Of a stretch of DNA of 64,000 bases, positions 1 through 64,000 are shown piece by piece. The stretch spans positions 9,754,501 through 9,818,500 of the forward strand of contig NZ_JARXYJ010000001.1 in NCBI RefSeq assembly GCF_029894425.1, given 5' to 3'. Origin of the DNA: Streptomyces sp. SAI-127. Lineage in GTDB: Bacteria > Actinomycetota > Actinomycetes > Streptomycetales > Streptomycetaceae. How positions within the stretch are numbered: position 1 is the first letter of the stretch; every line of letters begins with the position of its first letter. The translations under genes were made by a program, and so were the position numbers. A model generated the notes under the pieces. The model was not told where the DNA came from and ran no database searches. It saw only the letters and a program-made list of their open reading frames with translations.

Positions 1-852
1 GAGGCGGCCCGCCCACTCGTGGGCGTTCAGCCGTGTCTTGCCGTCCGGGGTGAACACACAGGCGCGCAGGGAAAGTTCGTCGCTGTGGTCCACCCGCGCG
101 TACCCCGCGATCGGGCTGTTGCAGTGGCCCTGCAGGACGTGCAGGAACATCCGCTCGGCGGTGGCCTCCCGGAACGTGTCCGGATCACCCAGCGCGCTGA
201 CCGTGTCGATCAGCTCGGTGTCGCCCTCCCGGCACTGGAGCGCGAGGATGCCCGCGCCGATCGGCGGCATCATCGTATCGGGGGAGAGGATCTCGCTGAT
301 CACGTCCTCGCGGCCGATGCGTTCCAGGCCGGAGACCGCGAGCAGCAGCGCGTCCGCCTCGCCGGCCGCCAGCTTGGCCAGCCGACGGTTGGCGTTGCCG
401 CGGAACGGCACACACTCCAGGTGCGGGTGGGTGGCGGCCAGCTGGGCCACGCGGCGCACCGAGGAGGTGCCGATCCGGGTCCCCTCCGGGAGCTCGTCCA
501 GAGTGAGGCCGCCCGGGTGGATCAGGGCGTCGCGGATGTCGTCCCGCTTCAGGAACGCCGCGAACGTGGTGCCCGCCGGGAGCGGCCGGTCGGCGGGCAC
601 GTCCTTCACGCAGTGCACCGCGAGATCGGCCTCACCGGCCAGCAGTGCGGCGTCGACCTCCTTGGTGAACGCGCCCTTGCCCTCGACCTTGGACAGGTCG
701 CCCATCCACTTGTCACCGGTCGTCTTCACCGGCACGACCTCGGTGCGCACACCGGGGTACAGGGCTGCCAACTCGCTTCTGACACGCTCCACTTGAGCCA
801 GTGCCATCGGCGAGTCACGGGAGACGATGCGGATCAGTTCCGGGAGGGACAT
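1..852 (-). CDS. hemC: Hydroxymethylbilane synthase (porphobilinogen deaminase), 3' end outside the window
   Basis: Cytoplasmic enzyme of tetrapyrrole (haem, B12) synthesis that polymerises four porphobilinogens into hydroxymethylbilane. The window holds 284 codons; the family is usually about 310-320 residues, so only the end is missing. Visible family features are the N-terminal [14 protein letters not shown], the substrate-site TGDKWM and [19 protein letters not shown], and [13 protein letters not shown], whose cysteine (about residue 244) carries the dipyrromethane cofactor. The ATG start puts the conserved first strand at residue 5. It is not flanked by other hem genes here; a stand-alone second copy is a reasonable inference, since streptomycetes usually have a hemC in a hem cluster as well. 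Confidence 0.93.
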
Positions 853-893
853 GCGGGACACGATAGACCCTGCGGAGGTTCGGTGTTTGACGC

Positions 894-1361
894 TCAGGGA
901 GCAACGGGTAGGGAGTAGCGCACCTTTTGCCTGGCGCGGGCGCCCATCCGGTCGTAGAAGCGGATCGCCCCGTCGTTCCACGTCGGCGTCTGCCACTGCA
1001 CCTCGCCGAGTCCCAGCGCGCGTGCCTCGGCGGACACGGCGTCCATGAGCAGGACGCCGAGTCCGAGACCGCGGTGCCCGGGCAGCAGGAACAGGCAGTC
1101 CATGTGCAGGTACTCGCGGCCCTCCCAGGTGGAGAGTTCGGGCGAGCAGGTGGCGTAGCCGACGAGTGAGCCGTCCGGGAGTTCGGCCACCAGGCAGCGC
1201 AGGCGGGGCGCGGAGGTGTCGAAGAGGAGCGCGGCCAGCCGGTCGGACAGGTCGTCCGGGGGCGGCGCCGCCCGCTCGTACTCCGCGTGCCGGGCGGCGA
1301 GTTCGGCGACCGCGAGGAGGTCGGCGCGCTCGGCGTGCCGGACGAGTGGAGCGTCGCTCAT
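894..1361 (-). CDS. GNAT-family N-acetyltransferase
   Basis: Predicted acetyl-CoA-dependent N-acetyltransferase of unknown substrate, 155 residues, a normal single-domain GNAT length. The C-terminal half has the acetyl-CoA binding pattern: strand [14 protein letters not shown], loop [16 protein letters not shown], then [13 protein letters not shown], the usual final helix/strand. Its ATG overlaps the stop of the upstream gene by four bases, so it is very likely translationally coupled as the last gene of a three-gene operon with an MFS pump and an unknown protein. The family is clear; the substrate cannot be inferred, although acetylation next to an efflux pump would fit detoxification. Confidence 0.9.
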
Positions 1362-1876
1362 CGGACGTCGCCCGCGATCGTGTCCGCTCCCCAGGCGGTG
1401 AGCCGTTCGGCGAGCGACCCGGTGCCGTCCAGGACGTGCTGGGAGTACGCGTCCCGCTCGTGGGCGAGCACGGCGGCCTCCCAGACGCAGGGCGCGAGGC
1501 CCGCCCGGCCGGGCCGCAGCGCGTCGGGCTTGCCCACCGGGCCGGCGAAGATCGCCAGGTCCGCCATGTCGCCCTCGATCCAGCTGTGGACCAGGACGTA
1601 GTCGCCGTCGCCGCCGGCGTGCACGATCAGGACGGCGAGCCCCAGGGAACCCCGCAGCGGCCCGAGTCCGAGGTGCCGCGCGGCGATCCGCAGCCCGGCC
1701 TCGGCGTCCTGGTCGGAGACGGTGCGGCCGGGCGCCTCCAGCGCGTACACCTTCACCAGGTGACCGGCGGCCTCCCCGGTGCCCAACGGCCGCGCGGGAC
1801 GGGCGTGGTGGGAGTCGGCGAGGGCGAGCAGGGCCTCGGTGTCAACAGCGGCGGGCACTTCCTCGTGAAGATCCAT
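1358..1876 (-). CDS. Conserved hypothetical protein, middle gene of the MFS-GNAT operon
   Basis: I do not recognise a named family. The 172-residue protein has no signal peptide or membrane segment. It has a regular alpha/beta look ([32 protein letters not shown]) and an Arg/Asp-rich C-terminus, suggesting a soluble cytoplasmic domain. It starts eight bases after the MFS stop and overlaps the GNAT start by four bases, so the three genes are almost certainly co-transcribed. Coding quality (third-position GC, operon packing) supports a real gene; its function is open. Confidence 0.8.
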
Positions 1877-1883
1877 TCGGCCA

Positions 1884-3083
1884 TCATCGGATGCCCGGCT
1901 CGGGTGCGTCCACCGCCGCCCGCGAGACGACCGGCTCCGGCCAGGACAGCACCACCAGCGCCACCGCCGTCAGCAGCCCGCCCGCCAGGAAGGTGCCGCG
2001 GATCCCGGTCAGGGACAGCAGCGCGCCGCCGAGCAGGGCGCCGACGGCCACGCCCACGTTGAACGCGGCCGAGTTGGCGGCGAGGGCCGTCTCGGTGCGT
2101 CCCGGCGCCACGTGCAGCACCTGGCTCTGCGTCGCCATGAACAGCGGCCCCACCGAGGCGCCCAGCAGCATCAGCAGCACGACGGTCGCGCCCCGATTGC
2201 TGCCGCCCACGTACAGGCCGACCAGAGCGACGGTCTGTCCCGCCACCGGCACGGTCAGCGTGGCCCGCGGAAACCGGTCCAGCAGAGGCCCGGTCACCGT
2301 GACCCCGGCCAGCCCCGCCGCCCCGAACGCCATGAGCACCGCGCTCACCGCGTCCTGGCCGAACCCGCTCACCTCGTCGAGGAAGGCCACGATGTACGTG
2401 AACCCGGTGAACGCCCCCGTCACCGAGAGCGCCGTGGTCGTGAGCACGACCGCGAACCGGCGCCGGTCGGGGGCGGCCCCGTACGCCGAATGGCTCTCCT
2501 GCGGCCGCGAGGTCGGCAGCAGTACGGCCACCACGGCCAGCGATACGACGGCGAGCGAGCCGAGGACCGCGAACGGCACCCGCCAGCCACTGTGCCCGCC
2601 CAGCCAGGTCCCCGCCGGTACCCCGGCGACCGTGGCCAGCGAACCGCCGACCGAGAGCAGCCCGATGATCCGGCCCCGGCGCTCGGGCGCGAACAGCCCG
2701 ACCGCGACCGGCCCCATCACCGCCCAGAACAGCGCCTGCGCCAGCGCGGTCGCCACGCGAGCCGCCAGCAGCAGGCCGTACGACACGGCGGCGAGCGCGG
2801 AGATCCAGCTGGCCACCACGAGCACCGCGAGCAGTCCGGACATCAGATGCCGGCGCGGCACGGACCGGGTGACGTGGGCCAGCGGCAGCGAGCCGACGGC
2901 CACCGCCAGGCCGTAGCCGGTGACCAGCGCGCCCACCGCCGTGAGCGAGACCCGCAGATCGCCCGCCATCAGGGTCAGCAGACCCACCGGGAGGTTCTCG
3001 GTGGTGTTGAAGGTGAACGCCGCCAGCATCAGCGCCGCGACGACGGCGGCCCTGCGCCGGGGGGCCGGACCTGCGCTGCCCAT
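1884..3083 (-). CDS. MFS transporter (DHA1-like drug/solute exporter)
   Basis: Twelve-helix major facilitator, 399 residues from the chosen start. TM1 carries AFTFNTTENLPVGLL, and the cytoplasmic loops carry RSVPRRHL and APERRGRIIGL, as in the AraJ/Cml/arabinose-efflux group of proton-driven exporters. The ATG at 3083 is preferred over the in-frame ATG six bases earlier because GGAAGG lies seven bases before it. It heads the operon continuing into the unknown protein and the GNAT, and faces an ArsR-type regulator across about 110 bp, which is the likely local controller. Substrate unknown. Confidence 0.88.
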   Translation of the reverse strand: MGSAGPAPRRRAAVVAALMLAAFTFNTTENLPVGLLTLMAGDLRVSLTAVGALVTGYGLAVAVGSLPLAHVTRSVPRRHLMSGLLAVLVVASWISALAAVSYGLLLAARVATALAQALFWAVMGPVAVGLFAPERRGRIIGLLSVGGSLATVAGVPAGTWLGGHSGWRVPFAVLGSLAVVSLAVVAVLLPTSRPQESHSAYGAAPDRRRFAVVLTTTALSVTGAFTGFTYIVAFLDEVSGFGQDAVSAVLMAFGAAGLAGVTVTGPLLDRFPRATLTVPVAGQTVALVGLYVGGSNRGATVVLLMLLGASVGPLFMATQSQVLHVAPGRTETALAANSAAFNVGVAVGALLGGALLSLTGIRGTFLAGGLLTAVALVVLSWPEPVVSRAAVDAPEPGIR

Positions 3084-3195
3084 GCACATGCCTTCCGGGG
3101 AGGGGAGTCGGAGACGGCAAGCGTGCGGGGGCAGGGGCGGGGGTTCTACTCTTTCGATCCAGGACGAATCACTCACAGGTGCCGGGGGAGCCGCT

Positions 3196-4185
3196 GTGCC
3201 GCTCACGCTGCGTCTGGGGACCGACGACCTCGGCCGGTGCAGGTTCGCGGTCTCCCCGCTGTGCCAGACCCACGAGGCGCTGCGCATGCTGCGCCGGTCC
3301 GCCCGGCACGGCTATCACCGGGCCTGGCTGCGCCGTGCCGCGCCCGCCGTGGCCGGGCTCGACCTGTCCCCGCTGTGGCTGTTCATCCCTCCGGCCGGCG
3401 GCTACACCCCGGACTTCCTGGGGCCGCCGCCGGAGGAGCCGTATCCCTGCTTCGAGGACGAGTTGGCCCGCGTGCGCGCCACCGACCCCGCCCTGGCCCA
3501 CACCGAGATGGCCCGCTCGCTCGCCTGCACACCGGGGCTCGCCGAGCCGCCGCAGGGCCGGGCCGCCCTCGACGACCCCGCCGCTGCCGTGCGGCGCCTC
3601 GCCGAGCTCACCGAACAGGCCTGGCGGGCGCTGGTCGCCCCGGACTGGGCACGCCACCGTGCCGTGCTGGAGGCCGACATCGCCCACCGGACCCGGCAGA
3701 TGGCGGACGCGGGCCTGGACGCGCTGTTCGCCGGTCTGCACCCGGACGTCGACTGGGCCGACGGGAGCCTCACCCTTCCCGTGCGCGGGGACATGACGGA
3801 CGCCCAACTCGCCGACGGGCGGGGCGTGCTGCTCATGCCGAGTGTGTTCGTCTGGCCGGACGTGGTGAGCGGCTTCGCCCGGCCCTGGCAGCCGACGGTC
3901 ATCTATCCCGCCCGCGGCATGGGCGGACTGCACAGCGACGAGACACCGCGCCTCTCGGAGGCGCTCGCACGACTGCTGGGACGGCAGCGCGCGGCCATCC
4001 TGGCCGGCCTCGAGGACCCGTCCTCGACGACCGACCTTGCCCACCGCCACGGCCTCGCCCCCTCGACCGTCTCCGCCCATCTGTCGATCCTGCGCGAAGC
4101 GGGTCTGCTCGCCTCACGACGACAGGGCCACCACGTGCTGTACGGCCGAACACCGCTCGGCGACGCGGTGGCCTCCGGCGGCTGA
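3196..4185 (+). CDS. ArsR-type winged-helix regulator with long N-terminal domain (DUF5937-like)
   Basis: A 329-residue protein with an alpha-helical N-terminal 230 residues of the kind seen in actinobacterial DUF5937 regulators, followed by a C-terminal winged helix: TDLAHRHGLAPSTVSAHLSI is the helix-turn-helix and ASRRQGHHVLYGRTPLGDAV the wing. The GTG start is chosen because GGGGGAG lies five bases upstream and the conserved LTLRLGTDDLGRCRFAVSPL follows at once; longer in-frame starts run into the divergent MFS gene. It likely represses the divergent MFS operon; the ligand is unknown. No metal-binding cysteine pair of classic ArsR is visible. Confidence 0.85.
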   Translation: MPLTLRLGTDDLGRCRFAVSPLCQTHEALRMLRRSARHGYHRAWLRRAAPAVAGLDLSPLWLFIPPAGGYTPDFLGPPPEEPYPCFEDELARVRATDPALAHTEMARSLACTPGLAEPPQGRAALDDPAAAVRRLAELTEQAWRALVAPDWARHRAVLEADIAHRTRQMADAGLDALFAGLHPDVDWADGSLTLPVRGDMTDAQLADGRGVLLMPSVFVWPDVVSGFARPWQPTVIYPARGMGGLHSDETPRLSEALARLLGRQRAAILAGLEDPSSTTDLAHRHGLAPSTVSAHLSILREAGLLASRRQGHHVLYGRTPLGDAVASGG

Positions 4186-4187
4186 GC

Positions 4188-4344
4188 TGTGGGGCGGTTC
4201 GGGTCGGTTGCCAAGGGTGGCGGGGCCGGGCCTGGTCGAGTGGTGAGCGGGGGCGAGGGATGCGGTGGCGTCCGGTGCCTGGTTTGTGGGGTGGTTGGGG
4301 TGGGTTGCTGAGGCCGGCGGATGTGGTCTGGTCGGGTGGTGAGC
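4188..4344. repeat. Imperfect ~60-bp direct repeat with 97-bp period in a gene-free stretch
   Basis: Positions 4188-4248 and 4285-4344 align with about 77% identity; both begin TGTGGGG and end GTGGTGAGC. They sit in the roughly 370-bp gap between two 3' gene ends (4185 and 4559). The gap is strongly G/T-biased on the + strand and has no convincing ORF, so a decayed duplication is more likely than a gene. A third weaker CCTGGTCGAGCAGTGG copy lies near 4404. Confidence 0.55.
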
Positions 4345-4535
4345 CGCGTCAGGGCACGGTGGTCGGCCCTGGCTTGTGTGTGGGGGCTGAGGTCAACGGG
4401 CCGGACCTGGTCGAGCAGTGGCGCGGGCCCGGGGACGCGGGCGGGGTCTGCCTGCACGGGATCGCTGTCCGCCGCGGTGGTGCCAACCACGGCCGGCCGC
4501 CCGGAGTCACCGCGGGCCGGAGCATGGTCGGAGAA

Positions 4536-4557
4536 CCCCACGTGTGACGTGGCGGGG
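4536..4557 (-). terminator. Hairpin terminator of the questin-oxidase-like gene
   Basis: CCCCACGT and ACGTGGCGGGG form a stem with one bulged base immediately downstream (minus sense) of the stop at 4559. There is no U-tract, as is usual in streptomycetes. Confidence 0.55.
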
Positions 4558-4558
4558 C

Positions 4559-5584
4559 TCAGGCGAGCGGCTCGCTCAGTTCGACCGAGCGGAGGGCGGC
4601 CGCGAGGGCCTGTTCGTCGCCGATGTCCAGGGCGGTGTCGGTGAGCTTGATGACGTGCTCGTCGCCGTGGTCGAGGGCTCGTTCCACGACCTCTTCGGGC
4701 GCCAGGTGCGCGGGAGGGGCGTAGGCGACCGGTGCCACGGGCGCGTACATCGCCGTCACCGCCGCCGACGCGGTCCAGGCCGCGTGCAGGCTGGGTACCC
4801 ACTGGTCGCGGGGGAGGGAATCCAGGGTCCGCAGCACGGCGTTGGGGGCCGTGGCCGCGTGGACGAGCATGGTCGGCTCGCCATGACCGTGGGTGGCGTA
4901 GCGATGGGTCGCGGCACGGACGAGTTCGGTGAGCCGCTCCTTCGCGGTGTCCGGGTCGGTCACCTCCTGCGCCCACACGGGCAGTCGGCGTACGGCGGCC
5001 AGACGGTTCCGGAACCCCACGTGCCCCGGCTCGATCGCGGGTACGGAGTCCAGGGCGTCCGTGGCGGTCGCCGCACCCGGCAGCGCCACGAGACCCGTCA
5101 TGGGCTGGTGGCGTGCCGCCCAGTAGCCCAGCGCGTGGGCGAGTTCGGTGAGCCGGGGCCCGTTCTCCTCGGCCGCCACCGCCCGGACGGCGTGGCCGAC
5201 CCGGATGACCGTGTGCGTGGCCCCGCCGTACAGGCCCGGCAGCAGGCGCGGCCACCACTCGGCGAGCACGTCCTTCCAGGGGCGTTCGGCGAGCGTGCGG
5301 GAGAAATGGTCGGTCCAGTCCGCGATCCGGCGCGGATCACCCAGCGCCGAGGGCCAGTTGTCGTCCGTGACGGGAGCCGTGCGGTCGGGGAAGTCCTCCA
5401 GCTTGTCCCGGTAGAGGTCCAGCCACCGGTGCACCGAGCCGGCCTGCCCGTGCCTGGCGAGTGCCTCGACGACCATGGGGGCGTGGTTGCTCAGCCAGCC
5501 CTCTCGCTCCGGGCCGGACGCGTGGACGCGGTCCAGGGCCTCCTCGAGGTGTCCGCTCGTGTCGCTCGTATCGCTGGTGTCCAT
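4559..5584 (-). CDS. Questin oxidase family protein (DUF4243)
   Basis: The 341-residue soluble protein matches the questin oxidase-like family, whose fungal founder performs a Baeyer-Villiger ring opening of the anthraquinone questin. Recognisable blocks are LSNHAPMVVEAL, FSRTLAERPWKDVLAEWWPRLLPGLYG, HTVIRVGHAVRAV and ALGYWAAR, with several conserved histidines that may bind substrate or metal. The N-terminus has a triple DTS repeat (MDTSDTSDTSG) that looks like microsatellite expansion of the start region. The gene stands alone with its own terminator. Family assignment is good; the substrate in this organism is unknown. Confidence 0.82.
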   Translation of the reverse strand: MDTSDTSDTSGHLEEALDRVHASGPEREGWLSNHAPMVVEALARHGQAGSVHRWLDLYRDKLEDFPDRTAPVTDDNWPSALGDPRRIADWTDHFSRTLAERPWKDVLAEWWPRLLPGLYGGATHTVIRVGHAVRAVAAEENGPRLTELAHALGYWAARHQPMTGLVALPGAATATDALDSVPAIEPGHVGFRNRLAAVRRLPVWAQEVTDPDTAKERLTELVRAATHRYATHGHGEPTMLVHAATAPNAVLRTLDSLPRDQWVPSLHAAWTASAAVTAMYAPVAPVAYAPPAHLAPEEVVERALDHGDEHVIKLTDTALDIGDEQALAAALRSVELSEPLA

Positions 5585-5685
5585 GAACGGGACGCTATGC
5601 CGGGTGCGGGCCGGTGGGGATCGGGCGCGGGACGGAACCCGCGGGTGCGGGGGACCTAGGTCCAGCGCCCGATCGTGTCACCGGG

Positions 5686-6462
5686 TCAGGCGTTGGGGTC
5701 GAAGGAGATCCCCGACGGCTTCGCCGACGTCAGATGGGCCGCGAAATTGGCGTCCTTGAGACCGAAGTTGGCGCTGCCGAAGTCGTACGCGCTCAACTTG
5801 TCGCGCAGCCCCGACGGGTAGCCGTTCCAGCCGACCAGCGGCGGGTACTGCCAGGTGCCCTTGGCGTTCTCCGGCGGCTCGTCGCCCGAGTTGGCCAGCC
5901 GGAAGCAGTGCGTGCTGACGCCGTCCTTGTGGTAGACGATCTTCGCGTGCGAGCCGTCGAAGCGGACGCCGGAGGCCGCGCTCACCGTGAACGAACCGTG
6001 GTTGGAGGTCGACACGTACTGGATCGTGCCGTTCTGCACCCAGATCACGACGTGCTCCCAGTCGTGCCGGTGCCCGCCGATGCTGCTGTTCGCTATCGCC
6101 TGGTCCTTCTCGAAGTACAGGCCGTACATATAGGCGCACCAGCCGTTGTTGCACTTGTAGCGCGAGTACGTGTTGGTGTTGTCGAGGTCCGAGGCGTCAT
6201 GGCACTCGCCGCTGAGCGAACCCGTCGGATTCAGACCGCCGTTGATCGTGCCGTCGGGGCCGATGGCGGGCGTCGAGTAGCAGCCGTCGGTGTCGTAGTC
6301 GAAGGCCGGCTGGTAGGTGTACTCGGCGCTCTCGGCGTTGGCGGGCAGCGCCTTGGGCGGGGCGGCGAACGCGGCGGAGGGGAAGGCGACGACGAGCGCG
6401 GCGGCGCCGGCCAGGCCGGTGAACCATCTCGTGCGGTGCTTCTTGAACGACGGTGACGCCAC
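5686..6462 (-). CDS. Secreted NPP1-type (necrosis-inducing protein family) protein
   Basis: A 258-residue exported protein. The start is a GTG with AGGAGGA about five bases upstream, giving a Sec signal peptide: basic KKHRTRW, hydrophobic FTGLAGAAALVVAFPSAAFA, cleavage after AFA. The mature part has the NPP1 signature GHRHDWEHVVIW, the acidic/histidine metal site of this family, and cysteine pairs (DGCYST, YKCNNGWC) likely forming disulfides. In plant pathogens such proteins bind sphingolipids and lyse plant cells; in soil actinomycetes the role is unproven. A longer ATG start at 6537 would put 25 extra residues before the signal and has no ribosome site. Confidence 0.88.
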   Translation of the reverse strand: MASPSFKKHRTRWFTGLAGAAALVVAFPSAAFAAPPKALPANAESAEYTYQPAFDYDTDGCYSTPAIGPDGTINGGLNPTGSLSGECHDASDLDNTNTYSRYKCNNGWCAYMYGLYFEKDQAIANSSIGGHRHDWEHVVIWVQNGTIQYVSTSNHGSFTVSAASGVRFDGSHAKIVYHKDGVSTHCFRLANSGDEPPENAKGTWQYPPLVGWNGYPSGLRDKLSAYDFGSANFGLKDANFAAHLTSAKPSGISFDPNA

Positions 6463-6594
6463 TGCGTCCTCCTCGTGGTCCGGGCGCAGCCCAACGGCTG
6501 TGGGGTTACTGGGGAGTTCAGCTTCCCGGCTTTTCATGTCCGCGCCAAGAGGTCGAAGGCGTCACTCCGGTTACGACCGGCCCAATAGTTCGGA

Positions 6595-7608
6595 TCACCC
6601 AGGTGCGTCGGGGAGGTCGGCCGATGAGTCCTCCGGCGCGAGGTCCGGCCGCAGCCGCAGCCAGGACGGCTGACGCAGCAACCCCGCCCGGGTACGGGTG
6701 CTGTAGCGGACCTCACCGACCAGCCGGGGCAGAACCCAGTGCGCACCCGGGACCCGCGGCGCGGGATCGAAGGGACACACGTCCGTCGCCGCGGTGGCCA
6801 ACAGCGAGGCCAGCTCTGTCCGTTCCGCCTCGCTCCAGCCGGTGCCCACATTGCCGACGTAGCGCAGCCGCCCGCCGCCGCGCTGTCCGACCAGCACCGC
6901 GCCCGGCAGACCCGTGAGCCTGCCCTTGCCGGGCAGCCAGCCGCCCACGACGACGTCCTCGCTGCGCATGTTGCGGATCTTGATCCAGGCGCGGGAGCGC
7001 ACCCCGGGTTCGTACACCGAGTCGAGCCGCTTGCAGACCAGGCCTTCCAGACCGTGTTCACGAGTGGCGCGCAGGGCTTGCTCGCCATGACCGACGAGGG
7101 CGGCGGGTGTCGACCAGTGCGGGCCGGTGAGCTCCAGTTCGTCCAGTCGAGCGCGCCGCTGTGCGTAGGGCAGGGCGAGGAGCGAGCGCCGCCCCAGGTG
7201 CATCACGTCGAACAGCACGAGATGGACGGGCGCTTCGGCCGCCCGGCGCGCGGCTCTGCCGGGGGAGTGGGCCAACTGCATGCGCGGCTGCAGCAACTGG
7301 AAGTCCGCACGGCCCTGTTCGTCCAGCGCCAGGATCTCCCCGTCGAGCACGGCGGGTGTGGCGCCGAGCGCACCGCCCAGCGACCGCAGTTCGGGATAGG
7401 CGCCGGTGATCTCCTCCCCTGACCGGGCACGCAGCACGACGTCGCCGTTCCCGGCGAGGTAGACCACCACTCGCTGGCCGTCCTGCTTGGTCTCGTAGGC
7501 CCAGCGGGCGTCCTGTGAGGGGGGCGGCAGGGCGCCGGGGGTGGCGAGCATGGGCGGGATCAAGGGGAGGGTCACGGGTGAGTTGTCGACGCGAGCACCG
7601 GCGGTCAC
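6595..7608 (-). CDS. ATP-dependent DNA ligase (LigD ligase-domain type)
   Basis: Seals DNA nicks through an enzyme-AMP intermediate. The 337-residue protein has motif I ETKQDG with the adenylated lysine at about residue 41, motif III-like VLDGEIL, motif IV EGLVCKR and motif V WIKIR, then an OB-fold (VVVGGWLPGKGR...RYVGNVGTG). The length fits a ligase-only enzyme, without the polymerase or nuclease domains of full LigD, and no ku gene is nearby. The GTG start has GGAG about six bases upstream; a GTG eleven codons later is possible. A role in end joining or stationary-phase repair is inferred from family membership. Confidence 0.92.
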   Translation of the reverse strand: MTAGARVDNSPVTLPLIPPMLATPGALPPPSQDARWAYETKQDGQRVVVYLAGNGDVVLRARSGEEITGAYPELRSLGGALGATPAVLDGEILALDEQGRADFQLLQPRMQLAHSPGRAARRAAEAPVHLVLFDVMHLGRRSLLALPYAQRRARLDELELTGPHWSTPAALVGHGEQALRATREHGLEGLVCKRLDSVYEPGVRSRAWIKIRNMRSEDVVVGGWLPGKGRLTGLPGAVLVGQRGGGRLRYVGNVGTGWSEAERTELASLLATAATDVCPFDPAPRVPGAHWVLPRLVGEVRYSTRTRAGLLRQPSWLRLRPDLAPEDSSADLPDAPG

Positions 7609-7657
7609 GCGCTCCGCGTACCGGTTTCCCCTGAACGGGCGCCGCCCTGGGGGCTGC

Positions 7658-8029
7658 TCAGACCTCTTGGTACAGGTTCACGATGTTGCCGTCGGGGTCC
7701 CGCAGCCACACCGACCGGCGGCCCCACGGCTGGGTGGTCGGCGGCTTGAGTACCTCGACACCCTGGGCCGCCAGCCGTTCGTGGCGTGCGTCCACGTCGG
7801 TGACCCGGAACTCCACGGTGAAGCTCCCGCTCGCGGCGGTGGCCGTCGAACCGGGCACCATCGACTCCATGCTCCGGGTGGAGAAGAAGGAGAGGACGGC
7901 GCCGGGGACCGTCACCCGGGCGAAGGGCGCCTCGCCCTCCACCTCCGCGTCGAGGACTCTCGCGTAGAAGGCGGCGAGCGCCGGGACGTCGTCGGTTATC
8001 AAGGAGGTGCCGGTGAAGTGGGGCCGCAT
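7658..8029 (-). CDS. VOC-family (glyoxalase/bleomycin-resistance fold) protein
   Basis: Single 123-residue protein with two beta-alpha-beta-beta-beta modules: FTGTSLITDDVPALAAFYARVL opens the first, FTVEFRVTDVDARHERLAAQGVEV the second, and it ends with the typical VWLRDPDGNIVNLYQ. Members form dimers with a metal or hydrophobic ligand site. The glutamate of WLRDPDGN...Y-type enzymes is replaced by Q near the end, so catalysis is uncertain. It is a single gene between the ligase and the SDR. Confidence 0.88.
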   Translation of the reverse strand: MRPHFTGTSLITDDVPALAAFYARVLDAEVEGEAPFARVTVPGAVLSFFSTRSMESMVPGSTATAASGSFTVEFRVTDVDARHERLAAQGVEVLKPPTTQPWGRRSVWLRDPDGNIVNLYQEV

Positions 8030-8112
8030 CCGCCGATCGTAGGCGGAGGGTCGGACAGCCGGGGTGTGGAGCGGAGTTGGCGTCGGTGGGCGCGGATGCC
8101 GGATGACGCAGG

Positions 8113-8862
8113 TCAGATGATGCCTCCGTTGGCTCGCAGCACCTGTCCGTTGACCCAGTGACCGGCCGGGCTGACCAGGAACGACACCACGGAAGCTATG
8201 TCCTGGGGGGTCCCCAGCCGCTCCAGCGGGGGCTGTGCCGCCAGGCGGGCGACGGTCTCCTCGTCCTTGCCGTCCAAGAAGAGGTCGGTCGCCGTCGGTC
8301 CGGGGGCCACCGCGTTGACGGTGACGTCACGGCCGCGGAGCTCACGCGCGAGGATCAGGGTGACGGCCTCGACCGCGCCCTTGCTGGCCGCGTAGGCGCC
8401 GTAGCCGGGGAAGGCCAGGCCCACGACCGAGCTCGAGAGGTTGACGAGCGCGCCGCCAGTGCGCAGCCGGCGCGCGGCCTGCTGGTCGACGACGAAGGTG
8501 CCGCGGATGTTGGTGCGGTACAGGGAGTCGAGCTCGGCGAGGTCGAGTTCAGCGATCGGGGAAAGGGGCATCCGGCCGGCAGCGTGGACCACCGCGTCGA
8601 TACCGCCGTATGTGGCCTCCGCCTGGTCGAACAGGGCTGCGACCTCGGTCTCGTCGGCGACGTCCGCTCGGGCGGCGTACGCGGTGCCGCCCGCCTCCTC
8701 GATGGCGCGCACGGCCTCGTCGGCGGCGTCCTTGTTGCCCGCGTACCCGACGACGACCGCGAACCCGTCGGCGGCGAGCTGCTGGGCGATCTGCCGTCCG
8801 ATGCCGCGCGATCCGCCGGTCACGATCGCGACACGCTGTTCCGTCCGGGGCTGAGTGGTCAT
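8113..8862 (-). CDS. Short-chain dehydrogenase/reductase
   Basis: NAD(P)-dependent oxidoreductase of 249 residues. It has the nucleotide site TGGSRGIG, the structural motif near DAVVHAAGRM, the catalytic serine in LVNLSSSV and YAASK. The C-terminal SFLVSPAGHWVNGQVLRANGG is typical of FabG-like SDRs. The start at 8862 is chosen because GAGGAGGA lies about eight bases upstream; an earlier in-frame ATG would read through that site. It is divergent from a TetR gene whose likely operators fill the shared intergenic region, so it is probably its target. Substrate unknown. Confidence 0.93.
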   Translation of the reverse strand: MTTQPRTEQRVAIVTGGSRGIGRQIAQQLAADGFAVVVGYAGNKDAADEAVRAIEEAGGTAYAARADVADETEVAALFDQAEATYGGIDAVVHAAGRMPLSPIAELDLAELDSLYRTNIRGTFVVDQQAARRLRTGGALVNLSSSVVGLAFPGYGAYAASKGAVEAVTLILARELRGRDVTVNAVAPGPTATDLFLDGKDEETVARLAAQPPLERLGTPQDIASVVSFLVSPAGHWVNGQVLRANGGII

Positions 8863-8900
8863 GACTGCATCCTCCTCTGTTATCACTGCTACGTCGAACT

Positions 8901-8960
8901 CGTATCAACGATAACACGGAATCGTAGCGACGGTAACCTTCATCTCGTATCGGCGCTACG
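8901..8960. promoter_or_regulatory. Three phased operator-like repeats between SDR and TetR genes
   Basis: CGTATCAACGATAAC (8901), CGTAGCGACGGTAAC (8923) and CGTATCGGCGCTACG (8946) are spaced 22-23 bp, about two helical turns; the third is a near-palindrome with CGTA/TACG ends. They lie between the divergent starts, as expected for binding sites of the adjacent TetR regulator. Confidence 0.6.
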
Positions 8961-8979
8961 AATGCCGTACCGTGGGGGC

Positions 8980-9669
8980 ATGGATGCGAGGGAAAAGATC
9001 CTGGAAGCGGCCACCGAGCTGCTGGCCGGTGCCTCGGCCGCCGATGTCTCCACGCGTGCCGTGTGCGAGAAGGCCGGGGTGGGTGCGCCGATGCTCTACC
9101 GGCTCTTCGGCGACAAGGCCGGTCTGCTGGCCGCCGTGGTCGACCGGGGATTCGAGCGGTATCTCGCGTCCAAGCGGGAGGCGCGGCCGAGCGAGGATCC
9201 GGTAGAGGACCTTAAGACCGGCTGGGACAACCACATGCGCTTCGCGCTGGAGCACCCCAGCCACTACCGCCTGATGTACTCACCCGAGCTGACCGTGCCC
9301 CCGGCCGCCGCCCAGGAGGCGCACGACCTGCTGCACGGCATCCTCGAGCGCTGTGCGGCCGAGGGGCGGCTGACGGTGCCGCCCGCGCTGGCCACGCAGA
9401 TGATCATGTCCGCCAATGTCGGGGCGGCCCTGTCGATGCTGACCAGACCCGAGCAGTACGCGGACCCGAAGTTCTCGCAGCGGCTGCGCGACGCGGTGCT
9501 GGATTCGGTGACCCGGCCCGTCGGCACCGCCACGCCTCGGGAAGGGAGCCCGGTGCCCGTCGCGGCCGCGACACTGGCGGCCCGCCTGCGCGCCGACGTG
9601 CCGCCGACGCTGACGGCTGCGGAGTCGGCTCTGCTCCAGCAGTGGCTGGAGAAGCTCTCAGAGCGGTGA
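8980..9669 (+). CDS. TetR/AcrR-family transcriptional regulator
   Basis: A 229-residue TetR regulator. The N-terminal DNA-binding domain starts at residue 2 (MDAREKILEAATELL) and has the helix-turn-helix DVSTRAVCEKAGVGAPMLYR followed by LFGDKAGLLAAVVDRGF. The C-terminal ligand domain is helical and not diagnostic. The start at 8980 follows GGGGGC and is preferred over an ATG six codons earlier, which would lie inside the operator region. It is divergent from an SDR; autoregulation and SDR repression through the three phased repeats is the simplest model. Confidence 0.9.
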   Translation: MDAREKILEAATELLAGASAADVSTRAVCEKAGVGAPMLYRLFGDKAGLLAAVVDRGFERYLASKREARPSEDPVEDLKTGWDNHMRFALEHPSHYRLMYSPELTVPPAAAQEAHDLLHGILERCAAEGRLTVPPALATQMIMSANVGAALSMLTRPEQYADPKFSQRLRDAVLDSVTRPVGTATPREGSPVPVAAATLAARLRADVPPTLTAAESALLQQWLEKLSER

Positions 9670-9672
9670 GGG

Positions 9673-10356
9673 TCAGCGCTCCTCGGGCGGCAGCGCCTGC
9701 ACCAGACCGGACTGGTAGGCCATGACGACGAGCTGGGCGCGGTCCCGGGCGCCCAGCTTCGTCATCGCACGGTGGACATGGGTGCGTACCGTCAGTGGGC
9801 TGACGAAGAGCTTCTGCGCGATCTCGTCGTTGGAGTGCCCCTCGGCGACCCACGCCATCACCTCCCGTTCCCGGGTGGTGAGGCCGGTCAGGTCATCGGC
9901 GGCCGCGAGCCGGGTGCCCAGGCCCGGAGCGGAGAGGAAGCGGGTGATCAGGGTACGGGTGGCGCCGGGGGAGAGCAGGGAGTCGCCGGCCGCCACGGTG
10001 CGGATGCCGGCGAGCAGGGCCTCGGCGGTGACGTCCTTGCCGAGGAAGCCGCTGGCGCCGGACCGCAGCGCCTGGGCGACGTACTCGTCGATCTCGAACG
10101 TGGTCAGGATCAGCACCCGGGTCTCGGACAGCTCGGGATCCGCGCAGATCACGGACGTGGCGGCAAGGCCGTCGGTCCCCGGCATGCGGATGTCCATCAG
10201 GATCACGTCGGGGCGATGGACACGCGCGAGGTCGACCGCCGCGGCGCCGTCGGTGGCTTCCGCGACCACCTCCATGTCGTCGCACGAGTCGATGAGGATC
10301 CGGAAGGTGGCCCGCAGCAGGGCCTGGTCGTCGGCGAGCAGTACGCGGATGGTCAT
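9673..10356 (-). CDS. NarL/FixJ-type response regulator, no adjacent kinase
   Basis: A 227-residue two-component regulator. The receiver domain (residues 1-120) has the acid pair ADDQ, the phosphoacceptor aspartate in VILMDIRMPGTDG and the conserved lysine in GFLGKDV. The LuxR-type helix-turn-helix is at the C-terminus (LTTREREVMAWVAEGHSNDE, then VSPLTVRTHVHRAMTKLGA). The ATG is set by homology of MTIRVLLADDQ; the ribosome site is weak. Most such regulators lie directly beside a histidine kinase; here the neighbours are a TetR gene and an MFS pump, so the kinase is elsewhere or lost. Confidence 0.92.
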   Translation of the reverse strand: MTIRVLLADDQALLRATFRILIDSCDDMEVVAEATDGAAAVDLARVHRPDVILMDIRMPGTDGLAATSVICADPELSETRVLILTTFEIDEYVAQALRSGASGFLGKDVTAEALLAGIRTVAAGDSLLSPGATRTLITRFLSAPGLGTRLAAADDLTGLTTREREVMAWVAEGHSNDEIAQKLFVSPLTVRTHVHRAMTKLGARDRAQLVVMAYQSGLVQALPPEER

Positions 10357-10563
10357 GGGGTCCGATCTTGACGTGCCGAGGCGATGGGGGACCGGGGCAG
10401 CGGAGACCGGCCGACCGAGTCCGGCCGGTCGATGCCGGGACGGCCCTACGGACATGCCGTCACGACCTGTCCCGGCGGAGTGGGCCACGCGTCCCCACGT
10501 CCACGGTCCGGAGCGCCAGTCTTGCGCAACCTGCTCCGCTCGTCGTCGTACCACCGCCGACCA

Positions 10564-10593
10564 TCGCGCGTACTGAGAACGCAGTACGCGCGA
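10564..10593 (-). terminator. Perfect 12-bp hairpin after the DHA2 pump
   Basis: TCGCGCGTACTG and CAGTACGCGCGA are perfect inverted arms around a six-base loop, 34 bases beyond the pump stop. It likely ends the pump transcript before the response regulator gene. Confidence 0.7.
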
Positions 10594-10627
10594 CGGGTGT
10601 GTCCTCCTCGGGCAGGACCTGGTGGCG

Positions 10628-12112
10628 TCAGAGTCCCGAGGGCGTTCCGGCCGAGGTCTGCGCGGCGGCCGGTGCCGGGGGCGCCGCCGGGACCGCGGCG
10701 CGCGGGCGCGGGATGAAGGAGGCGATGGCGAAGGCGAGGAGGGCGGCACCCGCGCCGATCGCCATGACGGTCTTGAAGCCGTTCTCGGACGGCAGCGCGT
10801 AACCGCCAAGGTCGATGGTCATCTGGGCCAGCACGACACCGGCGATGGCACTCGCACAGGAAGTGCCGATGGACCGCATCAGGGTGTTCAGGCTGTTCGC
10901 GGCCGCCGTCTCGGACGCGGGTACGGCGCCCATGATGAGCGCGGGCATGGAGCCGTACGTGAACCCGATGCCGGCGCCGATCACGGAGGAGACCAGCACC
11001 AGGTGCCAGACCTCGGACATCAGCACGATGTTCAGGCCGTAGCCGCAGGCCACGATCAGCGCGCCGATCATCAGCGTCACCTTCGGACCCTTGGCCTTGG
11101 AGACCGCCGCCGAGACCGGGGCCAGGGCCATCATCACCAGGCCGGACGGGGCCATGACCAGTCCGGCGGTCAGCAGGGACCTGCCCAGGCCGTAGCCCGT
11201 CCGGGTGGGCAGCTGGAGCAGCTGCGGGAGCACGAGCGACATCGCGAACATCGAGAAGCCGACCGCGATCGAGGCGAGGTTGGTGAAGAGCACCTGACGG
11301 CGGGCGGTGGTGCGCAGGTCGACCAGCGGCTGGGCGGTGCGCAGTTCGAACAGGCCCCAGGCCAGCAGGACGATAACGGCCGCGGCGAACAGGCCGAGCG
11401 TGGTGCCGCTGGCCCAGCCCCAGTCGGCACCCTTGGAGATGGCCAGCAGGAGGGAGACCAGGCCGACCGCCATGCCCACCGCGCCGACCGCGTCGAAGCG
11501 GCCGCCGGTGCGCACCCGGGACTCCGGCACGACCACCAAAACCAGGACGAGGGCTGCCGCGCCCATCGCGGCCGAGGCCCAGAACAGGACGTGCCAGTCG
11601 AAGTTGTCCGCGATCAGCGCGGCGGTCGGCAGGCCCAGGGCGCCGCCGACGCCGAGTGAGGCACTCATCAGCGCGGTGGCCCCGGCGAGGCGCTCGGCGG
11701 GCAGTTCGTCGCGCATGATGCTAATGCCGAGCGGGATGACACCGGAGGACAGGCCCTGCAGGGCACGGCCGACGATCATCGGGACCAGGGCGTCGCTGAG
11801 TCCGCAGACCACCGATCCGACCACCAGCATCACCACGCTGACCAGCAGCATCCGGCGCTTGCCGAACATGTCGCCGAGCCGCCCGACGACCGGGGTGGCC
11901 ACGGCTGCCGCGAGCAGCGTCGCGGTGACCGCCCACGCGGTGTCCGAGGCCGGGGCGTCCAGCAGTCTGGGCAGCTCCGGCACGATCGGGATCACCAGGG
12001 TCTGCATCAGCGAGACGACGATTCCGGCGAAGGCCAGCACCGCCACCACGGCGTTCGGCCGCGGCGGGACCACCACGCCCGTTTCGGCGGTTCTGGCGGG
12101 AGCGTCGGACAT
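10628..12112 (-). CDS. MFS transporter, DHA2 (14-TM, EmrB/QacA-like) family
   Basis: A 494-residue proton-coupled exporter. TM1 begins about residue 20 (AVVAVLAFAGIVVSLMQTLVIPIVPELP), motif A is GRLGDMFGKRRML, and motif C-like VGGALGLPTAALIAD follows in TM5; the length and hydrophobic segments fit 14 helices. The start ATG has AGGCTC and CCCTGGAGGCTC just upstream. A TAAGTCA/TGACTTA inverted repeat lies 45-64 bases before the start, and a TetR gene is divergent beyond it, which suggests local repression. Drug substrate cannot be read from sequence. Confidence 0.9.
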   Translation of the reverse strand: MSDAPARTAETGVVVPPRPNAVVAVLAFAGIVVSLMQTLVIPIVPELPRLLDAPASDTAWAVTATLLAAAVATPVVGRLGDMFGKRRMLLVSVVMLVVGSVVCGLSDALVPMIVGRALQGLSSGVIPLGISIMRDELPAERLAGATALMSASLGVGGALGLPTAALIADNFDWHVLFWASAAMGAAALVLVLVVVPESRVRTGGRFDAVGAVGMAVGLVSLLLAISKGADWGWASGTTLGLFAAAVIVLLAWGLFELRTAQPLVDLRTTARRQVLFTNLASIAVGFSMFAMSLVLPQLLQLPTRTGYGLGRSLLTAGLVMAPSGLVMMALAPVSAAVSKAKGPKVTLMIGALIVACGYGLNIVLMSEVWHLVLVSSVIGAGIGFTYGSMPALIMGAVPASETAAANSLNTLMRSIGTSCASAIAGVVLAQMTIDLGGYALPSENGFKTVMAIGAGAALLAFAIASFIPRPRAAVPAAPPAPAAAQTSAGTPSGL

Positions 12113-12156
12113 GAAAGAGCCTCCAGGGCAGGGGAGCGGGGCAGCCGACCCGAAAT

Positions 12157-12176
12157 TAAGTCAGGTGCTTGACTTA
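12157..12176. promoter_or_regulatory. Inverted repeat operator candidate upstream of the DHA2 pump
   Basis: TAAGTCA and TGACTTA are perfect 7-bp arms with a six-base spacer (GGTGCT) in an unusually A/T-rich patch. It sits between the pump and the divergent TetR gene and is the best candidate site for that regulator. Confidence 0.6.
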
Positions 12177-12214
12177 GCTTACTGGGCCGGTGCCGGACCC
12201 CCCGAGGGGACCGT

Positions 12215-12350
12215 GCAGTCCTGCGCACCCTTCTCGACGTGCGGTTGCGTAGGCTTCCGGCACTGGAACCCGCCGCACCGTCGGCGGACCTCAGGCGGCT
12301 CGAGGGACTGGCCGTGGGAGGGCTCAGCGAAGTCCCGGTGCGGTGGTGGG
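12215..12350 (+). pseudogene. Possible 3' remnant of a cytochrome P450 gene
   Basis: One frame from 12215 reads AVLRTLLDVRLRRLPAL, then about 20 residues, then LAVGGLSEVPVRW, which resembles the last 45 residues of bacterial P450s (helix L end, beta-bulge, and PVRW-type terminus). No heme-binding loop or start is present, and the frame runs on into the TetR gene. It may be debris of a deleted P450 gene. A chance resemblance is possible, since only weak motifs remain. Confidence 0.35.
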
Positions 12351-12351
12351 C

Positions 12352-13002
12352 ATGGCGGGCAGGACGGTACGCGAGGAACAGGTCAACGCGACCCGGGAGC
12401 TGATCCTGACCGCGGCCGAGCGGCTCTTCGCCGAGCGCGGTGTCCTCGCGGTGTCCAACCGTCAGGTCAGCGAGGCCGCGGGGCAGGGCAACAACGCCGC
12501 GGTCGGCTACCACTTCGGCACCAAGGCCGACTTGGTCCGGGCGATCGCCCGCAAGCACCACACCCGTATCGAGGAGATCCGCGCCCGGCTGCTGGCCGGG
12601 GCCCGTGGCTCCACGGACGTACGCGACTGGGTGGACTGCCTGGTCCGGCCCGTGCCCGAACATCTCGCCGCGCTGGGCAGCCCCACCTGGTTCGCCCGGT
12701 TCTGCGCCCAGGTCATGACCGACCCGGTGCTCCAGCAGATCATGGTCGAGGAGTCCATGGCCTCGCCGTCGCTCCGGCAGATCGTCGAGGGCCTGAACCG
12801 CTGTCTGCCCGAACTGCCCGCCGACGTCCGCGCCGAGCGCGCCGAGATGGCCCGCCATCTGATCGTGCACATGGCCGCCGACCGGGAACGGGCCCTCGCC
12901 GAGAACACCTCGACGCCTCGCGCCAACTGGCACGACGCCGCCACCGGTCTCGGTGACGTCGTGGTCGCCATGTGGACGGCTCCGGTCACTCCGCCCCGGT
13001 AG
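12352..13002 (+). CDS. TetR-family transcriptional regulator
   Basis: A 216-residue regulator. The helix-turn-helix is at the N-terminus (NATRELILTAAERLF, then VSNRQVSEAAGQGNNAAVGY, HFGTKADLVRAI). The QGNNAAVGYHFG recognition region is typical of TetR proteins controlling DHA2-type drug pumps in actinomycetes. The ATG at 12352 follows GGTGGTGGG and is preferred to a GTG nine bases earlier. It is divergent from the DHA2 pump across about 240 bp containing a TAAGTCA/TGACTTA palindrome. Confidence 0.9.
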   Translation: MAGRTVREEQVNATRELILTAAERLFAERGVLAVSNRQVSEAAGQGNNAAVGYHFGTKADLVRAIARKHHTRIEEIRARLLAGARGSTDVRDWVDCLVRPVPEHLAALGSPTWFARFCAQVMTDPVLQQIMVEESMASPSLRQIVEGLNRCLPELPADVRAERAEMARHLIVHMAADRERALAENTSTPRANWHDAATGLGDVVVAMWTAPVTPPR

Positions 13003-13028
13003 CGGATCCGGTCCGGGGGAGGCATTGC

Positions 13029-13041
13029 TTGAGTTACGCAA
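13029..13041. promoter_or_regulatory. MarR-type box overlapping the OmpR regulator promoter
   Basis: TTGAGTTACGCAA, a TTG-N-GT-N-AC-N-CAA palindrome extended here by C and G on the two sides. Its first six bases form a -35 like TTGAGT with TAGGGT 16 bases on. The identical 13-mer lies before the MarR gene 3.8 kb downstream. Confidence 0.7.
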
Positions 13042-13091
13042 GGAAGGCGCTAGGGTGGGCGAGCGACCCCCTCCGACGAACGGTCTCGTCC

Positions 13092-13814
13092 ATGCACGGC
13101 AACTCCAGCGAGCGACCGGCACTCGCCCGCGGTGCCGGTCAGCGCCTCCTGATCGTCGCGGGTGACTCGGATGCCGCCGAACTGCTCTCCACCACACTGG
13201 AGTTGGCGGGCTACCGGGTCGTCGCCGTCGCCGCTGCCGCCGAGGGCCTGGCGCGGCTGACCCGTGAGCGGTTCGATCTCGTGGTCGTCGACGCGAATCT
13301 GCCGGACGTGACCGAACTGGGCCGCAACCGGCCGACGTTGGCCCGCCGCCCGCCGGTGCTCCTGCTGATCGACTACGAGTCCCTGGACCGGATCGTGCCC
13401 GAACTGGGCCTCGGGGACCGGGACTACGTCACCAAACCGCTCCGCGTGGCCGACCTCCTGGCCAGGGTGCAGGTCCTGCTGCGCGGCACGGGCGCGGGGC
13501 CCGCCCGGAGTGGCGCCCTGTGCTACCGCGACCTCGTGCTGGACGACACCCTGTGCGAGGCCCGTCGCGGACCGCGCGGCCTGGATCTCACCCCGGCCGA
13601 GTACCGGCTGCTGCGTCACCTGCTGGTCAACGCCCACCGGGTGCTGTCCAAGGAGCAGATCGGCCGGTACGTCTGGGGCGACCACCGAGGCGACAACGCG
13701 ATCGAACAGCTCGTCTCCAGGCTGCGGCGCAAGGTGGACCAGGAGGCTCCCGAGCTCATCCATACCCGCCGCGGCTTCGGTTACTGGCTGGGACGCGCCG
13801 ACGCGGAGGCGTGA
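13092..13814 (+). CDS. OmpR/PhoB-type response regulator, no adjacent kinase
   Basis: A 240-residue regulator. The receiver domain has a reduced acid pocket (GDSD rather than DDD), the likely phosphoacceptor in LVVVDANLPD and the conserved lysine in YVTKPLRVADLLARV. The winged helix is C-terminal: LDLTPAEYRLLRHLLVN, LSKEQIGRYVWG, VSRLRRKV and THRRGFGYWL-like ending (IHTRRGFGYWLG). The ATG at 13092 is used because upstream in-frame starts lie in or before the promoter. A MarR-type box overlaps its -35, so it probably belongs to the regulon of the downstream MarR protein. No histidine kinase is adjacent. Confidence 0.87.
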   Translation: MHGNSSERPALARGAGQRLLIVAGDSDAAELLSTTLELAGYRVVAVAAAAEGLARLTRERFDLVVVDANLPDVTELGRNRPTLARRPPVLLLIDYESLDRIVPELGLGDRDYVTKPLRVADLLARVQVLLRGTGAGPARSGALCYRDLVLDDTLCEARRGPRGLDLTPAEYRLLRHLLVNAHRVLSKEQIGRYVWGDHRGDNAIEQLVSRLRRKVDQEAPELIHTRRGFGYWLGRADAEA

Positions 13815-13897
13815 GCGTTCGGCTGCAAACGGTGGGCGCTGCTGTCTCCGGACAGGCCTCTCTCCGTGCAACTTGCTTGTGCCTAAGGAGAGTTGAC

Positions 13898-13918
13898 GGA
13901 TCACCAGGTATGTGATCC
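13898..13918. promoter_or_regulatory. Inverted repeat upstream of the P450 operon
   Basis: GGATCAC and GTGATCC are perfect 7-bp arms with a seven-base spacer, about 140 bases before the P450 start, in an otherwise gene-free 240-bp stretch. It looks like an operator; the binding protein is unknown. A TGACGTCA palindrome lies about 35 bases further on. Confidence 0.5.
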
Positions 13919-14054
13919 GGGTCACGTCAGCTCCCTGTCAGGTCACTGGCGGGATGACGTCAGCCCGGTCTGTTTGCATGTGTTCATCGAGGCCTCGATC
14001 ACTTCGCCCCGGCGCTCCGCCCCTCGGGCAGAGCCCCCACCACCGAGGAGAACC

Positions 14055-15287
14055 ATGGCCGAAACCCTGGCCGGCCCCGCGCGCGACGGCGCGGACACCG
14101 CCCCCGAGTTCCCCATGCCGCGTGCCTCCCGCTGTCCCTTCGACCCGCCGCCCGGCCTCAAGGAGCTCCAGGAGCAGGGGCCCCTCGCGAAGGTGCGCCT
14201 GTGGGACGACAGTGAGCCCTGGCTGGTGACCCGCTACGCCGAGCAGCGGGCCGTCCTGGGCGACCCCCGGGTCAGCGCCGACACCGATCAGCCGGGCTAT
14301 CCGACCAAGGCCAGTGCCGAGGCCGGCGAGGGCAAGCTCAGCTTCATCATGATGGACGACCCCGAACACGCCCGGCTGCGCCGGATGGTGACGGCACCGT
14401 TCGCCATCAGGAAGGTCGAGGCCCTCAGGCCCGCCGTGCAGCGGATCGTGGACGGCCTGATCGACGACATGCTGGCAGGTCCCGGTCCCGTCGACCTCGT
14501 CGTGGCGTTCGCCCTGCCGATCCCCTCGCTGGTCATCTGCGAACTGCTCGGTGTGCCCTATGACGACCACGCCATGTTCCAGGAGAACACCAGGACGATG
14601 GTCCGCACGACCGCGACCCCCGAGGAACGCGGTGCCGCGACCCGGGAGATCGCCGGATATCTGGCCGGTCAGATCGCCCAGCGCCTCACCGGCCCGCAGG
14701 ACGACCTCCTGTCGGGCATCGCCGGGCGCGTCGCCGCGGGAGAGCTGACCCACGGTCAGGCCACGGAGATGGCCCTGCTCCTGCTGATCGCGGGCCACGA
14801 GACCACCGCGAACATGATCACGCTGGGTACCGCAGCCCTCCTCGAACACCCCGACCAGCTCGCCCTGTTGCGCGACACGGACGACCCGAAGCTCGTCGCC
14901 TCGGCGGTCGAGGAACTGCTGCGCTACCTGCACATCACGCACCTGGGACGCCGGCGCGCGGTCACCGAGGACATCGAGATCGCCGGGCAGGTCATCAGGG
15001 CCGGCGAGGGCGTGATCATGGTCAACGAGATCGGCAACCGCGACCCCGAGGTGTTCGAGGACCCCGACCGCCTCGACATCACCCGCGACGCCCGCCGTCA
15101 CGTCGCGTTCGGCTTCGGCGTCCACCAGTGCCTGGGCCAGCCGCTGGCCCGCATGGAGCTCCAGGTCGTCTACGGCACCCTCTACCGGCGCATCCCGACC
15201 CTCAGGCTCGCCTGCGCACTGGAGGACGTGAAGTTCAAGCACGACGCGTTCATCTACGGCATCCACGAACTGCCGGTGGCCTGGTAA
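14055..15287 (+). CDS. Cytochrome P450 (actinobacterial class I)
   Basis: A 410-residue soluble haem monooxygenase. It has the I-helix AGHETT (residues 246-251) for oxygen activation, the K-helix EELLR (ExxR, about 287-290), and the haem loop FGFGVHQCLGQPLAR with the axial cysteine at about residue 359. GAGGAG lies four bases before the ATG; a longer in-frame start has no support. The ferredoxin and ferredoxin reductase genes follow, so this is a complete three-component electron-transfer operon. The overall sequence resembles xenobiotic/terpene-hydroxylating P450s of streptomycetes, but the substrate is unknown. Confidence 0.95.
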   Translation: MAETLAGPARDGADTAPEFPMPRASRCPFDPPPGLKELQEQGPLAKVRLWDDSEPWLVTRYAEQRAVLGDPRVSADTDQPGYPTKASAEAGEGKLSFIMMDDPEHARLRRMVTAPFAIRKVEALRPAVQRIVDGLIDDMLAGPGPVDLVVAFALPIPSLVICELLGVPYDDHAMFQENTRTMVRTTATPEERGAATREIAGYLAGQIAQRLTGPQDDLLSGIAGRVAAGELTHGQATEMALLLLIAGHETTANMITLGTAALLEHPDQLALLRDTDDPKLVASAVEELLRYLHITHLGRRRAVTEDIEIAGQVIRAGEGVIMVNEIGNRDPEVFEDPDRLDITRDARRHVAFGFGVHQCLGQPLARMELQVVYGTLYRRIPTLRLACALEDVKFKHDAFIYGIHELPVAW

Positions 15288-15335
15288 CGGCTCCCTCCCA
15301 CCCACGACAACCGCGACAAAGACAAGGGGAATCCC

Positions 15336-15530
15336 ATGAAGGTGGAACTGGAAGCCGACAAGTGCGTCGCCTCCGGACAGTGTGTGGTCGCCGCCATGGA
15401 CGTGTTCGACCAGGACGACGACGGCATCGCGATCCTCCTGACGGAACAGGTCGGCGACGACCAGGTCGACGACGTCACGGAAGCCGTCGCGGTCTGTCCT
15501 GCCGCGGCGATCCGGCTGGTCCGGGCGTGA
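15336..15530 (+). CDS. [3Fe-4S] ferredoxin partner of the P450
   Basis: A 64-residue electron carrier. Cysteines occur as DKCVASGQC and VCPAAAI, three cluster ligands with the second CxxC position filled by G/Q, which is the P450-associated [3Fe-4S] type. It lies 48 bases after the P450 gene with AAGGGGAAT before the ATG, and its stop overlaps the reductase start, so it passes electrons from the reductase to the P450. Confidence 0.95.
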   Translation: MKVELEADKCVASGQCVVAAMDVFDQDDDGIAILLTEQVGDDQVDDVTEAVAVCPAAAIRLVRA

Positions 15531-16714
15531 GGCGGATCGCCGTCGTCGGCGCCTCGGCCGCCGGTCTCTCGGCGGCCGAGACACTGCGCCGCGAGGGATA
15601 CGACGGCACGATCACCCTCGTCGGCGAGGAGCCCGAACCCCCCTACGACCGACCGCCGTTGTCCAAGCAGATCCTGGCAGCGGGGTGGGAGCGGGACCGG
15701 CTCGCCCTGCGCACCCCCGCCGACCTCGCCGCGCTCGACCTCGACCTGCGGCTCGGTGTCGCGGCGACCGGCCTCGAACTCGTCTCCCGCACAGTGGAGT
15801 TGGCCGACGGCTCCGAGGTGCCGTACGACGGACTGATCATCGCCACCGGCGTACGGCCGCGCCGCCTGCCCGGTGAGGGCGCGCACGTGCTGCGCACCCT
15901 GGACGACGCGCTGAAGCTGCGGGAGCGGCTGGGGACGGGGCAGCGGCTGGTCGTGGTGGGCGCCGGTTTCCTCGGCGCGGAGGCCGCCGCGGTCGCCCGG
16001 CGCCTCGGTGCCGAGGTGACCGTCCTCGAACCCGCCGCGGTGCCGCTGGCGCACGCGGTCGGCGCAAAGGTCGGGCGGATGCTGGCCCGGGCCCATGTGG
16101 ACCGGGGCGTCGACCTGCGCTGCGGGGTCACCGTGACCGAGGTGACCGAGGACGGCGTCCGGCTCGCCGGTGGCGAGGAGATCGAGGCGGACGAGGTGCT
16201 CGTGGCCATCGGTTCGCTGCCCAACGCCGAGTGGCTGGAGGGCGGCGGGCTCACGGTGGGCGACGGGCTGGTGTGCGACCAGTACTGCGAGGCCGCGAAG
16301 AACGTGTACGCGGCCGGCGACGTCGCCCGCTGGTACAACCCGCTGTTCGGCACCTCGATGCGGATCGAGCACCGCACCAACGCGGCCGAGCAGGGCATGG
16401 CGGCCGCCCGCAACCTGCTCGCCGCCGAGGGGGCGCGCAAGCCGTTCGCGCCCGTGCCGTACTTCTGGTCCGACCAGTACGACATGAAGATCCAGGCGTA
16501 CGGCTTCCTGCGCGAGCACGACGAAGTCGCCGTCGTGGAGGGTGACTTGGCGCAGCGCCGGTTCGTCGCCGGATACCGCACCGGCGACCGCGTCAGCGGT
16601 GCTCTCGCGGTGGGCATGCCGCCCAAGGCGATCCGGCGGTGGCGGCAGGCGATCGCGACCGGAGCGGCCTGGCACGAGACCGTACGAACGGGGGTCCCGG
16701 CGGCCGAGGTCTGA
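15527..16714 (+). CDS. FAD-dependent ferredoxin reductase of the P450 operon
   Basis: A 395-residue NAD(P)H:ferredoxin reductase of the putidaredoxin-reductase/rhodocoxin-reductase type. The FAD Rossmann motif is at the start (VVGASAAGLSAAE), the NAD(P)H motif in the middle (VVVGAGFLGAEAAAVARRLG), and YAAGDVARW binds FAD near residue 265. The GTG start overlaps the ferredoxin stop (GTGA), implying coupled translation; no other start keeps the first strand. With P450 and ferredoxin it makes the module self-sufficient for electrons. Confidence 0.95.
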   Translation: MRRIAVVGASAAGLSAAETLRREGYDGTITLVGEEPEPPYDRPPLSKQILAAGWERDRLALRTPADLAALDLDLRLGVAATGLELVSRTVELADGSEVPYDGLIIATGVRPRRLPGEGAHVLRTLDDALKLRERLGTGQRLVVVGAGFLGAEAAAVARRLGAEVTVLEPAAVPLAHAVGAKVGRMLARAHVDRGVDLRCGVTVTEVTEDGVRLAGGEEIEADEVLVAIGSLPNAEWLEGGGLTVGDGLVCDQYCEAAKNVYAAGDVARWYNPLFGTSMRIEHRTNAAEQGMAAARNLLAAEGARKPFAPVPYFWSDQYDMKIQAYGFLREHDEVAVVEGDLAQRRFVAGYRTGDRVSGALAVGMPPKAIRRWRQAIATGAAWHETVRTGVPAAEV

Positions 16715-16728
16715 GTGTTCCGGGGGAG

Positions 16729-16754
16729 CGCCGGCACCAGGTCGGCTGCCGGCG
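16729..16754 (+). terminator. Hairpin after the P450 operon
   Basis: CGCCGGCA and TGCCGGCG are perfect arms around a ten-base loop, 14 bases after the reductase stop, before the MarR promoter. Confidence 0.6.
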
Positions 16755-16794
16755 TTCTCTCTGGTACCCGCGCTCAGCGCCTGCCGTAGATTAC

Positions 16795-16807
16795 TTGAGT
16801 TACGCAA
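16795..16807. promoter_or_regulatory. MarR-type box overlapping the MarR gene promoter
   Basis: TTGAGTTACGCAA, identical to the 13-mer at 13029. Its TTGAGT can serve as -35, with TAAACT 15 bases on and the ATG eight bases beyond that. Position suggests autoregulation. Confidence 0.7.
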
Positions 16808-16828
16808 CAAGATGGTAAACTGGCGAGT

Positions 16829-17344
16829 ATGTCCTCACAGCCGCTCCCCGACGTCCCCGCGTCCCCGGAAGTCATCGAGATCGAGCGGGCGCTCACCCGC
16901 ATCACCTACCTGAGCACCCGGGCCCGTCAGCACGACCGGCTGATGTCCCTGGCCGAGGTGCCGCTGGACCGTGCCGCCGTGGCGCTGCTGCGGCAGGTCG
17001 CCGACACCGAACCGATGCGCCCGGGGGAGCTGGCCAACCGACTGGGGGTGGAGGCCTCCCACGTCACCCGCACCGTCCAGCAGCTGCAGAAGTCGGGTTA
17101 TGTCACGCGCGTCCCCGACCCCGACGACCGGCGCGCCCAGCGCATCCAGCTCACCGAGACCGGTCAGCAGGCGATCGACCGCATCCGTGACGCGGGCGCC
17201 CGCGGTATGCAGCTGGCCCTGGCGGACTGGTCGCCCGAGGAGCTCCGGCAGCTGGCCGGGCTCTTCCACCGCATGGTGGACGACTTCCTCTCCCACGCGA
17301 TCGACGACGACAGCGAGGAGCCGACACCGGCCGGGACCGCCTGA
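16829..17344 (+). CDS. MarR-family transcriptional regulator
   Basis: A 171-residue dimeric winged-helix regulator. Helices around VPLDRAAVALLRQVAD lead into the DNA-binding motif RPGELANRLGVEASHVTRTVQQL and the wing VTRVPDPDDRRAQRIQLTETG, with the conserved DxRR. The ATG lies close to the -10, so the transcript is nearly leaderless. A TTGAGTTACGCAA palindrome overlaps its -35 and also the promoter of the orphan OmpR regulator at 13092, indicating a small regulon. It may respond to a phenolic or oxidative ligand, as many MarR proteins do; that is inference. Confidence 0.92.
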   Translation: MSSQPLPDVPASPEVIEIERALTRITYLSTRARQHDRLMSLAEVPLDRAAVALLRQVADTEPMRPGELANRLGVEASHVTRTVQQLQKSGYVTRVPDPDDRRAQRIQLTETGQQAIDRIRDAGARGMQLALADWSPEELRQLAGLFHRMVDDFLSHAIDDDSEEPTPAGTA

Positions 17345-17347
17345 CGC

Positions 17348-18514
17348 TCACCGCACCGGAAGGCGCGGAGCGGACTGTCGCACCGGTGCGGGCTCGCGAA
17401 GCCCCCTCAACAGCAGGCCGCCCAGCGCGGGCAGGACGATCAGCGGCACCAGCGCGGTCCGCAATGACGTGGTGTCGGCCAGCGCCCCGAGCGCCGGGGC
17501 GGCCAGCCCGCCGACGCTCACCGTCAGGCCCAGCGTGACCCCGCTCGCGGTACCCACCCGTCCCGGCAGACAGTCCTGGCCGAGGGTGACGTGCAGGGAG
17601 AACGGCACGTACAGGCCGGCCGAGGTCAGGGCGACGAACAGATACACCGCGGGGCCCGGGACGAGCACCACCCCGGCGACGGCGAGCACGGTCAGCGCAT
17701 ACGCCCGGCGCACCACGGCGACGCGCCCGTACCGGTCGGCGAGCCGGCCTCCGAGGACCGTGCCCACGGCACCGCCCGCGTAGAGCACGCACAGTGCCGC
17801 CGTACCGGCCACGTCCCCGCCGCCGACGCGCTCACGGACGTACAGCGAAACGAAGGCGCTGAGCCCGACGAACACCACCGACCGGCACACCACCGCGCCC
17901 GAGAGCCGCAGGAACGACGGCCAGTCGTCGCTTCCGGAGCTCTCGGCCGACCGTCCGGCCGGCGCGCGGACCCGGGAGGCGCGTACCGCTGCCGCGCACA
18001 GGGCCGCACCCGCCACGGCCGGCACGGCGAGCAAGGGAGAGGCGTTCAGCCCGCCCGTGGCGATCACGGCGGCGACCAGCAGCGGGGCAAGGGCGAAGCC
18101 GGCGTTGCCGCCGAGCGAGAACCACCCCATCCCCGTGTTGCCGCCGGGCGCGACGGCTCGCGCGGCCCTGGCGGCCTCCGGGTGGTAGGCCGCGACCCCG
18201 ATCCCGGACACGGCGACCGCCGCCAGGGTGAGCGGATAGGAGCCGACGACCCCGCTCAGCGCGACCCCCGAGCCCGCGGTCAGTGCGCTCAGCGGCAGCA
18301 GCCACGGCATCGCCCAGCGGTCGGTGAGCGCGCCGAACAGCGGCTGCACGACCGACGACAGCAGGGACGCGGCCAGGACGATGCCCGACGCGGCCGCATA
18401 CGAATAGGCGCGCTCGGCGACGAAGAAGGGCACCAGGGCGGCGACGGCGCCCTGGTACACGTCCACACAGGCGTGACCGAGCGACATCAGCGTGAGGGAA
18501 CGATTCTTGGACAC
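17348..18514 (-). CDS. MFS transporter, fosmidomycin-resistance (Fsr)-like
   Basis: A 388-residue, 12-helix exporter. TM1 carries SLGHACVDVYQGAVAALVPFF, the hallmark of Fsr-type transporters (SLGH-DxYQG). Motif A-like GALTDRWAMPWLL and GGRLADRYGRVAVVRR follow. The GTG start at 18514 gives VSKNRSLTLMSLGH; an ATG nine codons later is the alternative. It is divergent from an AraC regulator with only 54 bp between starts, so that regulator probably controls it. The gene ends three bases after the convergent MarR gene. Confidence 0.88.
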   Translation of the reverse strand: MSKNRSLTLMSLGHACVDVYQGAVAALVPFFVAERAYSYAAASGIVLAASLLSSVVQPLFGALTDRWAMPWLLPLSALTAGSGVALSGVVGSYPLTLAAVAVSGIGVAAYHPEAARAARAVAPGGNTGMGWFSLGGNAGFALAPLLVAAVIATGGLNASPLLAVPAVAGAALCAAAVRASRVRAPAGRSAESSGSDDWPSFLRLSGAVVCRSVVFVGLSAFVSLYVRERVGGGDVAGTAALCVLYAGGAVGTVLGGRLADRYGRVAVVRRAYALTVLAVAGVVLVPGPAVYLFVALTSAGLYVPFSLHVTLGQDCLPGRVGTASGVTLGLTVSVGGLAAPALGALADTTSLRTALVPLIVLPALGGLLLRGLREPAPVRQSAPRLPVR

Positions 18515-18568
18515 CGGACGAGCTTCGCCGCAGCGGTGCCTGGCCCGCTTTCGATAATCTGCCCATTG

Positions 18569-19348
18569 ATGTCGAACATCCGCCACCGGGCGATCCGCCG
18601 CCGGGCCATCCGCTACACACCTTCGGCGCCCACCCGTGCCCAGCACCTCGCCGCAGGCGAACGCATCGACGCCCACCGGCACGACGACCACCAGATCGTC
18701 TACGCCGGCTCCGGCGTCCTCGCGGTCACCACCGACGCCGGCACCTGGTTCGCGCCCGGTACCCGCGCCATATGGGTCCCCGCGGGCACCGCCCACGCCC
18801 ACCGCGCCCACGGCCGGCTCGACCTGCACCTGGTCGGCCTCCCCGCCGACGACAACCCACTCGCTCTGGACGCCCCGACCGTCCTCGCCGTCGGCCCGCT
18901 GCTGCGCGAGCTGATCCTCGCCTACACCCGCGACCCCGCCGACGACAGCCCCGAACGCCACCGCCTGCTCGCCGTCCTGCGCGACCAGCTGCGCGCCTCG
19001 CCCCAGCAGCCCCTGCTGCTGCCCACCCCCACCGATCCCCGCCTGGCCGAGGTCTGCGCGCTCGTCCACGCCGACCCCGCCGATACGCGCACCCTGTCCG
19101 CCCTCGGCGCCGCGACCGGGGCCTCGGAACGCACCCTCAGCCGACTGTTCCGCGGCGAGTTCGGCATGACCTTCCCGCAGTGGCGCACCCAGTCGCGGCT
19201 CTACCACGCCCTGCGCATGCTGGCCGACGACGTCCCCGTCACGACCGTCGCCCACCGCTGCGGCTGGTCCTCCGCGAGCGCTTTCATCGACGTCTTCCAC
19301 CGCTCCTTCGGCTACACCCCGGGCACCCACAACCGTCGTTCCCGGTGA
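18569..19348 (+). CDS. AraC-family regulator with cupin sensor domain
   Basis: A 259-residue regulator. The N-terminal half is a cupin (ERIDAHRHDDHQIVYAGSGV, then WVPAGTAHAHRAHG), likely the ligand or metal site; the C-terminal half carries two helix-turn-helix units (TLSALGAATGASERTLSRLF and VTTVAHRCGWSSASAFIDVF) ending in HRSFGYTPGTHNRR. It faces the Fsr-like pump across 54 bp and is its likely regulator. In similar pairs the regulator activates or represses the efflux gene in response to the exported compound. Confidence 0.92.
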   Translation: MSNIRHRAIRRRAIRYTPSAPTRAQHLAAGERIDAHRHDDHQIVYAGSGVLAVTTDAGTWFAPGTRAIWVPAGTAHAHRAHGRLDLHLVGLPADDNPLALDAPTVLAVGPLLRELILAYTRDPADDSPERHRLLAVLRDQLRASPQQPLLLPTPTDPRLAEVCALVHADPADTRTLSALGAATGASERTLSRLFRGEFGMTFPQWRTQSRLYHALRMLADDVPVTTVAHRCGWSSASAFIDVFHRSFGYTPGTHNRRSR

Positions 19349-19419
19349 GGGCCCAGGCCGCTGCGCGAGGTGTTTGTACCATCCAGTAATGTGCGCGGCA
19401 GCCCCCAGGAGGAGGAACC

Positions 19420-19800
19420 GTGTCACGGTCCCCACGCTCGCCCCTGCTGCTCGCCGGCCTGCTGGCCACCGCGGGCGTCACCCACTTCGCCGCACCACGT
19501 CCGTACGACGCCACCATCCCGCGGGCCCTGCCCGGCAGGCCCCGGACCTGGACCTACGCGAGCGGTGCCGTGGAGCTCGCGCTCGCTGCCGGCCTGGTGC
19601 TGCCGAAGACCCGGCGGACCGCCGCGCTCGCCACGGCCGCCTTCTTCGTCGGGGTGTTCCCCGCCAACGTCAAGATGGCCGCCGACTGGCGTGACCGTCC
19701 CGCACCGCTGAAGGCGGCGGCCCTCGGACGGCTGCCGCTGCAACTGCCGCTCGTGCTGTGGGCACGCAGCATCGCGAAGAACGGGAAGGGCCAGGCATGA
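19420..19800 (+). CDS. DoxX-like small integral membrane protein
   Basis: A 126-residue protein with four hydrophobic segments: LLLAGLLATAGVTHFA, ASGAVELALAAGLVL, RTAALATAAFFVGVFPAN and LPLQLPLVLWARSI. The pattern THFA...FPANVKMAADW is typical of DoxX-like proteins. AGGAGGAACC immediately precedes the GTG. It overlaps the peroxiredoxin start by four bases, linking it to thiol/oxidative stress handling, as DoxX proteins in actinobacteria can associate with redox enzymes; that role is inferred. Confidence 0.85.
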   Translation: MSRSPRSPLLLAGLLATAGVTHFAAPRPYDATIPRALPGRPRTWTYASGAVELALAAGLVLPKTRRTAALATAAFFVGVFPANVKMAADWRDRPAPLKAAALGRLPLQLPLVLWARSIAKNGKGQA

Positions 19801-20264
19801 GCAAGGCGATCGAGACCGGCGACACCGTCGAGGACTTCGAGCTCCCGGACGAGACCGGCACCAGCCGCAAGCTGTCCGAGCTGCTCGCCGACGGCCCGGT
19901 CGTCCTCTTCTTCTACCCCGCCGCGCTGACCGCCGGCTGCACCGCGGAGGCCTGCCACTTCCGCGACCTCGCCGCCGAGTTCGCCGCGGCCGGCGCCCGG
20001 CCGGTGGGCATCAGCGGCGACACCGTCGAACGCCAGCAGGAGTTCGCCGGACAGCACACCCTCGGCATGCCCCTGCTGTCCGACGTCGACGGCAAGATAC
20101 GCGAGCTCTTCGGCGTCAAGCGAGGCTTCTCCCTGGCGCCCACCAAACGCGTCACCTTCGTCATCGCCCAGGACCGTACGGTGCTGGAGGTCGTCCGCAG
20201 CGAACTGCGCATGAACACCCACGCCGACCGCGCCCTCGAAGCCCTGCGCGCACACCGGCAGTGA
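19797..20264 (+). CDS. Peroxiredoxin, BCP/PrxQ type
   Basis: A 155-residue thiol peroxidase. The active site LTAGCTAEACHFRDL has the peroxidatic cysteine and a second cysteine five residues on, which is the PrxQ resolving arrangement. FFYPAA replaces the common FFYPKD. The remaining thioredoxin fold (VGISGDTVERQQEFA, LLSDVDGKIRELFGV, RVTFVIAQD) is intact. The ATG overlaps the DoxX-like stop (ATGA), so the two are co-translated. It reduces hydrogen or organic peroxides in the cytoplasm. Confidence 0.93.
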   Translation: MSKAIETGDTVEDFELPDETGTSRKLSELLADGPVVLFFYPAALTAGCTAEACHFRDLAAEFAAAGARPVGISGDTVERQQEFAGQHTLGMPLLSDVDGKIRELFGVKRGFSLAPTKRVTFVIAQDRTVLEVVRSELRMNTHADRALEALRAHRQ

Positions 20265-20328
20265 CGGGCGGGGCCCGGTTGCACCGTTTCGGTTGATGCG
20301 GTCCGGCAAAGGGACCATCCTGGACGAT

Positions 20329-22686
20329 ATGGAGCACGTCTCCGCTACGGCGACCACCGATGCCTCGGGCATGGTGACGGGGTGGAGCGAGGGTGCCCGG
20401 CGGCTGACGGGACGCACGGCCGACGAGGTCGTGGGGCGGGCGGCACGGGAGCTGCTCGCCGAGGACCCGCCGGGACCGGCCGTGGCGGCGCTGAAGGGGA
20501 CCGTCGTACTGCGGCACCGCGACGGCTCCTCTCTCACGCGCTTCGTGGAGGCGTGCCCCGTCCTGGGCGGGAACGGCACCCCCGCCGGATACGTGATCAC
20601 CGCCCGGCCGTCCGGCTCCGCCGAGCCGACCCTGGCCGGACAGGCGTTCCAGCAGGCGGTCATGTCGATGTCGATCTTCGACACCCGTCAGCAGTACCTG
20701 CGCCTCAACGACGTGGCCTGCCGGGTCATGGGGGTGCCGGAGGAAGCCCTGCTCGGCCGGTTCTTCTCGGACACCGTGGAGGACGCCGAACACAGCCGCG
20801 GATTCCTGGCAAGCCTGCGCCAGGTCGCCGAGACCGGCAGAGCGGTCCGCTACGAGAGCTTCACCGGCGCGCCCGCCCTCAACCGGGACCACGCCTGGAC
20901 CATCGAGATGTGGCCCGTGCGAGAGGAAGGCTCCGAGGAACTCACCGGTGTCGCCCTGGCCGCGTTCGACAACAGCGAGCAGTACTGGGCCCGCCGACGG
21001 CTGGCCCTGCTCAACGAGGCCGCGGCAGCCATCGGCACCACCCTGGACGTGGTGCGCACCGCCGAGGAACTCGTCGAACTCCTCGTGCCCCGGTACGCCG
21101 ACTTCGCGAGCGTGGACCTCCTCGACTGGGTGCTCGGCGCGGACGAGCCGCCGACCGCGCTGGAGGGCGACATCCTCCTGCGCCGCGTCGCCCACCGCTC
21201 CGGCCACGAGGGCACCCCCGAGGCCGCCGTCCGCCTCGGCGAGACGGACGTCTACCCTGCCTCCTCGCCGCCCGCGCGGGCCCTGCGGGAGGGGCGGGCG
21301 GCCCTCAGCCAGGCCGGCGAGCCCGACTTCATGCGCTGGGTCGCCGAGCGCAACGCCCGCGCCCCGGCCGGCCGCTCGTACCGCAAGGGCGTCCACTCCG
21401 TGCTCGCCGTGCCGCTCAAGGCCCGCGGCACCACCCTGGGCGTCGCGGTCGCCGTCCGCATCGCCCACCCCGACGACTTCGGGGACGACGACGCCGTCCT
21501 CGGCGAGGAACTCGCCAGCCGGGCCGCCGTATGTGTCGACAACGCCCGCCGTTTCGCCCGCGAACGCACCACCGCACTGGCCCTGCAGAACAGCCTCCTG
21601 CCGCGCGGCCTGCCCGGACAGGCCGCGGTCGAGGTCGCCCACCGCTATCTGCCCTCCGGCTCGCTGGCCGGCATCGGCGGCGACTGGTTCGACGTCATTC
21701 CGCTCTCCGGCAGCCGCGTCGCCCTGGTCGTCGGCGATGTGGTCGGCCACGGCATCCCCTCCTCGGCGACCATGGGCCGCCTGTGCACGGCCGTGCGCAC
21801 CCTCGCCGACGTCGACCTGCCGCCCGACGAACTCCTCACCCACCTCGACGACCTCGTCACCCACCTCGCATCCGACGACCGCCCCGACGAGGGGGGCGAG
21901 GTCGCCGAACTCGGCGCCACCTGCCTCTACGCCGTCTACGACCCCGTCTCGCGCCGCCTCACCGCGGCCGCCGCCGGTCACCCGCCACCCGCCCTCGTCC
22001 TGCCCGACGGCACGGCGCGCCTCGTCCCCCTGAGCACGGGGCCCCCGCTCGGCGTCGGCGGCCTGCCCTTCGAGGCCACGGAGATCGAACTGCCCGAAGG
22101 GGCCGTGGTCGCCCTCTACACCGACGGTCTGACCGAGGACCGGGACCGCGACGTCGACCACGCCACCGACGAACTGTGCCGTGCGCTCACCGCGAAGACG
22201 GACACCCTCGACGAGCTGTGCGACACCGTCCTGAAGGCCGTACTGCCCGAGGAGCCCGGTGACGACGTGGCCCTGCTGCTGGCCCGCACCCGGGTTCTCG
22301 GCGCGGACCGGGTCGCCACCTGGGGCGTCGAGCCCGACCCCGCGCACGTGGCCATCACACGGCAGGCCGCCACCGAGCAACTCGCCGTCTGGGGACTGGA
22401 GGAGGCCTCCTTCGTCACCGAACTCGTCGTCAGCGAGCTGGTCACCAACGCCATCCGCTACGGCGAACCGCCCATCCAGCTACGGCTGATCCGTGACCGC
22501 ACCCTCATCTGCGAGGTCTCCGACGGCAGTTCCACCTCACCGCACCTGCGGCGCGCCCACGCCTTCGACGAGGGCGGCCGCGGGCTGCTGCTGGTCGCTC
22601 AGCTCACCCAGCGCTGGGGGAGCCGGCAGACCGGCAGCGGAAAGACGATCTGGGCCGAGCAGTCGCTGGAACCGCCCGACTTCTGA
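20329..22686 (+). CDS. PAS-GAF-SpoIIE phosphatase-HATPase signalling protein
   Basis: A 785-residue cytoplasmic multidomain protein. In order: two PAS domains (about 1-100 and 110-230), a GAF domain (about 240-410, ending RAAVCVDNARRFARERTTAL), a PP2C/SpoIIE phosphatase domain (about 425-640; GGDWFDVIPL, VVGDVVGHG, LYTDGLTEDRDRD) and a C-terminal RsbW-like ATPase/anti-sigma kinase domain (about 655-785; VSELVTNAIRYG, DEGGRGLLLV). Such proteins tune partner-switching sigma-factor systems through anti-sigma-antagonist phosphorylation. The ATG at 20329 has a weak GGAC site; an ATG at 20296 is possible. Partners are not encoded nearby. Confidence 0.92.
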   Translation: MEHVSATATTDASGMVTGWSEGARRLTGRTADEVVGRAARELLAEDPPGPAVAALKGTVVLRHRDGSSLTRFVEACPVLGGNGTPAGYVITARPSGSAEPTLAGQAFQQAVMSMSIFDTRQQYLRLNDVACRVMGVPEEALLGRFFSDTVEDAEHSRGFLASLRQVAETGRAVRYESFTGAPALNRDHAWTIEMWPVREEGSEELTGVALAAFDNSEQYWARRRLALLNEAAAAIGTTLDVVRTAEELVELLVPRYADFASVDLLDWVLGADEPPTALEGDILLRRVAHRSGHEGTPEAAVRLGETDVYPASSPPARALREGRAALSQAGEPDFMRWVAERNARAPAGRSYRKGVHSVLAVPLKARGTTLGVAVAVRIAHPDDFGDDDAVLGEELASRAAVCVDNARRFARERTTALALQNSLLPRGLPGQAAVEVAHRYLPSGSLAGIGGDWFDVIPLSGSRVALVVGDVVGHGIPSSATMGRLCTAVRTLADVDLPPDELLTHLDDLVTHLASDDRPDEGGEVAELGATCLYAVYDPVSRRLTAAAAGHPPPALVLPDGTARLVPLSTGPPLGVGGLPFEATEIELPEGAVVALYTDGLTEDRDRDVDHATDELCRALTAKTDTLDELCDTVLKAVLPEEPGDDVALLLARTRVLGADRVATWGVEPDPAHVAITRQAATEQLAVWGLEEASFVTELVVSELVTNAIRYGEPPIQLRLIRDRTLICEVSDGSSTSPHLRRAHAFDEGGRGLLLVAQLTQRWGSRQTGSGKTIWAEQSLEPPDF

Positions 22687-22695
22687 TCACTTCGC

Positions 22696-23130
22696 TCACT
22701 CGAAGGAGCAGCCGGGGTTCGGCACGTCCCGCGAGTACGGCGAGCCGTGCGGGAGCACGTACAGCACCTCCAGGACGAGCGGGGTGGACCCTTCGTTGCG
22801 GCCGAGGTGGACGTCGCTCGGGCCGCCCGGCTCGCGCACCACGGTGCCCTGCGGATAGACGCCGTCACTGGCGCAGTCGGCGTGGTAGTGGCTGAGGGTG
22901 CCCTGCTTGACGTACCCGTAGACGAGGCCGTCGTGGTAGTGCCAGCCGGTCGCCTGGCCCGGCGGGACGGTGATCTCTCTGACGACGTAGTCGGTGTCGC
23001 CCACGGTCTTCTGGGCGATCAGCGTGCCGGTCACTCCGGGGCCGGGCGGGGTCGCCTGTGCGGTGCCGCCGGCGAAGACGGTGGCGGTGACGACCGCGCC
23101 GGATATGGCGGTACGGAGCGCGATGCGCAT
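22696..23130 (-). CDS. Exported cupin-domain protein
   Basis: A 144-residue secreted protein. The Sec signal is MRIALRTAISGAVVTATVFAGGTAQA with likely cleavage after AQA. The mature cupin has TVPPGQATGWHYHDGLVYGYV (metal-type WHYH motif) and LSHYHADC, then GPSDVHLGRN. AGGAGG lies eight bases before the ATG, which decides the start. The C-terminus has a likely disulfide cysteine (NPGCSF). It faces a 660-bp gene-free region. Cupins of this kind bind a metal and small ligand; an enzymatic role is not established. Confidence 0.88.
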   Translation of the reverse strand: MRIALRTAISGAVVTATVFAGGTAQATPPGPGVTGTLIAQKTVGDTDYVVREITVPPGQATGWHYHDGLVYGYVKQGTLSHYHADCASDGVYPQGTVVREPGGPSDVHLGRNEGSTPLVLEVLYVLPHGSPYSRDVPNPGCSFE

Positions 23131-23375
23131 ACGGAAGGCCTCCTGGCTCGTGTTCTGGGCGACGACGTGTCGCGGTGAACGTCGCTGCGAACATAGAGGC
23201 ACAGAAGGCCAGTTGGGGCGAAATTCGGTGGATCGTCCGGCTCAGTTCTCCTCGGCGGCAACCTGGCCAGGGTCCGGCCGGTCCGGACCGAGCGTGCCCG
23301 GCGCGGATCGGGCGTGCCGTGCCCCGGTGAGTGCAGGGCGCTCGCGTCATGGATCCGCACGACGAACCGCGGCTT

Positions 23376-23417
23376 CGCACCGGTGGGCCCCTCCCGGCCC
23401 TGGGGCCCACCGGTGCG
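23376..23417. repeat. Perfect 16-bp inverted repeat
   Basis: CGCACCGGTGGGCCCC and GGGGCCCACCGGTGCG surround a ten-base loop (TCCCGGCCCT). It is not next to a gene end: the nearest stop is 375 bases away. It could be a terminator left from a deleted gene or an untranslated RNA structure. Confidence 0.75.
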
Positions 23418-23532
23418 TGCGAAGTCCCGCTTGCCGTGGTAGTCCCGCGGCTCACGCGCCCCGGGTACCGTTCCTGAAGACTGAGCAGGAGCGAGCCCCC
23501 ATCCAGCCGCACGCCCCGAACGGTCTTGAGCG

Positions 23533-23560
23533 CTCCCCCACTGCCTTAAAGGCGTGGGAG
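23533..23560. repeat. Streptomycete-type intergenic hairpin element
   Basis: CTCCCCCACTGCCTT and AAGGCGTGGGAG pair with one bulge around a short A/T loop, followed by GTACCCCCAG. Elements of this look recur between genes in Streptomyces genomes; a genome search is needed to count copies here. Confidence 0.5.
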
Positions 23561-23791
23561 GTACCCCCAGATCCCCGGCGTACTCGCCCCCGGGGCGGCG
23601 ACACGCATCCTGTGCGTGGTCCGAGCCCGGGAGGCCAGTTCTCTGAGCGACCTGGCCAGGTGGGCACGGCCAGAGGCGACGGGGAGGCCCTGAACCATCA
23701 CTCCGGTGGAGCAGGGGCCCCGATCACACGATCGAGCTGACTCGACCTCATGCACACTCCGCGGCCAACAGTTACCAACCCCTCCCGCGGT

Positions 23792-24622
23792 TCAGAACTC
23801 CTCGTGCACCTCCGGGTCCCCGCCGAGGCGCCGTTGCGCACGGTCGGCGATCGCCGCCACCTCGGCCTCGCTCAGCTCGAAGCCGAACACGTCGAGGTTC
23901 GTGCGCTGCCGCTCGGGGTCGCCGGACTTCGGGATCGGCAGGGCGCCGAGCTGGATGTGCCAGCGCAGGATCACCTGGCCGGGCGTGACACCGTGCGCCT
24001 CGGCGACGCCGGCCACGGCCGGGTCGTCCAGGAGGTCCGAACCCCGGCCCAGCGGACTCCAGCTCTCGGTCACGATGCCCTTGTCGGCGTGGAAGGCGCG
24101 CAGCTCGTCCTGCGGGAACAAGGGGTGCAGCTCGATCTGGTTGACGGACGGCAGGACCCCGGTCTCCTTCTCCAGCCGCTCGATGTGCGAGGGCGTGAAG
24201 TTGGAGACCCCGATCGACCGTACGAGGCCGTCCTCGCGGAGCTTGATCATGGCCTTCCACGAGTCGACGTACTTGTCGACGCGGGGCAGCGGCCAGTGGA
24301 TCAGATACAGGTCCACGTACTCCAGGCCGAGACGGGCGCGGGACTCCTCGAAGGAGGCCAGGGTCTCCTCGTGGCCGTGATGTCGGCCGGGCAGCTTCGT
24401 CGTCACGAGGATCTCCTCGCGCGGGACGCCGCCGGCGGCCACGCCACGGCCGACACCGGTCTCGTTGCGGTAGTTCGTCGCCGTGTCGAGGAGCCGGTAG
24501 CCGCTCTCCAGGGCCGTGGCGACCGCCCGCTCCGCCTCGGCGTCGTCCATCGGCCAGGTGCCCAGACCGAGGGCGGGGATCTTCGTACCGTCGTTGAGCG
24601 TGTGCGTCGGGATGCTGATCAC
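23792..24622 (-). CDS. Aldo/keto reductase (2,5-diketo-D-gluconate reductase-like)
   Basis: A 276-residue NADPH-dependent TIM-barrel oxidoreductase. The catalytic tetrad is visible: D in RLLDTATNY, Y in the same motif, K in LVTTKLPG and H in YLIHWPLP. The family patterns LGLGTWPM and IGVSNFTPSHIERL are present, and IPKSGDPERQRTNLDVF near the end binds the NADPH 2'-phosphate. GGAAGG lies seven bases before the GTG start. It reduces aldehydes or ketones; the physiological substrate is unknown. It stands alone. Confidence 0.94.
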   Translation of the reverse strand: MISIPTHTLNDGTKIPALGLGTWPMDDAEAERAVATALESGYRLLDTATNYRNETGVGRGVAAGGVPREEILVTTKLPGRHHGHEETLASFEESRARLGLEYVDLYLIHWPLPRVDKYVDSWKAMIKLREDGLVRSIGVSNFTPSHIERLEKETGVLPSVNQIELHPLFPQDELRAFHADKGIVTESWSPLGRGSDLLDDPAVAGVAEAHGVTPGQVILRWHIQLGALPIPKSGDPERQRTNLDVFGFELSEAEVAAIADRAQRRLGGDPEVHEEF

Positions 24623-24745
24623 GTCCGGACCTTCCCTTGACTGTGTCGTCCCCCCAGCCTCACGGACAGGGCGGGCAATGATCAACCGGACGGGCGCGGA
24701 CGAGGACAGCGGACGGCGCGGTCGGCGGGATCCGGGTGCCCCACG

Positions 24746-25368
24746 TCAGGGGCCGGTGTGGGCCGTGCCGCCCTCAGCGGCGAGGGCTGCGGCGATCCGC
24801 CGGTGGGCCTCTCGGCGTTCCTCGTCCGGGAGAGCCGGCAGGAGTTCTTCCCAGACCGGAAGGAAGGTCCCCCGCAGCTGCATCAGCCCCGCGGGCCGGG
24901 CGAGCAGCCAGAAGTGCAGGTGCGCGGCTCCGTCGCCCCACCGGTTGACATGGACGCGGGCGACGCCGTCGAGGCTGCGCACCGCTCGCTCCGCCCGCTG
25001 GAGCAGGGGGCCGAGCTCGGCCGCGCGTTCGGCGGGCAGGTCGGTCAGGTCGTAGTGGCCGCGCGGTCGCAGCATCACCACCGCCGGGAGGCGGGATTCG
25101 GTGCCGACCGCGTCGAGCCGCCAGTGGTCGTCGCCCAGAGGGCTTCCGTCACGGGCTTGCGGCAGGTGGGGCACTCCTCGGGGCCGCTCTCGCCGGAGCG
25201 GGCGGGCTCGGGGAGGACGGGGGGCTGCAAGGGCCTGACCCGGAGCTCGCCTTCGAAGGGGAAGGTCTCCCAGTCGGCAACCGAGTCGGCGGGCAGGGGC
25301 AGCTGTTCACCCGCCTGCAGGCGCCGTACGAAGGCGCTGGGCTCGTGGGGAGTTGAGGGTACGGTCAC
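24746..25368 (-). pseudogene. HIT-like nucleotide hydrolase gene split by a one-base frameshift
   Basis: The N-terminal frame from the GTG at 25368 gives VTVPSTPHEPSAFVRRL through CPTCRKPVTEALWA, and then loses sense. The next frame picks up exactly there with DDHWRLDAVGTESRLPAVVM through HVNRWGDGAAHLHFWLLARP to the stop at 24746. Joining them needs one extra base at 25133-25136 (GGGCGACGAC read as GGCC-GAC-GAC). The whole protein would be about 207 residues: a short zinc-ribbon-like CPTC segment and a HIT fold (HLHFW), as in diadenosine polyphosphate hydrolases. It is either a recent inactivation or an assembly error. Confidence 0.8.
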
Positions 25369-25445
25369 GCTGGGCAGTCAACCATGGGTGACGTGCCCCG
25401 GAGGGTGCGGACTTCGGACACATGACGGCGATCAACGGAGCAGGC

Positions 25446-26411
25446 ATGACGACGGACACGGGCGCTGCGGAGTGGGACTCGGGCATCGAGGTGAACCCGG
25501 TGGCCGGGCACATCGGAGCCGAGATCACGGGGGTCGATCTGGGCGGCGATCTCGACGACTCCGTGGTCGCCGCGATCCGGGCGGCGGTGCTGCGCTGGAA
25601 GGTGGTGTTCTTCCGCGGACAGAAGCTCGACCACGCCGGCCATGTGGCCTTCGCCCGCAGGTTCGGGGAGCCCGTCGTCCTGGGCAGGCGCGGCAGCGCC
25701 TCGCCTGCGGACTTCGGGGAGATCGAGACGACCGCCGACCGCCTGGAACTGGGCGGGAAGTTCGGCATGGAGCACGAGGAGTGGCTGCAGCGTCGGCGGC
25801 ACACGCTGCTGCGCGGCTGGCACTGCGACCACGGCGCCCGTATCGACCCGCCCGCGGCGACCATCCTGCGCGCCGAGACGGTTCCGCCGTACGGCGGCGA
25901 CACCACCTGGTCCAACCTCGCGGCCGCCTACGCCGGACTGTCCGCGCCGGTGCGGGAGTTCGTGGACGGCCTGCGTGTGGAGCACCGGCTCGGTGTCGGC
26001 TACCAGCCCCGCCCGGGCGATGACGCCTACGTCCGCCACCTGCTGGACCACCAGGTCGCCTCGCTCCACCCGCTGGTGCGCGTGCACCCCGAGTCGGGGG
26101 AGCGGATCCTCTACGTCAACGGCTACTACGTCGAGCAGATCGCCGGCCTCTCACGGGCCGAGAGCCGGGCGATCCTCGACATGCTCCTCGAACAGGCGGT
26201 CCGGCCCGAGTACACGGTCCGCTTCCGCTGGGAGCCGGGCAGCGTGGCCTTCTGGGACAACCGGGCCACCATCCACCTGGCCCCTGGCGACAACGCCCAC
26301 CTCGGTTTCCCCCGGACCATGCACCGGGTGATGCTGGTGGGGGATGTGCCGGTGGGGCCGGACGGGAAGCCGTCGGAGGCGATCACCGGGACCGAGGTGG
26401 GTCGCTGGTGA
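25446..26411 (+). CDS. TauD/TfdA-type Fe(II)/2-oxoglutarate dioxygenase
   Basis: A 321-residue hydroxylase. The metal triad is HCD (in GWHCDHGARIDPP, about residue 140) and the distal histidine in FPRTMHRVMLVGD; the arginine of the same HR pair binds 2-oxoglutarate. N-terminal GAEITGVDLGGDL and KVVFFRGQ, and TTWSNLAAAY are family features. GGAG lies six bases before the ATG at 25446, which is preferred over one eight codons earlier. Members cleave taurine, alkyl sulfates or chlorophenoxy acids. The adjacent convergent LLM flavin oxidoreductase fits an organosulfur role, but that is inference. Confidence 0.92.
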   Translation: MTTDTGAAEWDSGIEVNPVAGHIGAEITGVDLGGDLDDSVVAAIRAAVLRWKVVFFRGQKLDHAGHVAFARRFGEPVVLGRRGSASPADFGEIETTADRLELGGKFGMEHEEWLQRRRHTLLRGWHCDHGARIDPPAATILRAETVPPYGGDTTWSNLAAAYAGLSAPVREFVDGLRVEHRLGVGYQPRPGDDAYVRHLLDHQVASLHPLVRVHPESGERILYVNGYYVEQIAGLSRAESRAILDMLLEQAVRPEYTVRFRWEPGSVAFWDNRATIHLAPGDNAHLGFPRTMHRVMLVGDVPVGPDGKPSEAITGTEVGRW

Positions 26412-26468
26412 CGGCACCACAGCGCGGCGCCGGTCGGGTCGACTCGGGGGCACGCCTGTGCTGTTGGT

Positions 26469-26491
26469 GCCGTGAGCCCTCGCCTCACGGC
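26469..26491. terminator. Hairpin 1 between convergent dioxygenase and flavin oxidoreductase genes
   Basis: GCCGTGAG and CTCACGGC are perfect arms with a seven-base loop. It probably stops the dioxygenase transcript. A longer pairing ACGGCACCA (26411) with TGGTGCCGT (26465) is an alternative fold. Confidence 0.65.
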
Positions 26492-26494
26492 CCC

Positions 26495-26513
26495 GCCTGG
26501 CCCCTGGCCAGGC
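26495..26513. terminator. Hairpin 2 between the same convergent genes
   Basis: GCCTGGCC and GGCCAGGC with a three-base loop, directly abutting the flavin oxidoreductase stop at 26514; it probably serves that gene. Confidence 0.65.
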
Positions 26514-27542
26514 CTACGTGCCCGGTCGCCACCCCAGCGTCGGCCCCAGTTTCGTCGCCATGTCGGTGAGGATCTGCACATAGTCCTCGTGCTCGAAGGT
26601 GAACGGCAGCGCGAACGCCACCTCGTCGACCTCACGGAACGCGGCGTGCGCGTGCAGCCGTTCGGCGATTTCCTCCGACGTGCCGACGATGTCCGGCGCG
26701 AACATCAACCGTGCGGGGCCCTGCGGTGACGTGGTCCGAGGGGTGCGTTTCGCCGCGTACGCCTCGTACTTCGCGCGCTGCTCCTGCGAGGCCGAGTCGG
26801 TGGGGATGACGACGAGCCCCTGGGACACCCGGGCGTCCGCGCCGTCCGGGTGGGCGGCGCGGAAGGCACGGATGTGCGAGAGCTGGATCTGAGCGAAGTC
26901 GTACGGGCCCTCGGTGCCCTCCGCCTTGACGACGCTGCTGGTCAGGAAGTTCATGCCGTGCTCACCGGCCCAGCGTGCGGAACTCAGGCTGCCGCCGCCG
27001 TACCAGAGCCGTCGGCCGAGGCCGGGGGAGTGCGGCTGCACCCGGTCGGAGAACACCTCGAAGCCCTGCACCCCGCTGAAGTCGCTGGCCGGCTTGCCGC
27101 GCACGAAGTCCAGCAGCCGCCGCACCCGCTCGTAGGAGAAGTCCTCGGTGTCGGCCGTGTCCGGGTACAGCGCCCCCTTGACCTCGTCGAAGTGCATCGG
27201 CGGGCCCACGCTCACGCCCGGGTTGATCCGGCCGCCGGACAGGATGTCCACCGTCGCCAGGTCCTCGGCCAGCCGCAGCGGGTTCTCCCAGCCGAGCGGG
27301 ATCACGGCCGTGCCGAGCTCGATGCGGCTGGTGCGCTGCGAGGCTGCCGCCATGACGGCCACGGGGGACGAGATGCCGTACTGGAGATGCCGGTGGCGCA
27401 GCCATGCGCTGTCGAAGCCGAGACGCTCACCCAGCTCGATGATCTCCAGTGTGGACTCGTGGCCGCGCCGCGGATCCGCCTCGTCGAACAGGCCGATGGT
27501 CAGGAAGCCCAGTTTGCGCAGAGGGCGGGGGGACGACGGCAC
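26514..27542 (-). CDS. LLM-class flavin-dependent oxidoreductase
   Basis: A 342-residue luciferase-like monooxygenase fold. It has LGFLTIGLFDEADPRRGHES at the N-terminus, LGFDSAWLRHRHL, ASQRTSRIELGTAVIPLGW, DILSGGRINPGVSVG and RRLWYGGGSLSSARWAGEHG, all typical of the TIM-barrel FMNH2-dependent family. GGAGGAG lies just before the GTG at 27542, so this start is chosen over a longer one. A TTGATGTATCAA palindrome lies 18 bases upstream of the start and could be an operator. These enzymes oxidise thiols, sulfonates, alkanes or cyclic compounds; the substrate is unknown. Confidence 0.92.
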   Translation of the reverse strand: MPSSPRPLRKLGFLTIGLFDEADPRRGHESTLEIIELGERLGFDSAWLRHRHLQYGISSPVAVMAAASQRTSRIELGTAVIPLGWENPLRLAEDLATVDILSGGRINPGVSVGPPMHFDEVKGALYPDTADTEDFSYERVRRLLDFVRGKPASDFSGVQGFEVFSDRVQPHSPGLGRRLWYGGGSLSSARWAGEHGMNFLTSSVVKAEGTEGPYDFAQIQLSHIRAFRAAHPDGADARVSQGLVVIPTDSASQEQRAKYEAYAAKRTPRTTSPQGPARLMFAPDIVGTSEEIAERLHAHAAFREVDEVAFALPFTFEHEDYVQILTDMATKLGPTLGWRPGT

Positions 27543-27559
27543 GGGCTCCTCCGGGTTGT

Positions 27560-27571
27560 TTGATGTATCAA
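27560..27571. promoter_or_regulatory. 12-bp palindrome before the flavin oxidoreductase gene
   Basis: TTGATGTATCAA is a TTGAT/ATCAA palindrome in an A/T-rich patch 18 bases upstream of the GTG. The size and symmetry fit a MarR/LysR/TetR half-spaced site; no regulator gene adjoins. Confidence 0.5.
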
Positions 27572-27633
27572 GTAGTACGGCAGTGCCAACCCGCCCGTCC
27601 CGCATGATGTTCCCGATCGCCGGGCCCTTCGGG

Positions 27634-29142
27634 TCAAGATCGGGGCAAGGGAATCGTCACCTCGTCCTCGACCGGCGGGTCGATCTCCTGGGCGAGGTTG
27701 CCGGTGGCCGCGAAGCAGCGCAGACGCACCGCCTCCGGGGTGACGTCCAGGCGCAGGAAGCACTTGAAGAACGGCGGGCTGTACGTCGCCGAGCTGGGCG
27801 AGAACAGCTGCGTGTAGATCTTGCGCACCGGGAGGCGGAACCGCGAGGTGCGGTCCGGGCGGCCGCCCGCGCCCAGGAGACTGGCGACCAGGCGAGTACG
27901 GAATGTCACGCGCGCCGGCTTGCCCGGGAGACGCGTGGGCGGGATGCCGAGCCGCTCGGCGATCACCGCGGTGGCCTCGGCCTCGGTGAGGGTGAAGAAG
28001 CGGCGCAGGTGCAGCCGGCGGCCGTAGAGCCTGCTGTAGAAGGCCAGGGAGTCGCCGCGCAGTGGATAGCAGCGGAAGTCCTTCTCGGTGACGTTCGCGA
28101 TCGAGATGTGCGGGATGGTGTGGGTGGCGTGCATGAACGCGCCGCCGCCGCCCGAGACGACGTACTGGATGGTGCGGCCGTCCACGTCGACCGGGTAGCG
28201 CTGGTAGTTGTGGATGTCGCCGCCTATCGCCGCGACGTAGTGGTGCTCCGGGGCGCGCACGATGTCGTCGACCGTGCCGCCGCCCTCGATGGCGCAGGGG
28301 TGGTGCTCGCCGTCCACGTACAGGGGTGAGCCCGTGATGAGGATCTTGGGGCGCGGGCCCCGCGAGACCTCGCGCAGCCAGGCGCCCTGTTCGGCGTCGA
28401 TGGTGCCGAGCAGCCCGGTGTCTATGCCGATGATGCGCAGCGGGCCGGCGTCGACGGCCCAGTACGGACCCGGCTGGACGGTCCGCTGAGCCTGTGCCGC
28501 ACGCAACCGGCGTGCCTCGTCGAGACGTTGGCCGTCGTCCGTGCGCGGTCGGTGCCACAGCAGGGAGCGCAGCCAGGCGCGGGTCAGGGGGCGAGGCGCG
28601 GGCTCGGGATCGAGGGGCGGGGCGTCGTCGCAGAAGACGCGCATGAAGGCGCCGAGGTCCTCGTACCAGTCGTGGTTGCCGGGTATCGCGTAGATCGGCG
28701 CCGGATAGTCCTGGTACGGCCGGAAGAACTTGGTGCCGTAGTCGTCCGCGCTGCCCACCGGGTAGATCACGTCACTGGCGACCACCGCGAACCGGGTGCC
28801 CTGACTGATCTTCAGAAACCCTGGCACGACGGCGTACTGGGGATCGTCGCCCTCGCCGGTGTCGCCGACGACCATGAACGAGAACCGTTCGGGGTCCTCG
28901 CGCCGGATCAGCTTGTCGGCGGGTGCGCCGGCCGCCGCGCGCTGGGCCACCCAGCGGCTTCGGGTACGGCCCGTCGGGTCCCCGAACCAGGAGGCGACCA
29001 CGCCGTTGCGGGCGGCCCACAGCGTCTTCGGGTTCAGCCACGAGATCTTCTCGACCTTGGACGGCATCAGCCGCTTGTACTCGCCGAGTTGGGCAGAGCC
29101 CCAGCCGGCGCCTTCGGCGGTATCGCGTGAGGAGTCAGACAC
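27634..29142 (-). CDS. Metallophosphoesterase family protein
   Basis: A 502-residue calcineurin-like phosphoesterase. The metal and catalytic motifs are in order: VVGDTGEGDD, a divergent second site (FAVVASDVIYPVGSADDYG), the central IPGNHDWYEDL, GSPLYVDGEHHPC and GGDIHNYQRYPV. These span about residues 90-340. A C-terminal ~150-residue domain follows, rich in Arg and aromatic residues. No signal peptide or membrane segment is seen. The GTG at 29142 begins VSDSSRDTAEG; longer starts run into the upstream palindrome. Substrate unknown; alkaline phosphatase or phosphodiesterase activity is plausible. Confidence 0.88.
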   Translation of the reverse strand: MSDSSRDTAEGAGWGSAQLGEYKRLMPSKVEKISWLNPKTLWAARNGVVASWFGDPTGRTRSRWVAQRAAAGAPADKLIRREDPERFSFMVVGDTGEGDDPQYAVVPGFLKISQGTRFAVVASDVIYPVGSADDYGTKFFRPYQDYPAPIYAIPGNHDWYEDLGAFMRVFCDDAPPLDPEPAPRPLTRAWLRSLLWHRPRTDDGQRLDEARRLRAAQAQRTVQPGPYWAVDAGPLRIIGIDTGLLGTIDAEQGAWLREVSRGPRPKILITGSPLYVDGEHHPCAIEGGGTVDDIVRAPEHHYVAAIGGDIHNYQRYPVDVDGRTIQYVVSGGGGAFMHATHTIPHISIANVTEKDFRCYPLRGDSLAFYSRLYGRRLHLRRFFTLTEAEATAVIAERLGIPPTRLPGKPARVTFRTRLVASLLGAGGRPDRTSRFRLPVRKIYTQLFSPSSATYSPPFFKCFLRLDVTPEAVRLRCFAATGNLAQEIDPPVEDEVTIPLPRS

Positions 29143-29170
29143 CGGTGCACCGTAACAACGATCTAGATCC

Positions 29171-29214
29171 GGCCTGGAAGGGGGAGTGCCGTACGGCACT
29201 CCCCCTTCCAGGCC
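29171..29214 (-). terminator. Perfect 44-bp palindrome, terminator of the MHYT gene
   Basis: The arm GGCCTGGAAGGGGGAGTGCC (29171-29190) pairs with its exact complement at 29195-29214 around the self-complementary GTAC, giving an uninterrupted palindrome. It lies 36 bases past the MHYT stop, minus sense. Confidence 0.85.
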
Positions 29215-29250
29215 ATCACCGGATCCGTGGGGACTCCAGGGGGGTGAATC

Positions 29251-30129
29251 TCACCTCTGCGAACTGTGCGGTGCCGCCCACTGCGGATCCTGCGGTGCGC
29301 GGGCGTGGACCACCCTGTCCTCCTCGTTCTCGAAGAGCGAGTCGGGCTGCGGGGTGTTGCTCTCCGTCGAGGCGGACGAGCGGTTCCAGTCACCGTCGCC
29401 GAGCACCAGGAGCGGGTCGAACATGACCACCACTCCGGCCAGAAGCAGAAAGATCACCGGTCCCAGGAGCATGGGCAGCAGTAGCGAGGTGGGCGAATCA
29501 CCCGCCCACGAGCCGCCGGTCCTGCTGTGCACATGGACACTGACCGCGGACATCCCCGTGTAGTGCATCCCCGTCACGGCGACCCCCATGATCAGGCTGG
29601 CCCCGAGGCTCGTCATGAAGCCCCGGATGGTGACGGCCGCCCACAGTGCCGCGGTCGCCGCGACGATCGCGATGACCACGGAGAGCGCGACGGCGGTGGC
29701 GTCGTACCGGATCGTCCCGTTGAGGTGCAGCGCCGCCATACCGAGGTAGTGCATGGCCGCCACGCCGAGCCCGGTGATGACACCCGCGAAGGACAGGTTC
29801 AGGGTGCTGGCGCCGCGATAGCCGACGATGAACACGCCGATGCCCACGACGACGATGGCCACGGCGAGACTGAGGACCGTGAGCCCGGCGTCGTAGCGGA
29901 TCCGGGTCTCCACGACCTGGAAACCGATCATGGCGATGAAGTGCATCGTCCAGATGCCGCAGCCGATCGAGGCGGCACCGAGCGCCAGCCAGCCGGCCTT
30001 CCACGACTGATTACTGAGCAGGGTGCGCACGATGCAGCGCAGCCCCAGAGCCCCTCCCAGGCACGCCATTAAGTAGGCGGCCACCGGGGTCACCGCACCA
30101 TAGCGGAACCCGTCAACCGTGCCTTCCAT
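29251..30129 (-). CDS. MHYT-domain membrane sensor protein
   Basis: A 292-residue integral membrane protein with seven hydrophobic segments. Three MHYT-type motifs at membrane edges are seen: WTMHFIAMIGF, AAMHYLGMAAL and TGMHYTGMSAV. In this family the Met/His pairs are thought to bind copper and sense oxygen, CO or NO. The C-terminal ~45 residues are a hydrophilic cytoplasmic tail with no output domain, unlike MHYT-GGDEF proteins. GGGGGGAG lies seven bases before the ATG. It is a single gene ending in a strong palindrome. Confidence 0.92.
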   Translation of the reverse strand: MEGTVDGFRYGAVTPVAAYLMACLGGALGLRCIVRTLLSNQSWKAGWLALGAASIGCGIWTMHFIAMIGFQVVETRIRYDAGLTVLSLAVAIVVVGIGVFIVGYRGASTLNLSFAGVITGLGVAAMHYLGMAALHLNGTIRYDATAVALSVVIAIVAATAALWAAVTIRGFMTSLGASLIMGVAVTGMHYTGMSAVSVHVHSRTGGSWAGDSPTSLLLPMLLGPVIFLLLAGVVVMFDPLLVLGDGDWNRSSASTESNTPQPDSLFENEEDRVVHARAPQDPQWAAPHSSQR

Positions 30130-30404
30130 AAGCCAACTCCCCCCAGAGTCTTGGCTGGTTGTCGTCGAAGGGTTACGGCAGGGGATCAGGTAAAGCAAGG
30201 CATTACCGGTGGTAAGAGGAGAACTCTCGAATAGCGCGGTTGAACTTAAGTCACAATGAGGCGGGTTTCAGCCAAGCGGCCTCCTGGGGGCTGCTGCTGT
30301 GCCAGAGTTGAACGGATGTCAGGTCCTCGGCAGGAGCAGGGACGCGTCTGCGGTCGGGAAAAGCGCTTGCTGCGCCGGGGGTCGCTCGTGAACGATCCCG
30401 TCCC

Positions 30405-31178
30405 GTGACAACAGGATTTCTCTCCACCGCCCGCCCTCTCGCTCTGATCACCGGCGTGGGCCGCACGGTCGGTATCGGCGCCGGGATCGCGCAACGGCTG
30501 GCCGGCTCGGGTTGGGACATCGCTTTCACCTACTGGAACCCGTACGACGCCCGCATGGCCTCGGGCGGCGAGCCCGGCGCGACCGAGGCGATCGAGGCGA
30601 GCCTGTCCGAGCGGGGCGTGGCCACCGCCGCCATCGAGGCGGACCTCGCCGACCCCGACACACCGGCCCGGGTCTTCGACGAGGCTCAGCGGCGGCTGGG
30701 GCCCGTCACCGCGCTGGTGATGAGCCACTGCGAGTCGGTCGACTCCGGCCTGCTCGACACCACCGTCGAGAGCTTCGACCGGCACTTCGCCGTCAACACG
30801 CGCGCGACCTGGCTGCTCATCCGGGAGTTCGGCCGCCGCTTCACCGCGGAGAAGGGCACCGGCCGGATCGTCAGCCTCACCAGCGACCACACCGTCGGCA
30901 ACCTGCCCTACGGGGCGAGCAAGGGCGCCATGGACCGCATCACGCTGGCCGCCGCCCACGAACTCGCCCATCTCGGCGTGACCGCCAACGCCATCAACCC
31001 CGGCCCCGTCGACACCGGTTGGATGACCGAGGAGGTTCGCGCGCACTGCATCGGCGCCACCCCGCTCGGCCGCCTCGGCACCCCGCAGGACACCGCCCAC
31101 CTGGTCGACTTCCTGTGCTCACGGGAGGGCCAGTGGATCAACGGGCAGCTGCTGAAGAGCAATGGGGGCTTCGAGTAA
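30405..31178 (+). CDS. Short-chain dehydrogenase/reductase
   Basis: A 257-residue NAD(P)-dependent oxidoreductase. It has an extended nucleotide motif TGVGRTVGIGAGIAQ, close to the FabI/FabG-like TGxxxxxGIG, the pair EADLADPD, and YGASKGAM as the catalytic YxxxK. GRIVSLTSDHTVG supplies the serine. It ends WINGQLLKSNGGFE, as in SDRs that reduce 3-oxoacyl compounds or sugars. The GTG start follows a short leader with no strong ribosome site. The 275 bp upstream hold the back-to-back promoters of this gene and the MHYT gene. Confidence 0.9.
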   Translation: MTTGFLSTARPLALITGVGRTVGIGAGIAQRLAGSGWDIAFTYWNPYDARMASGGEPGATEAIEASLSERGVATAAIEADLADPDTPARVFDEAQRRLGPVTALVMSHCESVDSGLLDTTVESFDRHFAVNTRATWLLIREFGRRFTAEKGTGRIVSLTSDHTVGNLPYGASKGAMDRITLAAAHELAHLGVTANAINPGPVDTGWMTEEVRAHCIGATPLGRLGTPQDTAHLVDFLCSREGQWINGQLLKSNGGFE

Positions 31179-31232
31179 GCCCCTTCTGCCGCCTCCCGCC
31201 TCCCGCCGCCCCCGGGCCCCTGTCCGGTCCGG

Positions 31233-32006
31233 TCACGTGAAGAACTCGTCCAGCAGCGGCAGCAGCAGAGATGTCCGCCGCATGAGGGACATGTGCGTGG
31301 TGGCCGGCAGGACCGCCAACTGCGCCTCGGGGATCAGGCGTTGCATCTCCGCCGCGTGCTCCACCCGTACGAAGTCGCGGTCACCGACGAGCAGCAGCGT
31401 GGGCGCCCGCAGTCCGCGCAGGTCGTCTGCGGCCCATGGCAGCGGGGCGTGCGCCGCCGCCGAGACCTTGGCGAGGAAGTCCTGGAAGTGCTCGGGGTAG
31501 GGTGCGACGGCCGCGTACGTGTCGGCCATCTCCTGGAAGTCGGCCTGGCTGGGCAGCCGGGGCGAGCTGTAGTCCGGGACGCGGACCTCCTCGTGGACCC
31601 CGTCCTGGGTGTACATGGTGGCGGCGAGCGCGAGCCGTCCGACGCACTCCGGGTGCCTGACGGCGATCTCCAGAGCGGTCAGACCGCCCAGGCTGAACCC
31701 GAGGAAGTCGGCCTGCTGGACACCGAGTTCGTCGAGCAGCGCCACCACGTCCGACGCCAGATCCGGCACCGTCAGCTCACGGTCTGTGTCGGCGGTGTGG
31801 CCGTGCCCCTGCAGCTCGGGCGCCACGACATACCGGTCGGCGGCCAGGGCGGGCAGTACGGCGGAGAAGGCCAGACCGACCGTCTGCCCGCCGCCGTGCA
31901 GCAGCACCAGCGGACGGGTCCCCTCAGGGGCGTCGCCGTGAGTCTCGTAGTACATCTCCAGGCCGTTGACCTTGGCGTGGGCGGAACTGTTCGGCACGGT
32001 GATCAC
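31233..32006 (-). CDS. Alpha/beta-fold hydrolase
   Basis: A 257-residue serine hydrolase. The oxyanion region is LVLLHGGGQT, the nucleophile elbow GFSLGG, the acid in VGDRDFV and the histidine in PATTHMSLM. The sequence lacks a signal peptide and has a cap segment at about 130-190. It is closest in style to epoxide hydrolase/haloperoxidase-like esterases. It is a single gene convergent with the SDR. Substrate unknown. Confidence 0.92.
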   Translation of the reverse strand: MITVPNSSAHAKVNGLEMYYETHGDAPEGTRPLVLLHGGGQTVGLAFSAVLPALAADRYVVAPELQGHGHTADTDRELTVPDLASDVVALLDELGVQQADFLGFSLGGLTALEIAVRHPECVGRLALAATMYTQDGVHEEVRVPDYSSPRLPSQADFQEMADTYAAVAPYPEHFQDFLAKVSAAAHAPLPWAADDLRGLRAPTLLLVGDRDFVRVEHAAEMQRLIPEAQLAVLPATTHMSLMRRTSLLLPLLDEFFT

Positions 32007-32066
32007 ATCCGTTCTGCGGGAGCCGTACAGGAGACAGACCTGGCGCGGACGCGATAGTCATCGGTG

Positions 32067-32120
32067 CTCAGCCGTGCTCGTCAGCTCAGCCGTACCCGTC
32101 AGCTCAGTCGTACTCGTCGG
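32067..32120. repeat. Three tandem 18-bp repeats across the 3' end of the DUF899 gene
   Basis: CTCAGCCGTGCTCGTCAG, CTCAGCCGTACCCGTCAG and CTCAGTCGTACTCGTCGG follow one another without spacing. The third copy contains the last codons and stop of the DUF899 gene, so the two others look like duplications of its 3' end. Confidence 0.75.
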
Positions 32121-32898
32121 GAATCCGCATCGCCGGACCGCCGACCTGGAGCCCGAGCGGGGTCGCGCGGCCCTTCGGCTCCTCCCACGCCTCCTGACGG
32201 CCGAGGGCGGTGAGGTCGAGGTAGGGATAGCCGTTGTGGAACTCCTCAATGCCCCGGCCGAAGGTGGAGTACGTGTGGAAGACCTCGTCGCCGACCCGCA
32301 GGAAGGCGCTCATCCCCGGCCAGTCGCCGCGCATGCTCGGCGACCAGGGCATCCCGGCGTCGGCGAGCTCGGCCTCGGAGCGGTGGAAGATCTGTACCGG
32401 TGCGACCCGTTCGTCGACGGTCGCGTGGAAGTCGTAGTTGAAGTCGCCGCCCGCCGAGGAGTACCAGGGGAACGACCAGCCCATCCGCTCGCGGTACGCG
32501 GCGAGTTTCGCGTACGGCGCCCTCGTCACCGCGGCCAGCGAGGTGTTGCGGGCATGGAGTTGCCGCAGGTTGCCGATCTGGTCGGCCGCGGAGGAACAGC
32601 TGGGGCAGCCGGTGTCGCGGGGGTGCTCGGTGCCGTCGGCGTCGAGGTCGAAGGTCCACATGAAGTGATGTACGACCAACTGGGCCCGGCCCTCGAAGAG
32701 TTCGAGCAGGCTCACGTCGCCGTGCGGACCTTCGAAGACGTACGGCTTCTCGACGCGGACCATCGGCAGCCGCCGCCGGGCGGCGTTGACCCGGTCGCGC
32801 GCCCGGGTGACCTCCTTCTCCTCCGCCAGCAGCTCCTTGCGGGCGCGGAGCCACTCCTCGGGTGAGACCACCTCGGGCAGATGCGCCATCGCCGTCAT
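32104..32898 (-). CDS. DUF899 (thioredoxin-like) family protein
   Basis: A 264-residue soluble protein. VVSPEEWLRARKELLAEEKE, VEKPYVFEGPHG, LVVHHFMW and DTGCPSCSSAADQIGNL are hallmarks of DUF899, whose fold is thioredoxin-like with a CPxC motif. WSFPWYSSAGGDFNYDF and the C-terminal HTYSTFGRGIEE are also conserved. GGGAGGA precedes the ATG at 32898. A thiol redox role is inferred from the fold only. The 3' end carries tandem duplications. Confidence 0.92.
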   Translation of the reverse strand: MTAMAHLPEVVSPEEWLRARKELLAEEKEVTRARDRVNAARRRLPMVRVEKPYVFEGPHGDVSLLELFEGRAQLVVHHFMWTFDLDADGTEHPRDTGCPSCSSAADQIGNLRQLHARNTSLAAVTRAPYAKLAAYRERMGWSFPWYSSAGGDFNYDFHATVDERVAPVQIFHRSEAELADAGMPWSPSMRGDWPGMSAFLRVGDEVFHTYSTFGRGIEEFHNGYPYLDLTALGRQEAWEEPKGRATPLGLQVGGPAMRIPDEYD

Positions 32899-32996
32899 CT
32901 CGATCCTCCCAACCGCTCCTGCCACCTGCCGGGCAAGGGGACACGGGCCACCTCTCCAGCTTGCGCCCGACGCGGACACGTGGCGAACGTGCCTGC

Positions 32997-33761
32997 CTAG
33001 AGCGCCACCACCCGCCCGCTGCGACCCTGAAGCCGGACCGAGGCGAGGGCGGCGCAGACCACGGCCACGCCGAGGAGCGTGCCGCAGGCCACCGCCGCGG
33101 TGCGGGCGTCGCCCACGAGAGAGGCGCGCAGGCCGTGGGCGGCCCAGTAGCCGGGGGAGACCGGAGCGACGTCTGCCACCCATGCCGGCAGGACGCCGAG
33201 CGGGACGAGCGCGCCGCCGACGCTGCTGAGGAGCATGCCGCCGATGTCGTAGGCCGCCGAGAGCTCGCCCATGGTGCGCACGAGCACGCCGAGCAGCGCC
33301 CCTAGCGCGAGCAGGGTGCAGCTCCAGCTGAGCAGGACCCCCAGCAGCAGGAACGGGTGCGGGACCCGCAGCCCGAACACGCACACCCCGAAGCCGACGA
33401 TCAGGAGCTGCTGGGCGAGCAGGGCGGTGAGGACCGGGACGGCCTTGCCGAGGAGCAGCTCCCCCGGACGCAGCGGCGTGCAGCGCAGCCGGTCCCAGGT
33501 GCGGCCGAGCCGCTCGGTGAGGATCGCGTTGCCGGAGATGCTGAGCGCGAGCAGCGAGAAGGTGACCAGCGTGCCGACGACAGCTTGTTCCGTACCGGCC
33601 GTGCTGCCCTGCGCGGACAGGTAGAGCGGACGCAACAGGGTCATGAAGACCAGCGGCAGGATCATCCGGCTCAGCAGCGGGCCCGGTTCGCGCAACATCA
33701 GCAGGGTGTTGTGGCGTACGAGGACGCCGATGCGGGTGGTGGACTCACGCGGCGGCGTCAT
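32997..33761 (-). CDS. ABC-2 type transporter permease
   Basis: A 254-residue membrane protein with six hydrophobic segments (for example LVTFSLLALSISGNAILTER, ALLAQQLLIVGFGVCVFGL, LLGVLLSWSCTLLALGALLG). GELSAAYDIGGMLLSSVGGALVP resembles the ABC-2 permease signature region. It pairs with the ATPase encoded just upstream to form an exporter of unknown substrate. The ATG at 33761 would overlap the expected ATPase stop by 17 bases. Because of the frameshift in the ATPase gene, the permease frame is now continuous with the ATPase frame, so a fused protein may be made. Confidence 0.88.
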   Translation of the reverse strand: MTPPRESTTRIGVLVRHNTLLMLREPGPLLSRMILPLVFMTLLRPLYLSAQGSTAGTEQAVVGTLVTFSLLALSISGNAILTERLGRTWDRLRCTPLRPGELLLGKAVPVLTALLAQQLLIVGFGVCVFGLRVPHPFLLLGVLLSWSCTLLALGALLGVLVRTMGELSAAYDIGGMLLSSVGGALVPLGVLPAWVADVAPVSPGYWAAHGLRASLVGDARTAAVACGTLLGVAVVCAALASVRLQGRSGRVVAL

Positions 33762-34628
33762 GGGCCTGCGTCCCCTCGAGCGCTGCGGTCTCCAGGGAGT
33801 GGTAGAGGTCGTCCAGGCCGGGGCGGTGTACGTCGACGGAGGCGGGCGTACGGCCGGAGGCGAGCAGGGCGGCCAGGTCGGCGCCGGGATCCGTGGTCGG
33901 CATCCGCAGCTCGGGTTCCGCCGGGTCGGCGAAGGTGATCTGGTCCTGAGCTCGCCGGGCAGGTGGCGGGTGAGCTCCTCCTGGGTGCCGCGCGCGATGA
34001 CCCGGCCCTCCCTCGCGAGCGCCAACGTGGCGTTCAGATCGACGAGTTCGGGGAGGTAGTGGGTCGTGTAGACCACCGCGACACCGGTCTCTGCGCGCGC
34101 CCTGACGGCGGCCAGCAGTGCCGAGCGGGTCTCCGGATCGGCCCCGGCGGTCGGCTCGTCCAGCAGCAGAAGGGGCGGAGAGCCGACCATCGCGGTGGCC
34201 GCCTGGACCCGGCGGCGCTGCCCGCCGGACAGCACGCCCACCGGCCGGTCCGCGAGCGCCGACAACTGAAGCTCCTCAAGGACCCGCGCGATCCCCGCCT
34301 CGCGGCGCCGTCCGCGCAGCCCCGCGAGGCCGGCGAACAGCCGCAGGTTCTGCCGCACCGTGACGCTGCCGTACAGAGCCAGCTCCTGGGGAGCCGTCCC
34401 GATGAGCCGTCGCGCGGCCCGCCCTTCGGTCAACGCGTCGTACGGTCCGATGCGGATCCGGCCCGCGTCGGGACGCAGGAGACCGGTGACGATCTCCACG
34501 AAGGTCGTCTTGCCTGCACCGTTGTGGCCGATCAGGCCGACGATCTCGCCGGGCCCGACCATCAGATCGAAGCCGTCGAGCGCGCGATGACGGCCATGAC
34601 ACTTCACCAACCCACCCGCTACGAGCAT
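33745..34628 (-). CDS. ABC transporter ATP-binding protein with C-terminal frameshift
   Basis: The ATPase has Walker A GHNGAGKTT (residues 34-42), signature LSGGQRRRVQ, Walker B LLLLDEPTAGAD and the switch histidine in VYTTHYL. Up to GELR (about residue 228) the frame is good. Beyond it the original frame turns into a Pro/Arg/Ser-rich run, while the shifted frame reads DQITFADPAEPELRMP and ends LYHSLETAALEGTQAHDAAA with a stop at 33745, the normal family end. A lost base near 33945-33950 explains this. As it stands the frame runs in phase into the permease at 33761. GGAGGGGAAGG precedes the ATG. TetR-controlled daunorubicin-resistance-like exporters have this layout. Confidence 0.82.
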
Positions 34629-34641
34629 CCTTCCCCTCCAT

Positions 34642-34671
34642 GTCTACGGCGTATACGTCTACACTGTAGAC
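34642..34671. promoter_or_regulatory. Two tandem 15-bp operators between the ABC operon and its TetR gene
   Basis: GTCTACGGCGTATAC (34642) and GTCTACACTGTAGAC (34657) both fit GTCTAC-N3-GTAKAC; the second is a perfect palindrome. They fill the 45-bp gap between the divergent starts at 34628 and 34674, so bound TetR would cover both promoters. Confidence 0.75.
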
Positions 34672-34673
34672 CT

Positions 34674-35369
34674 ATGGGTGGCAGGCGGGAAGAGATCCTG
34701 GACGCGGCACTGGACATCGCCGACGAGCGTGGCCTGGAGGCGCTGTCGATGCGCGCGCTGGCCGACCGGGTCGGTGTCACGCCGATGGCGCTGTACCGGC
34801 ACGTCAAGGACAAGGCGGCGCTGCTGGACGGCATGGTCGGACGCCTGCTGTCCGCGCTGTTGCCGTCGGACGCGGTGGAGAATCAGACCTGGGACGCACG
34901 GCTGAACTCCCTCGCGCACGCCTGCCGGAAGGTGACCCAGCGGCATCCCTGGGCCGCGCACCTGCTCTTCTCGCGCCCCGCCGTCACACCGGACGCCGTG
35001 CGTGCGGTGGACATCATCTACCTGGCCCTGATCGAGGCCGGGGTCCCGGACTCGGAGGTGCCCCGCCTGGAGCGGCTGATCAGCACCTTCGTCATCGGCT
35101 TCGCCACGTCCGAAGCCTCGGGCCGTTTCGCCCCCGGTGCCCTCGACCCACGCAGCCGCCGCGGTCAACTCCCGGACAGCGAACTCCCCGGCCACACCAG
35201 GCTCGGGCCCTGGCTGGACCTTCCCGTCGACTTCACCGCGGAGTTCGAGGCCGATCTGTCGGACATCCGGCGACTGGTGGAGGGGGCCGCGCGGGGGAGG
35301 GGTGAGGTGGGTGCGGCCGGTGGCAGGAGCGCCACGGAGGCTGTCGACCACTCCGCCCCGCCCGGCTGA
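34674..35369 (+). CDS. TetR-family regulator (TetR_C type)
   Basis: A 231-residue regulator divergent from the ABC exporter. The N-terminal DNA-binding domain is REEILDAALDIADERGLEAL, then SMRALADRVGVTPMALYRHV and KDKAALLDGM; the GVTPMALYRHVKDK motif is typical of the tetracycline-repressor subgroup. The ATG lies only two bases after the operator with no Shine-Dalgarno sequence, so the mRNA may be leaderless. The C-terminal 25 residues are low-complexity. It likely represses itself and the ABC genes. Confidence 0.9.
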   Translation: MGGRREEILDAALDIADERGLEALSMRALADRVGVTPMALYRHVKDKAALLDGMVGRLLSALLPSDAVENQTWDARLNSLAHACRKVTQRHPWAAHLLFSRPAVTPDAVRAVDIIYLALIEAGVPDSEVPRLERLISTFVIGFATSEASGRFAPGALDPRSRRGQLPDSELPGHTRLGPWLDLPVDFTAEFEADLSDIRRLVEGAARGRGEVGAAGGRSATEAVDHSAPPG

Positions 35370-35524
35370 GCGGTCTCCCCGTTCTCGCCGTCGCTGCCCT
35401 CCGCGACGAGGACGAGGGCAGGCAGAGATGCGAGTGTCGATCCGTTTCTGGCCCCCCTGAAGTTGATCCGCCTTGTGCCGCCGGTCTGCTGAAACAGCCG
35501 CCATGTCTGCCGTGACTGCGACGG

Positions 35525-35905
35525 ATGGATGGCCGAGGTCTTCCGCGCCCTCGCCCGCGATCGGGCGGCGGGCCACCGCTCCCGGGACGCCGGCACCGCC
35601 CGTTCTGTCGCCGGACGGTTCGCGAGCCGGCGTCGGGGGCAGCTTGTTCGCGCAGGTGGTCAGCGTGGATCTGTCCGAGCAGATGCTGCACGGGCCCTCG
35701 GCCGCTCAATCTTGTGACTGCGCGCCGATGCCAGCGCGCTGCCGCCTCTTTCCCACTGAGGCCGCCCCCCCGTGGCCCGGACGGTGTGCTGTTGTGGATC
35801 AACCAGCTCGGCGAGGATGGACCGCTACACCTGCCCGCCGACGATGTCGCAGCCGCGCTTCCCGGGCAGTGGCAGCCGGGGGCGTGTGACCGTCTGACGG
35901 CGGCT
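35525..35905 (+). pseudogene. Possible decayed methyltransferase gene in a 640-bp gap
   Basis: Between the TetR stop (35369) and the next terminator (35937) no intact gene is seen. Two frames carry protein-like pieces: MAEVFRALARDR followed by about 40 residues, and LFAQVVSVDLSEQMLHG, which resembles methyltransferase motif I and the following GVDLSEQML strand. A later piece LLWINQLGEDGPLHLPADDV also reads like protein. Frames change twice, so this is probably gene debris. Evidence is weak. Confidence 0.3.
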
Positions 35906-35936
35906 TTTCTCTCCGTTGTTCCGGCCGGTGCGGTGT

Positions 35937-35991
35937 GCGCAAACGCCTGGGGCGCCACCCCATCGTCTCGGGACGCCCCAGGCGTTTGCGC
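35937..35991 (-). terminator. 18-bp perfect hairpin after the DUF4396 gene
   Basis: GCGCAAACGCCTGGGGCG and CGCCCCAGGCGTTTGCGC are exact inverted arms around a 19-base loop, 16 bases beyond the stop at 36007. Confidence 0.85.
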
Positions 35992-36006
35992 CGGTCCGGT
36001 TGATGG

Positions 36007-36504
36007 TCAGTGGTAGGCGTGGACGACCGCGTGCCCCTTGCCCCGGCCGATCATCCACTTGTTGACCGGTGTGGTGATCAGGAAGGCGACCGCGAAGCCG
36101 CCGAGCAGGGCGGACCAGAACAGTCCGTCGGACAGCTCGGCGTCCATCGCGCCCGGGGTGAAGGCGATGATCGCGTTGTCGACCAGCTCCATGACGGCGA
36201 TGGAGACGGTGTCGGCCGCGAGCGCGACCTTGATGGCGGTCTTGAGGTCCAGGCCGGCCCGGCGCACCGCGAAGAGCGTGAAGGAGTAGCCGAAGAGGAA
36301 CGCCAGCGCGATCGCCAGGACCATCGTGGGTACGTTGCCCCACAGCAGGGCGGTGCCGATGGCCATGCCGAGGATTTCGCCGATGGCGCAGCCGGTCAGG
36401 CAGTGCAGCGTCGCCTTCACGGCCGTTCCCCAGGATGCCCCCGCGTGCCCGCCGTGCTCGGCGTGGCCCTCGTGAGTGGTGTGGTCGTGAGCGGTGTGGT
36501 CCAT
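36007..36504 (-). CDS. DUF4396 membrane protein with His-rich N-terminus (copper-box controlled)
   Basis: A 165-residue integral membrane protein. The first 27 residues are a metal-binding tail with ten His and acidic residues (MDHTAHDHTTHEGHAEHGGH). Four hydrophobic segments follow, starting with ATLHCLTGCAIGEILGM, whose CxxxC inside a helix is the DUF4396 hallmark. The helix VALAADTVSIAVMELVDNAI carries acidic residues that may coordinate cations. GGGGAAGAGG precedes the ATG at 36504. A CsoR-type palindrome lies 61 bases before the start. A copper or heavy-metal transport or buffering role is inferred from the box and tail; biochemical function is unknown. Confidence 0.85.
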   Translation of the reverse strand: MDHTAHDHTTHEGHAEHGGHAGASWGTAVKATLHCLTGCAIGEILGMAIGTALLWGNVPTMVLAIALAFLFGYSFTLFAVRRAGLDLKTAIKVALAADTVSIAVMELVDNAIIAFTPGAMDAELSDGLFWSALLGGFAVAFLITTPVNKWMIGRGKGHAVVHAYH

Positions 36505-36564
36505 GACCTCTTCCCCATTCTCATCCAGTGTGGCCCGTGCCCGAGCCCCACACCACGGAACCAT

Positions 36565-36581
36565 ATACCCCCCAGGGGTAT
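36565..36581. promoter_or_regulatory. CsoR-type copper operator 1
   Basis: ATACCCCCCAGGGGTAT, a TACCCC/GGGGTA palindrome, 61 bases upstream of the DUF4396 start. It matches two other copies in this window (41137 and 45882). CsoR binds such sites and releases them when it binds Cu(I). Confidence 0.85.
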
Positions 36582-36615
36582 TTAGCCAGGCGTGCGTCGT
36601 TCATGCGCAGACGTG

Positions 36616-38049
36616 TCAGTGCACGTGCGGGCCCCCGGTCATCTGCGGCTTGCCACGGGGTACGAGTCCCAGTGCCACCGCGGCGCTCACCGCCGCCGCG
36701 AGTGCGCAGACGGTGAAGGCGTTCGTGAATCCGTCTATGGAGCCGGACTCGATGCCCGAGGCGGCGACCGTGGAGACGACCGCCACGCCGATCGAGCCGC
36801 CCACCTCGTGGAAGGTGTTGACGACGCCGGAGGCGAGGCCCGCCTCGTGGTGTTCGATCATGCCCAGCGCGGTGGTGGTGGCGGTGACGAAGACCGTGCC
36901 GAGGCCGAAGGTTGCCACGACGAAGGCGGGCAGCAGGCCCGCGTACACGCTGCTGTCGGCGGTCAGCCGGGTCAGCGGCAGGGATCCGGCGGCGGCGATC
37001 GCCATGCCGGTCGCGGCGACGGTTCGGCTGCCGACGCGGCCGAGGAGCCGGGAGGCGAGGTGGGCGCCGAGGCCGGTGGCCACGGCCACCGGCAGGAACA
37101 GCAGGCCGGTCTTCAGCGGGCTGAGGCCCTGGACGTGCTGGAGGTAGACCGAGCCGAGGAAGAAGTAGGCGATCAGCAGCGCGGTCGCGATCAGCATCAG
37201 GAACGCTCCCGCGAGCACCGGGCGCCGGGTGAACATCCTCAGGTCCATCAGCGGGGCCTGGGCGGCCCGTTCGACCGCGGCGAATCCTGCGTACAGCGCC
37301 ACCGCGGCGGCCAGCGGCAGCAGTGTGGCTGCGTCGGACCAGCCGGAGTCGCCCGCCTCCACCAGGCCGTAGATGAGCAGGCCGGTGCCCGCGGTGACCA
37401 GCAGTGCGCCGGGCAGGTCGAGCCGGGCCGGCTGCGGGGCGCGGGCGGGGACGAGCGCGGGCAGGGCGGCGAGAACAGCGATGCCGATCGGGACGTTGAT
37501 GAAGAAGACCCACTGCCAGCCGGGACCGTCGGTGAGCGCGCCCCCGATCAGGACGCCGGCCGCCGAGCCGGAGGCGCCGATCGCGGCCCACACGCCCAGT
37601 GCCTTGTTGCGCTCGGGGCCGTGGAAAGTGGTGGTGACGATCGAGAGCGCCGCCGGGGAGAGCAGGGCGGCCCCGACGCCCTGGGCGATCCGCCCGCCCA
37701 GGAGCACGGCGGCGCCGCCGGCGAGTCCGGTGACCAGCGAGGCGGCGGTGAAGACGGCGAGTCCGGCGAGGAGGGTGCGGCGAGCGCCGAGGGCGTCGGC
37801 GAGGCGTCCGCCGAGCAGCATCAGCCCGCCGAAGCACAGGGTGTACGCGGTGACCGTCCAGGTCAGTGTCGCCCGGTCGAGGTGGAGGTCGGAGGCCATG
37901 TCGGGCAGCGCGACGTTCACCACGGTGACGTCGAGGATCAGCATGAACTGCGCGACGCAGATGAGGGCCAGCGCCGCCCAGCGGCGTGGGTCGGCCGACG
38001 GGTGGTGATCTACCGGTGCGTGGTGTGCGGCGCTCGCGGAATGTGTCAT
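36616..38049 (-). CDS. MFS transporter, DHA2 (EmrB/QacA-like)
   Basis: A 477-residue, 14-helix exporter. The first helix is WAALALICVAQFMLILDVTVVNVALPDM, a strong DHA2 marker (LDxTVVNVALP). Motif A is GRLADALGARRTLL, and motif C-like IGASGSAAGVLIGGAL lies in TM5. AAGGA precedes the ATG at 38049; a longer in-frame start enters the TetR promoter. It is divergent from a TetR gene whose ACTGAACTG/CAGTTCAGT arms flank the gap. It ends in HVH and lies upstream of the copper box of the DUF4396 gene, but its own promoter has no such box. Confidence 0.92.
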   Translation of the reverse strand: MTHSASAAHHAPVDHHPSADPRRWAALALICVAQFMLILDVTVVNVALPDMASDLHLDRATLTWTVTAYTLCFGGLMLLGGRLADALGARRTLLAGLAVFTAASLVTGLAGGAAVLLGGRIAQGVGAALLSPAALSIVTTTFHGPERNKALGVWAAIGASGSAAGVLIGGALTDGPGWQWVFFINVPIGIAVLAALPALVPARAPQPARLDLPGALLVTAGTGLLIYGLVEAGDSGWSDAATLLPLAAAVALYAGFAAVERAAQAPLMDLRMFTRRPVLAGAFLMLIATALLIAYFFLGSVYLQHVQGLSPLKTGLLFLPVAVATGLGAHLASRLLGRVGSRTVAATGMAIAAAGSLPLTRLTADSSVYAGLLPAFVVATFGLGTVFVTATTTALGMIEHHEAGLASGVVNTFHEVGGSIGVAVVSTVAASGIESGSIDGFTNAFTVCALAAAVSAAVALGLVPRGKPQMTGGPHVH

Positions 38050-38182
38050 GACGGGTCCTTGTCGCGAGGGGCGGAATGGAGAGGTCGGCATGGTGGTGAA
38101 GGCCGGCGCGGCGGCGAACGCCGAGCACGGTGACACCCACCCCATGGCCATGGGCGCGGGCAGAGGCAGTTGCCCGCCCACA

Positions 38183-38230
38183 ACTGAACTGTACGGCTCA
38201 GTACATATGAACTCAACTGTTCAGTTCAGT
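38183..38230. promoter_or_regulatory. Inverted repeat operator between DHA2 pump and TetR
   Basis: ACTGAACTG (38183) and CAGTTCAGT (38222) are 9-bp perfect inverted arms 30 bases apart; extra half-sites (CAACTGTTCAG) lie between. The site lies just upstream of the TetR start. Confidence 0.65.
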
Positions 38231-38249
38231 CGGTTGCTACGATCGGCCC

Positions 38250-38900
38250 ATGAATGTGGACAGCGTCAAACAGCCCCCCAGCGGCCCCCGGGCGGAGCAG
38301 AAGCGGCAGGCCATCGTCCGGGCAGCGCGCGAACTGTTCCTGCGGGAGGGCTTCGGCGTTGGTATGGACGCCATCGCCGCCGAGGCGAACGTGTCCAAGG
38401 TGACCGTCTACAACCACTTCGGCAGCAAGGAAGCGCTGTTCACCGCGGTCATCACGAGCGCGCTCGACGAACCCCTGGGCCACGCCTCCTCGGCCGCGCT
38501 CGAAGGGCTGCCCGAGGCGGAGGACCTGCGCTCCGCACTCCTGGACACGGCCCGAACGTGGGTGCACGCCGTCAGGACCAACCAGGACGTCATCGCCCTG
38601 CGCAACCTGGTCGCCGCCGAACAGCACCGCTTCCCCGAACTCGGCCGCGCCTGGCAGGGCCGGGGTCCCGAGGGCCACCATCCGGCCGTCGCCGGCGCCC
38701 TCCGCGAGCTCGCGGATCAGGGCCGGCTGGTCATCCCCGACCTGGAGACCGCGATCACCCAGCTGTACGCGCTGCTGGTCTTTCCCCACATGGTCTTCAG
38801 TACTTACGGCACGCAAGTGGACGAGAGTCTCGCCGACCGCCTCATCGTCAGCGGGGTGGACATGTTCCTCAGCTACTACGGTCCGGGGCGGGGCCGCTGA
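38250..38900 (+). CDS. TetR/AcrR-family regulator of the DHA2 pump
   Basis: A 216-residue regulator. AEQKRQAIVRAARELFLREG leads into the helix-turn-helix GMDAIAAEANVSKVTVYNHF and GSKEALFTAV. The C-terminal domain resembles the TetR_C_7/AefR-like group. It faces the DHA2 pump over 200 bp holding 9-bp inverted arms, so it probably represses the pump and itself. The ATG overlaps no other gene. Confidence 0.92.
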   Translation: MNVDSVKQPPSGPRAEQKRQAIVRAARELFLREGFGVGMDAIAAEANVSKVTVYNHFGSKEALFTAVITSALDEPLGHASSAALEGLPEAEDLRSALLDTARTWVHAVRTNQDVIALRNLVAAEQHRFPELGRAWQGRGPEGHHPAVAGALRELADQGRLVIPDLETAITQLYALLVFPHMVFSTYGTQVDESLADRLIVSGVDMFLSYYGPGRGR

Positions 38901-38928
38901 GCCCCGCCACGGACCGGCAACTGCAGGC

Positions 38929-40569
38929 TCAGGCCCCGTAGGCCACGACCGCCATCATCCCGGCCTCACCGTGGTAGGCGTTGTGGCAGTGCAGCATCCA
39001 CTGGCCGGGATTGTCCGCGTCGAAGACGACCGACACCGACTTCCTGGGCAGCACGATGGTGGTGTCCTTGCGCGGACCGGTGCTGCCGAGCTGGTAGGTG
39101 TGGCCGTGCAGATGCATCGGATGCCACATGTCGCTCGTGTTGACGAAGTCGAGCCGGACCCGCTCGCCCTCCTCGACGAGCAGCGGGTTCGCGGTCGGAT
39201 CGGCCATGTCGTACCGCCTGCCGTCGATGGACCAGTCGTACTTCGCCATGCTGCCGGTCAGTTCGATGCGGTGGACCCGGCCCGCCTTCTTCTCGTCCAG
39301 CCGTACGTCGTCGGCCGCATGCAGCTGCGCAGCGGTCACGATCACACCGTCCAGCTCGGCCGGTCGCACGGTCGGCTTCGGCGCGCTTCCCGACCCGGTG
39401 CGCACCAGGGCCATGCCGCTCGCGTTTTTGCCCTCGGCGAGCGCGACGAGCGGGAAGACGCCGTCGCCGAGGGTGACCAGGACGTCGTACCGCTCGCCCA
39501 TGCCGATCAGCAGCGAGTCGGCCTGCTGGTGCTCCACGGGAAAGCCGTCGGTGTGGGTGACGGTCAGCTGGTGGCCACCGAGCGCCACCCGGTAGGCGGT
39601 GTCGGCGCCCGCGTTGATGATGCGGAGACGGACGCGCCTGCCCGGCTTGCCGGTGTAGACGGCCGGGGCGGCCGGCACCCGCCCGTTGATCAGGTGGTAG
39701 GGGTACTCGACGTCCCCGGCGTCGCCGCCGAGCAGTTCACTGGTGGCGCCCATGAGCATGAACCTCATCGACATACCATCCTCGGCGGAGGCGGACGGCG
39801 AGGACGTCGTGGCGTCCATGCCGGCGCCGCCCATGTCCATTCCGCCCATGTGTCCCATGTCGTGACCGGACGAGCCGGCCGACGCGGAGGGGGTGGATGC
39901 GTCGCCTGAACCGCCCATGTCCATGGCGCCCATGCCCTGCCTGAGTTCGGCGAAGGCTTCGTCGGGGGTGCCGGTCACGCCGTCCAGCCAGTCGTCGAGG
40001 ACGACGACCCACTCGTCGTCGTACCCCAGCGGCTCCCCGGGGTCCTCGACGATCAGCGGCGCGTACAGGCCGCGGTCGAGCTGGACGCCGACGTGCGGGT
40101 GGGAGAAGTACGTGCCGGGCGCGTCGGCGATGAACCGGTACGTGAAGGCGGACCCGGCCCGCACCCCGGTCTGGGTGAGGGGCGGTACACCGTCCATGTC
40201 GCTGCGCAGTGCGATGCCGTGCCAGTGGAGGGAGGTCGTGGTCTGGCCGGGCAACTGGTTGGACAGTTCGGCGGCGAGGGTGTCGCCGGCCGAGATCCGG
40301 ATCTCCTTACCGGGAGCCCGGCCGCTGAAGGCCCAGGACTTGGCCGTGATGCCGGCGCCCAGGTCGAGCGTTGCGGGAGCGGCCGTCAGGTTGAGGCGGT
40401 GCACCCTGCCCGTACTGGTCCGCTTCTTCTCGGTGCGGGCGACCTGCGAACCGGACGGGCTGAGCAGGGCGGGGCTGTTGGAGGTGTCGCTGCTGCAGGC
40501 GGCGAGCAGGCCGGTACCGGCCGCGCCCAGTCCGGCGAGCAGGACGGAGCGACGGTTGATGCTGTTCAC
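38929..40569 (-). CDS. Multicopper oxidase, Tat-exported lipoprotein with Met/His-rich insert
   Basis: A 546-residue CueO/laccase-like oxidase that probably oxidises Cu(I) outside the membrane. The N-terminus has a twin-arginine (NRRSVLLAGLGAAG) and a lipobox LAAC (Cys 25). Copper sites: HWHG (115-118), HPH (157-159), HPMHLHGH, and HCHNAYHGEAGM (Cys 528, His 533, Met 538 form the type 1 site). An insert of about 80 residues at roughly 208-285 is rich in Met, Gly and His (GMGAMDMGG, HDMGHMGGMDMGG), as in copper-tolerance oxidases. GAGGAT precedes the GTG start. No copper box is directly upstream; the small exported gene 95 bp upstream has one, so co-transcription is likely. Confidence 0.94.
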   Translation of the reverse strand: MNSINRRSVLLAGLGAAGTGLLAACSSDTSNSPALLSPSGSQVARTEKKRTSTGRVHRLNLTAAPATLDLGAGITAKSWAFSGRAPGKEIRISAGDTLAAELSNQLPGQTTTSLHWHGIALRSDMDGVPPLTQTGVRAGSAFTYRFIADAPGTYFSHPHVGVQLDRGLYAPLIVEDPGEPLGYDDEWVVVLDDWLDGVTGTPDEAFAELRQGMGAMDMGGSGDASTPSASAGSSGHDMGHMGGMDMGGAGMDATTSSPSASAEDGMSMRFMLMGATSELLGGDAGDVEYPYHLINGRVPAAPAVYTGKPGRRVRLRIINAGADTAYRVALGGHQLTVTHTDGFPVEHQQADSLLIGMGERYDVLVTLGDGVFPLVALAEGKNASGMALVRTGSGSAPKPTVRPAELDGVIVTAAQLHAADDVRLDEKKAGRVHRIELTGSMAKYDWSIDGRRYDMADPTANPLLVEEGERVRLDFVNTSDMWHPMHLHGHTYQLGSTGPRKDTTIVLPRKSVSVVFDADNPGQWMLHCHNAYHGEAGMMAVVAYGA

Positions 40570-40664
40570 GAATGGATCCTCTTCTCGATGCGCGAAAGGC
40601 GTTCGGGGTGGTCCGGACACGGCTCGCCGGCGTCGCCGGGACGCGGGAAGCCGTGGGACGCGGC

Positions 40665-41096
40665 CTATATGCGCAGCAGAGAAATGAGAGACAGGTCGGG
40701 TGGCGCACGACTCACCGACCGTGCGGCGTCCACGCCCGCGTGCACGGCGACGGGAACCGAGAAGGCGGGGGCCGGTGACTCGGGCGGGGCCGTGAGCTGT
40801 ACGACGTGGACACCGGCAGCGGTGCACAGCTGCATCGCCATGGAAGGACAGGCAGCGCCGTCCGAACCGTGCACGACGGCGCCGGCTGCGGCTGGTGAGC
40901 CCGTGTGGGAGTGGGCGGCGGGAAGTGAGGGAGATCCCGGCATGGTGTGTGCCGCGGATGCCGACATCGTGGTGACCGGTGCGTCGGGCAGCTCGTGGTG
41001 CAGTAGTACGGCGAGCACCGCGCACAGCGTGACGAGCAGCCCGCGTGTCCAGCGGGCGGCACCGCCGAACCGGGGCAGCGGCTCTCCTACCGTCAT
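40665..41096 (-). CDS. Small exported protein with C-terminal LSLLRI (DUF6153-like), copper-box controlled
   Basis: A 143-residue protein. One hydrophobic segment (WTRGLLVTLCAVLAVLLHHEL) serves as signal or anchor, followed by a His/Met/Cys-containing outer part (AAHTMPGSPSLPAAHSHTGS, ACPSMAMQLC) and the end DLSLISLLRI. The start at 41096 is used because upstream ATGs lie within or before the CsoR-type box at 41137, from which transcription must begin. The multicopper oxidase gene follows 95 bp downstream. Extracellular metal binding is inferred from composition and context. Family function is unknown. Confidence 0.78.
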   Translation of the reverse strand: MTVGEPLPRFGGAARWTRGLLVTLCAVLAVLLHHELPDAPVTTMSASAAHTMPGSPSLPAAHSHTGSPAAAGAVVHGSDGAACPSMAMQLCTAAGVHVVQLTAPPESPAPAFSVPVAVHAGVDAARSVSRAPPDLSLISLLRI

Positions 41097-41136
41097 CACG
41101 AGGCGTCCGTACTCTCTGCAAGCGAGGAAGGCCACC

Positions 41137-41153
41137 ATACCCCGTACGGGTAT
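41137..41153. promoter_or_regulatory. CsoR-type copper operator 2
   Basis: ATACCCCGTACGGGTAT, a perfect 17-bp palindrome except the central base, 41 bases upstream of the small exported gene that precedes the multicopper oxidase. It matches the copies at 36565 and 45882. Confidence 0.82.
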
Positions 41154-41279
41154 AAGTGCCGTGTCGGTCTCCATGAGGTCCGCCCTCCGGGGCGCGACGT
41201 GCCATGGGTAGGCTGAGATGACCAGGGACAACCATCAGCGCCTGCACCGGGCGTCGGACATGGCGGTAGGGGCGGGCCT

Positions 41280-41705
41280 GTGAGCGGCGGTATGAAGGCG
41301 AGCGGCGTCGCCGCACGTCTTGTCCTGCTGGCCCTGCTGTTGCTCGGCGTCGGCGTGCTGCACACACTGAGCCACGCGGGAGCGCATGGCGGCGTCTCGG
41401 CACCCATCGCGGTCACGGACTCTCACGAGGCGTATCCCGTCGGCGCTGACGAAGCCGGTGCTGTGCACTTGCTGGATGTGGCCCACGTGAGCGTGGAGCA
41501 GCAGGAGCGAGGGCACCGGGCACATGTCGAAGCGACGGACGTGTCCGACTGCTTCGCGCTGATCCCGGGTGAAGCATGGCTGGCCCCGCCACCCTGCACG
41601 GCCGTGTCGAGCGGCGCCACGGATCTCGCTGCGTCCACCGCCGGTGCGGTCCAGGACTTTGGCGGGGGTCCCGCACGGGCGCAGCTGTCGGTACTGCGGA
41701 TCTAG
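41280..41705 (+). CDS. Small exported protein with C-terminal LSVLRI (DUF6153-like)
   Basis: A 141-residue protein built like the gene at 40665 on the other strand: basic N-terminus, one hydrophobic segment (LVLLALLLLGVGVLHTLSHA), a polar outer part with scattered His and two Cys, and the end QLSVLRI. The two genes are divergent around a CsoR-type box, so both may respond to copper. The start is a GTG; an in-frame ATG four codons later is possible. No enzyme motif is visible. Confidence 0.72.
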   Translation: MSGGMKASGVAARLVLLALLLLGVGVLHTLSHAGAHGGVSAPIAVTDSHEAYPVGADEAGAVHLLDVAHVSVEQQERGHRAHVEATDVSDCFALIPGEAWLAPPPCTAVSSGATDLAASTAGAVQDFGGGPARAQLSVLRI

Positions 41706-41820
41706 GCCGACGGTGACCTGACGCACGCACACCAGGAGGTGTCGTGCCGGCGGACCGCGCCTTCCTGGCTCGGCCGCCCATTCACCGTCCACGCTCCGAG
41801 GGGCCGATCCGCGTACCCGC

Positions 41821-42687
41821 GTGCGGCCCGCGCTGAAAGGCGTCCACTTGTCCCAGCACCATCTCGCCCACCGCACCTACGCACCTTCACCGAGTCGGGC
41901 CACGCATGCACGCGAACCGTACGACCCAGGGCCCGGGCAGCAGGCCGTCACCGCGCGCGACTCCGGTGGACCCCTGACCGAGCCGGACCGGTCGCCGGGC
42001 CGTGCCGAGCGGCGGCGGGGTCGCCGTCGTGCCCCGAAGCGCACGCCCCTGCTCGGCAGCTACCTCGGTTACGCCGCCACGTTCGTCGGCGCCGGACTCA
42101 TCAGCGGCGCCATCGTGCACCATCCGCTGGATCCCGCCCGCTACACGCTCATTGCCGTCGTCGGCGCGGCGGTATTCCTCTTCGCCACCGTGCTCAACGA
42201 GTTCGTCCTCACCAAGCGGCGGCCCGCGGCGACCAGGGTGCTGGGCATCGTCACCGCGTCGCTCGCCCTGTCGTTCGGCATCGGCATGCTCAGCGGCGGA
42301 CTGCAGCACTTCGAGGACTTTCCCGAACGCGCCGCGATGCTGATCCCCTTCGGACTGGCCCTCTCCTTCGTGGCGTACGTGCTCCGGCACGAGCCCGCCC
42401 GCTGGCGCAGCATCCTGGGCCCGGCGGGCATCCTGGTTCTTCTCACCGCCGCCCTCGCCTTCGTCGGCCTGCGCGGCATCGCCGACGGCATGGCCGCCGA
42501 GTCGGGCGGCGGCGGGCACAGCCACGGCGACGAGCCCGCCGGAGAGGCACAGACACCGGAGCAGGCGAATCCGGGCCACGACCATGACAGGAACAGCGGG
42601 ACTCCGGCCTCCGCGGATCCTGAGGGGACCGCAGCTCCTGTCGAGAGTGAGGAGGCGGGGCACGCCGACGACTCACACAGCCACTGA
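41821..42687 (+). CDS. Predicted membrane protein with His-rich C-terminal tail
   Basis: A 288-residue protein of no recognised function. About 75 polar N-terminal residues precede five hydrophobic segments (SYLGYAATFVGAGLISGAIV, YTLIAVVGAAVFLFATVLNEF, VLGIVTASLALSFGIGML, AAMLIPFGLALSFVAYVL, ILGPAGILVLLTAALAFVGL). The last 70 residues are a His/Asp/Glu tail (HSHGDEP, NPGHDHDRNS, HADDSHSH) typical of metal-binding extensions. The start is uncertain: a TTG at 41848 with GAAAGG seven bases upstream may be the true one. Its place in the copper region suggests metal trafficking. Confidence 0.75.
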   Translation: MRPALKGVHLSQHHLAHRTYAPSPSRATHAREPYDPGPGQQAVTARDSGGPLTEPDRSPGRAERRRGRRRAPKRTPLLGSYLGYAATFVGAGLISGAIVHHPLDPARYTLIAVVGAAVFLFATVLNEFVLTKRRPAATRVLGIVTASLALSFGIGMLSGGLQHFEDFPERAAMLIPFGLALSFVAYVLRHEPARWRSILGPAGILVLLTAALAFVGLRGIADGMAAESGGGGHSHGDEPAGEAQTPEQANPGHDHDRNSGTPASADPEGTAAPVESEEAGHADDSHSH

Positions 42688-42739
42688 AGCCGGGGGGGTG
42701 AGCCTTGGTGGCCGTCCCGGGAGCTTGGTGCCGGCGCGC

Positions 42740-43417
42740 TTACGGACGGGCAGAGTGACCGCCGTGGCCGGGGTGGTGCCCAGGGTGGTGCTGCGCATGC
42801 ACCGTGGCGTCGGTGCGTCGGGGACTGTCCGATGAGCCGGCGCCACCCGGCCGCACCCCGGTGAGGGTGAGGGCGACGAGCCGGTGCACCGCGGCCTCGG
42901 ACGGCAGGTCGCCGGCCGCGGTGAGGGCGTGCAGGCAGTAGCTCGCGAGTTCGCCGGGAGCGATGTCGTCCCGTACGTCGCCGGTCTGTACACCGTCGGC
43001 CAGCAGGTCCTCGACCATGCCGTGAAGTCGCTGCTGTGCCTGGTTGACCTGGCGGTCACGGTGCAGGAACGCCGCCACATCGCCGTCATGGTGCTGCCGG
43101 GACACGCGGGAGATGAGGGCGAACGCCCGCAGCACCGCCTTCAGACGCGCTCCGGCACCGTCGGTCCGGTCCCGGACTGCGGCCAGGTGGTCGAGGTGGT
43201 GGGTGATCTGCTGCTCGTGCCAGGCGAGGAGGATCGACTCGACGTCCGGAAAGTACTTGTACAGCGTCGCGCGCCCGATCCCGGAGTCCTTCGCGATCCG
43301 CGACATCGTCACCGACGTCAGCCCGTGCTCGGCGACCAGCGCCGCGGTGGTTTCCAGGACCGCCTTGCGTACGGCGGCGCGGTGCGCGTCGATCGTCTCG
43401 TTCCAGAGCTTGGGCAC
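42740..43417 (-). CDS. TetR-family regulator with His-rich C-terminus
   Basis: A 225-residue regulator. The DNA-binding domain is AAVRKAVLETTAALVAEHGL, then SVTMSRIAKDSGIGRATLYK and YFPDVESILLAW, typical of TetR. The C-terminus ends HAQHHPGHHPGHGGHSARP, a His-rich tail that is unusual for the family and could bind metal or reflect recruitment to the metal region. GTG start; it faces a methyltransferase gene across 120 bp holding a GAGACA/TGTCTC palindrome over a -35, so that gene is the probable target. Confidence 0.9.
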   Translation of the reverse strand: MPKLWNETIDAHRAAVRKAVLETTAALVAEHGLTSVTMSRIAKDSGIGRATLYKYFPDVESILLAWHEQQITHHLDHLAAVRDRTDGAGARLKAVLRAFALISRVSRQHHDGDVAAFLHRDRQVNQAQQRLHGMVEDLLADGVQTGDVRDDIAPGELASYCLHALTAAGDLPSEAAVHRLVALTLTGVRPGGAGSSDSPRRTDATVHAQHHPGHHPGHGGHSARP

Positions 43418-43447
43418 GGCCCCAGCATACGATCCGGCGATGCCGTG

Positions 43448-43486
43448 ACACTGTGGATTGACAGAGACAGTGTGTCTCGATAAAGC
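43448..43486 (+). promoter_or_regulatory. Promoter with overlapping operator for the methyltransferase gene
   Basis: TTGACA at 43458 and TAAAGC 17 bases on form a sigma70-type promoter. The perfect repeat GAGACAGTGTGTCTC (43464-43478) lies in the spacer, and a wider pair ACACTGT/ACAGTGT spans 43448-43473. This is a classic position for TetR repression by the divergent gene. Confidence 0.65.
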
Positions 43487-43536
43487 TGAGGTCGTCCCGG
43501 GAACCCGGACGCTCAGGACAGACGGGAGAGCGCACC

Positions 43537-44160
43537 ATGGCCGGCTCGACCCACCACCCCCACTCCGGTGCCCCGGTCCCGCCCACGCCGGACGACCTCT
43601 ATGCCACCAGACCGCCCTGGGACATCGGCCGGGCTCAGCCGGCGTTCGCCGCTCTCGCCGACGCCGGTGCCTTGGGAGGCAGGGTCCTGGACGTCGGCTG
43701 CGGGACCGGTGAGCACGCGATCATGGCGGCTGGACTCGGCCTGGACGCGACCGGCGTGGACCTGGCGGCGAACGCCCTGCGCACGGCCGAGGACAAGGCC
43801 CGGGCCAGTGGTCGTACGGCGAGGTTCCTGCGGCACGATGCCAGGCGGCTGGGCGAACTCGGCGAGCGGTTCGACACGGTGCTCGACTGCGGGCTCTTCC
43901 ACCTCTTCGACGGGGATGACCGCGCCGCTTACGTTCAGGCCCTGCGGGCCGTCGTACCCCGGGGCGGGCGCTACTTCATGCTCGGCTTCAGCGACCGGCA
44001 GCAGGGGGAGTGGGGGCGGGTGCACAGGCTGACGCGGGGCGAGATCGAAGCGGCGTTCGCCGAGGGGTGGCGGGTCGACAGCATCGAGCCGTCCACGATC
44101 GACATCACCACCGACCCGGAGGGCATCCGGGCGTGGCTGGCGGCTCTCACCCGTACCTGA
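43537..44160 (+). CDS. Class I SAM-dependent methyltransferase
   Basis: A 207-residue soluble enzyme. Motif I is VLDVGCGTGEHAIMAAGLG, followed by ATGVDLAANALRTAEDKARA, FDTVLDCGLFHLF and the late motif RGGRYFMLGFSD. N-terminal LYATRPPWDIGRAQPAF is typical of small actinobacterial thiol/thiopurine- or tellurite-type methyltransferases. It is divergent from and probably repressed by the TetR at 42740. The substrate could be a thiol, halide or metalloid; sequence alone does not settle it. Confidence 0.9.
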   Translation: MAGSTHHPHSGAPVPPTPDDLYATRPPWDIGRAQPAFAALADAGALGGRVLDVGCGTGEHAIMAAGLGLDATGVDLAANALRTAEDKARASGRTARFLRHDARRLGELGERFDTVLDCGLFHLFDGDDRAAYVQALRAVVPRGGRYFMLGFSDRQQGEWGRVHRLTRGEIEAAFAEGWRVDSIEPSTIDITTDPEGIRAWLAALTRT

Positions 44161-44264
44161 CCCACCCATCCGCCGGGACCGGCGTCCGATGCGGCGCCGT
44201 GCCCACGGACCGATCAGCGCACCAGACGATGCCTGCCTGGCAGGCGCACGGAAAAGGGAACGCC

Positions 44265-44903
44265 ATGCCAACCGCCGAAGCCCGCGTCGAGACCGAACGG
44301 CCCGGCCGGTACCTCGTCCAGCTCTGCAAGCACTTCTCCCACAAGGGCCGCCACCTCGGCCGGCGCCTCCACGGCCATTCCGGCGGTGACGGCCAGGCGC
44401 CGCATGAGATGCGAGCCGTGGCGGAGCAGGCCCGGGTCGAGTGGTCCGACACCGAGGGGCATGTCGCCCTGCCCTGGGGCCGGATCACCCTGCGGGCCGC
44501 CCCCGGTGCGCTGCTCCTGCACGCCGAAGCAGACGCAGCCGACGACCTGAAGCGGCTGCAGGACCTCGTCGCCGGGCACGTGGGGCGGTTCGGCCGACGC
44601 GAAAGCCTGCGGGTGAACTGGCAGGCAATCGACACGTCGGCGGATTCTCCCGAGGCCGCCGTCGGCGATGCCCGGCTGTCGTCGGCGGATGCCGGGCCGC
44701 GCCGCAGTCACCTCAAGGTGGTGGGCGTCGTGGCCGTCGTCGCGATCGTCCTCGCGGTACACCTCGGGCTCGGCAGTGTCCTGCTGTCGAACTGGCGGTG
44801 GACCGGCTGGGCCGCCGGCGGCCTCCTGGCTGCGGTCATGCTGAAGGTGGGGCTTCTGGGCGGCTTCGCCATCCGCCGCGGCCGGGCCTCCAAGGGCCGC
44901 TGA
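44265..44903 (+). CDS. DUF2218 domain protein with C-terminal membrane segments
   Basis: A 212-residue protein. The N-terminal 105 residues match DUF2218 (TERPGRYLVQLCKHFSHKGR, ARVEWSDTEGHVALPWGRIT, DDLKRLQDLVAGHVGRFGRRE), a small alpha/beta domain with conserved K-H-F-H residues often seen near iron or siderophore genes. Two hydrophobic segments near the end (VVGVVAVVAIVLAVHLGLG, GWAAGGLLAAVMLKVGLLGG) make this version membrane-anchored, which is unusual for DUF2218. GGGAACGCC precedes the ATG. Context suggests metal homeostasis. Confidence 0.85.
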   Translation: MPTAEARVETERPGRYLVQLCKHFSHKGRHLGRRLHGHSGGDGQAPHEMRAVAEQARVEWSDTEGHVALPWGRITLRAAPGALLLHAEADAADDLKRLQDLVAGHVGRFGRRESLRVNWQAIDTSADSPEAAVGDARLSSADAGPRRSHLKVVGVVAVVAIVLAVHLGLGSVLLSNWRWTGWAAGGLLAAVMLKVGLLGGFAIRRGRASKGR

Positions 44904-44942
44904 ACACGCGGCGGCACCGCGCATCGGCGGACGCGGGCCGGC

Positions 44943-45450
44943 TCAGTGCCCGCCGCTCGTCTCCGCCTCGGGGTGCTCGGTGAAGGAGCTTGCACCATCC
45001 CTCGACTCGTGGACTCCGCTCTGCGCGGCGGCCAGAGGACGTGCCCGGCGCTGACGGCGTGAGCGCTTGGGGCCGGCCGCCCGGCACCGTGAGCAGTTTC
45101 TTCCCGGTGACCCCGCCGTCGGCACTGCGGTGCAATGCGCCCGTGGTGTCGATGCCGTACAGCGCCTCCTTTCGGTCTGCCGGCGTCGTTGCCGTGCGGG
45201 GCGATGCCGGTGGCCCGCCGGAGCCCTGTGGGCGGCTCCGGCGGACCACCGGCCGGACATCGCTGCACCTCGGTTCGGCAGCTCATGCGCTCAGACGCCG
45301 ACCTGCTCGCCCGGCTCCGCCCGCTCGGTTTCCTGGCGGACGGAGCCCGCGGACTTCTCGGTTCGCATCACCAGGAGGGTGAGGAGTCCGCCGATCGCGG
45401 CGTGCGGGCGCCGGCGCCTTGTCGGGGGAGTGTCTTCTCGGGAGCCGTGC
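44943..45450 (-). pseudogene. Remnant of a BNR-repeat exported glycosylhydrolase-like gene (F510_1955-type)
   Basis: Pieces of a secreted beta-propeller-like protein are spread over two or three frames. A 5' part reads RRRPHAAIGGLLTLLVM then TEKSAGSVRQETERAEPGE, like a lipoprotein signal and linker. A middle part reads KEALYGIDTTGALHRSADGG and KKLLTVPGGRPQALT, a BNR/Asp-box type repeat. A 3' part in another frame reads VHESRDGASSFTEHPEAETS with a stop at 44943. Most of the propeller (about 200 residues) is missing. Intact versions occur beside copper genes in streptomycetes; the identification rests on motif memory, not a search. Confidence 0.6.
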
Positions 45451-45483
45451 TGGGCATGGGGATTTCCCAGGGGCAACATGTGA

Positions 45484-45505
45484 TCCGGGGCCAACCGGCC
45501 CCGGA
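45484..45505 (-). terminator. Hairpin after copZ
   Basis: TCCGGGGCC and GGCCCCGGA with a four-base AACC loop, six bases after the stop. Confidence 0.7.
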
Positions 45506-45510
45506 GGGGC

Positions 45511-45804
45511 TCACGCCGTGCCGACGAGTTCGTAACCCGCCTCGTCGACGGCGGCACGGACGGCCTCCTCGTCGAGCGGGGCGGCGGATGCGACAGTCAC
45601 CTCACCGGTCTGGGCGACGGCCGTGACCGCGGTGACGCCACCCAGCGCGGATATCTCCTGCGAGACCGCGCCCTCGCAGTGGCCGCAGGTCATGCCGGAC
45701 ACCTTGTAGACGGTGGTGACCCCGCCGCCTTGGGCCTCGGTCGCGGCGCCGGAGTGGCAGGAACCCTCGGTGGAGCAGCAGGAGCCGTTCTTCTGGTCGG
45801 TCAT
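45511..45804 (-). CDS. copZ: CopZ-like heavy-metal-associated copper chaperone
   Basis: A 97-residue cytoplasmic protein. Residues 29-97 are an HMA ferredoxin-like domain with the metal-binding loop GMTCGHCEGAV (CxxC) and the end VDEAGYELVG. A 28-residue Cys-rich extension (GSCCSTEGSCHSG) precedes it and could be a second metal site. It normally hands Cu(I) to CopA or CsoR. A CsoR-type palindrome lies 78 bases upstream of the start. No copA is adjacent, which is unusual for copZ. Confidence 0.92.
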   Translation of the reverse strand: MTDQKNGSCCSTEGSCHSGAATEAQGGGVTTVYKVSGMTCGHCEGAVSQEISALGGVTAVTAVAQTGEVTVASAAPLDEEAVRAAVDEAGYELVGTA

Positions 45805-45881
45805 GGCTTCTTCCTCCGGTGTCGACGCGCGTGGGTACTTCGTGGGGACTCGGTCTCTCGAGCCCCGACACGGTCAACCAT

Positions 45882-45898
45882 ATACCCCCTAGGGGTAT
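45882..45898. promoter_or_regulatory. CsoR-type copper operator 3
   Basis: ATACCCCCTAGGGGTAT, a perfect palindrome around one central base, 78 bases upstream of copZ. It is the best match to CsoR sites among the three copies in this window. Confidence 0.88.
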
Positions 45899-45984
45899 CG
45901 ATGGCATGTGATGCGGCCCACGAACATTCCTCTGCCTCCTGCACAAGGCCGACGCCGCTGGGAGTGTCGAGGAGGGCGTCGTCG

Positions 45985-46845
45985 CTATACGGCCATCATC
46001 AGCAGCATGGCGGACATGGTCCCGCCCATGCCGATGTGGGCGGCGAGGGCCGCCTCCGGTGCCGCGCCGATCCTGCGGCGACGGCCCCCATGACGGCCGC
46101 CGCCCGTCGTACGGGCCCTGTCCCACACGGAGAGCGCCAGCGACGCCAAGAACACGACGACGGTGTCAGGCATGGTCAGCAGCCAACGGCCCCAGCCGCT
46201 GCGCCGAGCACTCTCTCGACCGTCGGCGCGAGAGCTTCGGCCGGCGTCCCGGACACGCACCCGCACCGACGCGGCGATCGACAACAGGAAGTAGACGGCG
46301 AGCGCGGCGACGACGAAACGCCAGACGGAAGGCGACGCCGCCTCCGCCCCGGCGGCCAAGCCATGGCCGCTCATGCCCGGCATGGCCTCCACGTGGGCCG
46401 AGCCTGCCGTGTCGGCCGCATGCTGCATACCCGCCGCGTGCTCCATCCCCGGCGTCCCGGCCATGCCGTGGTGGCCCAGAGCGAGAACGGGCCCGGACGA
46501 CGTGTTCGTCATCGCCAGCGTCATGAGCACCATGCCGGCGCTGCCGACGATGAGGTGTACCCAGTGGCGGCCTTCCTTCCAGCCGCGTTCACGCGTGCTC
46601 TTGACGGCCAACGCGACGGCGCCGGTCCCGAGGAGGGAGAACGCCGCCGACCACCACAGGCCGTAACCCCCGTACCAGGCCGCCGTCGCGGGCAGGGACA
46701 TCGCGACCATGCACAGACCCATCAGCAGGTCGCCGCCTGCCGCGAACCGGGCCTCGCCGCTCGTGGTCATCATCCGGACCGCGCTGACGGCGGTGACCAG
46801 AGTGGCGACGACTGCGATGGACCAGCTCAGAGTCAGGCTTCCCAT
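45985..46845 (-). CDS. DUF5134 membrane protein with Met/His-rich loop
   Basis: A 286-residue membrane protein with about seven hydrophobic segments (SWSIAVVATLVTAVSAV, LLMGLCMVAMSLPATAAWYG, WVHLIVGSAGMVLMTLAMT, VWRFVVAALAVYFLLSIAAS and others). The central loop is rich in Met and His (LGHHGMAGTPGMEHAAGMQH, EAMPGMSGHGL), a pattern of Cu(I)-handling proteins. GGAGGAGGGG precedes the ATG at 46845. It lies just upstream of copZ in the same direction. The family has no known activity; a copper role is inferred. Confidence 0.87.
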   Translation of the reverse strand: MGSLTLSWSIAVVATLVTAVSAVRMMTTSGEARFAAGGDLLMGLCMVAMSLPATAAWYGGYGLWWSAAFSLLGTGAVALAVKSTRERGWKEGRHWVHLIVGSAGMVLMTLAMTNTSSGPVLALGHHGMAGTPGMEHAAGMQHAADTAGSAHVEAMPGMSGHGLAAGAEAASPSVWRFVVAALAVYFLLSIAASVRVRVRDAGRSSRADGRESARRSGWGRWLLTMPDTVVVFLASLALSVWDRARTTGGGRHGGRRRRIGAAPEAALAAHIGMGGTMSAMLLMMAV

Positions 46846-46881
46846 CTCGACCCCTCCTCCTGTCTCGCGCTGGATCCCCTC

Positions 46882-46906
46882 AAGGGGCTTGGCGGATAGG
46901 CCCCTT
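46882..46906. repeat. Inverted repeat upstream of the DUF5134 gene
   Basis: AAGGGGC and GCCCCTT are perfect 7-bp arms 11 bases apart, 37 bases before the start. It resembles, but is not, the ATACCCC-type copper box. It could be an operator of a different metal sensor. Confidence 0.4.
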
Positions 46907-47072
46907 AGTACGGACCGGGACTGCGCACTGCTCACGAGGGCCGGGCTCGCTGGTGCCGGGTGCCGCCGGCCCGGGGTGCTCGCCGAAGCAAATCGGTCAT
47001 GTGCGTGGCGCGTTGGCGTGCTGATGCCCGGGGGGTGGCGGGGGACGGTCCGCGGGCCGCTACCATCACGGC

Positions 47073-47525
47073 ATGATTACGGCTTGGTCACCTCCGCGCT
47101 TGGCGCGGGCCCGTGCGTTTGCGGGTCCGTCGCTGCGCATGCTGGCCATGGCCGTGCTGCTGTTCGGCGTTGTGTTCACGCACGGACTGCACGTCGAGAG
47201 CGTCGAAGGGCACCTGGTGTCCAGCGCGGCAGCGCCCGCGCAGGTGCAGTCCGAGGGCGCCTTGGACGTCACGGACACACAGGTCCTTTTCCCACGTGCC
47301 GCGATGGCCGAGCGGCATGGCGGTCACGCCCCCGCGCACCGGGGTGAGCACTGCGTATCCGGCCAGCCGCAGCAGGGACCGGTGTTGACACCGCCCTGCT
47401 TTGCAGCGTCGGTTAGCGAATCCACCGCCCCCGGGTCTGCCTCGGTCAGGCGCGGCCAAGGCCAGCTCGTGATATCTGGCGCGTCGTCGGCGGCCCTGAG
47501 ACTGTCCGTGGTCCAGCAGGTCTAG
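47073..47525 (+). CDS. Small exported protein of the copper region (third copy type)
   Basis: A 150-residue protein. One hydrophobic segment after a basic start (AGPSLRMLAMAVLLFGVVFTHGLHVESVEGH, about residues 18-45), a polar outer part with HGGHAPAHRGEHC and a second cysteine (TPPCFAASV), and the end ALRLSVVQQV. The general plan (anchor, His-containing outer region, LSV end) resembles the genes at 40665 and 41280. No enzyme motif. It is followed by a similar gene at 47743. Confidence 0.65.
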   Translation: MITAWSPPRLARARAFAGPSLRMLAMAVLLFGVVFTHGLHVESVEGHLVSSAAAPAQVQSEGALDVTDTQVLFPRAAMAERHGGHAPAHRGEHCVSGQPQQGPVLTPPCFAASVSESTAPGSASVRRGQGQLVISGASSAALRLSVVQQV

Positions 47526-47742
47526 AAGCAGCAGTTCTCCCCTTCCGGCTGTCCGGGCCGCGCCCCTCTGACGGGCGATGAGAACGGTCGCCGACTCGCG
47601 CGAGACGACCACCAGTACTCCGCACACCTCGACGAGGATCCGGCGCTGCTGTCGACGCCGACCTGCCTCCCCACCCATGCCTGCCGCTTGCTTCTGCCCT
47701 GGCTGCCGCCGGGCCGAAGAGTCCCGGGCGCACGGAGGACCT

Positions 47743-48171
47743 GTGCCAACCAGCTCCCGCATGCCCACATTCGCCCCACGGGCCGTGGCCGACGGCCGCC
47801 GACCGCACCCACTCGCCCGTCTGCTGCGGGCCGCCCTGCTGTTGCTGATCGGCCTGTGCGCCGTCGTACACGGGCCTACCGGTGATCCGCACCAGCCGGC
47901 ACCTGCCGTCACCGCGGTGTCGACGCCGGTTGCGAGTGACGGGGCGCCCCACGGCCCGCACGGCCACCACGGGGATGCGGAGTGTGCCGACGAAGCCGTC
48001 CGTACGACCGACCACGTTGCTCAGCAGCCACCTACCGGGGCCGGAACGGCAGCGCTCGTCGGCCTCTGCGTGGCGCTGGTACGGCCCCGAGCACACAGCC
48101 GTCCCTACCGGTTCCGCACTGGACATACGGGCAGGACCGCACTCGCCCGCACCTCGCGCTGGCGCATCTAG
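47743..48171 (+). CDS. Small exported protein with His-rich segment (fourth copy type)
   Basis: A 142-residue protein. GGAGGAC precedes the GTG start by a few bases. One hydrophobic segment (LARLLRAALLLLIGLCAVVHG), then a His-rich outer stretch (GAPHGPHGHHGDAECADEAV) and a second hydrophobic part (GTAALVGLCVALV). The basic C-terminus ends SRWRI. It fits the series of small exported proteins in this region by layout, with weak sequence similarity. Metal binding outside the membrane is the plausible role. Confidence 0.6.
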   Translation: MPTSSRMPTFAPRAVADGRRPHPLARLLRAALLLLIGLCAVVHGPTGDPHQPAPAVTAVSTPVASDGAPHGPHGHHGDAECADEAVRTTDHVAQQPPTGAGTAALVGLCVALVRPRAHSRPYRFRTGHTGRTALARTSRWRI

Positions 48172-48266
48172 ACCTCTCGCCCGCAGCCGATCCCGTACCG
48201 GCTGCCGCGCAACGGCTCCGCAGCCCCGGACGGTACCGACTGTCCGGCACGCGGCCGTAGCGCGAG

Positions 48267-48289
48267 ATGAACACGCACTGCGCATTCAT
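48267..48289. promoter_or_regulatory. ArsR/SmtB-like operator candidate before the cysteine-synthase-like gene
   Basis: ATGAACACGC and GCGCATTCAT are imperfect inverted arms (8 of 10) with a three-base spacer, 18 bases upstream of the start. TGAAC/TTCA arms are the pattern of metal-sensing ArsR/SmtB repressors. No such regulator lies in the vicinity. Confidence 0.4.
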
Positions 48290-48306
48290 CGAGCGAGAGC
48301 GAACAG

Positions 48307-49422
48307 ATGCAGTCACTGAAGAACACCGCCGCCACACCCGACCGGTCCGCCCTGTCGGCACTGGTGGGCAACACTCCGCTGCTGCGGGTGTCCCAGCCGC
48401 TGACACCGGCAGACCGCGGCTTCTGGGCGAAGCTCGAGGGCTTCAATCCCGGCGGCATCAAGGACCGGCCCGGCCTGCACATGGTGGAACGGGCCCGCGC
48501 CCGCGGCGACCTGCGCCCCGGCGCCCGGATCATCGAGTCCACCAGCGGCACCCTTGGCCTCGGCCTCGCCCTGGCCGCAATGGTCTACGGCCACCCGGTA
48601 ACGCTGGTCACCGACCCCGGTCTGGAGACGTCCATGACCCGGCTCCTGACCGCCTACGGCGCCCAGGTCAATGTGGTCTCCGAGCCCCATCCCACCGGCG
48701 GCTGGCAGCAGGCCCGTCGCGAGCGCGTTCAGCAACTGATGGCGCAGCACGCCGACTCCTGGTGCCCGGACCAGTACAACAACCCGGACAACACCACCGC
48801 CTACACCCCGCTCGCCCTGGAACTGGCAAGCGAACTCGGCCACCTCGACGTCCTGGTGTGCAGCGTGGGCACCGGCGGACACTCCGCCGGCATCTCCCGC
48901 GTGCTGAAGCAGCTCTACCCCGACCTGACAGTGGTCGGGGTCGACACCATCGGCTCCACGATCTTCGGCCAGCCGGCCCGGCCGCGGCTCATGCGGGGTC
49001 TGGGATCGAGCATCTACCCCCGTAACGTCGCCTACGACGCCTTCTCCGAGGTCCACTGGGTGGCCCCGGCCGAGGCGGTGTGGACCTGCCGCCAACTGGC
49101 CACCTCGCACTACGCCACTGGCGGCTGGAGCGTAGGTGCGGTCGCCCTGGTCGCCGGATGGCTGGCCGGCACCCTGCCCGCGGACACCCGGATCGCGGCC
49201 ATCTTCCCCGACGGACCGCAGCGCTACCTCGGGACGGTCTTCGACGACGACTACTGCGCCGCCCACGGGCTGCTCGCTTCACCGCCCCCGCCCGAGCCCG
49301 AGGTGATCGGGCGCATGGACGAGAAAGAAGTCGCTCGTTGGACCCGGTGCCCCAACGTGGTCGACCCGCTCACCCTGACCCAACCGTCAGCGGAAACCGA
49401 AGCCGTGGAGGAGAGCCGGTGA
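48307..49422 (+). CDS. PLP-dependent cysteine-synthase-like enzyme
   Basis: A 371-residue fold-type II PLP enzyme. The PLP lysine is in [13 protein letters not shown], the phosphate loop in GTGGHSAG, and [16 protein letters not shown] matches the substrate loop of cysteine synthases. The N-terminal [14 protein letters not shown] is the family start. The family normally has about 310 residues; the last 60 residues here ([19 protein letters not shown]) are extra. Its stop overlaps the next MFS gene by four bases, so product and export are linked. It may make a cysteine-derived metal chelator or modified amino acid; this is inference. Confidence 0.9.
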
Positions 49423-50714
49423 AGGGCACCCTCGCTCAGGTACGCAGCTACGAACGCAGCGTCCAGTTGCTGATGGTCAATCAGTTCACCATCAACCTCG
49501 GCTTCTACATGCTGATGCCCTACCTGGCCGCCCACCTGTCCGGCACCCTCGGACTGGCCGGCTGGGTCGTCGGACTCGTCCTCGGCGTACGCAACTTCAG
49601 CCAGCAGGGCATGTTTCTCGTCGGCGGGACGCTCGCCGACCGGTTCGGTTACAAGCCGTTGATCGTCGCCGGATGCGTGCTGCGCACGCTCGGCTTCGCC
49701 ACGCTCGGGCTGGTCGATTCCCTGGCCGCGCTGATCGCCGCCTCGGCGGCGACGGGACTCGCCGGGGCCCTGTTCAATCCGGCGGTCCGGGCGTACCTCG
49801 CCGCGGATGCGGGGGAGCGCAGGGTTGAGGCGTTCGCGCTGTTCAACGTCTTCTACCAGGCCGGCATCCTGCTGGGCCCGCTCGTCGGCATGGTGCTGAC
49901 AGGCGTCGACTTCCGCGTCACCTGCCTGGTCTCCGCCGGGATCTTCGCACTGCTGTCCATCGTCCAGATCCGGGCGCTGCCCACTCGCCGTGCCGACGAC
50001 AGCAAGGCCAAGCAGGACGGCCGGGGCGGCGTACTGGCCCAATGGCGCGGCATTCTCGCCAACCGGCCGTTCCTGCTGTTCTCCGGCGCCATGATCGGCT
50101 CGTACGTCCTCACCTTCCAGGTCTATCTCGCGCTGCCACTGGAGGTGCGACGGGTCGGCGGTGACGGCGAGTTCGGCACAGCGGCCGTTGCAGGGCTCTT
50201 CGCCGTCTCCGGACTGAGCACGATCCTCTGCCAGACGAGGGTGACCGCGTGGTGCAAAGCCCGGTACGAGCCGGGTCAGGCGCTGACCCGAGGTCTGGCG
50301 GCCATGGGCCTGGCCTTCGTGCCTCTGCTGCTGTCCACCGTCCTGCCCGTCCCCGATTCCGGTGTGGGCCTGTGGCTGCTGGCCGCGGTGCCGTCCACGC
50401 TCGCCGCGCTGCTCCTGGCGATCGGCACGATGATCGCCTACCCCTTCGAGATGGACACCATCGTCCGCCTCTGCGGTGACCGTCTCGTGGCCACGCACTA
50501 CGGGCTGTACAACACCGTCTGCGGCATCGGCATCACCCTCGGGAACCTGCTCACCGGCGCGGCCCTCGACGCCGCTCGCGAGGCCGGGGTGCCGGCGCTG
50601 CCGTGGATCTCGCTGTGCGCGCTCGGCCTCGCCTGCGCGGCCGCCCTCTACGCCCTGCACCGCACCGGGCGACTGGCGACCCCGACGCACCGACCGCAGC
50701 CGGCCGTCGCCTGA
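49419..50714 (+). CDS. MFS transporter coupled to the cysteine-synthase-like gene
   Basis: A 431-residue, 12-helix exporter (MdtH/YajR-like). TM1 is [24 protein letters not shown], motif A is [14 protein letters not shown], and [18 protein letters not shown] is a typical TM4-5 loop. The GTG start overlaps the upstream stop (GTGA) with GGAGGAG just before, so translation is coupled. It likely exports the product of the PLP enzyme or a related thiol/amino-acid compound. A 15-bp perfect hairpin follows. Confidence 0.9.
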
Positions 50715-51028
50715 TCCACAACCGTTCCGGGACCAGGGGCGGGCGCCGCACGGCGCCCGCCCCTGGCGACTCCCACGGTGGTCGGAGACGGCGCGGCCAC
50801 CCAGCGGAAACTGGACGAACTGCGACACCGTTCGCCTGTCTGCCGGTGATGGTCCATGAGCCGGTGCACCTCGTCGAGGGTGAACACGGTTCCGGACCAG
50901 CGCTCGCCGTCGTCCCGCGTGACCCACATGTCCACATTGCAGACCTCGTCGAGCTCCTCGTCCGCACCGGGCACGAAGCAGATCTCGTACCCGTCGCGCC
51001 AGACTCGGTAAAAGGGACCCTCCCACAT
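50648..51028 (-). CDS. Hypothetical small protein, 3' end doubtful
   Basis: The first 70 residues (MWEGPFYRVWRDGYEICFVP, DEVCNVDMWVTRDDGERWSG, FTLDEVHRLMDHHRQTGE) look like a real, conserved small actinobacterial protein. After that the frame becomes Arg/Pro/Ser-rich, crosses the hairpin at 50733-50766 and runs 67 bases into the opposite MFS gene. This means the true protein end is lost or shifted near 50815. It may be a truncated gene. No function is known. Confidence 0.55.
   Translation of the reverse strand: MWEGPFYRVWRDGYEICFVPGADEELDEVCNVDMWVTRDDGERWSGTVFTLDEVHRLMDHHRQTGERCRSSSSFRWVAAPSPTTVGVARGGRRAAPAPGPGTVVDQATAGCGRCVGVASRPVRCRA
50733..50766. terminator. 15-bp perfect hairpin after the MFS gene
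   Basis: CCAGGGGCGGGCGCC and GGCGCCCGCCCCTGG around a four-base GCAC loop, 19 bases after the stop. It ends the cysteine-synthase-like/MFS operon. Confidence 0.88.
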
Positions 51029-51210
51029 GTTCGCTCCGTAGCGCTCCGCCGCATGCCGCCTTCATGAACCGAGCCGGACGGCCGACCAGTACACACAACT
51101 AGCCTGCCGAAAACCGCTGAGCTCCTTGCCGGTGAGAAGTTCGACGCCCTCGGCGGGCACGTCGGGAACTGCCGTCGAAGCACAGCCGTACCGACGCCGG
51201 ACAACGGCGC

Positions 51211-52572
51211 TCAGCCGCCGCGACGCACCTGTGCCGCCCTCCGGGCCTCGGCGAGCTTGCGGGCCTCGCCGGATTTCCGGGACTTGCCGCCGGTGCCGCG
51301 GGAGGCGTCCTTGCTGGTGCCCAGTCCGCGGAAGGGGGCGTTGGTGTTCTTGGGCCGCGGCACGGCGGGGCCTCGGTCGAGCGGGGTGCCGGAGGGGGCC
51401 TTGGCCCCGGTGATCCGGCTCAGCTCCGCCTCGCCCGAGCGCACCTTGGTGACGGTCGGCTCGATGCCGGCCTCGGTCATCACCCGGCTCGTCTCGCGGC
51501 GCTGGCCCGACAGCACCAAGGTGACGACCTTTCCGGACTCACCCGCCCGGGCGGTACGCCCCGCGCGGTGCAGATAGTCCTTGGCGTCGGTGGGCGGATC
51601 GACGTTGACGACGAGGTCGAGGTCGTCGATGTGCAGGCCGCGGGCCGCGACATTGGTGGCGACCAGGACGGTGACCTGGCCGTCCTTGAACTGCGCGAGG
51701 GTACGGGTGCGCTGCGGCTGGGACTTGCCGCTGTGCAGGGCCGCAGCGTGCACTCCGCCGGCCCGCAGGTGCCGGGTGAGCTGGTCGACGGCGTGCTTGG
51801 TGTCGAGGAACAGCAGCACGCGGCCGTCACGGGCGGCGATCTCGGTGGTGACGGCGTACCGGTCGGGGCCGTGGACGACCAGCACATGGTGATCGCTCGT
51901 CGAGACGGCGCCTGCGGACGGGTCGACCGAGTGCACGACAGGGTCGTTGAGATAGCGGCTGACCAACTGGTCGACGTCACGGTCGAGGGTGGCCGAGAAG
52001 AGCATCCGCTGGCCGTCGGGACGCACCTGGTCGAGCACTTCGGTGACCTGCGGCAGGAAGCCCATGTCGCACATCTGGTCGGCCTCGTCGAGGACGGTGA
52101 TCCGCACGCGTCCCAGGCGGCAGGCCTTGCGCTCGATGAGGTCGTGCAGTCGTCCGGGGGTGGCGACGACGACTTCGGCCCCCTCCCGCAGCGCGGCGGT
52201 CTGCCGGCCGATCGACATGCCGCCGACGACCGCGGCCATCCGCAGCCGGAGTGCGTCGGCGTACGGCGCGAGCGCCTCGGTGACCTGCTGGGCCAGCTCC
52301 CGGGTGGGCACGAGGATCAGTGCGAGGGGCTGCTTCGCCTCCGCGCGCTGCCCGGCCGTCCGGACGAGCAGCGGCAGGCCGAAGGCGAGCGTCTTGCCCG
52401 ATCCGGTGCGCCCGCGCCCCAGGACGTCACGTCCCGCGAGGGCGTCGGGCAGGGTGGCCGCCTGGATCGGGAAGGGCTCGCGCACGCCGAGTTCGGTGAG
52501 GGTGCGCAGCACCTGGGGCGGTAGTGCCATCTCGGAGAAGGAGGCGGTGCCGTGCGGGTCCGGGTGGTTCAT
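51211..52572 (-). CDS. DEAD/DEAH-box ATP-dependent RNA helicase
   Basis: A 453-residue helicase. All core motifs are visible: Q motif (FPIQAATLPDALAGRD), motif I GRTGSGKT, Ia PTRELAQQ, II DEAD (VLDEADQMCDMGF), III SAT (LFSATLD), IV LLFLDTK, V VATNVAARGLHIDDL and VI HRAGRTARAG. The last 70 residues are a basic, Lys/Arg-rich tail (KSRKSGEARKLAEARRAAQV) that binds RNA. It unwinds RNA in ribosome assembly or cold response; the target is not known. It lies alone. Confidence 0.95.
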   Translation of the reverse strand: MNHPDPHGTASFSEMALPPQVLRTLTELGVREPFPIQAATLPDALAGRDVLGRGRTGSGKTLAFGLPLLVRTAGQRAEAKQPLALILVPTRELAQQVTEALAPYADALRLRMAAVVGGMSIGRQTAALREGAEVVVATPGRLHDLIERKACRLGRVRITVLDEADQMCDMGFLPQVTEVLDQVRPDGQRMLFSATLDRDVDQLVSRYLNDPVVHSVDPSAGAVSTSDHHVLVVHGPDRYAVTTEIAARDGRVLLFLDTKHAVDQLTRHLRAGGVHAAALHSGKSQPQRTRTLAQFKDGQVTVLVATNVAARGLHIDDLDLVVNVDPPTDAKDYLHRAGRTARAGESGKVVTLVLSGQRRETSRVMTEAGIEPTVTKVRSGEAELSRITGAKAPSGTPLDRGPAVPRPKNTNAPFRGLGTSKDASRGTGGKSRKSGEARKLAEARRAAQVRRGG

Positions 52573-52731
52573 GCAGAGCCTTCCGCAGAGGAGACGTACC
52601 GAGGAAGGCCCGGCAGGAAGTCATGAGCGCGCAAACGTTAGACGGTAACACAACGTGATGGTGGGGGTAGTCGGGCCGCGGTTCTATCGAACACGCGTTT
52701 CAATCCTGGAGGTGGTGGAAGGAACCACCGC

Positions 52732-54771
52732 ATGGCGCCCACCACCCTCCCCGAACAACTCGTCCGCACCTGCCGCTTCACCCGAGGTGTCCCCGAGCGG
52801 TTCACCGTCTCGGCCGACGGAGAAACCGTCCTGTTCCTTCGTGGGCGCACGGGCGACGATCCGGCCGCCTGTCTCTGGGCACTGGACGTCGCCTCGGGGA
52901 GGGAGAGGCTGCTGGCGGACCCCGTCCGGCTGCTCGCGAACGGGCGCTCGCCGCGCGCGGCCGGCATCGAGGCGTACGGCACCGACGCGGCGACCGGTGT
53001 CGTCGCCTTCGCCCTGGCCGGCGGGCTCTGGAAGCTGGACGTGGGAAACGGGGAGCCTCGCCGACTGCCCGTGGTCGGCCCGGTCACGGACCCCCGGCCC
53101 GATCCGGCCGGCTGTCGCATCGCCTACGTGTCGCACGGCGCCCTGCGCGTGGCTGAGTCGAACGGCTCCGGTGATCGCTCGGTGGCCGAACCGGACACCC
53201 CCTTCGTGGAGTTCGGAACCGCCGTGCACACGGGAGCCACATCCCTCGACGGCAACCGCGGGCACTGGTGGTCCCCGAACGGCGGCCAACTGCTGTACGC
53301 CCGGACCGACTTCACGAATGTCCGACCCTGGCCGACGGCCGAGCCGGCCGGACCGCCGACGACCCGCTCCGCCCTGGCCGGAACCCCCAACCCGGACGTC
53401 ACCCTGTGGCTCTCCGCGCTCGACGGCCCACCGGTGCCGGTGAGTTGGAACCGGGCGGCCTTCGAGTACGTCGTGGGCGCCGGCTGGGACGCACACGGAC
53501 CCTGGGCCGTCGTCCAGTCCCGTGACCAGCGCACCGTCCGGTTCCTCGGTATCGGCCCGGGCGACGGACGGACGACCGTCCTGGACGAGCAGCACGACCC
53601 GTGCTGGGTGCAGCTCGTGCCCGGGCTGCCCGCGCGTACGGGCTCCGGAACTCTCCTCGCCCACCGGGACCTGCGGGGCACGAGACACCTCACGCTGGAC
53701 GGAACTCCCGTGACGCCCACGGGACTTCAGCTGCGGGCCGTGCTCGGCACCGACGGCGACGAGATCCTGTTCACGGCCTCCGACGAGCCCGCGGAGACCC
53801 ACCTGTGGAGCTACGGCCCCAAGTCCGGCCTCCGACAGCTGAGTTCCGGGCCCGGCGTCCACTCCGGCATCTCCCGCGGCGGCACCCTGGTCCGGATCAC
53901 CCGTGACGCCGAGCGGCCCGGCGGGCGGGCCGAGGTGCTGCGCGCAGGCGGACCGGCGGTCGCCGTGCTGTCGTACGCCGAACGGCCGGTCCTCGACATC
54001 CACGCGCAGCGGCTGGTCCTCGGGCCCCGAGCGTTGCCCGCCCGACTCCACTTCCCCTCCTGGTACCGCCGGGGCAGCGGCCCGCTGCCGGTGCTCGTCG
54101 ACTCGTACGGCGGAGCGGCCCTCCAGCGCGTCACCGCGGAGCTGGACTGGCGGGTCCTGCTGTCGCAGTGGTTCGCCGAGCAGGGATTCGCGGTGCTCAC
54201 GACCGACGGCCGCGGCACACCGGGCCGGGGACCCGACTGGGAGCGCGAGGTGTACGGCGACCTGTTCGGGCCCGTCCTCGACGACCAGGTCACCGCCCTG
54301 CACGAGGCCGCGCGCCTGCACCCCGACCTCGATCTCGGCCGGGTCGCCGTCCGCGGCTGGTCCTTCGGCGGGGCGCTCGCCGCCCTGGCCGTGCTGCGCC
54401 GCCCCGACGTCTTCCACGCCGCGGTGGCCGGTGCGGGCGTCGCCGACCAGCGGCTCTACAACGCCCATTGGCGCGAACGGTTCCTCGGGCACCCCGACGC
54501 GTTCCCGCAGCGGTACGACGCCTGCAACCTGCTCCTCGACGCGCCCCGCCTGACGCGCCCGCTGCTGCTGATCCACGGCCTGACCGACACCAATGTCCCG
54601 GCGGTCAACACACTCCGCCTGTCCGAGGCGTTACGGGCCGCGAGACTCCCGCACGAACTCCTGCTCCTGCCCGGCACCGGCCACCAGCCGATCGGCTCGA
54701 CGCTCACGGGGCAGCTGCTGGACCGGCAAGTGCGCTTCCTGCGGCGCCATTGCGTGGGTGTTGACGGCTGA
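52732..54771 (+). CDS. S9-family prolyl oligopeptidase / dipeptidyl peptidase IV-like protein
   Basis: A 679-residue cytoplasmic serine peptidase. The N-terminal ~430 residues form a DPPIV-type beta-propeller (repeats such as GRERLLADPV, LWLSALDGPPVPV). The C-terminal ~250 residues form the alpha/beta-hydrolase: nucleophile elbow GWSFGGALAAL, acid in IHGLTDTNVPA, and histidine in LPGTGHQPIG. It has no signal peptide. It would cleave dipeptides, often Xaa-Pro, from peptides of up to about 30 residues. AAGGAACCACCGC precedes the ATG. It is a single gene. Confidence 0.92.
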   Translation: MAPTTLPEQLVRTCRFTRGVPERFTVSADGETVLFLRGRTGDDPAACLWALDVASGRERLLADPVRLLANGRSPRAAGIEAYGTDAATGVVAFALAGGLWKLDVGNGEPRRLPVVGPVTDPRPDPAGCRIAYVSHGALRVAESNGSGDRSVAEPDTPFVEFGTAVHTGATSLDGNRGHWWSPNGGQLLYARTDFTNVRPWPTAEPAGPPTTRSALAGTPNPDVTLWLSALDGPPVPVSWNRAAFEYVVGAGWDAHGPWAVVQSRDQRTVRFLGIGPGDGRTTVLDEQHDPCWVQLVPGLPARTGSGTLLAHRDLRGTRHLTLDGTPVTPTGLQLRAVLGTDGDEILFTASDEPAETHLWSYGPKSGLRQLSSGPGVHSGISRGGTLVRITRDAERPGGRAEVLRAGGPAVAVLSYAERPVLDIHAQRLVLGPRALPARLHFPSWYRRGSGPLPVLVDSYGGAALQRVTAELDWRVLLSQWFAEQGFAVLTTDGRGTPGRGPDWEREVYGDLFGPVLDDQVTALHEAARLHPDLDLGRVAVRGWSFGGALAALAVLRRPDVFHAAVAGAGVADQRLYNAHWRERFLGHPDAFPQRYDACNLLLDAPRLTRPLLLIHGLTDTNVPAVNTLRLSEALRAARLPHELLLLPGTGHQPIGSTLTGQLLDRQVRFLRRHCVGVDG

Positions 54772-54803
54772 TCCGTTGTGGGTCGAGACGTTCCCCTTTC
54801 TCG

Positions 54804-55211
54804 GTGTGGGTGGTGGTGGGCAACGCGGGCACATTCCTCAGCGCCCTCGGCGGGTTGGTGTACTACTGGTCACGCCCCATCTCGTTCGCGGGCTACGCCG
54901 TCGTCCAACCCCGATTTCTCCGATCTCCACCAGAGTCTGACGGTGGCCACCGTCTGCGGTTCGTGGATCTTCGGTGTGTGCCCCGGCGCGTTCCTGTTCA
55001 TGTTCTTCGACGTGGACGTGAACAGCCCGCCGTGGGCAGCCATGTTCTTCTCGGGGACGGCCCTCATGATGGCCTGCACAGCGGGCGGGATCGCCGGGAC
55101 GTTCCCTCCGCCAAGGCGAGCACACGGCTTCGCGAGACGGCCGGACCGCCGGACGGGCCCGACTGGGGAGACAGCGGAGACGTGGACTCGGGCGGCTTCG
55201 ACGGCGACTGA
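54804..55211 (+). pseudogene. Small membrane protein gene broken by two frameshifts
   Basis: A 5' frame reads WVVVGNAGTFLSALGGLVYY then SFAGYAVVQP. After an extra C near 54912 the next frame reads SDLHQSLTVATVCGSWIFGV and FLFMFFDVDVNSPPWAAMFF to MMACTAGGIAGTF. A missing base near 55105 returns to the first frame (SAKASTRLRETAGPPDGPDW) to the stop at 55211. Together these give a plausible membrane protein of about 135 residues with two or three helices. Both shifts sit in short C runs, so assembly error is possible. Confidence 0.6.
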
Positions 55212-55289
55212 GCGGCGACGCCGAGCGCGATTACGGATCCCACGGCTGGGGCTCGGGCCCGCGAGCGCGGCGCCCGAATGCGGGAGCGA

Positions 55290-55389
55290 CCGCCGCGAGC
55301 ACCACCGGGCCGTGGCCGCCGGATACGACAGGCTCGCCGTCCGCTACGAGGCCACCGTGCTGGCCGCCGCCGTCAACGAATGGCTGTGA
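55290..55389 (+). pseudogene. 3' remnant of an IS5-type transposase
   Basis: The last 33 codons read HHRAVAAGYDRLAVRYEATV then LAAAVNEWL and a stop, matching the C-terminus of IS5/IS4-group transposases of streptomycetes (RAVATRYDKLAVRYEATV-type). No upstream catalytic DDE part is found, and no terminal repeats were recognised. It marks an old insertion next to the broken membrane protein gene. Confidence 0.6.
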
Positions 55390-55414
55390 CCAGCACTTTC
55401 GAAACCAGCCCTGC

Positions 55415-56170
55415 CTAGAACGTGCGCTTGAGCAGGTCGAGCAGCGCCGCCCAGTGCCGCTCGTCGCCCTCGCGGTGGTACGAGGCGGTGTCGGACTGGG
55501 TGAAACCGTGCGGGGCGCCGGCGTAGACCTCGCAACGGTGGCGGACCCCGGCCTTGGTCAGTGCGGCGGCGAGGCGCTCGATCTGCTCGGGAGGCAGCGA
55601 CGGGTCCTGGTCGGCGTGGCCGAAGTACAGCTCGGCGGTGATGCGTTCGGCCACCAGGTGTGGGCTGTCCGGCGCTTCGGTCGCCAGGCGCCCGCCGTGG
55701 AAACCGGCTGCCGCGGCCACCTGGTCCGGGTAGGTACCGGCGGTGAGCAGGGACAGTCGTGCGCCCATGCAATAGCCGGTGAGGGCGACCGGGCCGTCGG
55801 CGACCTCCGGGCGGTCGGCCAGCCAGCGCAGATACGCCCCGGCGTCCCGCATCGCGAGCTCGGGCGTGAGCGCCTGCACCACCGGCGTGATCGTCTCGAA
55901 GATCTCCGGCCGCGCGCCGGGGTCGATGAACTCGGGCAGTTCGAAGACCGGCGCGCGCCCGTGACGGTAGAACAGGTTCGGCACGAGAACCGTGTAGCCG
56001 GCCTCGGCGAGCCGGTCGGCCATCGACCTCAGCCGGGGGCGCAGCCCGAAGGCGTCCTGGAAGAGCAGGACGGCCGGCCTGGGCACGCCGTCGCCCGGGT
56101 GGGCCAGATGGGCGTCGGCGACGCCGTCCTCGGTGGGGATGTCGACGGCGGTTCCCTGTACGGAGGTCAT
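55415..56170 (-). CDS. Dienelactone hydrolase family protein
   Basis: A 251-residue alpha/beta hydrolase. The nucleophile is a cysteine (VALTGYCMGARLSLL), the acid is in YFGHADQDPSL and the histidine in GAPHGFTQSD, the Cys-Asp-His triad of dienelactone hydrolase. N-terminal DIPTEDGVADAHLAHPGDG is typical. A short GAGAGG lies upstream of the ATG at 56170. It hydrolyses lactones or esters; no aromatic-degradation genes adjoin. Confidence 0.93.
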   Translation of the reverse strand: MTSVQGTAVDIPTEDGVADAHLAHPGDGVPRPAVLLFQDAFGLRPRLRSMADRLAEAGYTVLVPNLFYRHGRAPVFELPEFIDPGARPEIFETITPVVQALTPELAMRDAGAYLRWLADRPEVADGPVALTGYCMGARLSLLTAGTYPDQVAAAAGFHGGRLATEAPDSPHLVAERITAELYFGHADQDPSLPPEQIERLAAALTKAGVRHRCEVYAGAPHGFTQSDTASYHREGDERHWAALLDLLKRTF

Positions 56171-56292
56171 GGGGGGTGCCTCTCTGCGCATGCGACGGCG
56201 AGCAGGTCGCGGGCCCGACGAACCGGGCCGGGCACATGGTTGCACGCAGCACCCAACTGGCCGTCGCGGCCCCCTCCCACTTGAGGGCCGCT

Positions 56293-56913
56293 TTACTCGA
56301 ACCGGCTGGTGTCACCCGCACCGTGCCGCACGATCTCGGCCTCGCCGCCGGAGAAGTCGATCACCGTGGTCGGTTCGGTGCCGCAGTCCCCGGAGTCGAC
56401 GACCGCGTCCAGCACATGATCGAGACGGTCCTTGATCTCCCAGCCCTGGGTCATCGGCTCCTCCTCGTCGGGCAGGAGCAGGGTGCTCGACAGCAGCGGC
56501 TCCCCGAGCTCGGTGAGCAGCGCCTGGGTGACGACGTGGTCCGGGATGCGTACGCCGACCGTCTTCTTCTTCGGGTGCTGGAGCATGCGCGGCACCTCCT
56601 TCGTCGCCGGGAGGATGAAGGTGTAGCTGCCGGGCGTGGACGCCTTGATCGCACGGAACACGTCCTTGTCGACCCGTACGAACTGGCCGAGCTGCGCGAA
56701 GTCCTGGCAGACCAGGGTGAAGTGGTGCCGGTCGTCCAGATGCCGGATGGTCCGGATCCGGTCGATGCCGTCACGGCTGCCCAGCCGGCACCCGAGCGCG
56801 TAGCAGGAGTCCGTCGGATACGCGATCAGCGCGTCCGACCGGATGCTCTCAGCGATCTGGGAGATGGTGCGGGGCTGCGGGTTGTCGGGGTGCACGTCGA
56901 AGTACTTCGCCAT
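56293..56913 (-). CDS. Sua5/YciO/YrdC-family protein (threonylcarbamoyl-AMP synthase-like)
   Basis: A 206-residue protein of the YciO branch. ALIAYPTDSCYALGC is the ligand-site motif, followed by RTIRHLDDRHHFTLVC, PGSYTFILPATKEVP, KKKTVGVRIPDHVVT and SSTLLLPDEEEP. Members bind double-stranded RNA and nucleotides. True Sua5 makes threonylcarbamoyl-AMP for tRNA t6A; YciO members are weak or have other roles. It stands between the hydrolase and the MerR gene. Confidence 0.93.
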   Translation of the reverse strand: MAKYFDVHPDNPQPRTISQIAESIRSDALIAYPTDSCYALGCRLGSRDGIDRIRTIRHLDDRHHFTLVCQDFAQLGQFVRVDKDVFRAIKASTPGSYTFILPATKEVPRMLQHPKKKTVGVRIPDHVVTQALLTELGEPLLSSTLLLPDEEEPMTQGWEIKDRLDHVLDAVVDSGDCGTEPTTVIDFSGGEAEIVRHGAGDTSRFE

Positions 56914-57030
56914 CCGCCGAGCTTATGCCGTCGCCGGACGGCGGCGACGCAAGGCACATGGGTGCCGCCCCCGGCCGCCGTATGCGCGCGCGGACGACCG
57001 AAGGCCTCGGCACAGGCAGAAGCGGCCGGG

Positions 57031-57061
57031 TTGAGTCTCCCCCGGAGGGAGACCGCAGGAT
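57031..57061 (+). promoter_or_regulatory. MerR-type promoter with palindromic operator
   Basis: TTGAGT (57031) and CAGGAT (57056) are separated by 19 bases, and the spacer holds the perfect repeat GTCTCCC-N5-GGGAGAC (57035-57053). Long-spaced promoters with an internal palindrome are the hallmark of MerR-activated genes. Here the target is the MerR gene itself. Confidence 0.72.
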
Positions 57062-57067
57062 GAGGCC

Positions 57068-57988
57068 ATGGACGACGGCGGCACCCTTTACTCGATCGGT
57101 GAACTGGCCCGGCAGACCGGGCTGACGGTGAAGACGATCCGTTTCTACTCCGACCACGGCATCGTGCCCCCCGCCGACCGCACCCCCGCCGGCTACCGCC
57201 GCTACGGCACCGAGGCCGTCGCCCGGCTCGCCTTCGTACGGACGCTGCGCGAACTGGGCCTCGGCCTCGACGCGATCCGGCGGATCCTCGACCGCGAACT
57301 GGCCCTGGACGAGGTCGCCGCACAGCACGCCGCGGCGCTGGACGCCCAGATCGCCGTCCTGCGGCTGAGGCGGGCGGTGCTGACCGCCGTGGCACGACGA
57401 AGGCCCACGCCCGAGGAGACCCATCGCATGCACGAACTGGCCCGACTCTCCGAAATCGAACGCCGACGCCTGGTCGACGACTTCCTCGACACCGTGTTCG
57501 AGGCCCCCGGTAGCGAGGCGATCCGCCGCTCCATGACGCCGGAACTCCCCGACCGGCCCACGGAGGAACAACTGCAGGCCTGGGTCGAGCTGGCCGAACT
57601 CACCCTCGATCCGGACTTCCGGGCCGGCCTTCGGCGCACTGCCGAGGCCCACTGCTCCGACGTCGCGGCCACGCCACCTCGCCCGGAGGTCGCGGCACTG
57701 GCCTGGGCACACGCGGAACCAGCCCTCGCCGCGGGGATCGCGCCGGAGTCGCCCGAGGCCGATCCCGTCGTCACAGCACTCAGCGCACACTGCGCCCGCA
57801 TCCTGGACCGCCCCGACGACAACACCCTTCGCCACCACTTGCTGAACCGCCTGGAGACCGCCCATGATCCGCGCAGGGACCGGTACACCGAACTGCTCGC
57901 CGTCATCAACGCATGGCCCGCGCCGGGCCCCCTCTCCCCGGCCCTCGCCTGGTCGATGACCGCACTGCGTATCCGGACCGCTCGGTGA
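57068..57988 (+). CDS. MerR-family transcriptional regulator
   Basis: A 306-residue regulator. The N-terminal winged helix is YSIGELARQTGLTVKTIRFY, SDHGIVPP, DRTPAGYRRYGTEAVARLAF; the long dimer helix follows (about residues 75-115). The C-terminal ~180 residues are a helical effector domain of unknown ligand, larger than in metal-sensing MerR proteins and without paired cysteines, so this is probably a drug or small-molecule sensor. A 19-bp-spaced promoter with GTCTCCC/GGGAGAC lies just upstream, showing likely autoactivation. Confidence 0.92.
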   Translation: MDDGGTLYSIGELARQTGLTVKTIRFYSDHGIVPPADRTPAGYRRYGTEAVARLAFVRTLRELGLGLDAIRRILDRELALDEVAAQHAAALDAQIAVLRLRRAVLTAVARRRPTPEETHRMHELARLSEIERRRLVDDFLDTVFEAPGSEAIRRSMTPELPDRPTEEQLQAWVELAELTLDPDFRAGLRRTAEAHCSDVAATPPRPEVAALAWAHAEPALAAGIAPESPEADPVVTALSAHCARILDRPDDNTLRHHLLNRLETAHDPRRDRYTELLAVINAWPAPGPLSPALAWSMTALRIRTAR

Positions 57989-58221
57989 CACGGGCGCGTC
58001 CCCGGCCTTCGCCGAGTCCGGTCCGGTCCGTGCCGGGCCGTGGCTCCGGTCCTTGCCCGGTCCATGACCGCACGGTGCCGGGACCGCTCTCATCGCGCTC
58101 TTGCCCGCCGGGCACCTCCGAGCACGCCTGACCGCGCCGGGCCGAGCTCCCGGCCGCCGCACGTGAGGTAACGTCCCGAGCGGTACGCCATGCAGGACGC
58201 GAGGACGAGGAGAAGGGTGAC

Positions 58222-59754
58222 GTGGCAGGTCAGGAGGGCGGGCTCGATCGGAGCCGGGCGGCGGACGCCGGAACCCCGACATGGGCGCAGGAACTCCTCG
58301 ACCATCTGCGGCCGACAGGACGTGACGTCCGCCGGATCGTCTCCTGGCTCGCCGAGACGCTGCACGGCACGGCCTCGCTCCAGGACCACACCGGAACTTT
58401 CGTCGCCGGAACACGCATGCCGCTGGACGAGGGCCTGGTCGCCGACATCCTCGCCGGACGCATCGCCTCCGCGGCCTCGGCCGACGAGGAGATCCACCTG
58501 CGCCTGGTCAGGATCGAGCAGCCGGACCAGGCGCCCGCCGGAGTGCTCGCGGTGGCCCGCCCGGAACCCTTCGACCGGCGCGCCTCCGACATACTCGCCC
58601 ACACCGTCCAGGTCCTGGAACTTCTGCTGCGCGCCCGCGAGACGACCGCGGCCGGGCGGCGCCTGAAGCGGGCCACGTCCGATCTGCGCCTGGCCATCCT
58701 CCAGCTGCTCATGGTGGAGGACACCGTCTCCGCCCGTCGCGTCGCCGCGGGGCTCTGGCCCGGCCTGCTCGACACCGAGACGGCGTGCGTCTACGTCCTC
58801 GAAGGGGACGCCGCGGAACGCGACCGGCTCGTGGAGGAGTGCCTCGGCGTGACCGGAGACCGCGCACTCGTGGTGCGCTGTCCTGCCATGGACGAGCACG
58901 TGATCATCGTGACCACCGCAGACGCGGCGGGAGAGGCCCTGCGCTCACTCGTCGACCGGAACCCCGGCACCCTGCTCGGCGGCAGTTCCCCGCAGAGCCT
59001 CGCCCGGACCGCCACCGCCTACGGGCAGGCCGTCAGCGCCCTCGCCGTGGCGCGGGTACGGCCGGACAAGGCGGCCGTGTACGCCGAGCGCAACCACCCC
59101 GAGCGCCTGATGGACCCGGTCGCGCTGCGCGCGTGGGCCGCCACGCTGCTGCGCCCGCTCGACACCCTGCCGCACCACACCCGCGCCGAACTGCTCGTCA
59201 CCACCCGGCTCGGGCTGGAGTTCACCGCCGTGAGCGCGGCCAAGGTCCTCGGCGTCAGCCGCAACACCGTCCGCGCCCGTATGGAACGCGTCGAGTCCCT
59301 GCTGAGGACCGATTTCACCGACCTCACCGTCCGTGCGACCGTCCACCTGGCCCTGAGCACCCAGGTCAGCCTCACGGACGGCCAGGGCGATCACGGCGCC
59401 ACCCCGCAGGCCCGCACTCGGCTCGGCGACCTGCTGGCCGGACCCGCGCTGGGGACCTGGGCGCGGGAGCTGCTGGGACGACTGGACGGCGACGCCCGCG
59501 ACCTGCGCCGCACCCTGCGCAGCTGGATCGCCGCCGGCGGCAACGCGGAGCGGGCCGCGCAGGCACTGGCCGTCCACGCGCAGACCGTGCGCGAACACGT
59601 CCGCAGCGCCGAGCCGGTTCTCGAACGCCGACTGATCGCCTCCGGCAGCGACCTCTACGAGGTGGTTCTGGCCCATCTGGCGACCGGCGAACTCGAACAC
59701 CCCGTCCTGCTCCGGGACAATCCGGGCCATCCGGACGCACCTGTGCACGGGTGA
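58222..59754 (+). CDS. PucR/CdaR-type transcriptional regulator with two helix-turn-helix units
   Basis: A 510-residue regulator. A GAF-like N-terminal sensor (about 30-150, ADEEIHLRLVRIEQ, VLAVARPEPFDRR) precedes a helical middle and a GGDEF-like degenerate region. One helix-turn-helix is VSAAKVLGVSRNTVRARMER (about residue 338-357) and a second lies near the C-terminus (AAQALAVHAQTVREHVRS, about 452-470). Two such units in one PucR-like protein is a feature of actinobacterial purine/secondary-metabolism regulators. The GTG has GGAG upstream. No adjacent target is evident. Confidence 0.85.
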   Translation: MAGQEGGLDRSRAADAGTPTWAQELLDHLRPTGRDVRRIVSWLAETLHGTASLQDHTGTFVAGTRMPLDEGLVADILAGRIASAASADEEIHLRLVRIEQPDQAPAGVLAVARPEPFDRRASDILAHTVQVLELLLRARETTAAGRRLKRATSDLRLAILQLLMVEDTVSARRVAAGLWPGLLDTETACVYVLEGDAAERDRLVEECLGVTGDRALVVRCPAMDEHVIIVTTADAAGEALRSLVDRNPGTLLGGSSPQSLARTATAYGQAVSALAVARVRPDKAAVYAERNHPERLMDPVALRAWAATLLRPLDTLPHHTRAELLVTTRLGLEFTAVSAAKVLGVSRNTVRARMERVESLLRTDFTDLTVRATVHLALSTQVSLTDGQGDHGATPQARTRLGDLLAGPALGTWARELLGRLDGDARDLRRTLRSWIAAGGNAERAAQALAVHAQTVREHVRSAEPVLERRLIASGSDLYEVVLAHLATGELEHPVLLRDNPGHPDAPVHG

Positions 59755-59824
59755 GCCCTGTGCCGCGCACAGCGGGCATCGACGCGATACACAAGGGTGC
59801 GCAGGTCACGTAAGTTCGACGCAC

Positions 59825-59869
59825 CGCAGGGGGAACGACCGGAACGGGGGACCGGTCGCGCCCCCTGCG
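59825..59869 (+). terminator. Hairpin after the PucR-type gene
   Basis: CGCAGGGGG (59825) pairs with CCCCCTGCG (59861), and an inner GACCGG/CCGGTC pair continues the stem. It is about 70 bases after the stop. Confidence 0.7.
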
Positions 59870-60006
59870 ACGTGTTTCCGCGCGACTGCGGCCGGTCCTC
59901 GCCCATGCCGGCGACGCCGGTTCGGTTTTCCGGCGCCGATGGGGACTGACCTGCGTACGACGGGTACTCGTCCCCTCCGGAACGACTACCGCTGGAGGAG
60001 GCCCGA

Positions 60007-60243
60007 ATGACCAGCAGCACGGAGACCGGCGGCGCGACCGGCACGCCGGACAAGGACTACAACCTCATCTGGTACGTCGAGGCGTGTCTGAGCAACGCGC
60101 TGCGTCTGGAGAGCTACATCCAGGACGCGGAACGCGACAAGGACACCGAGGTCGCCGACCTGTTCCGCAAGGCCCAGGCGGACAGCCGCAAGGGCGCCGA
60201 GATCGGCAAGGGGCTCCTGCGCGCCCGGCTGAACGGCGGCTGA
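60007..60243 (+). CDS. Small conserved acidic-basic helical protein
   Basis: A 78-residue soluble protein, mostly helical (DYNLIWYVEACLSNALRLES, DAERDKDTEVADLFRKAQADS, KGAEIGKGLLRARL). GGAGGAGGCCCGA directly before the ATG is a strong ribosome site, and a strong hairpin follows, so it is expressed as its own unit. I do not recognise a family with certainty. The four-helix-like pattern with WY, E and K residues recalls small stress-related actinobacterial proteins. Confidence 0.75.
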   Translation: MTSSTETGGATGTPDKDYNLIWYVEACLSNALRLESYIQDAERDKDTEVADLFRKAQADSRKGAEIGKGLLRARLNGG

Positions 60244-60255
60244 CCCGGTAGGTGC

Positions 60256-60289
60256 GGAAGGGCCGGACAGACGGGTGTCCGGCCCTTCC
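60256..60289 (+). terminator. 14-bp perfect hairpin after the 78-residue gene
   Basis: GGAAGGGCCGGACA and TGTCCGGCCCTTCC around a six-base loop, 13 bases after the stop, followed by C/T-rich DNA. Confidence 0.88.
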
Positions 60290-60379
60290 CTCGTGCGCGG
60301 ACATCGCGTTTTGAACAGGCGTAACCGATCTTCCGTACCCCAGGGTGCAGTCGTACACCGACCGGATACGGAGAGGCTC

Positions 60380-60826
60380 GTGCCGCGACGAGGACGCAAC
60401 CATCGGACCACCGTGTTACGGCTGGGCACCCTCGTCGGGAGCCTCGCGCTGGTCACGGCCTGCGGCGGAGGCGAGGACGACACCGCCAAGACCCCGCGGC
60501 CGTCGAGGAGCTCCGCCGCCCCCGCGGCCGGCATCGTGGCCCCGGCCAGGATCGAGGTGATCGCCGGTCTGGCCGGTTGCAAGGCCGAGATCCGTATCGA
60601 GGCCGACGAACTGCGTGAGGGGCTCTGCCACTCGGGGCAGGCCGACTACCGCATCACCACGTTCCCCGCGGAGAAGTACAAGGAGGCGTGGCTCGACGCG
60701 GCCAGTGTCTACGGAGGCACGTACCTCGTGGGCCCGCGCTGGGTGGTCGGCGCCAAGGCGGAACACCTGGAACAGGCCAGGAACAAGCTCGGCGGGACCA
60801 TACGGCAGCTGAAGGGCACGTCGTAG
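60380..60826 (+). CDS. Lipoprotein of unknown function
   Basis: A 148-residue exported lipoprotein. A basic N-terminus (RRGRNHRT) and hydrophobic stretch (VLRLGTLVGSLALVTAC) end in the lipobox LVTAC, followed by a flexible acidic/Ser/Pro linker and a small alpha/beta domain (IEVIAGLAGCKAEIRIEADE, GLCHSGQADYRITTF, YGGTYLVGPRWVVGA). The two mature cysteines probably form a disulfide. GGAGAGG precedes the GTG start. Family and function are unknown to me. Confidence 0.82.
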   Translation: MPRRGRNHRTTVLRLGTLVGSLALVTACGGGEDDTAKTPRPSRSSAAPAAGIVAPARIEVIAGLAGCKAEIRIEADELREGLCHSGQADYRITTFPAEKYKEAWLDAASVYGGTYLVGPRWVVGAKAEHLEQARNKLGGTIRQLKGTS

Positions 60827-60855
60827 GTTCCACCGGGCGCGCCCCCGGCAGAACC
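60826..60855. terminator. Symmetric hairpin between convergent lipoprotein and cbtA genes
   Basis: GGTTC-CA-CCGGG and CCCGG-CA-GAACC form a stem with an internal loop around a six-base apex; it can act in both directions. Confidence 0.6.
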
Positions 60856-60862
60856 CACACCG

Positions 60863-61606
60863 TCAGACGACCAGCGCCGAGACCTTGCCGCGAGCCGGTT
60901 CCGGCTCGAGGACCCGCTCCGCCAGATAGCCGAAGAGCAGCCCGAATCCCGCCCACAGCACGGCCTGGACGCCGAGCGAGGCCAGTCGGAACTCCCACAG
61001 GTCGGTGGCCGGGAAACCCTTCGGGGTGTTGTCCCCGGCGGGCAGGGCGACCATCGCCACCGCCACCGCGGCGACGAAGGCCACGGCGGCCGCGGTCGAG
61101 GCGTTCCAGTTGCCCCAGGCCGGGGCCAGTCTGCGGCCCAGCAGGACCGCGCCGACCCCGAGGAGCACGCTCAGCGCGATCATCAGGACGAACAGAGCGG
61201 TGCGCTTGTCGATGCTGTCCGGGTCGCCCACCGCGGGCGGGTTCGCCGGATACTTGAGGATCGGCACGAGATACACGGTGAGGAAGCCGCCGAGCGCGGT
61301 CAGACCCGCCGTCGCCCGGGCTCCGAACCGGCCGATCCGGCCCAGCGCGAAGCAGAACGCCAGCGCCAGGATGCCGCCGATGGCGACCCCGAAGACGAGG
61401 ACCCCGGTGGCGAGTCCGGCCGTCGACTGCACGGAACGGCTGACGAGTTCCTCGCCGTGCTCGTGGGAGCCGGCTTCCTCGAAGGCGATGGCCGCGTCCA
61501 CCGGGCCCTCCCCGACCAGGTAGGCGAAGACGAAGGCCAGGACGCCGGCGCCGAGCCCTGCGAGCATGCCGCGCACCAACAGGGTGCGTACGACTGTGGA
61601 GTTCAT
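60863..61606 (-). CDS. cbtA: Cobalt transporter subunit CbtA
   Basis: A 247-residue integral membrane protein with about six helices. LLVRGMLAGLGAGVLAFVFA opens the protein and GSHEHGEELVSRSVQS is a CbtA hallmark (His/Glu cation site). PILKYPANPPAVGDPDSIDK is a conserved loop. With CbtB it imports Co2+ for B12 synthesis. It follows cbtB by 16 bases, behind a cobalamin riboswitch, so B12 shuts it off. A hairpin separates it from the convergent lipoprotein gene. Confidence 0.94.
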   Translation of the reverse strand: MNSTVVRTLLVRGMLAGLGAGVLAFVFAYLVGEGPVDAAIAFEEAGSHEHGEELVSRSVQSTAGLATGVLVFGVAIGGILALAFCFALGRIGRFGARATAGLTALGGFLTVYLVPILKYPANPPAVGDPDSIDKRTALFVLMIALSVLLGVGAVLLGRRLAPAWGNWNASTAAAVAFVAAVAVAMVALPAGDNTPKGFPATDLWEFRLASLGVQAVLWAGFGLLFGYLAERVLEPEPARGKVSALVV

Positions 61607-61622
61607 GGTGGCCCGCCCCGCC

Positions 61623-61841
61623 TCAGTGGCAGGGGAAGCCGAGCAGGTGGCGTGCGTCGTGCACCCACTCGTGGACGCCTTCGCCGGAGACGAGTGCGGT
61701 GGCGCCCTGTTCGGCGCCGACGAAGTACAGCAGGACGAGCATCAGGACGCCGAAGAAGACGGCCCAGGGGACGAGCGCCCGCACCGGCAGCGGGGTGATC
61801 GCAGGGGTGGTGGGCGTGGGGGCGGCAGTGGACTGCGCCAT
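61623..61841 (-). CDS. cbtB: Cobalt transporter subunit CbtB
   Basis: A 72-residue single-span membrane protein. The helix VPWAVFFGVLMLVLLYFVGA is followed by the conserved C-terminal metal-binding tail HEWVHDARHLLGFPCH. GAGGTCTCGCC precedes the ATG at 61841. It lies between the riboswitch and cbtA and is the first translated gene. Confidence 0.95.
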   Translation of the reverse strand: MAQSTAAPTPTTPAITPLPVRALVPWAVFFGVLMLVLLYFVGAEQGATALVSGEGVHEWVHDARHLLGFPCH

Positions 61842-61894
61842 GGCGAGACCTCCTCGGGAACAACGCGTCCCGCATCGTGGTGGAGCACTCGACG

Positions 61895-62030
61895 ACGGCG
61901 TTGGGTCTGACTCACCACCACCTCGTCGGCCGAGGGGTGGCACACAGTGGCGCGACCGTGCCGGGCTTGCACCGGACTTCCGTGGCGCCGTCGTCCTTGT
62001 CGCCCCAGATGCTAGGGGTAATACGGGCTG
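61895..62030 (-). promoter_or_regulatory. Cobalamin (B12) riboswitch of cbtBA
   Basis: On the minus strand the leader has, in order, GGAAGTCC GGTGCAAGCC (61964-61981), the GCGCCACTGTG block (about 61943-61953) and GAGTCAGACC (61904-61913). These are the three invariant B12-box segments in correct order and spacing. It ends about 60 bases before the cbtB start, which suits translational or transcriptional shut-off by adenosylcobalamin. The 5' limit is approximate. Confidence 0.92.
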
Positions 62031-62093
62031 CGGCCAACATGGCGTACGCCACCTACGATGAACCGCCCCCGGTGACTCGACGAAAGGGCCCCC

Positions 62094-62675
62094 ATGACCG
62101 TCCGGCTCACCCTGCTGTGTGCCGCCGCCCGCACGGAACGCGCCGTACGCTTCGCCGACGACCCTCTCGACGAGCGGGCACTGGGCCGGGCGGAGGCCGC
62201 CGCCGGAACCCTCCCGCGGGCCGGCACCGTCTACACGGCACCTTCTCGGCGCTGCACCGGGACGGCCGAGGCCCTTGGACGGGAGGCCGTCACGGCACAA
62301 CCGGCGCTGCGGGACCTCGACATGGGTTCCTGGTACGGCCGCACACTCGACGAGATCGCGGCAACCGATCCCTCAGGACTGGCCAGTTGGCTCACCGATC
62401 CGGAGGCGGCGCCGCACGGCGGGGAGAGCGTGGAGCAGGTCTGCGAACGCGTCGCCGCTTGGCTGGACGCGCTGCCGTCCGACGCGGGACGCGTGCTTGC
62501 GGTGGTCGAACAGGCCGTGGCACGGGCCGCGGTGGTGCACGCGCTCGGGGCACCGCGCCAGGCGTTCTGGAGGATCGACGTCCTCCCGCTGTCCACCGTC
62601 GAACTCACCGGGCGCAACGGCCGCTGGAATCTGCGGACGGCCGAGCTGCCGCTCAGTCCTCGCCCACCACGGTGA
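62094..62675 (+). CDS. Histidine-phosphatase-fold protein lacking catalytic histidines
   Basis: A 193-residue protein with a phosphoglycerate-mutase-like fold (VYTAPSRRCTGTAEAL, ALRDLDMGSWYGRTLDEIAA, GGESVEQVCERVAAWL). The N-terminal RHG that supplies the catalytic His is replaced by LCAAARTERA, and the second-His position reads VVEQAVARAAVVHAL in place of VTHGG-type. It is divergent from cbtBA across the B12 riboswitch; in other actinobacteria the equivalent is a CobC-like phosphatase. It may be a non-catalytic relative. Start: ATG after GAAAGGGCCCCC. Confidence 0.8.
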   Translation: MTVRLTLLCAAARTERAVRFADDPLDERALGRAEAAAGTLPRAGTVYTAPSRRCTGTAEALGREAVTAQPALRDLDMGSWYGRTLDEIAATDPSGLASWLTDPEAAPHGGESVEQVCERVAAWLDALPSDAGRVLAVVEQAVARAAVVHALGAPRQAFWRIDVLPLSTVELTGRNGRWNLRTAELPLSPRPPR

Positions 62676-63747
62676 GGTCGTCCCCGAGGGCCGCGGCGAT
62701 CCGCGCGGCCCGGACATGGTCGTCCAGCCGGCGGGTGAGATAGGCGCAGGCGTGCCCGCGCCCCAGCGACCACCAGGCCGCGGACCCGCCGATCCCGCCC
62801 TTGGCGATCTTCCCCTTGTCGCGGACGAAGCCCAGCGTCCAGGTGAGCCGGGTCCCGAAGACCTCGTCGAAGTCGGTGACCTGGGCGGCGAGGAGCTCGG
62901 CGTGCAGTTCGGGGCCCAGGAGCCCGCGCACCGGTCCGTCCTCGCTGGTCAGACGCGAGAAGAACTTGGCCGTCGAACTCGCCGTCGTCTGGAGGTTGGT
63001 GGCCCCGAACACCGACTGCCGCCACGCCCGGGAGTTGGTCCGGGTCGTGTCCAGGACGCCGTCGGGTATCTCCAACCACGGCCTGGCGTGCAGCTGTTCG
63101 GGCCAGTCGCTCCGGGCGTACTCGAGGTCGGCGACCCGCTCCAACGAGTCGTCCGGCACGCCGAACCAGGCGTCCAGACCGAGCGCCGGCCGCACCACCT
63201 CGTGGAAGAGTTCCCCCAGAGTCGTCCCTGCGGCGGCCCGCAGGACCCCGTCGACCAGATGGCCGTAGGTCAGCGCATGCTCCCCGAGGGATGTGCCGGG
63301 GACGTACTCCGGCGCCGCCCGCTCCAGGCTCCGCCGCAGCCCGGCGTCGTCCAGCGGGTCGAGAGCCGCGGCCTCGGCGGGGAAGCGGGGCTGGCCCGCC
63401 CGGTGGGTCAGCACCTGGCGCAGAGTGGTCCGCTCCTTGCCGTGGTCTCCGTATGCCTTCCAGTGCGCGGCGATCGGCTCGTCCAGCGCCAGGGCGCCGT
63501 CGCGTACGGCCGCCAGCGCCGTGAGCGTGACGAAGGACTTGGACAGGGAGTACGGCATGACGAGGGTGTCGTCGCGCCACGGGCGGCTGCGCCCGGCGTC
63601 GGCCCAACCGGCGCTCAGCCGCACCACTTCACGGCCGTCACGCCAGACGGAGACACCCGCCCCGGTCTCCAGACCCTCGTCCACCAACTCCTGTAAGACG
63701 CGGCACACTTGGCCGTATCCGTCCTCGGTGAACCCTTCCACGTCCAT
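62653..63747 (-). CDS. Serine hydrolase, class C beta-lactamase/EstB-like
   Basis: A 364-residue cytoplasmic penicillin-binding-fold protein. The SxxK nucleophile is in MPYSLSKSFVTL, the Tyr motif in LTYGHLVDGV, and GKGGIGGSAAWWS replaces KTG near the C-terminus. GVSVWRDGREVVRLSAGWAD is typical of EstB esterases. It lacks a signal peptide, so esterase rather than periplasmic lactamase is likely. Its 3' end overlaps the divergent-side phosphatase gene by 23 bases in a tail-to-tail arrangement. Confidence 0.92.
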   Translation of the reverse strand: MDVEGFTEDGYGQVCRVLQELVDEGLETGAGVSVWRDGREVVRLSAGWADAGRSRPWRDDTLVMPYSLSKSFVTLTALAAVRDGALALDEPIAAHWKAYGDHGKERTTLRQVLTHRAGQPRFPAEAAALDPLDDAGLRRSLERAAPEYVPGTSLGEHALTYGHLVDGVLRAAAGTTLGELFHEVVRPALGLDAWFGVPDDSLERVADLEYARSDWPEQLHARPWLEIPDGVLDTTRTNSRAWRQSVFGATNLQTTASSTAKFFSRLTSEDGPVRGLLGPELHAELLAAQVTDFDEVFGTRLTWTLGFVRDKGKIAKGGIGGSAAWWSLGRGHACAYLTRRLDDHVRAARIAAALGDDLTVVGED

Positions 63748-63811
63748 GCTGTCCCTCCGTCCGTGTCGCCCGTCCCGGACAATACGGGGGAGGGGTATGT
63801 GGAGGCAACGG

Positions 63812-64000
63812 TCACGCTCCTCGAAGAGTGAGCTCCCGGACGGCCTTCGCCACGTCCGCCGGCGCTTCCTCCGCCATGAAGTGGCCGCAGGAGACGGTCG
63901 TATGGCGAAGGTCGTCGGCCCAGGCCTCCCACAGGGCGGTGGCCTCGTAGCCGAGTGCGGCTCCCCAGTCCTGCTGGAGCACGGTCACCGGCATGCCCAG
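63812..64000 (-). CDS. Alpha/beta-hydrolase C-terminus, cut by window end
   Basis: The last 62 residues of a hydrolase: LGMPVTVLQQDWGAALGYEA, LWEAWADDL, and TVSCGHFMAEEAPADVAKAV, with the catalytic His in CGHFMAEEAP, typical of fluoroacetate dehalogenase/epoxide hydrolase-like proteins. The N-terminal part lies outside the window. Confidence 0.85.
   Translation of the reverse strand: MGMPVTVLQQDWGAALGYEATALWEAWADDLRHTTVSCGHFMAEEAPADVAKAVRELTLRGA

Follow-up and report, generated by a model that had tools for sequence, protein, structure and literature searches.

CsoR-type boxes ahead of a DUF4396 gene, an exported protein–multicopper oxidase unit and copZ in a Streptomyces genome

In Streptomyces, both development and the production of antibiotics are under the influence of copper (PMC6414726), and some predicted CsoR targets are given in the available text of PMC6414726 by locus tag, so that a DUF4396 gene may be among them. 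The CsoR regulon of S. lividans and S. coelicolor comprises csoR, copZA1 and copZA2, and the type-2 operator, with its consensus ATATACCCCTNAGGGGTATAT and an essential TAC/GTA dyad, was defined in S. lividans (available text of PMC3902906). In Mycobacterium tuberculosis, the RicR regulon consists of mmcO, lpqS-cysK2-rv0849, mymT and rv2963, the gene order being described in the available text of PMC7924339. DUF4396 is not named in the parts of these RicR and CsoR gene lists that were available, which use gene or locus names and not Pfam names, and the single paper found to name it does so just in passing; the family has no assigned function.

The window considered here is the whole analysed stretch of 64,000 nucleotides from Streptomyces sp. 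SAI-127. Its genome shares with the S. lividans and S. coelicolor regulon the operator, a nearly identical CsoR and copZ-copA targets, as far as these are described in PMC3902906, and adds to it DUF4396 twice, an exported protein–multicopper oxidase operon and a solitary copZ.

Operator boxes and the genomic CsoR regulon

Three palindromes placed by a sequence-only reading at 36565, 41137 and 45882 are present, at 36566-36580 (box 1, TACCCCCCAGGGGTA, a perfect 12/12), 41138-41152 (box 2, TACCCCGTACGGGTA, 11/12) and 45883-45897 (box 3, TACCCCCTAGGGGTA, again a perfect 12/12), with no strand assigned. As had been claimed, they precede a DUF4396 gene, a small exported protein ahead of a multicopper oxidase, and copZ; the start codons, all on the minus strand, lie 61 bp (ATG at 36504), 41 bp (41096) and 78 bp (45804) downstream of them. 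Their description as near-identical fits the two perfect boxes and is slightly generous for box 2, because its right arm, CGGGTA, is one base off. In 400 Markov-1 sequences scanned for sites retaining the TAC/GTA dyad, the mean per window was 0.005 for perfect sites and 0.025 for those scoring 11/12 or better, versus two and three observed, which rules out a chance origin; when up to two mismatches were allowed, the window held four sites versus 1.96 expected by shuffling, and the pattern is not unusual at that threshold.

The boxes show the hallmark of type-2 operators, a TAC/GTA inverted repeat with a nine-base spacing that encloses G-tracts, and a cognate CsoR is encoded in the genome, 84 of 88 residues being identical to S. 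lividans CsoR (4adz) over an aligned core outside which lie the C-terminal arginines named in the available text of PMC3902906. They are consequently predicted to be bound by CsoR, as operators of the type released by its Cu(I)-bound form. A tblastn search with the csoR and copA of this genome detected neither gene in the window, as the sequence-only reading had stated; both are encoded elsewhere in the genome, and the dispersed regulon that this reading proposed is supported. Genome-wide, ten sites score 11/12 or better and retain the dyad, eight of them at copper genes, namely csoR itself, copZ-copA, copA (two boxes), two DUF4396 genes, the oxidase operon and copZ. Two CsoR-family genes occur in this genome, one being csoR and the other, at C1:1295362, lying among genes that appear from their sequences to be of rhodanese type. 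Genes for sulfane-sulfur sensors are typically found among such rhodanese-type genes.

A pattern scan of 13 genomes returned 48 perfect sites, versus two for the reversed pattern. By our assignment, copZ, copA or the exported protein beside copA account for 28, DUF4396 for nine and exported protein–oxidase units for four, the rest being assigned to MFS genes (three), ArsP_1 permeases (two) and a BlaI-like gene beside csoR-copA (one), with one site left without assignment. This distribution suggests that the Streptomyces CsoR regulon includes the exported protein–oxidase operon, an ArsP_1 permease and an MFS transporter; if so, it would combine what mycobacteria divide between CsoR and RicR.

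Conservation and possible role of DUF4396

The 165-aa membrane protein encoded at 36007..36504 on the minus strand matches Pfam PF14342 (E 2e-42; 145 bits, cut-off 27) and displays a His-rich N-tail, an HC-x3-C motif and a GKGHAVVHAYH tail. Its AlphaFold2 model consists of four long helices (pLDDT 79.2, pTM 0.68), and a known fold was rejected, Foldseek returning no significant match and a profile search of the PDB reaching E 0.54 at best. The family is large, with at least 8000 scored relatives in the homology search, and splits into two types about 27% identical, the HCLTGC type being CsoR-linked and the HCGAGC/HCxAGD type not. Residues H34, C35, C39 and D98 are invariant in both, while E43, M105, D109, N110, M120, H158 and H162 are invariant in the box-linked type only.

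Among 82 DUF4396 genes of Streptomyces, 71 have a box ahead of them (67 of the boxes perfect); the 82 were drawn from 87 rows by leaving out G079, whose locus L144, wrongly cut, holds no DUF4396, three G085 fragments and a broken G043 row. It likewise precedes DUF4396 in 74 of 79 named loci, whose genomes overlap with the 82-gene set; L343 was left out of the DUF4396 count because the motif was not found. Control stretches gave 1/77 and 0/76. Outside Streptomyces, 16 of the 25 loci read carry the box, L274 and L279 being counted separately among loci some of which the motif pattern missed. In two of the nine boxless loci (L253, L256) DUF4396 directly follows a copZ-like gene, and in another (L255) a copA-like gene lies within 1.5 kb upstream. 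The divergent sister type showed a box in 0/6. What had been a guess about DUF4396 and copper is in this way raised to a conserved association, and DUF4396 is, as predicted from these boxes, a conserved gene of the CsoR regulon in several actinobacterial families. We infer its induction by copper and, with good support, a copper role, for which the mechanism given below is hypothetical. Moreover, in one distant actinobacterium DUF4396 and the exported domain that Streptomyces encodes beside copA form a single fusion protein (50% identity over 201 residues), whose open frame is preceded at 11 bp by a perfect box.

The best explanation, to which we assign a probability of roughly 0.7, is that the CsoR encoded in this genome uses the boxes as its operators, that three units are switched by copper, and that DUF4396 handles Cu(I), most likely by the mechanism outlined here. 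Unless copper is in excess, CsoR would occupy the TAC-N9-GTA dyads and block the promoters, and its release upon binding Cu(I) would turn on the three units, in which (i) CopZ would act as a cytosolic Cu(I) chaperone, (ii) the exported Cys/Met/His protein and the multicopper oxidase would handle copper outside the cytoplasm and oxidize Cu(I), and (iii) DUF4396 would most likely act as a Cu(I) protein that spans the inner membrane with four helices and keeps its two tails in the cytosol. These tails, rich in His (H158/H162 and the N-terminal H clusters), may collect Cu(I) or accept it from CopZ and hand it on to an intramembrane H34-C35-x3-C39 site, with E43, D98, M105, E106, D109 and M120 as further candidate ligands. 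Copper would then exit outward and be received by the exported His-motif domain (the neighbour of copA and fusion partner of DUF4396), DUF4396 serving as an ATPase-independent helper to CopA. That the HCLTGC type constitutes a new family of small proteins that transport or hand over Cu(I) at the inner membrane, are under CsoR in many Actinomycetota, and clear copper ATP-free with an exported His-motif partner and in parallel to CopA, is a tentative proposal with less than even odds.

The alternative that survives best, itself unlikely, keeps the boxes as CsoR operators but makes DUF4396 a copper-induced protector (of iron storage, redox or membrane function) instead of a copper handler. A bacterioferritin gene lies near 48 of the 82 DUF4396 loci, although in the genome studied an opposite-strand gene separates the two, and no bacterioferritin match was obtained at the other 34 loci, among them that of the window. 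A protector would also suit the molybdopterin oxidoreductase gene convergent to DUF4396 in this genome, the CysK2 and MFS genes that follow DUF4396 in two genomes from a different family within the class, and the presence of the H-C-x3-C motif in the boxless sister type as well. On the contrary, the possible ligands M105, M120, H158 and H162 are invariant in the box-linked type only, and in some distant genomes DUF4396 has copZ, copA or the exported domain as a neighbour or fusion partner, both of which argue against this alternative. Less probable still is that DUF4396 transports or binds a different metal (Ag, Ni, Zn or Hg) or forms an ion channel, its control by CsoR being incidental. Recognition of the boxes by a CsoR-family protein other than CsoR, either a RicR-like copper sensor or a CstR-like sulfur sensor, could draw on the second family gene and on the resemblance of the island genes to the mycobacterial RicR regulon (as far as described in PMC7924339 and PMC10470581), but it is highly improbable, given that this second gene sits among rhodanese-type genes and that csoR carries the same box and encodes a protein nearly identical to the proven binder (available text of PMC3902906). 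With Cu(I) handling under CsoR as the preferred reading, the tie of one of the two DUF4396 types to a copper switch opens a direct and cheap test of function.

Neighbouring families and likeness to the RicR regulon

The gene that follows box 2 (40665..41096, minus strand) encodes a 143-aa exported protein of the DUF6153 type, with the motif CPSMAMQLC and the tail APPDLSLISLLRI, that scores 35.6 bits against PF19650 (cut-off 27.7). Downstream, at 38929..40569 on the same strand, lies the multicopper oxidase, with Pfam matches Cu-oxidase_3, Cu-oxidase and Cu-oxidase_2, three cupredoxin domains and a Met/His-rich insert; its best NCBIfam match, the CopA-type TIGR01480, falls below the cut-off (236.6 vs 478.95 bits). 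In 27 of 30 loci a box lies no more than 1.1 kb ahead of the oxidase, and in relatives homologues of the exported protein stand between the two (small open frames of L220, L232 and L235, in the wrong frame, were left out). The order box–exported protein–multicopper oxidase is conserved too, in support of the earlier claim that the exported protein belongs to the regulon. Divergent from box 2, at 41280..41705 on the plus strand, is a small exported His-rich protein with no Pfam match, and a His-tailed protein is encoded at 41821-42687. The intergenic region of the TetR-MFS pair at 36616-38900 holds no box, and the pair was rejected as part of the copper unit; it looks like an ordinary efflux pair.

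Box 3 is followed by a copZ-like gene (45511..45804, minus strand; Pfam HMA, E 9.2e-14) encoding a Cys-rich N-terminus and MTCGHC, solitary in that the window has no copA. A long-form DUF5134 membrane protein with a Met/His loop is encoded at 45985..46845 on the minus strand (PF17197, E 4.9e-11; 43.2 bits vs 29). This gene and copZ share a strand, and box 3 comes after the former and before the latter; the box therefore serves copZ and not DUF5134, which has no box of its own in the window. The earlier view of DUF5134 as a box-linked family finds no support, since a box within 500 bp upstream was found in 0 of the best-scoring 30 members. DUF6153 as a family was likewise rejected, with a box in just 2 of the best 30, both weak (10/12), only the subtype ahead of this oxidase being linked. 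In both counts the strand was judged by stop counts, some loci were read on the wrong strand, and L060, L070, L102 and L103 were clipped by contig ends. Over whole loci, boxes of at least 10/12 number five in the DUF6153 set, three of them about 1.2 kb downstream (two as printed and L062 after its strand was turned), and one in the DUF5134 set (L087), downstream of its gene; besides the two counted, there is no box within 500 bp upstream on the correct strand in either set. Of 101 Streptomyces genomes, 98 encode DUF5134 proteins, while the long form with its Met/His loop is rare (16 of 199 genomes), sits in copper clusters and is often close to copper genes in relatives. Counted by eye in 17 long-form genes, including the window's own and with L207 and L211 taken as one, a box lies within 300 bp upstream in seven and within 1.4 kb of the match start, on either side, in 12.

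Beyond 46845, copper-related genes may continue up to about 50.7 kb, in a plus-strand operon whose first gene (47073..47525) encodes a small exported protein, below the cut-off for DUF6153 (21.7 vs 27.7 bits) and weakly similar to the 41280-41705 product (blastp E 0.002). A small His-rich open frame with no Pfam match (47578..48171) precedes a CysK2-like PLP enzyme (48307..49422; PALP, E 1.7e-52; matching cysteine/cystathionine synthase structures) and an MFS transporter (49413..50714; MFS_1, E 5.1e-33). Among the best 30 loci read, the transporter follows CysK2 in all 30, a protein similar to the first precedes CysK2 in 23, and a frame similar to the second is present in 14.

Likeness to the RicR regulon is found in the multicopper oxidase under a CsoR/RicR-type box, in the gene order of the exported protein–CysK2–MFS operon, and in the boxed ArsP_1 permease of two relatives, Rv2963 being presumably of the ArsP_1 type. 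Unlike its RicR counterpart, the Streptomyces CysK2 operon has no box, either in the window or in any of the best 30 loci (own included), and a box for it was rejected. In G271 and G580, the two genomes from a different family, the order box–DUF4396–CysK2–MFS joins DUF4396 to this RicR-like CysK2 unit.

CsoR-type boxes in the window and in the genome

Sites were scored against TACCCC-N3-GGGGTA with TAC and GTA required intact. The consensus published for S. lividans reads ATATACCCCTNAGGGGTATAT, and CsoR binding requires the TAC/GTA dyad (PMC3902906). Boxes were located at 36566 (12/12), ahead of a DUF4396 gene (36007-36504, minus strand, 165 aa membrane protein), at 41138 (11/12), ahead of the operon of a DUF6153-type exported protein (40665-41096, minus strand) and a multicopper oxidase (38929-40569, minus strand), and at 45883 (12/12), ahead of copZ (45511-45804, minus strand). 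A Markov-1 model predicts 0.005 perfect and 0.025 near-perfect sites in the window. When two mismatches were allowed the search was not significant (4 found versus 1.96 expected), and thus the strict form of the box carries the evidence.

The window (9754501-9818500 of contig C1, own genome G000) belongs to a 10.7-Mb Streptomyces-type genome and sits on a 9.97-Mb contig whose end is some 150 kb away. The sequence-only reading had proposed a dispersed regulon, with csoR and copA outside the window, and the genome-wide search bears this out. Ten sites of at least 11/12 with intact dyad were found, eight of them at csoR, copZ-copA, a copA with two boxes, the three units of the window and another DUF4396 gene. 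Each of the remaining two is inside an unrelated gene or at its end. An exported protein gene diverges from the two-box copA. One of the two CsoR-family genes, csoR at C1:5528510, has a box that starts 122 bp upstream of the matched domain, and its product shares 84 of 88 aligned residues with S. lividans CsoR (4adz). The second (L024, C1:1295362) is probably a sulfane-sulfur sensor; its neighbours are, as we take them from their sequences, rhodanese-type genes.

The box tracks one DUF4396 type

DUF4396 matches occur in 73/101 Streptomyces genomes, and the nearest named proteins, among the matches listed, are from Streptomyces (e.g., S. canus, 96% identity). From 87 rows, 82 Streptomyces genes were read, comprising 79 fetched loci, both own copies and L051. 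Upstream of 71 of them, at a distance of up to 350 bp, stands a box scoring 11/12 or better, perfect in 67; all boxes of at least 10/12 in the 1,343,411 bases of DUF4396 loci read number 86. Eleven genes showed no box, nor did the ten of them re-scanned with a relaxed pattern; one of the eleven, L194, belongs to a sister type. A second set of 80 named loci (79 scorable), whose genomes overlap the first, gave a box no more than 400 bp from the motif in 74/79, perfect in 69, and control stretches 2.0-2.4 kb away carried one in 1/77 upstream and 0/76 downstream.

In the phylum sample, 50/396 genomes have a DUF4396 match. Outside Streptomyces, 16 of the 25 loci read of the box-linked HCLTGC type have a box, spanning six families (f3, f5, f9, f18, f34 and f42) and including Conexibacter, by protein match. 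The sister type (HCGAGC or HCxAGD, ~27% identical), in Streptomyces and beyond, has it in 0/6; the box therefore tracks the protein type and not merely the family name. Among the nine boxless HCLTGC loci, two genes (L253, L256) stand directly behind a copZ-like gene, one (L255) has a copA-like gene at most 1.5 kb upstream and one (L268) a copZ-like match 1.4 kb upstream. In the open-licence literature one paper names DUF4396, in passing, with no mention found of DUF6153 or DUF5134; an older target list may already contain the DUF4396-CsoR link in the form of a locus tag.

Other genes behind the box

Across the own genome and 12 others of the genus, 48 perfect sites were found, and 2 of the reversed pattern. 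By our assignment from positions, 28 belong to copZ, to copA or to the divergent exported-protein neighbour of copA, nine to DUF4396, four to the exported protein-oxidase operon (two in G003, both also facing a divergent copZ), three to an MFS gene, each with a second box 36 bp off, two to an ArsP_1 permease, and one precedes L440:3553-3948, beside csoR-copA, presumably a BlaI-like regulator from its sequence; one was placed in no group. The MFS gene is a candidate further CsoR target. Paired boxes ~36 bp apart were seen at L431, L439, L226 and L179, and perfect boxes ahead of the permease at L433 and L436.

A box lies at most 1.1 kb upstream of the oxidase in 27 of the best 30 loci, own included, with the small exported protein in between; among the near relatives for which the frame was correct, this protein has a motif resembling CxxMxMQ(H/L)C and ends in a sequence like APPDLSxLSxLRI. 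The window copZ is solitary, with a Cys-rich N-terminal extension, and G003 (L226) has a similar copZ sharing boxes with the oxidase operon facing it. The long DUF5134 form, found in 16/199 genomes, often neighbours the box of DUF4396 or that of the oxidase operon, or stands immediately before a box-copZ/copA unit; the common form has a box in 0 of its best 30 loci.

Positions 47073-50714 code for a CysK2-like enzyme and an MFS protein, preceded by an exported protein and a small open frame. The gene order matches that of lpqS-cysK2-rv0849 in M. tuberculosis (PMC7924339), with 47073-47525 as a candidate LpqS homologue. Among the best 30 CysK2 loci, MFS is next in all 30, a 47073-like exported protein ahead in 23, the 47578-like frame in 14 and a box in none. 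G271 and G580 belong to a different family of the class, and in both DUF4396-CysK2-MFS stands behind a box.

The DUF4396 protein and its neighbours

An AlphaFold2 model from 53 sequences (mean pLDDT 79.2, pTM 0.68) displays four long and two short helices with disordered tails, and no known fold is supported for it. Helix 1 holds H34-C35-x3-C39. Judged on 30 and 22 sequences, both types have H34, C35, C39 and D98 without exception, and E43, M105, D109, N110, P117, M120, H158 and H162 are invariant in the box-linked type only. A topology with both ends inside is suggested by basic residues in the turn from helix 2 to helix 3 and at the C-terminus, and by acidic residues in the connection of helices 3 and 4.

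In G462, a perfect box is followed by an open frame of 454 residues (L288:4899-6263) in which DUF4396 (35-164) is joined to an exported His-motif domain. Over 201 residues this domain is 50% identical to the own-genome exported protein divergent from copA; its YtkA-like match is weak and below cut-off. This fusion is a single occurrence; in G325 the two genes lie near each other on one strand.

A bacterioferritin gene stands ~1.25 kb from DUF4396 at L017 and 47 further loci; between the two, in the own genome, there is a molybdopterin oxidoreductase on the opposite strand. Homologues of the window membrane protein with a His-rich tail (41821-42687) occur near 7/82 DUF4396 loci, own window counted.
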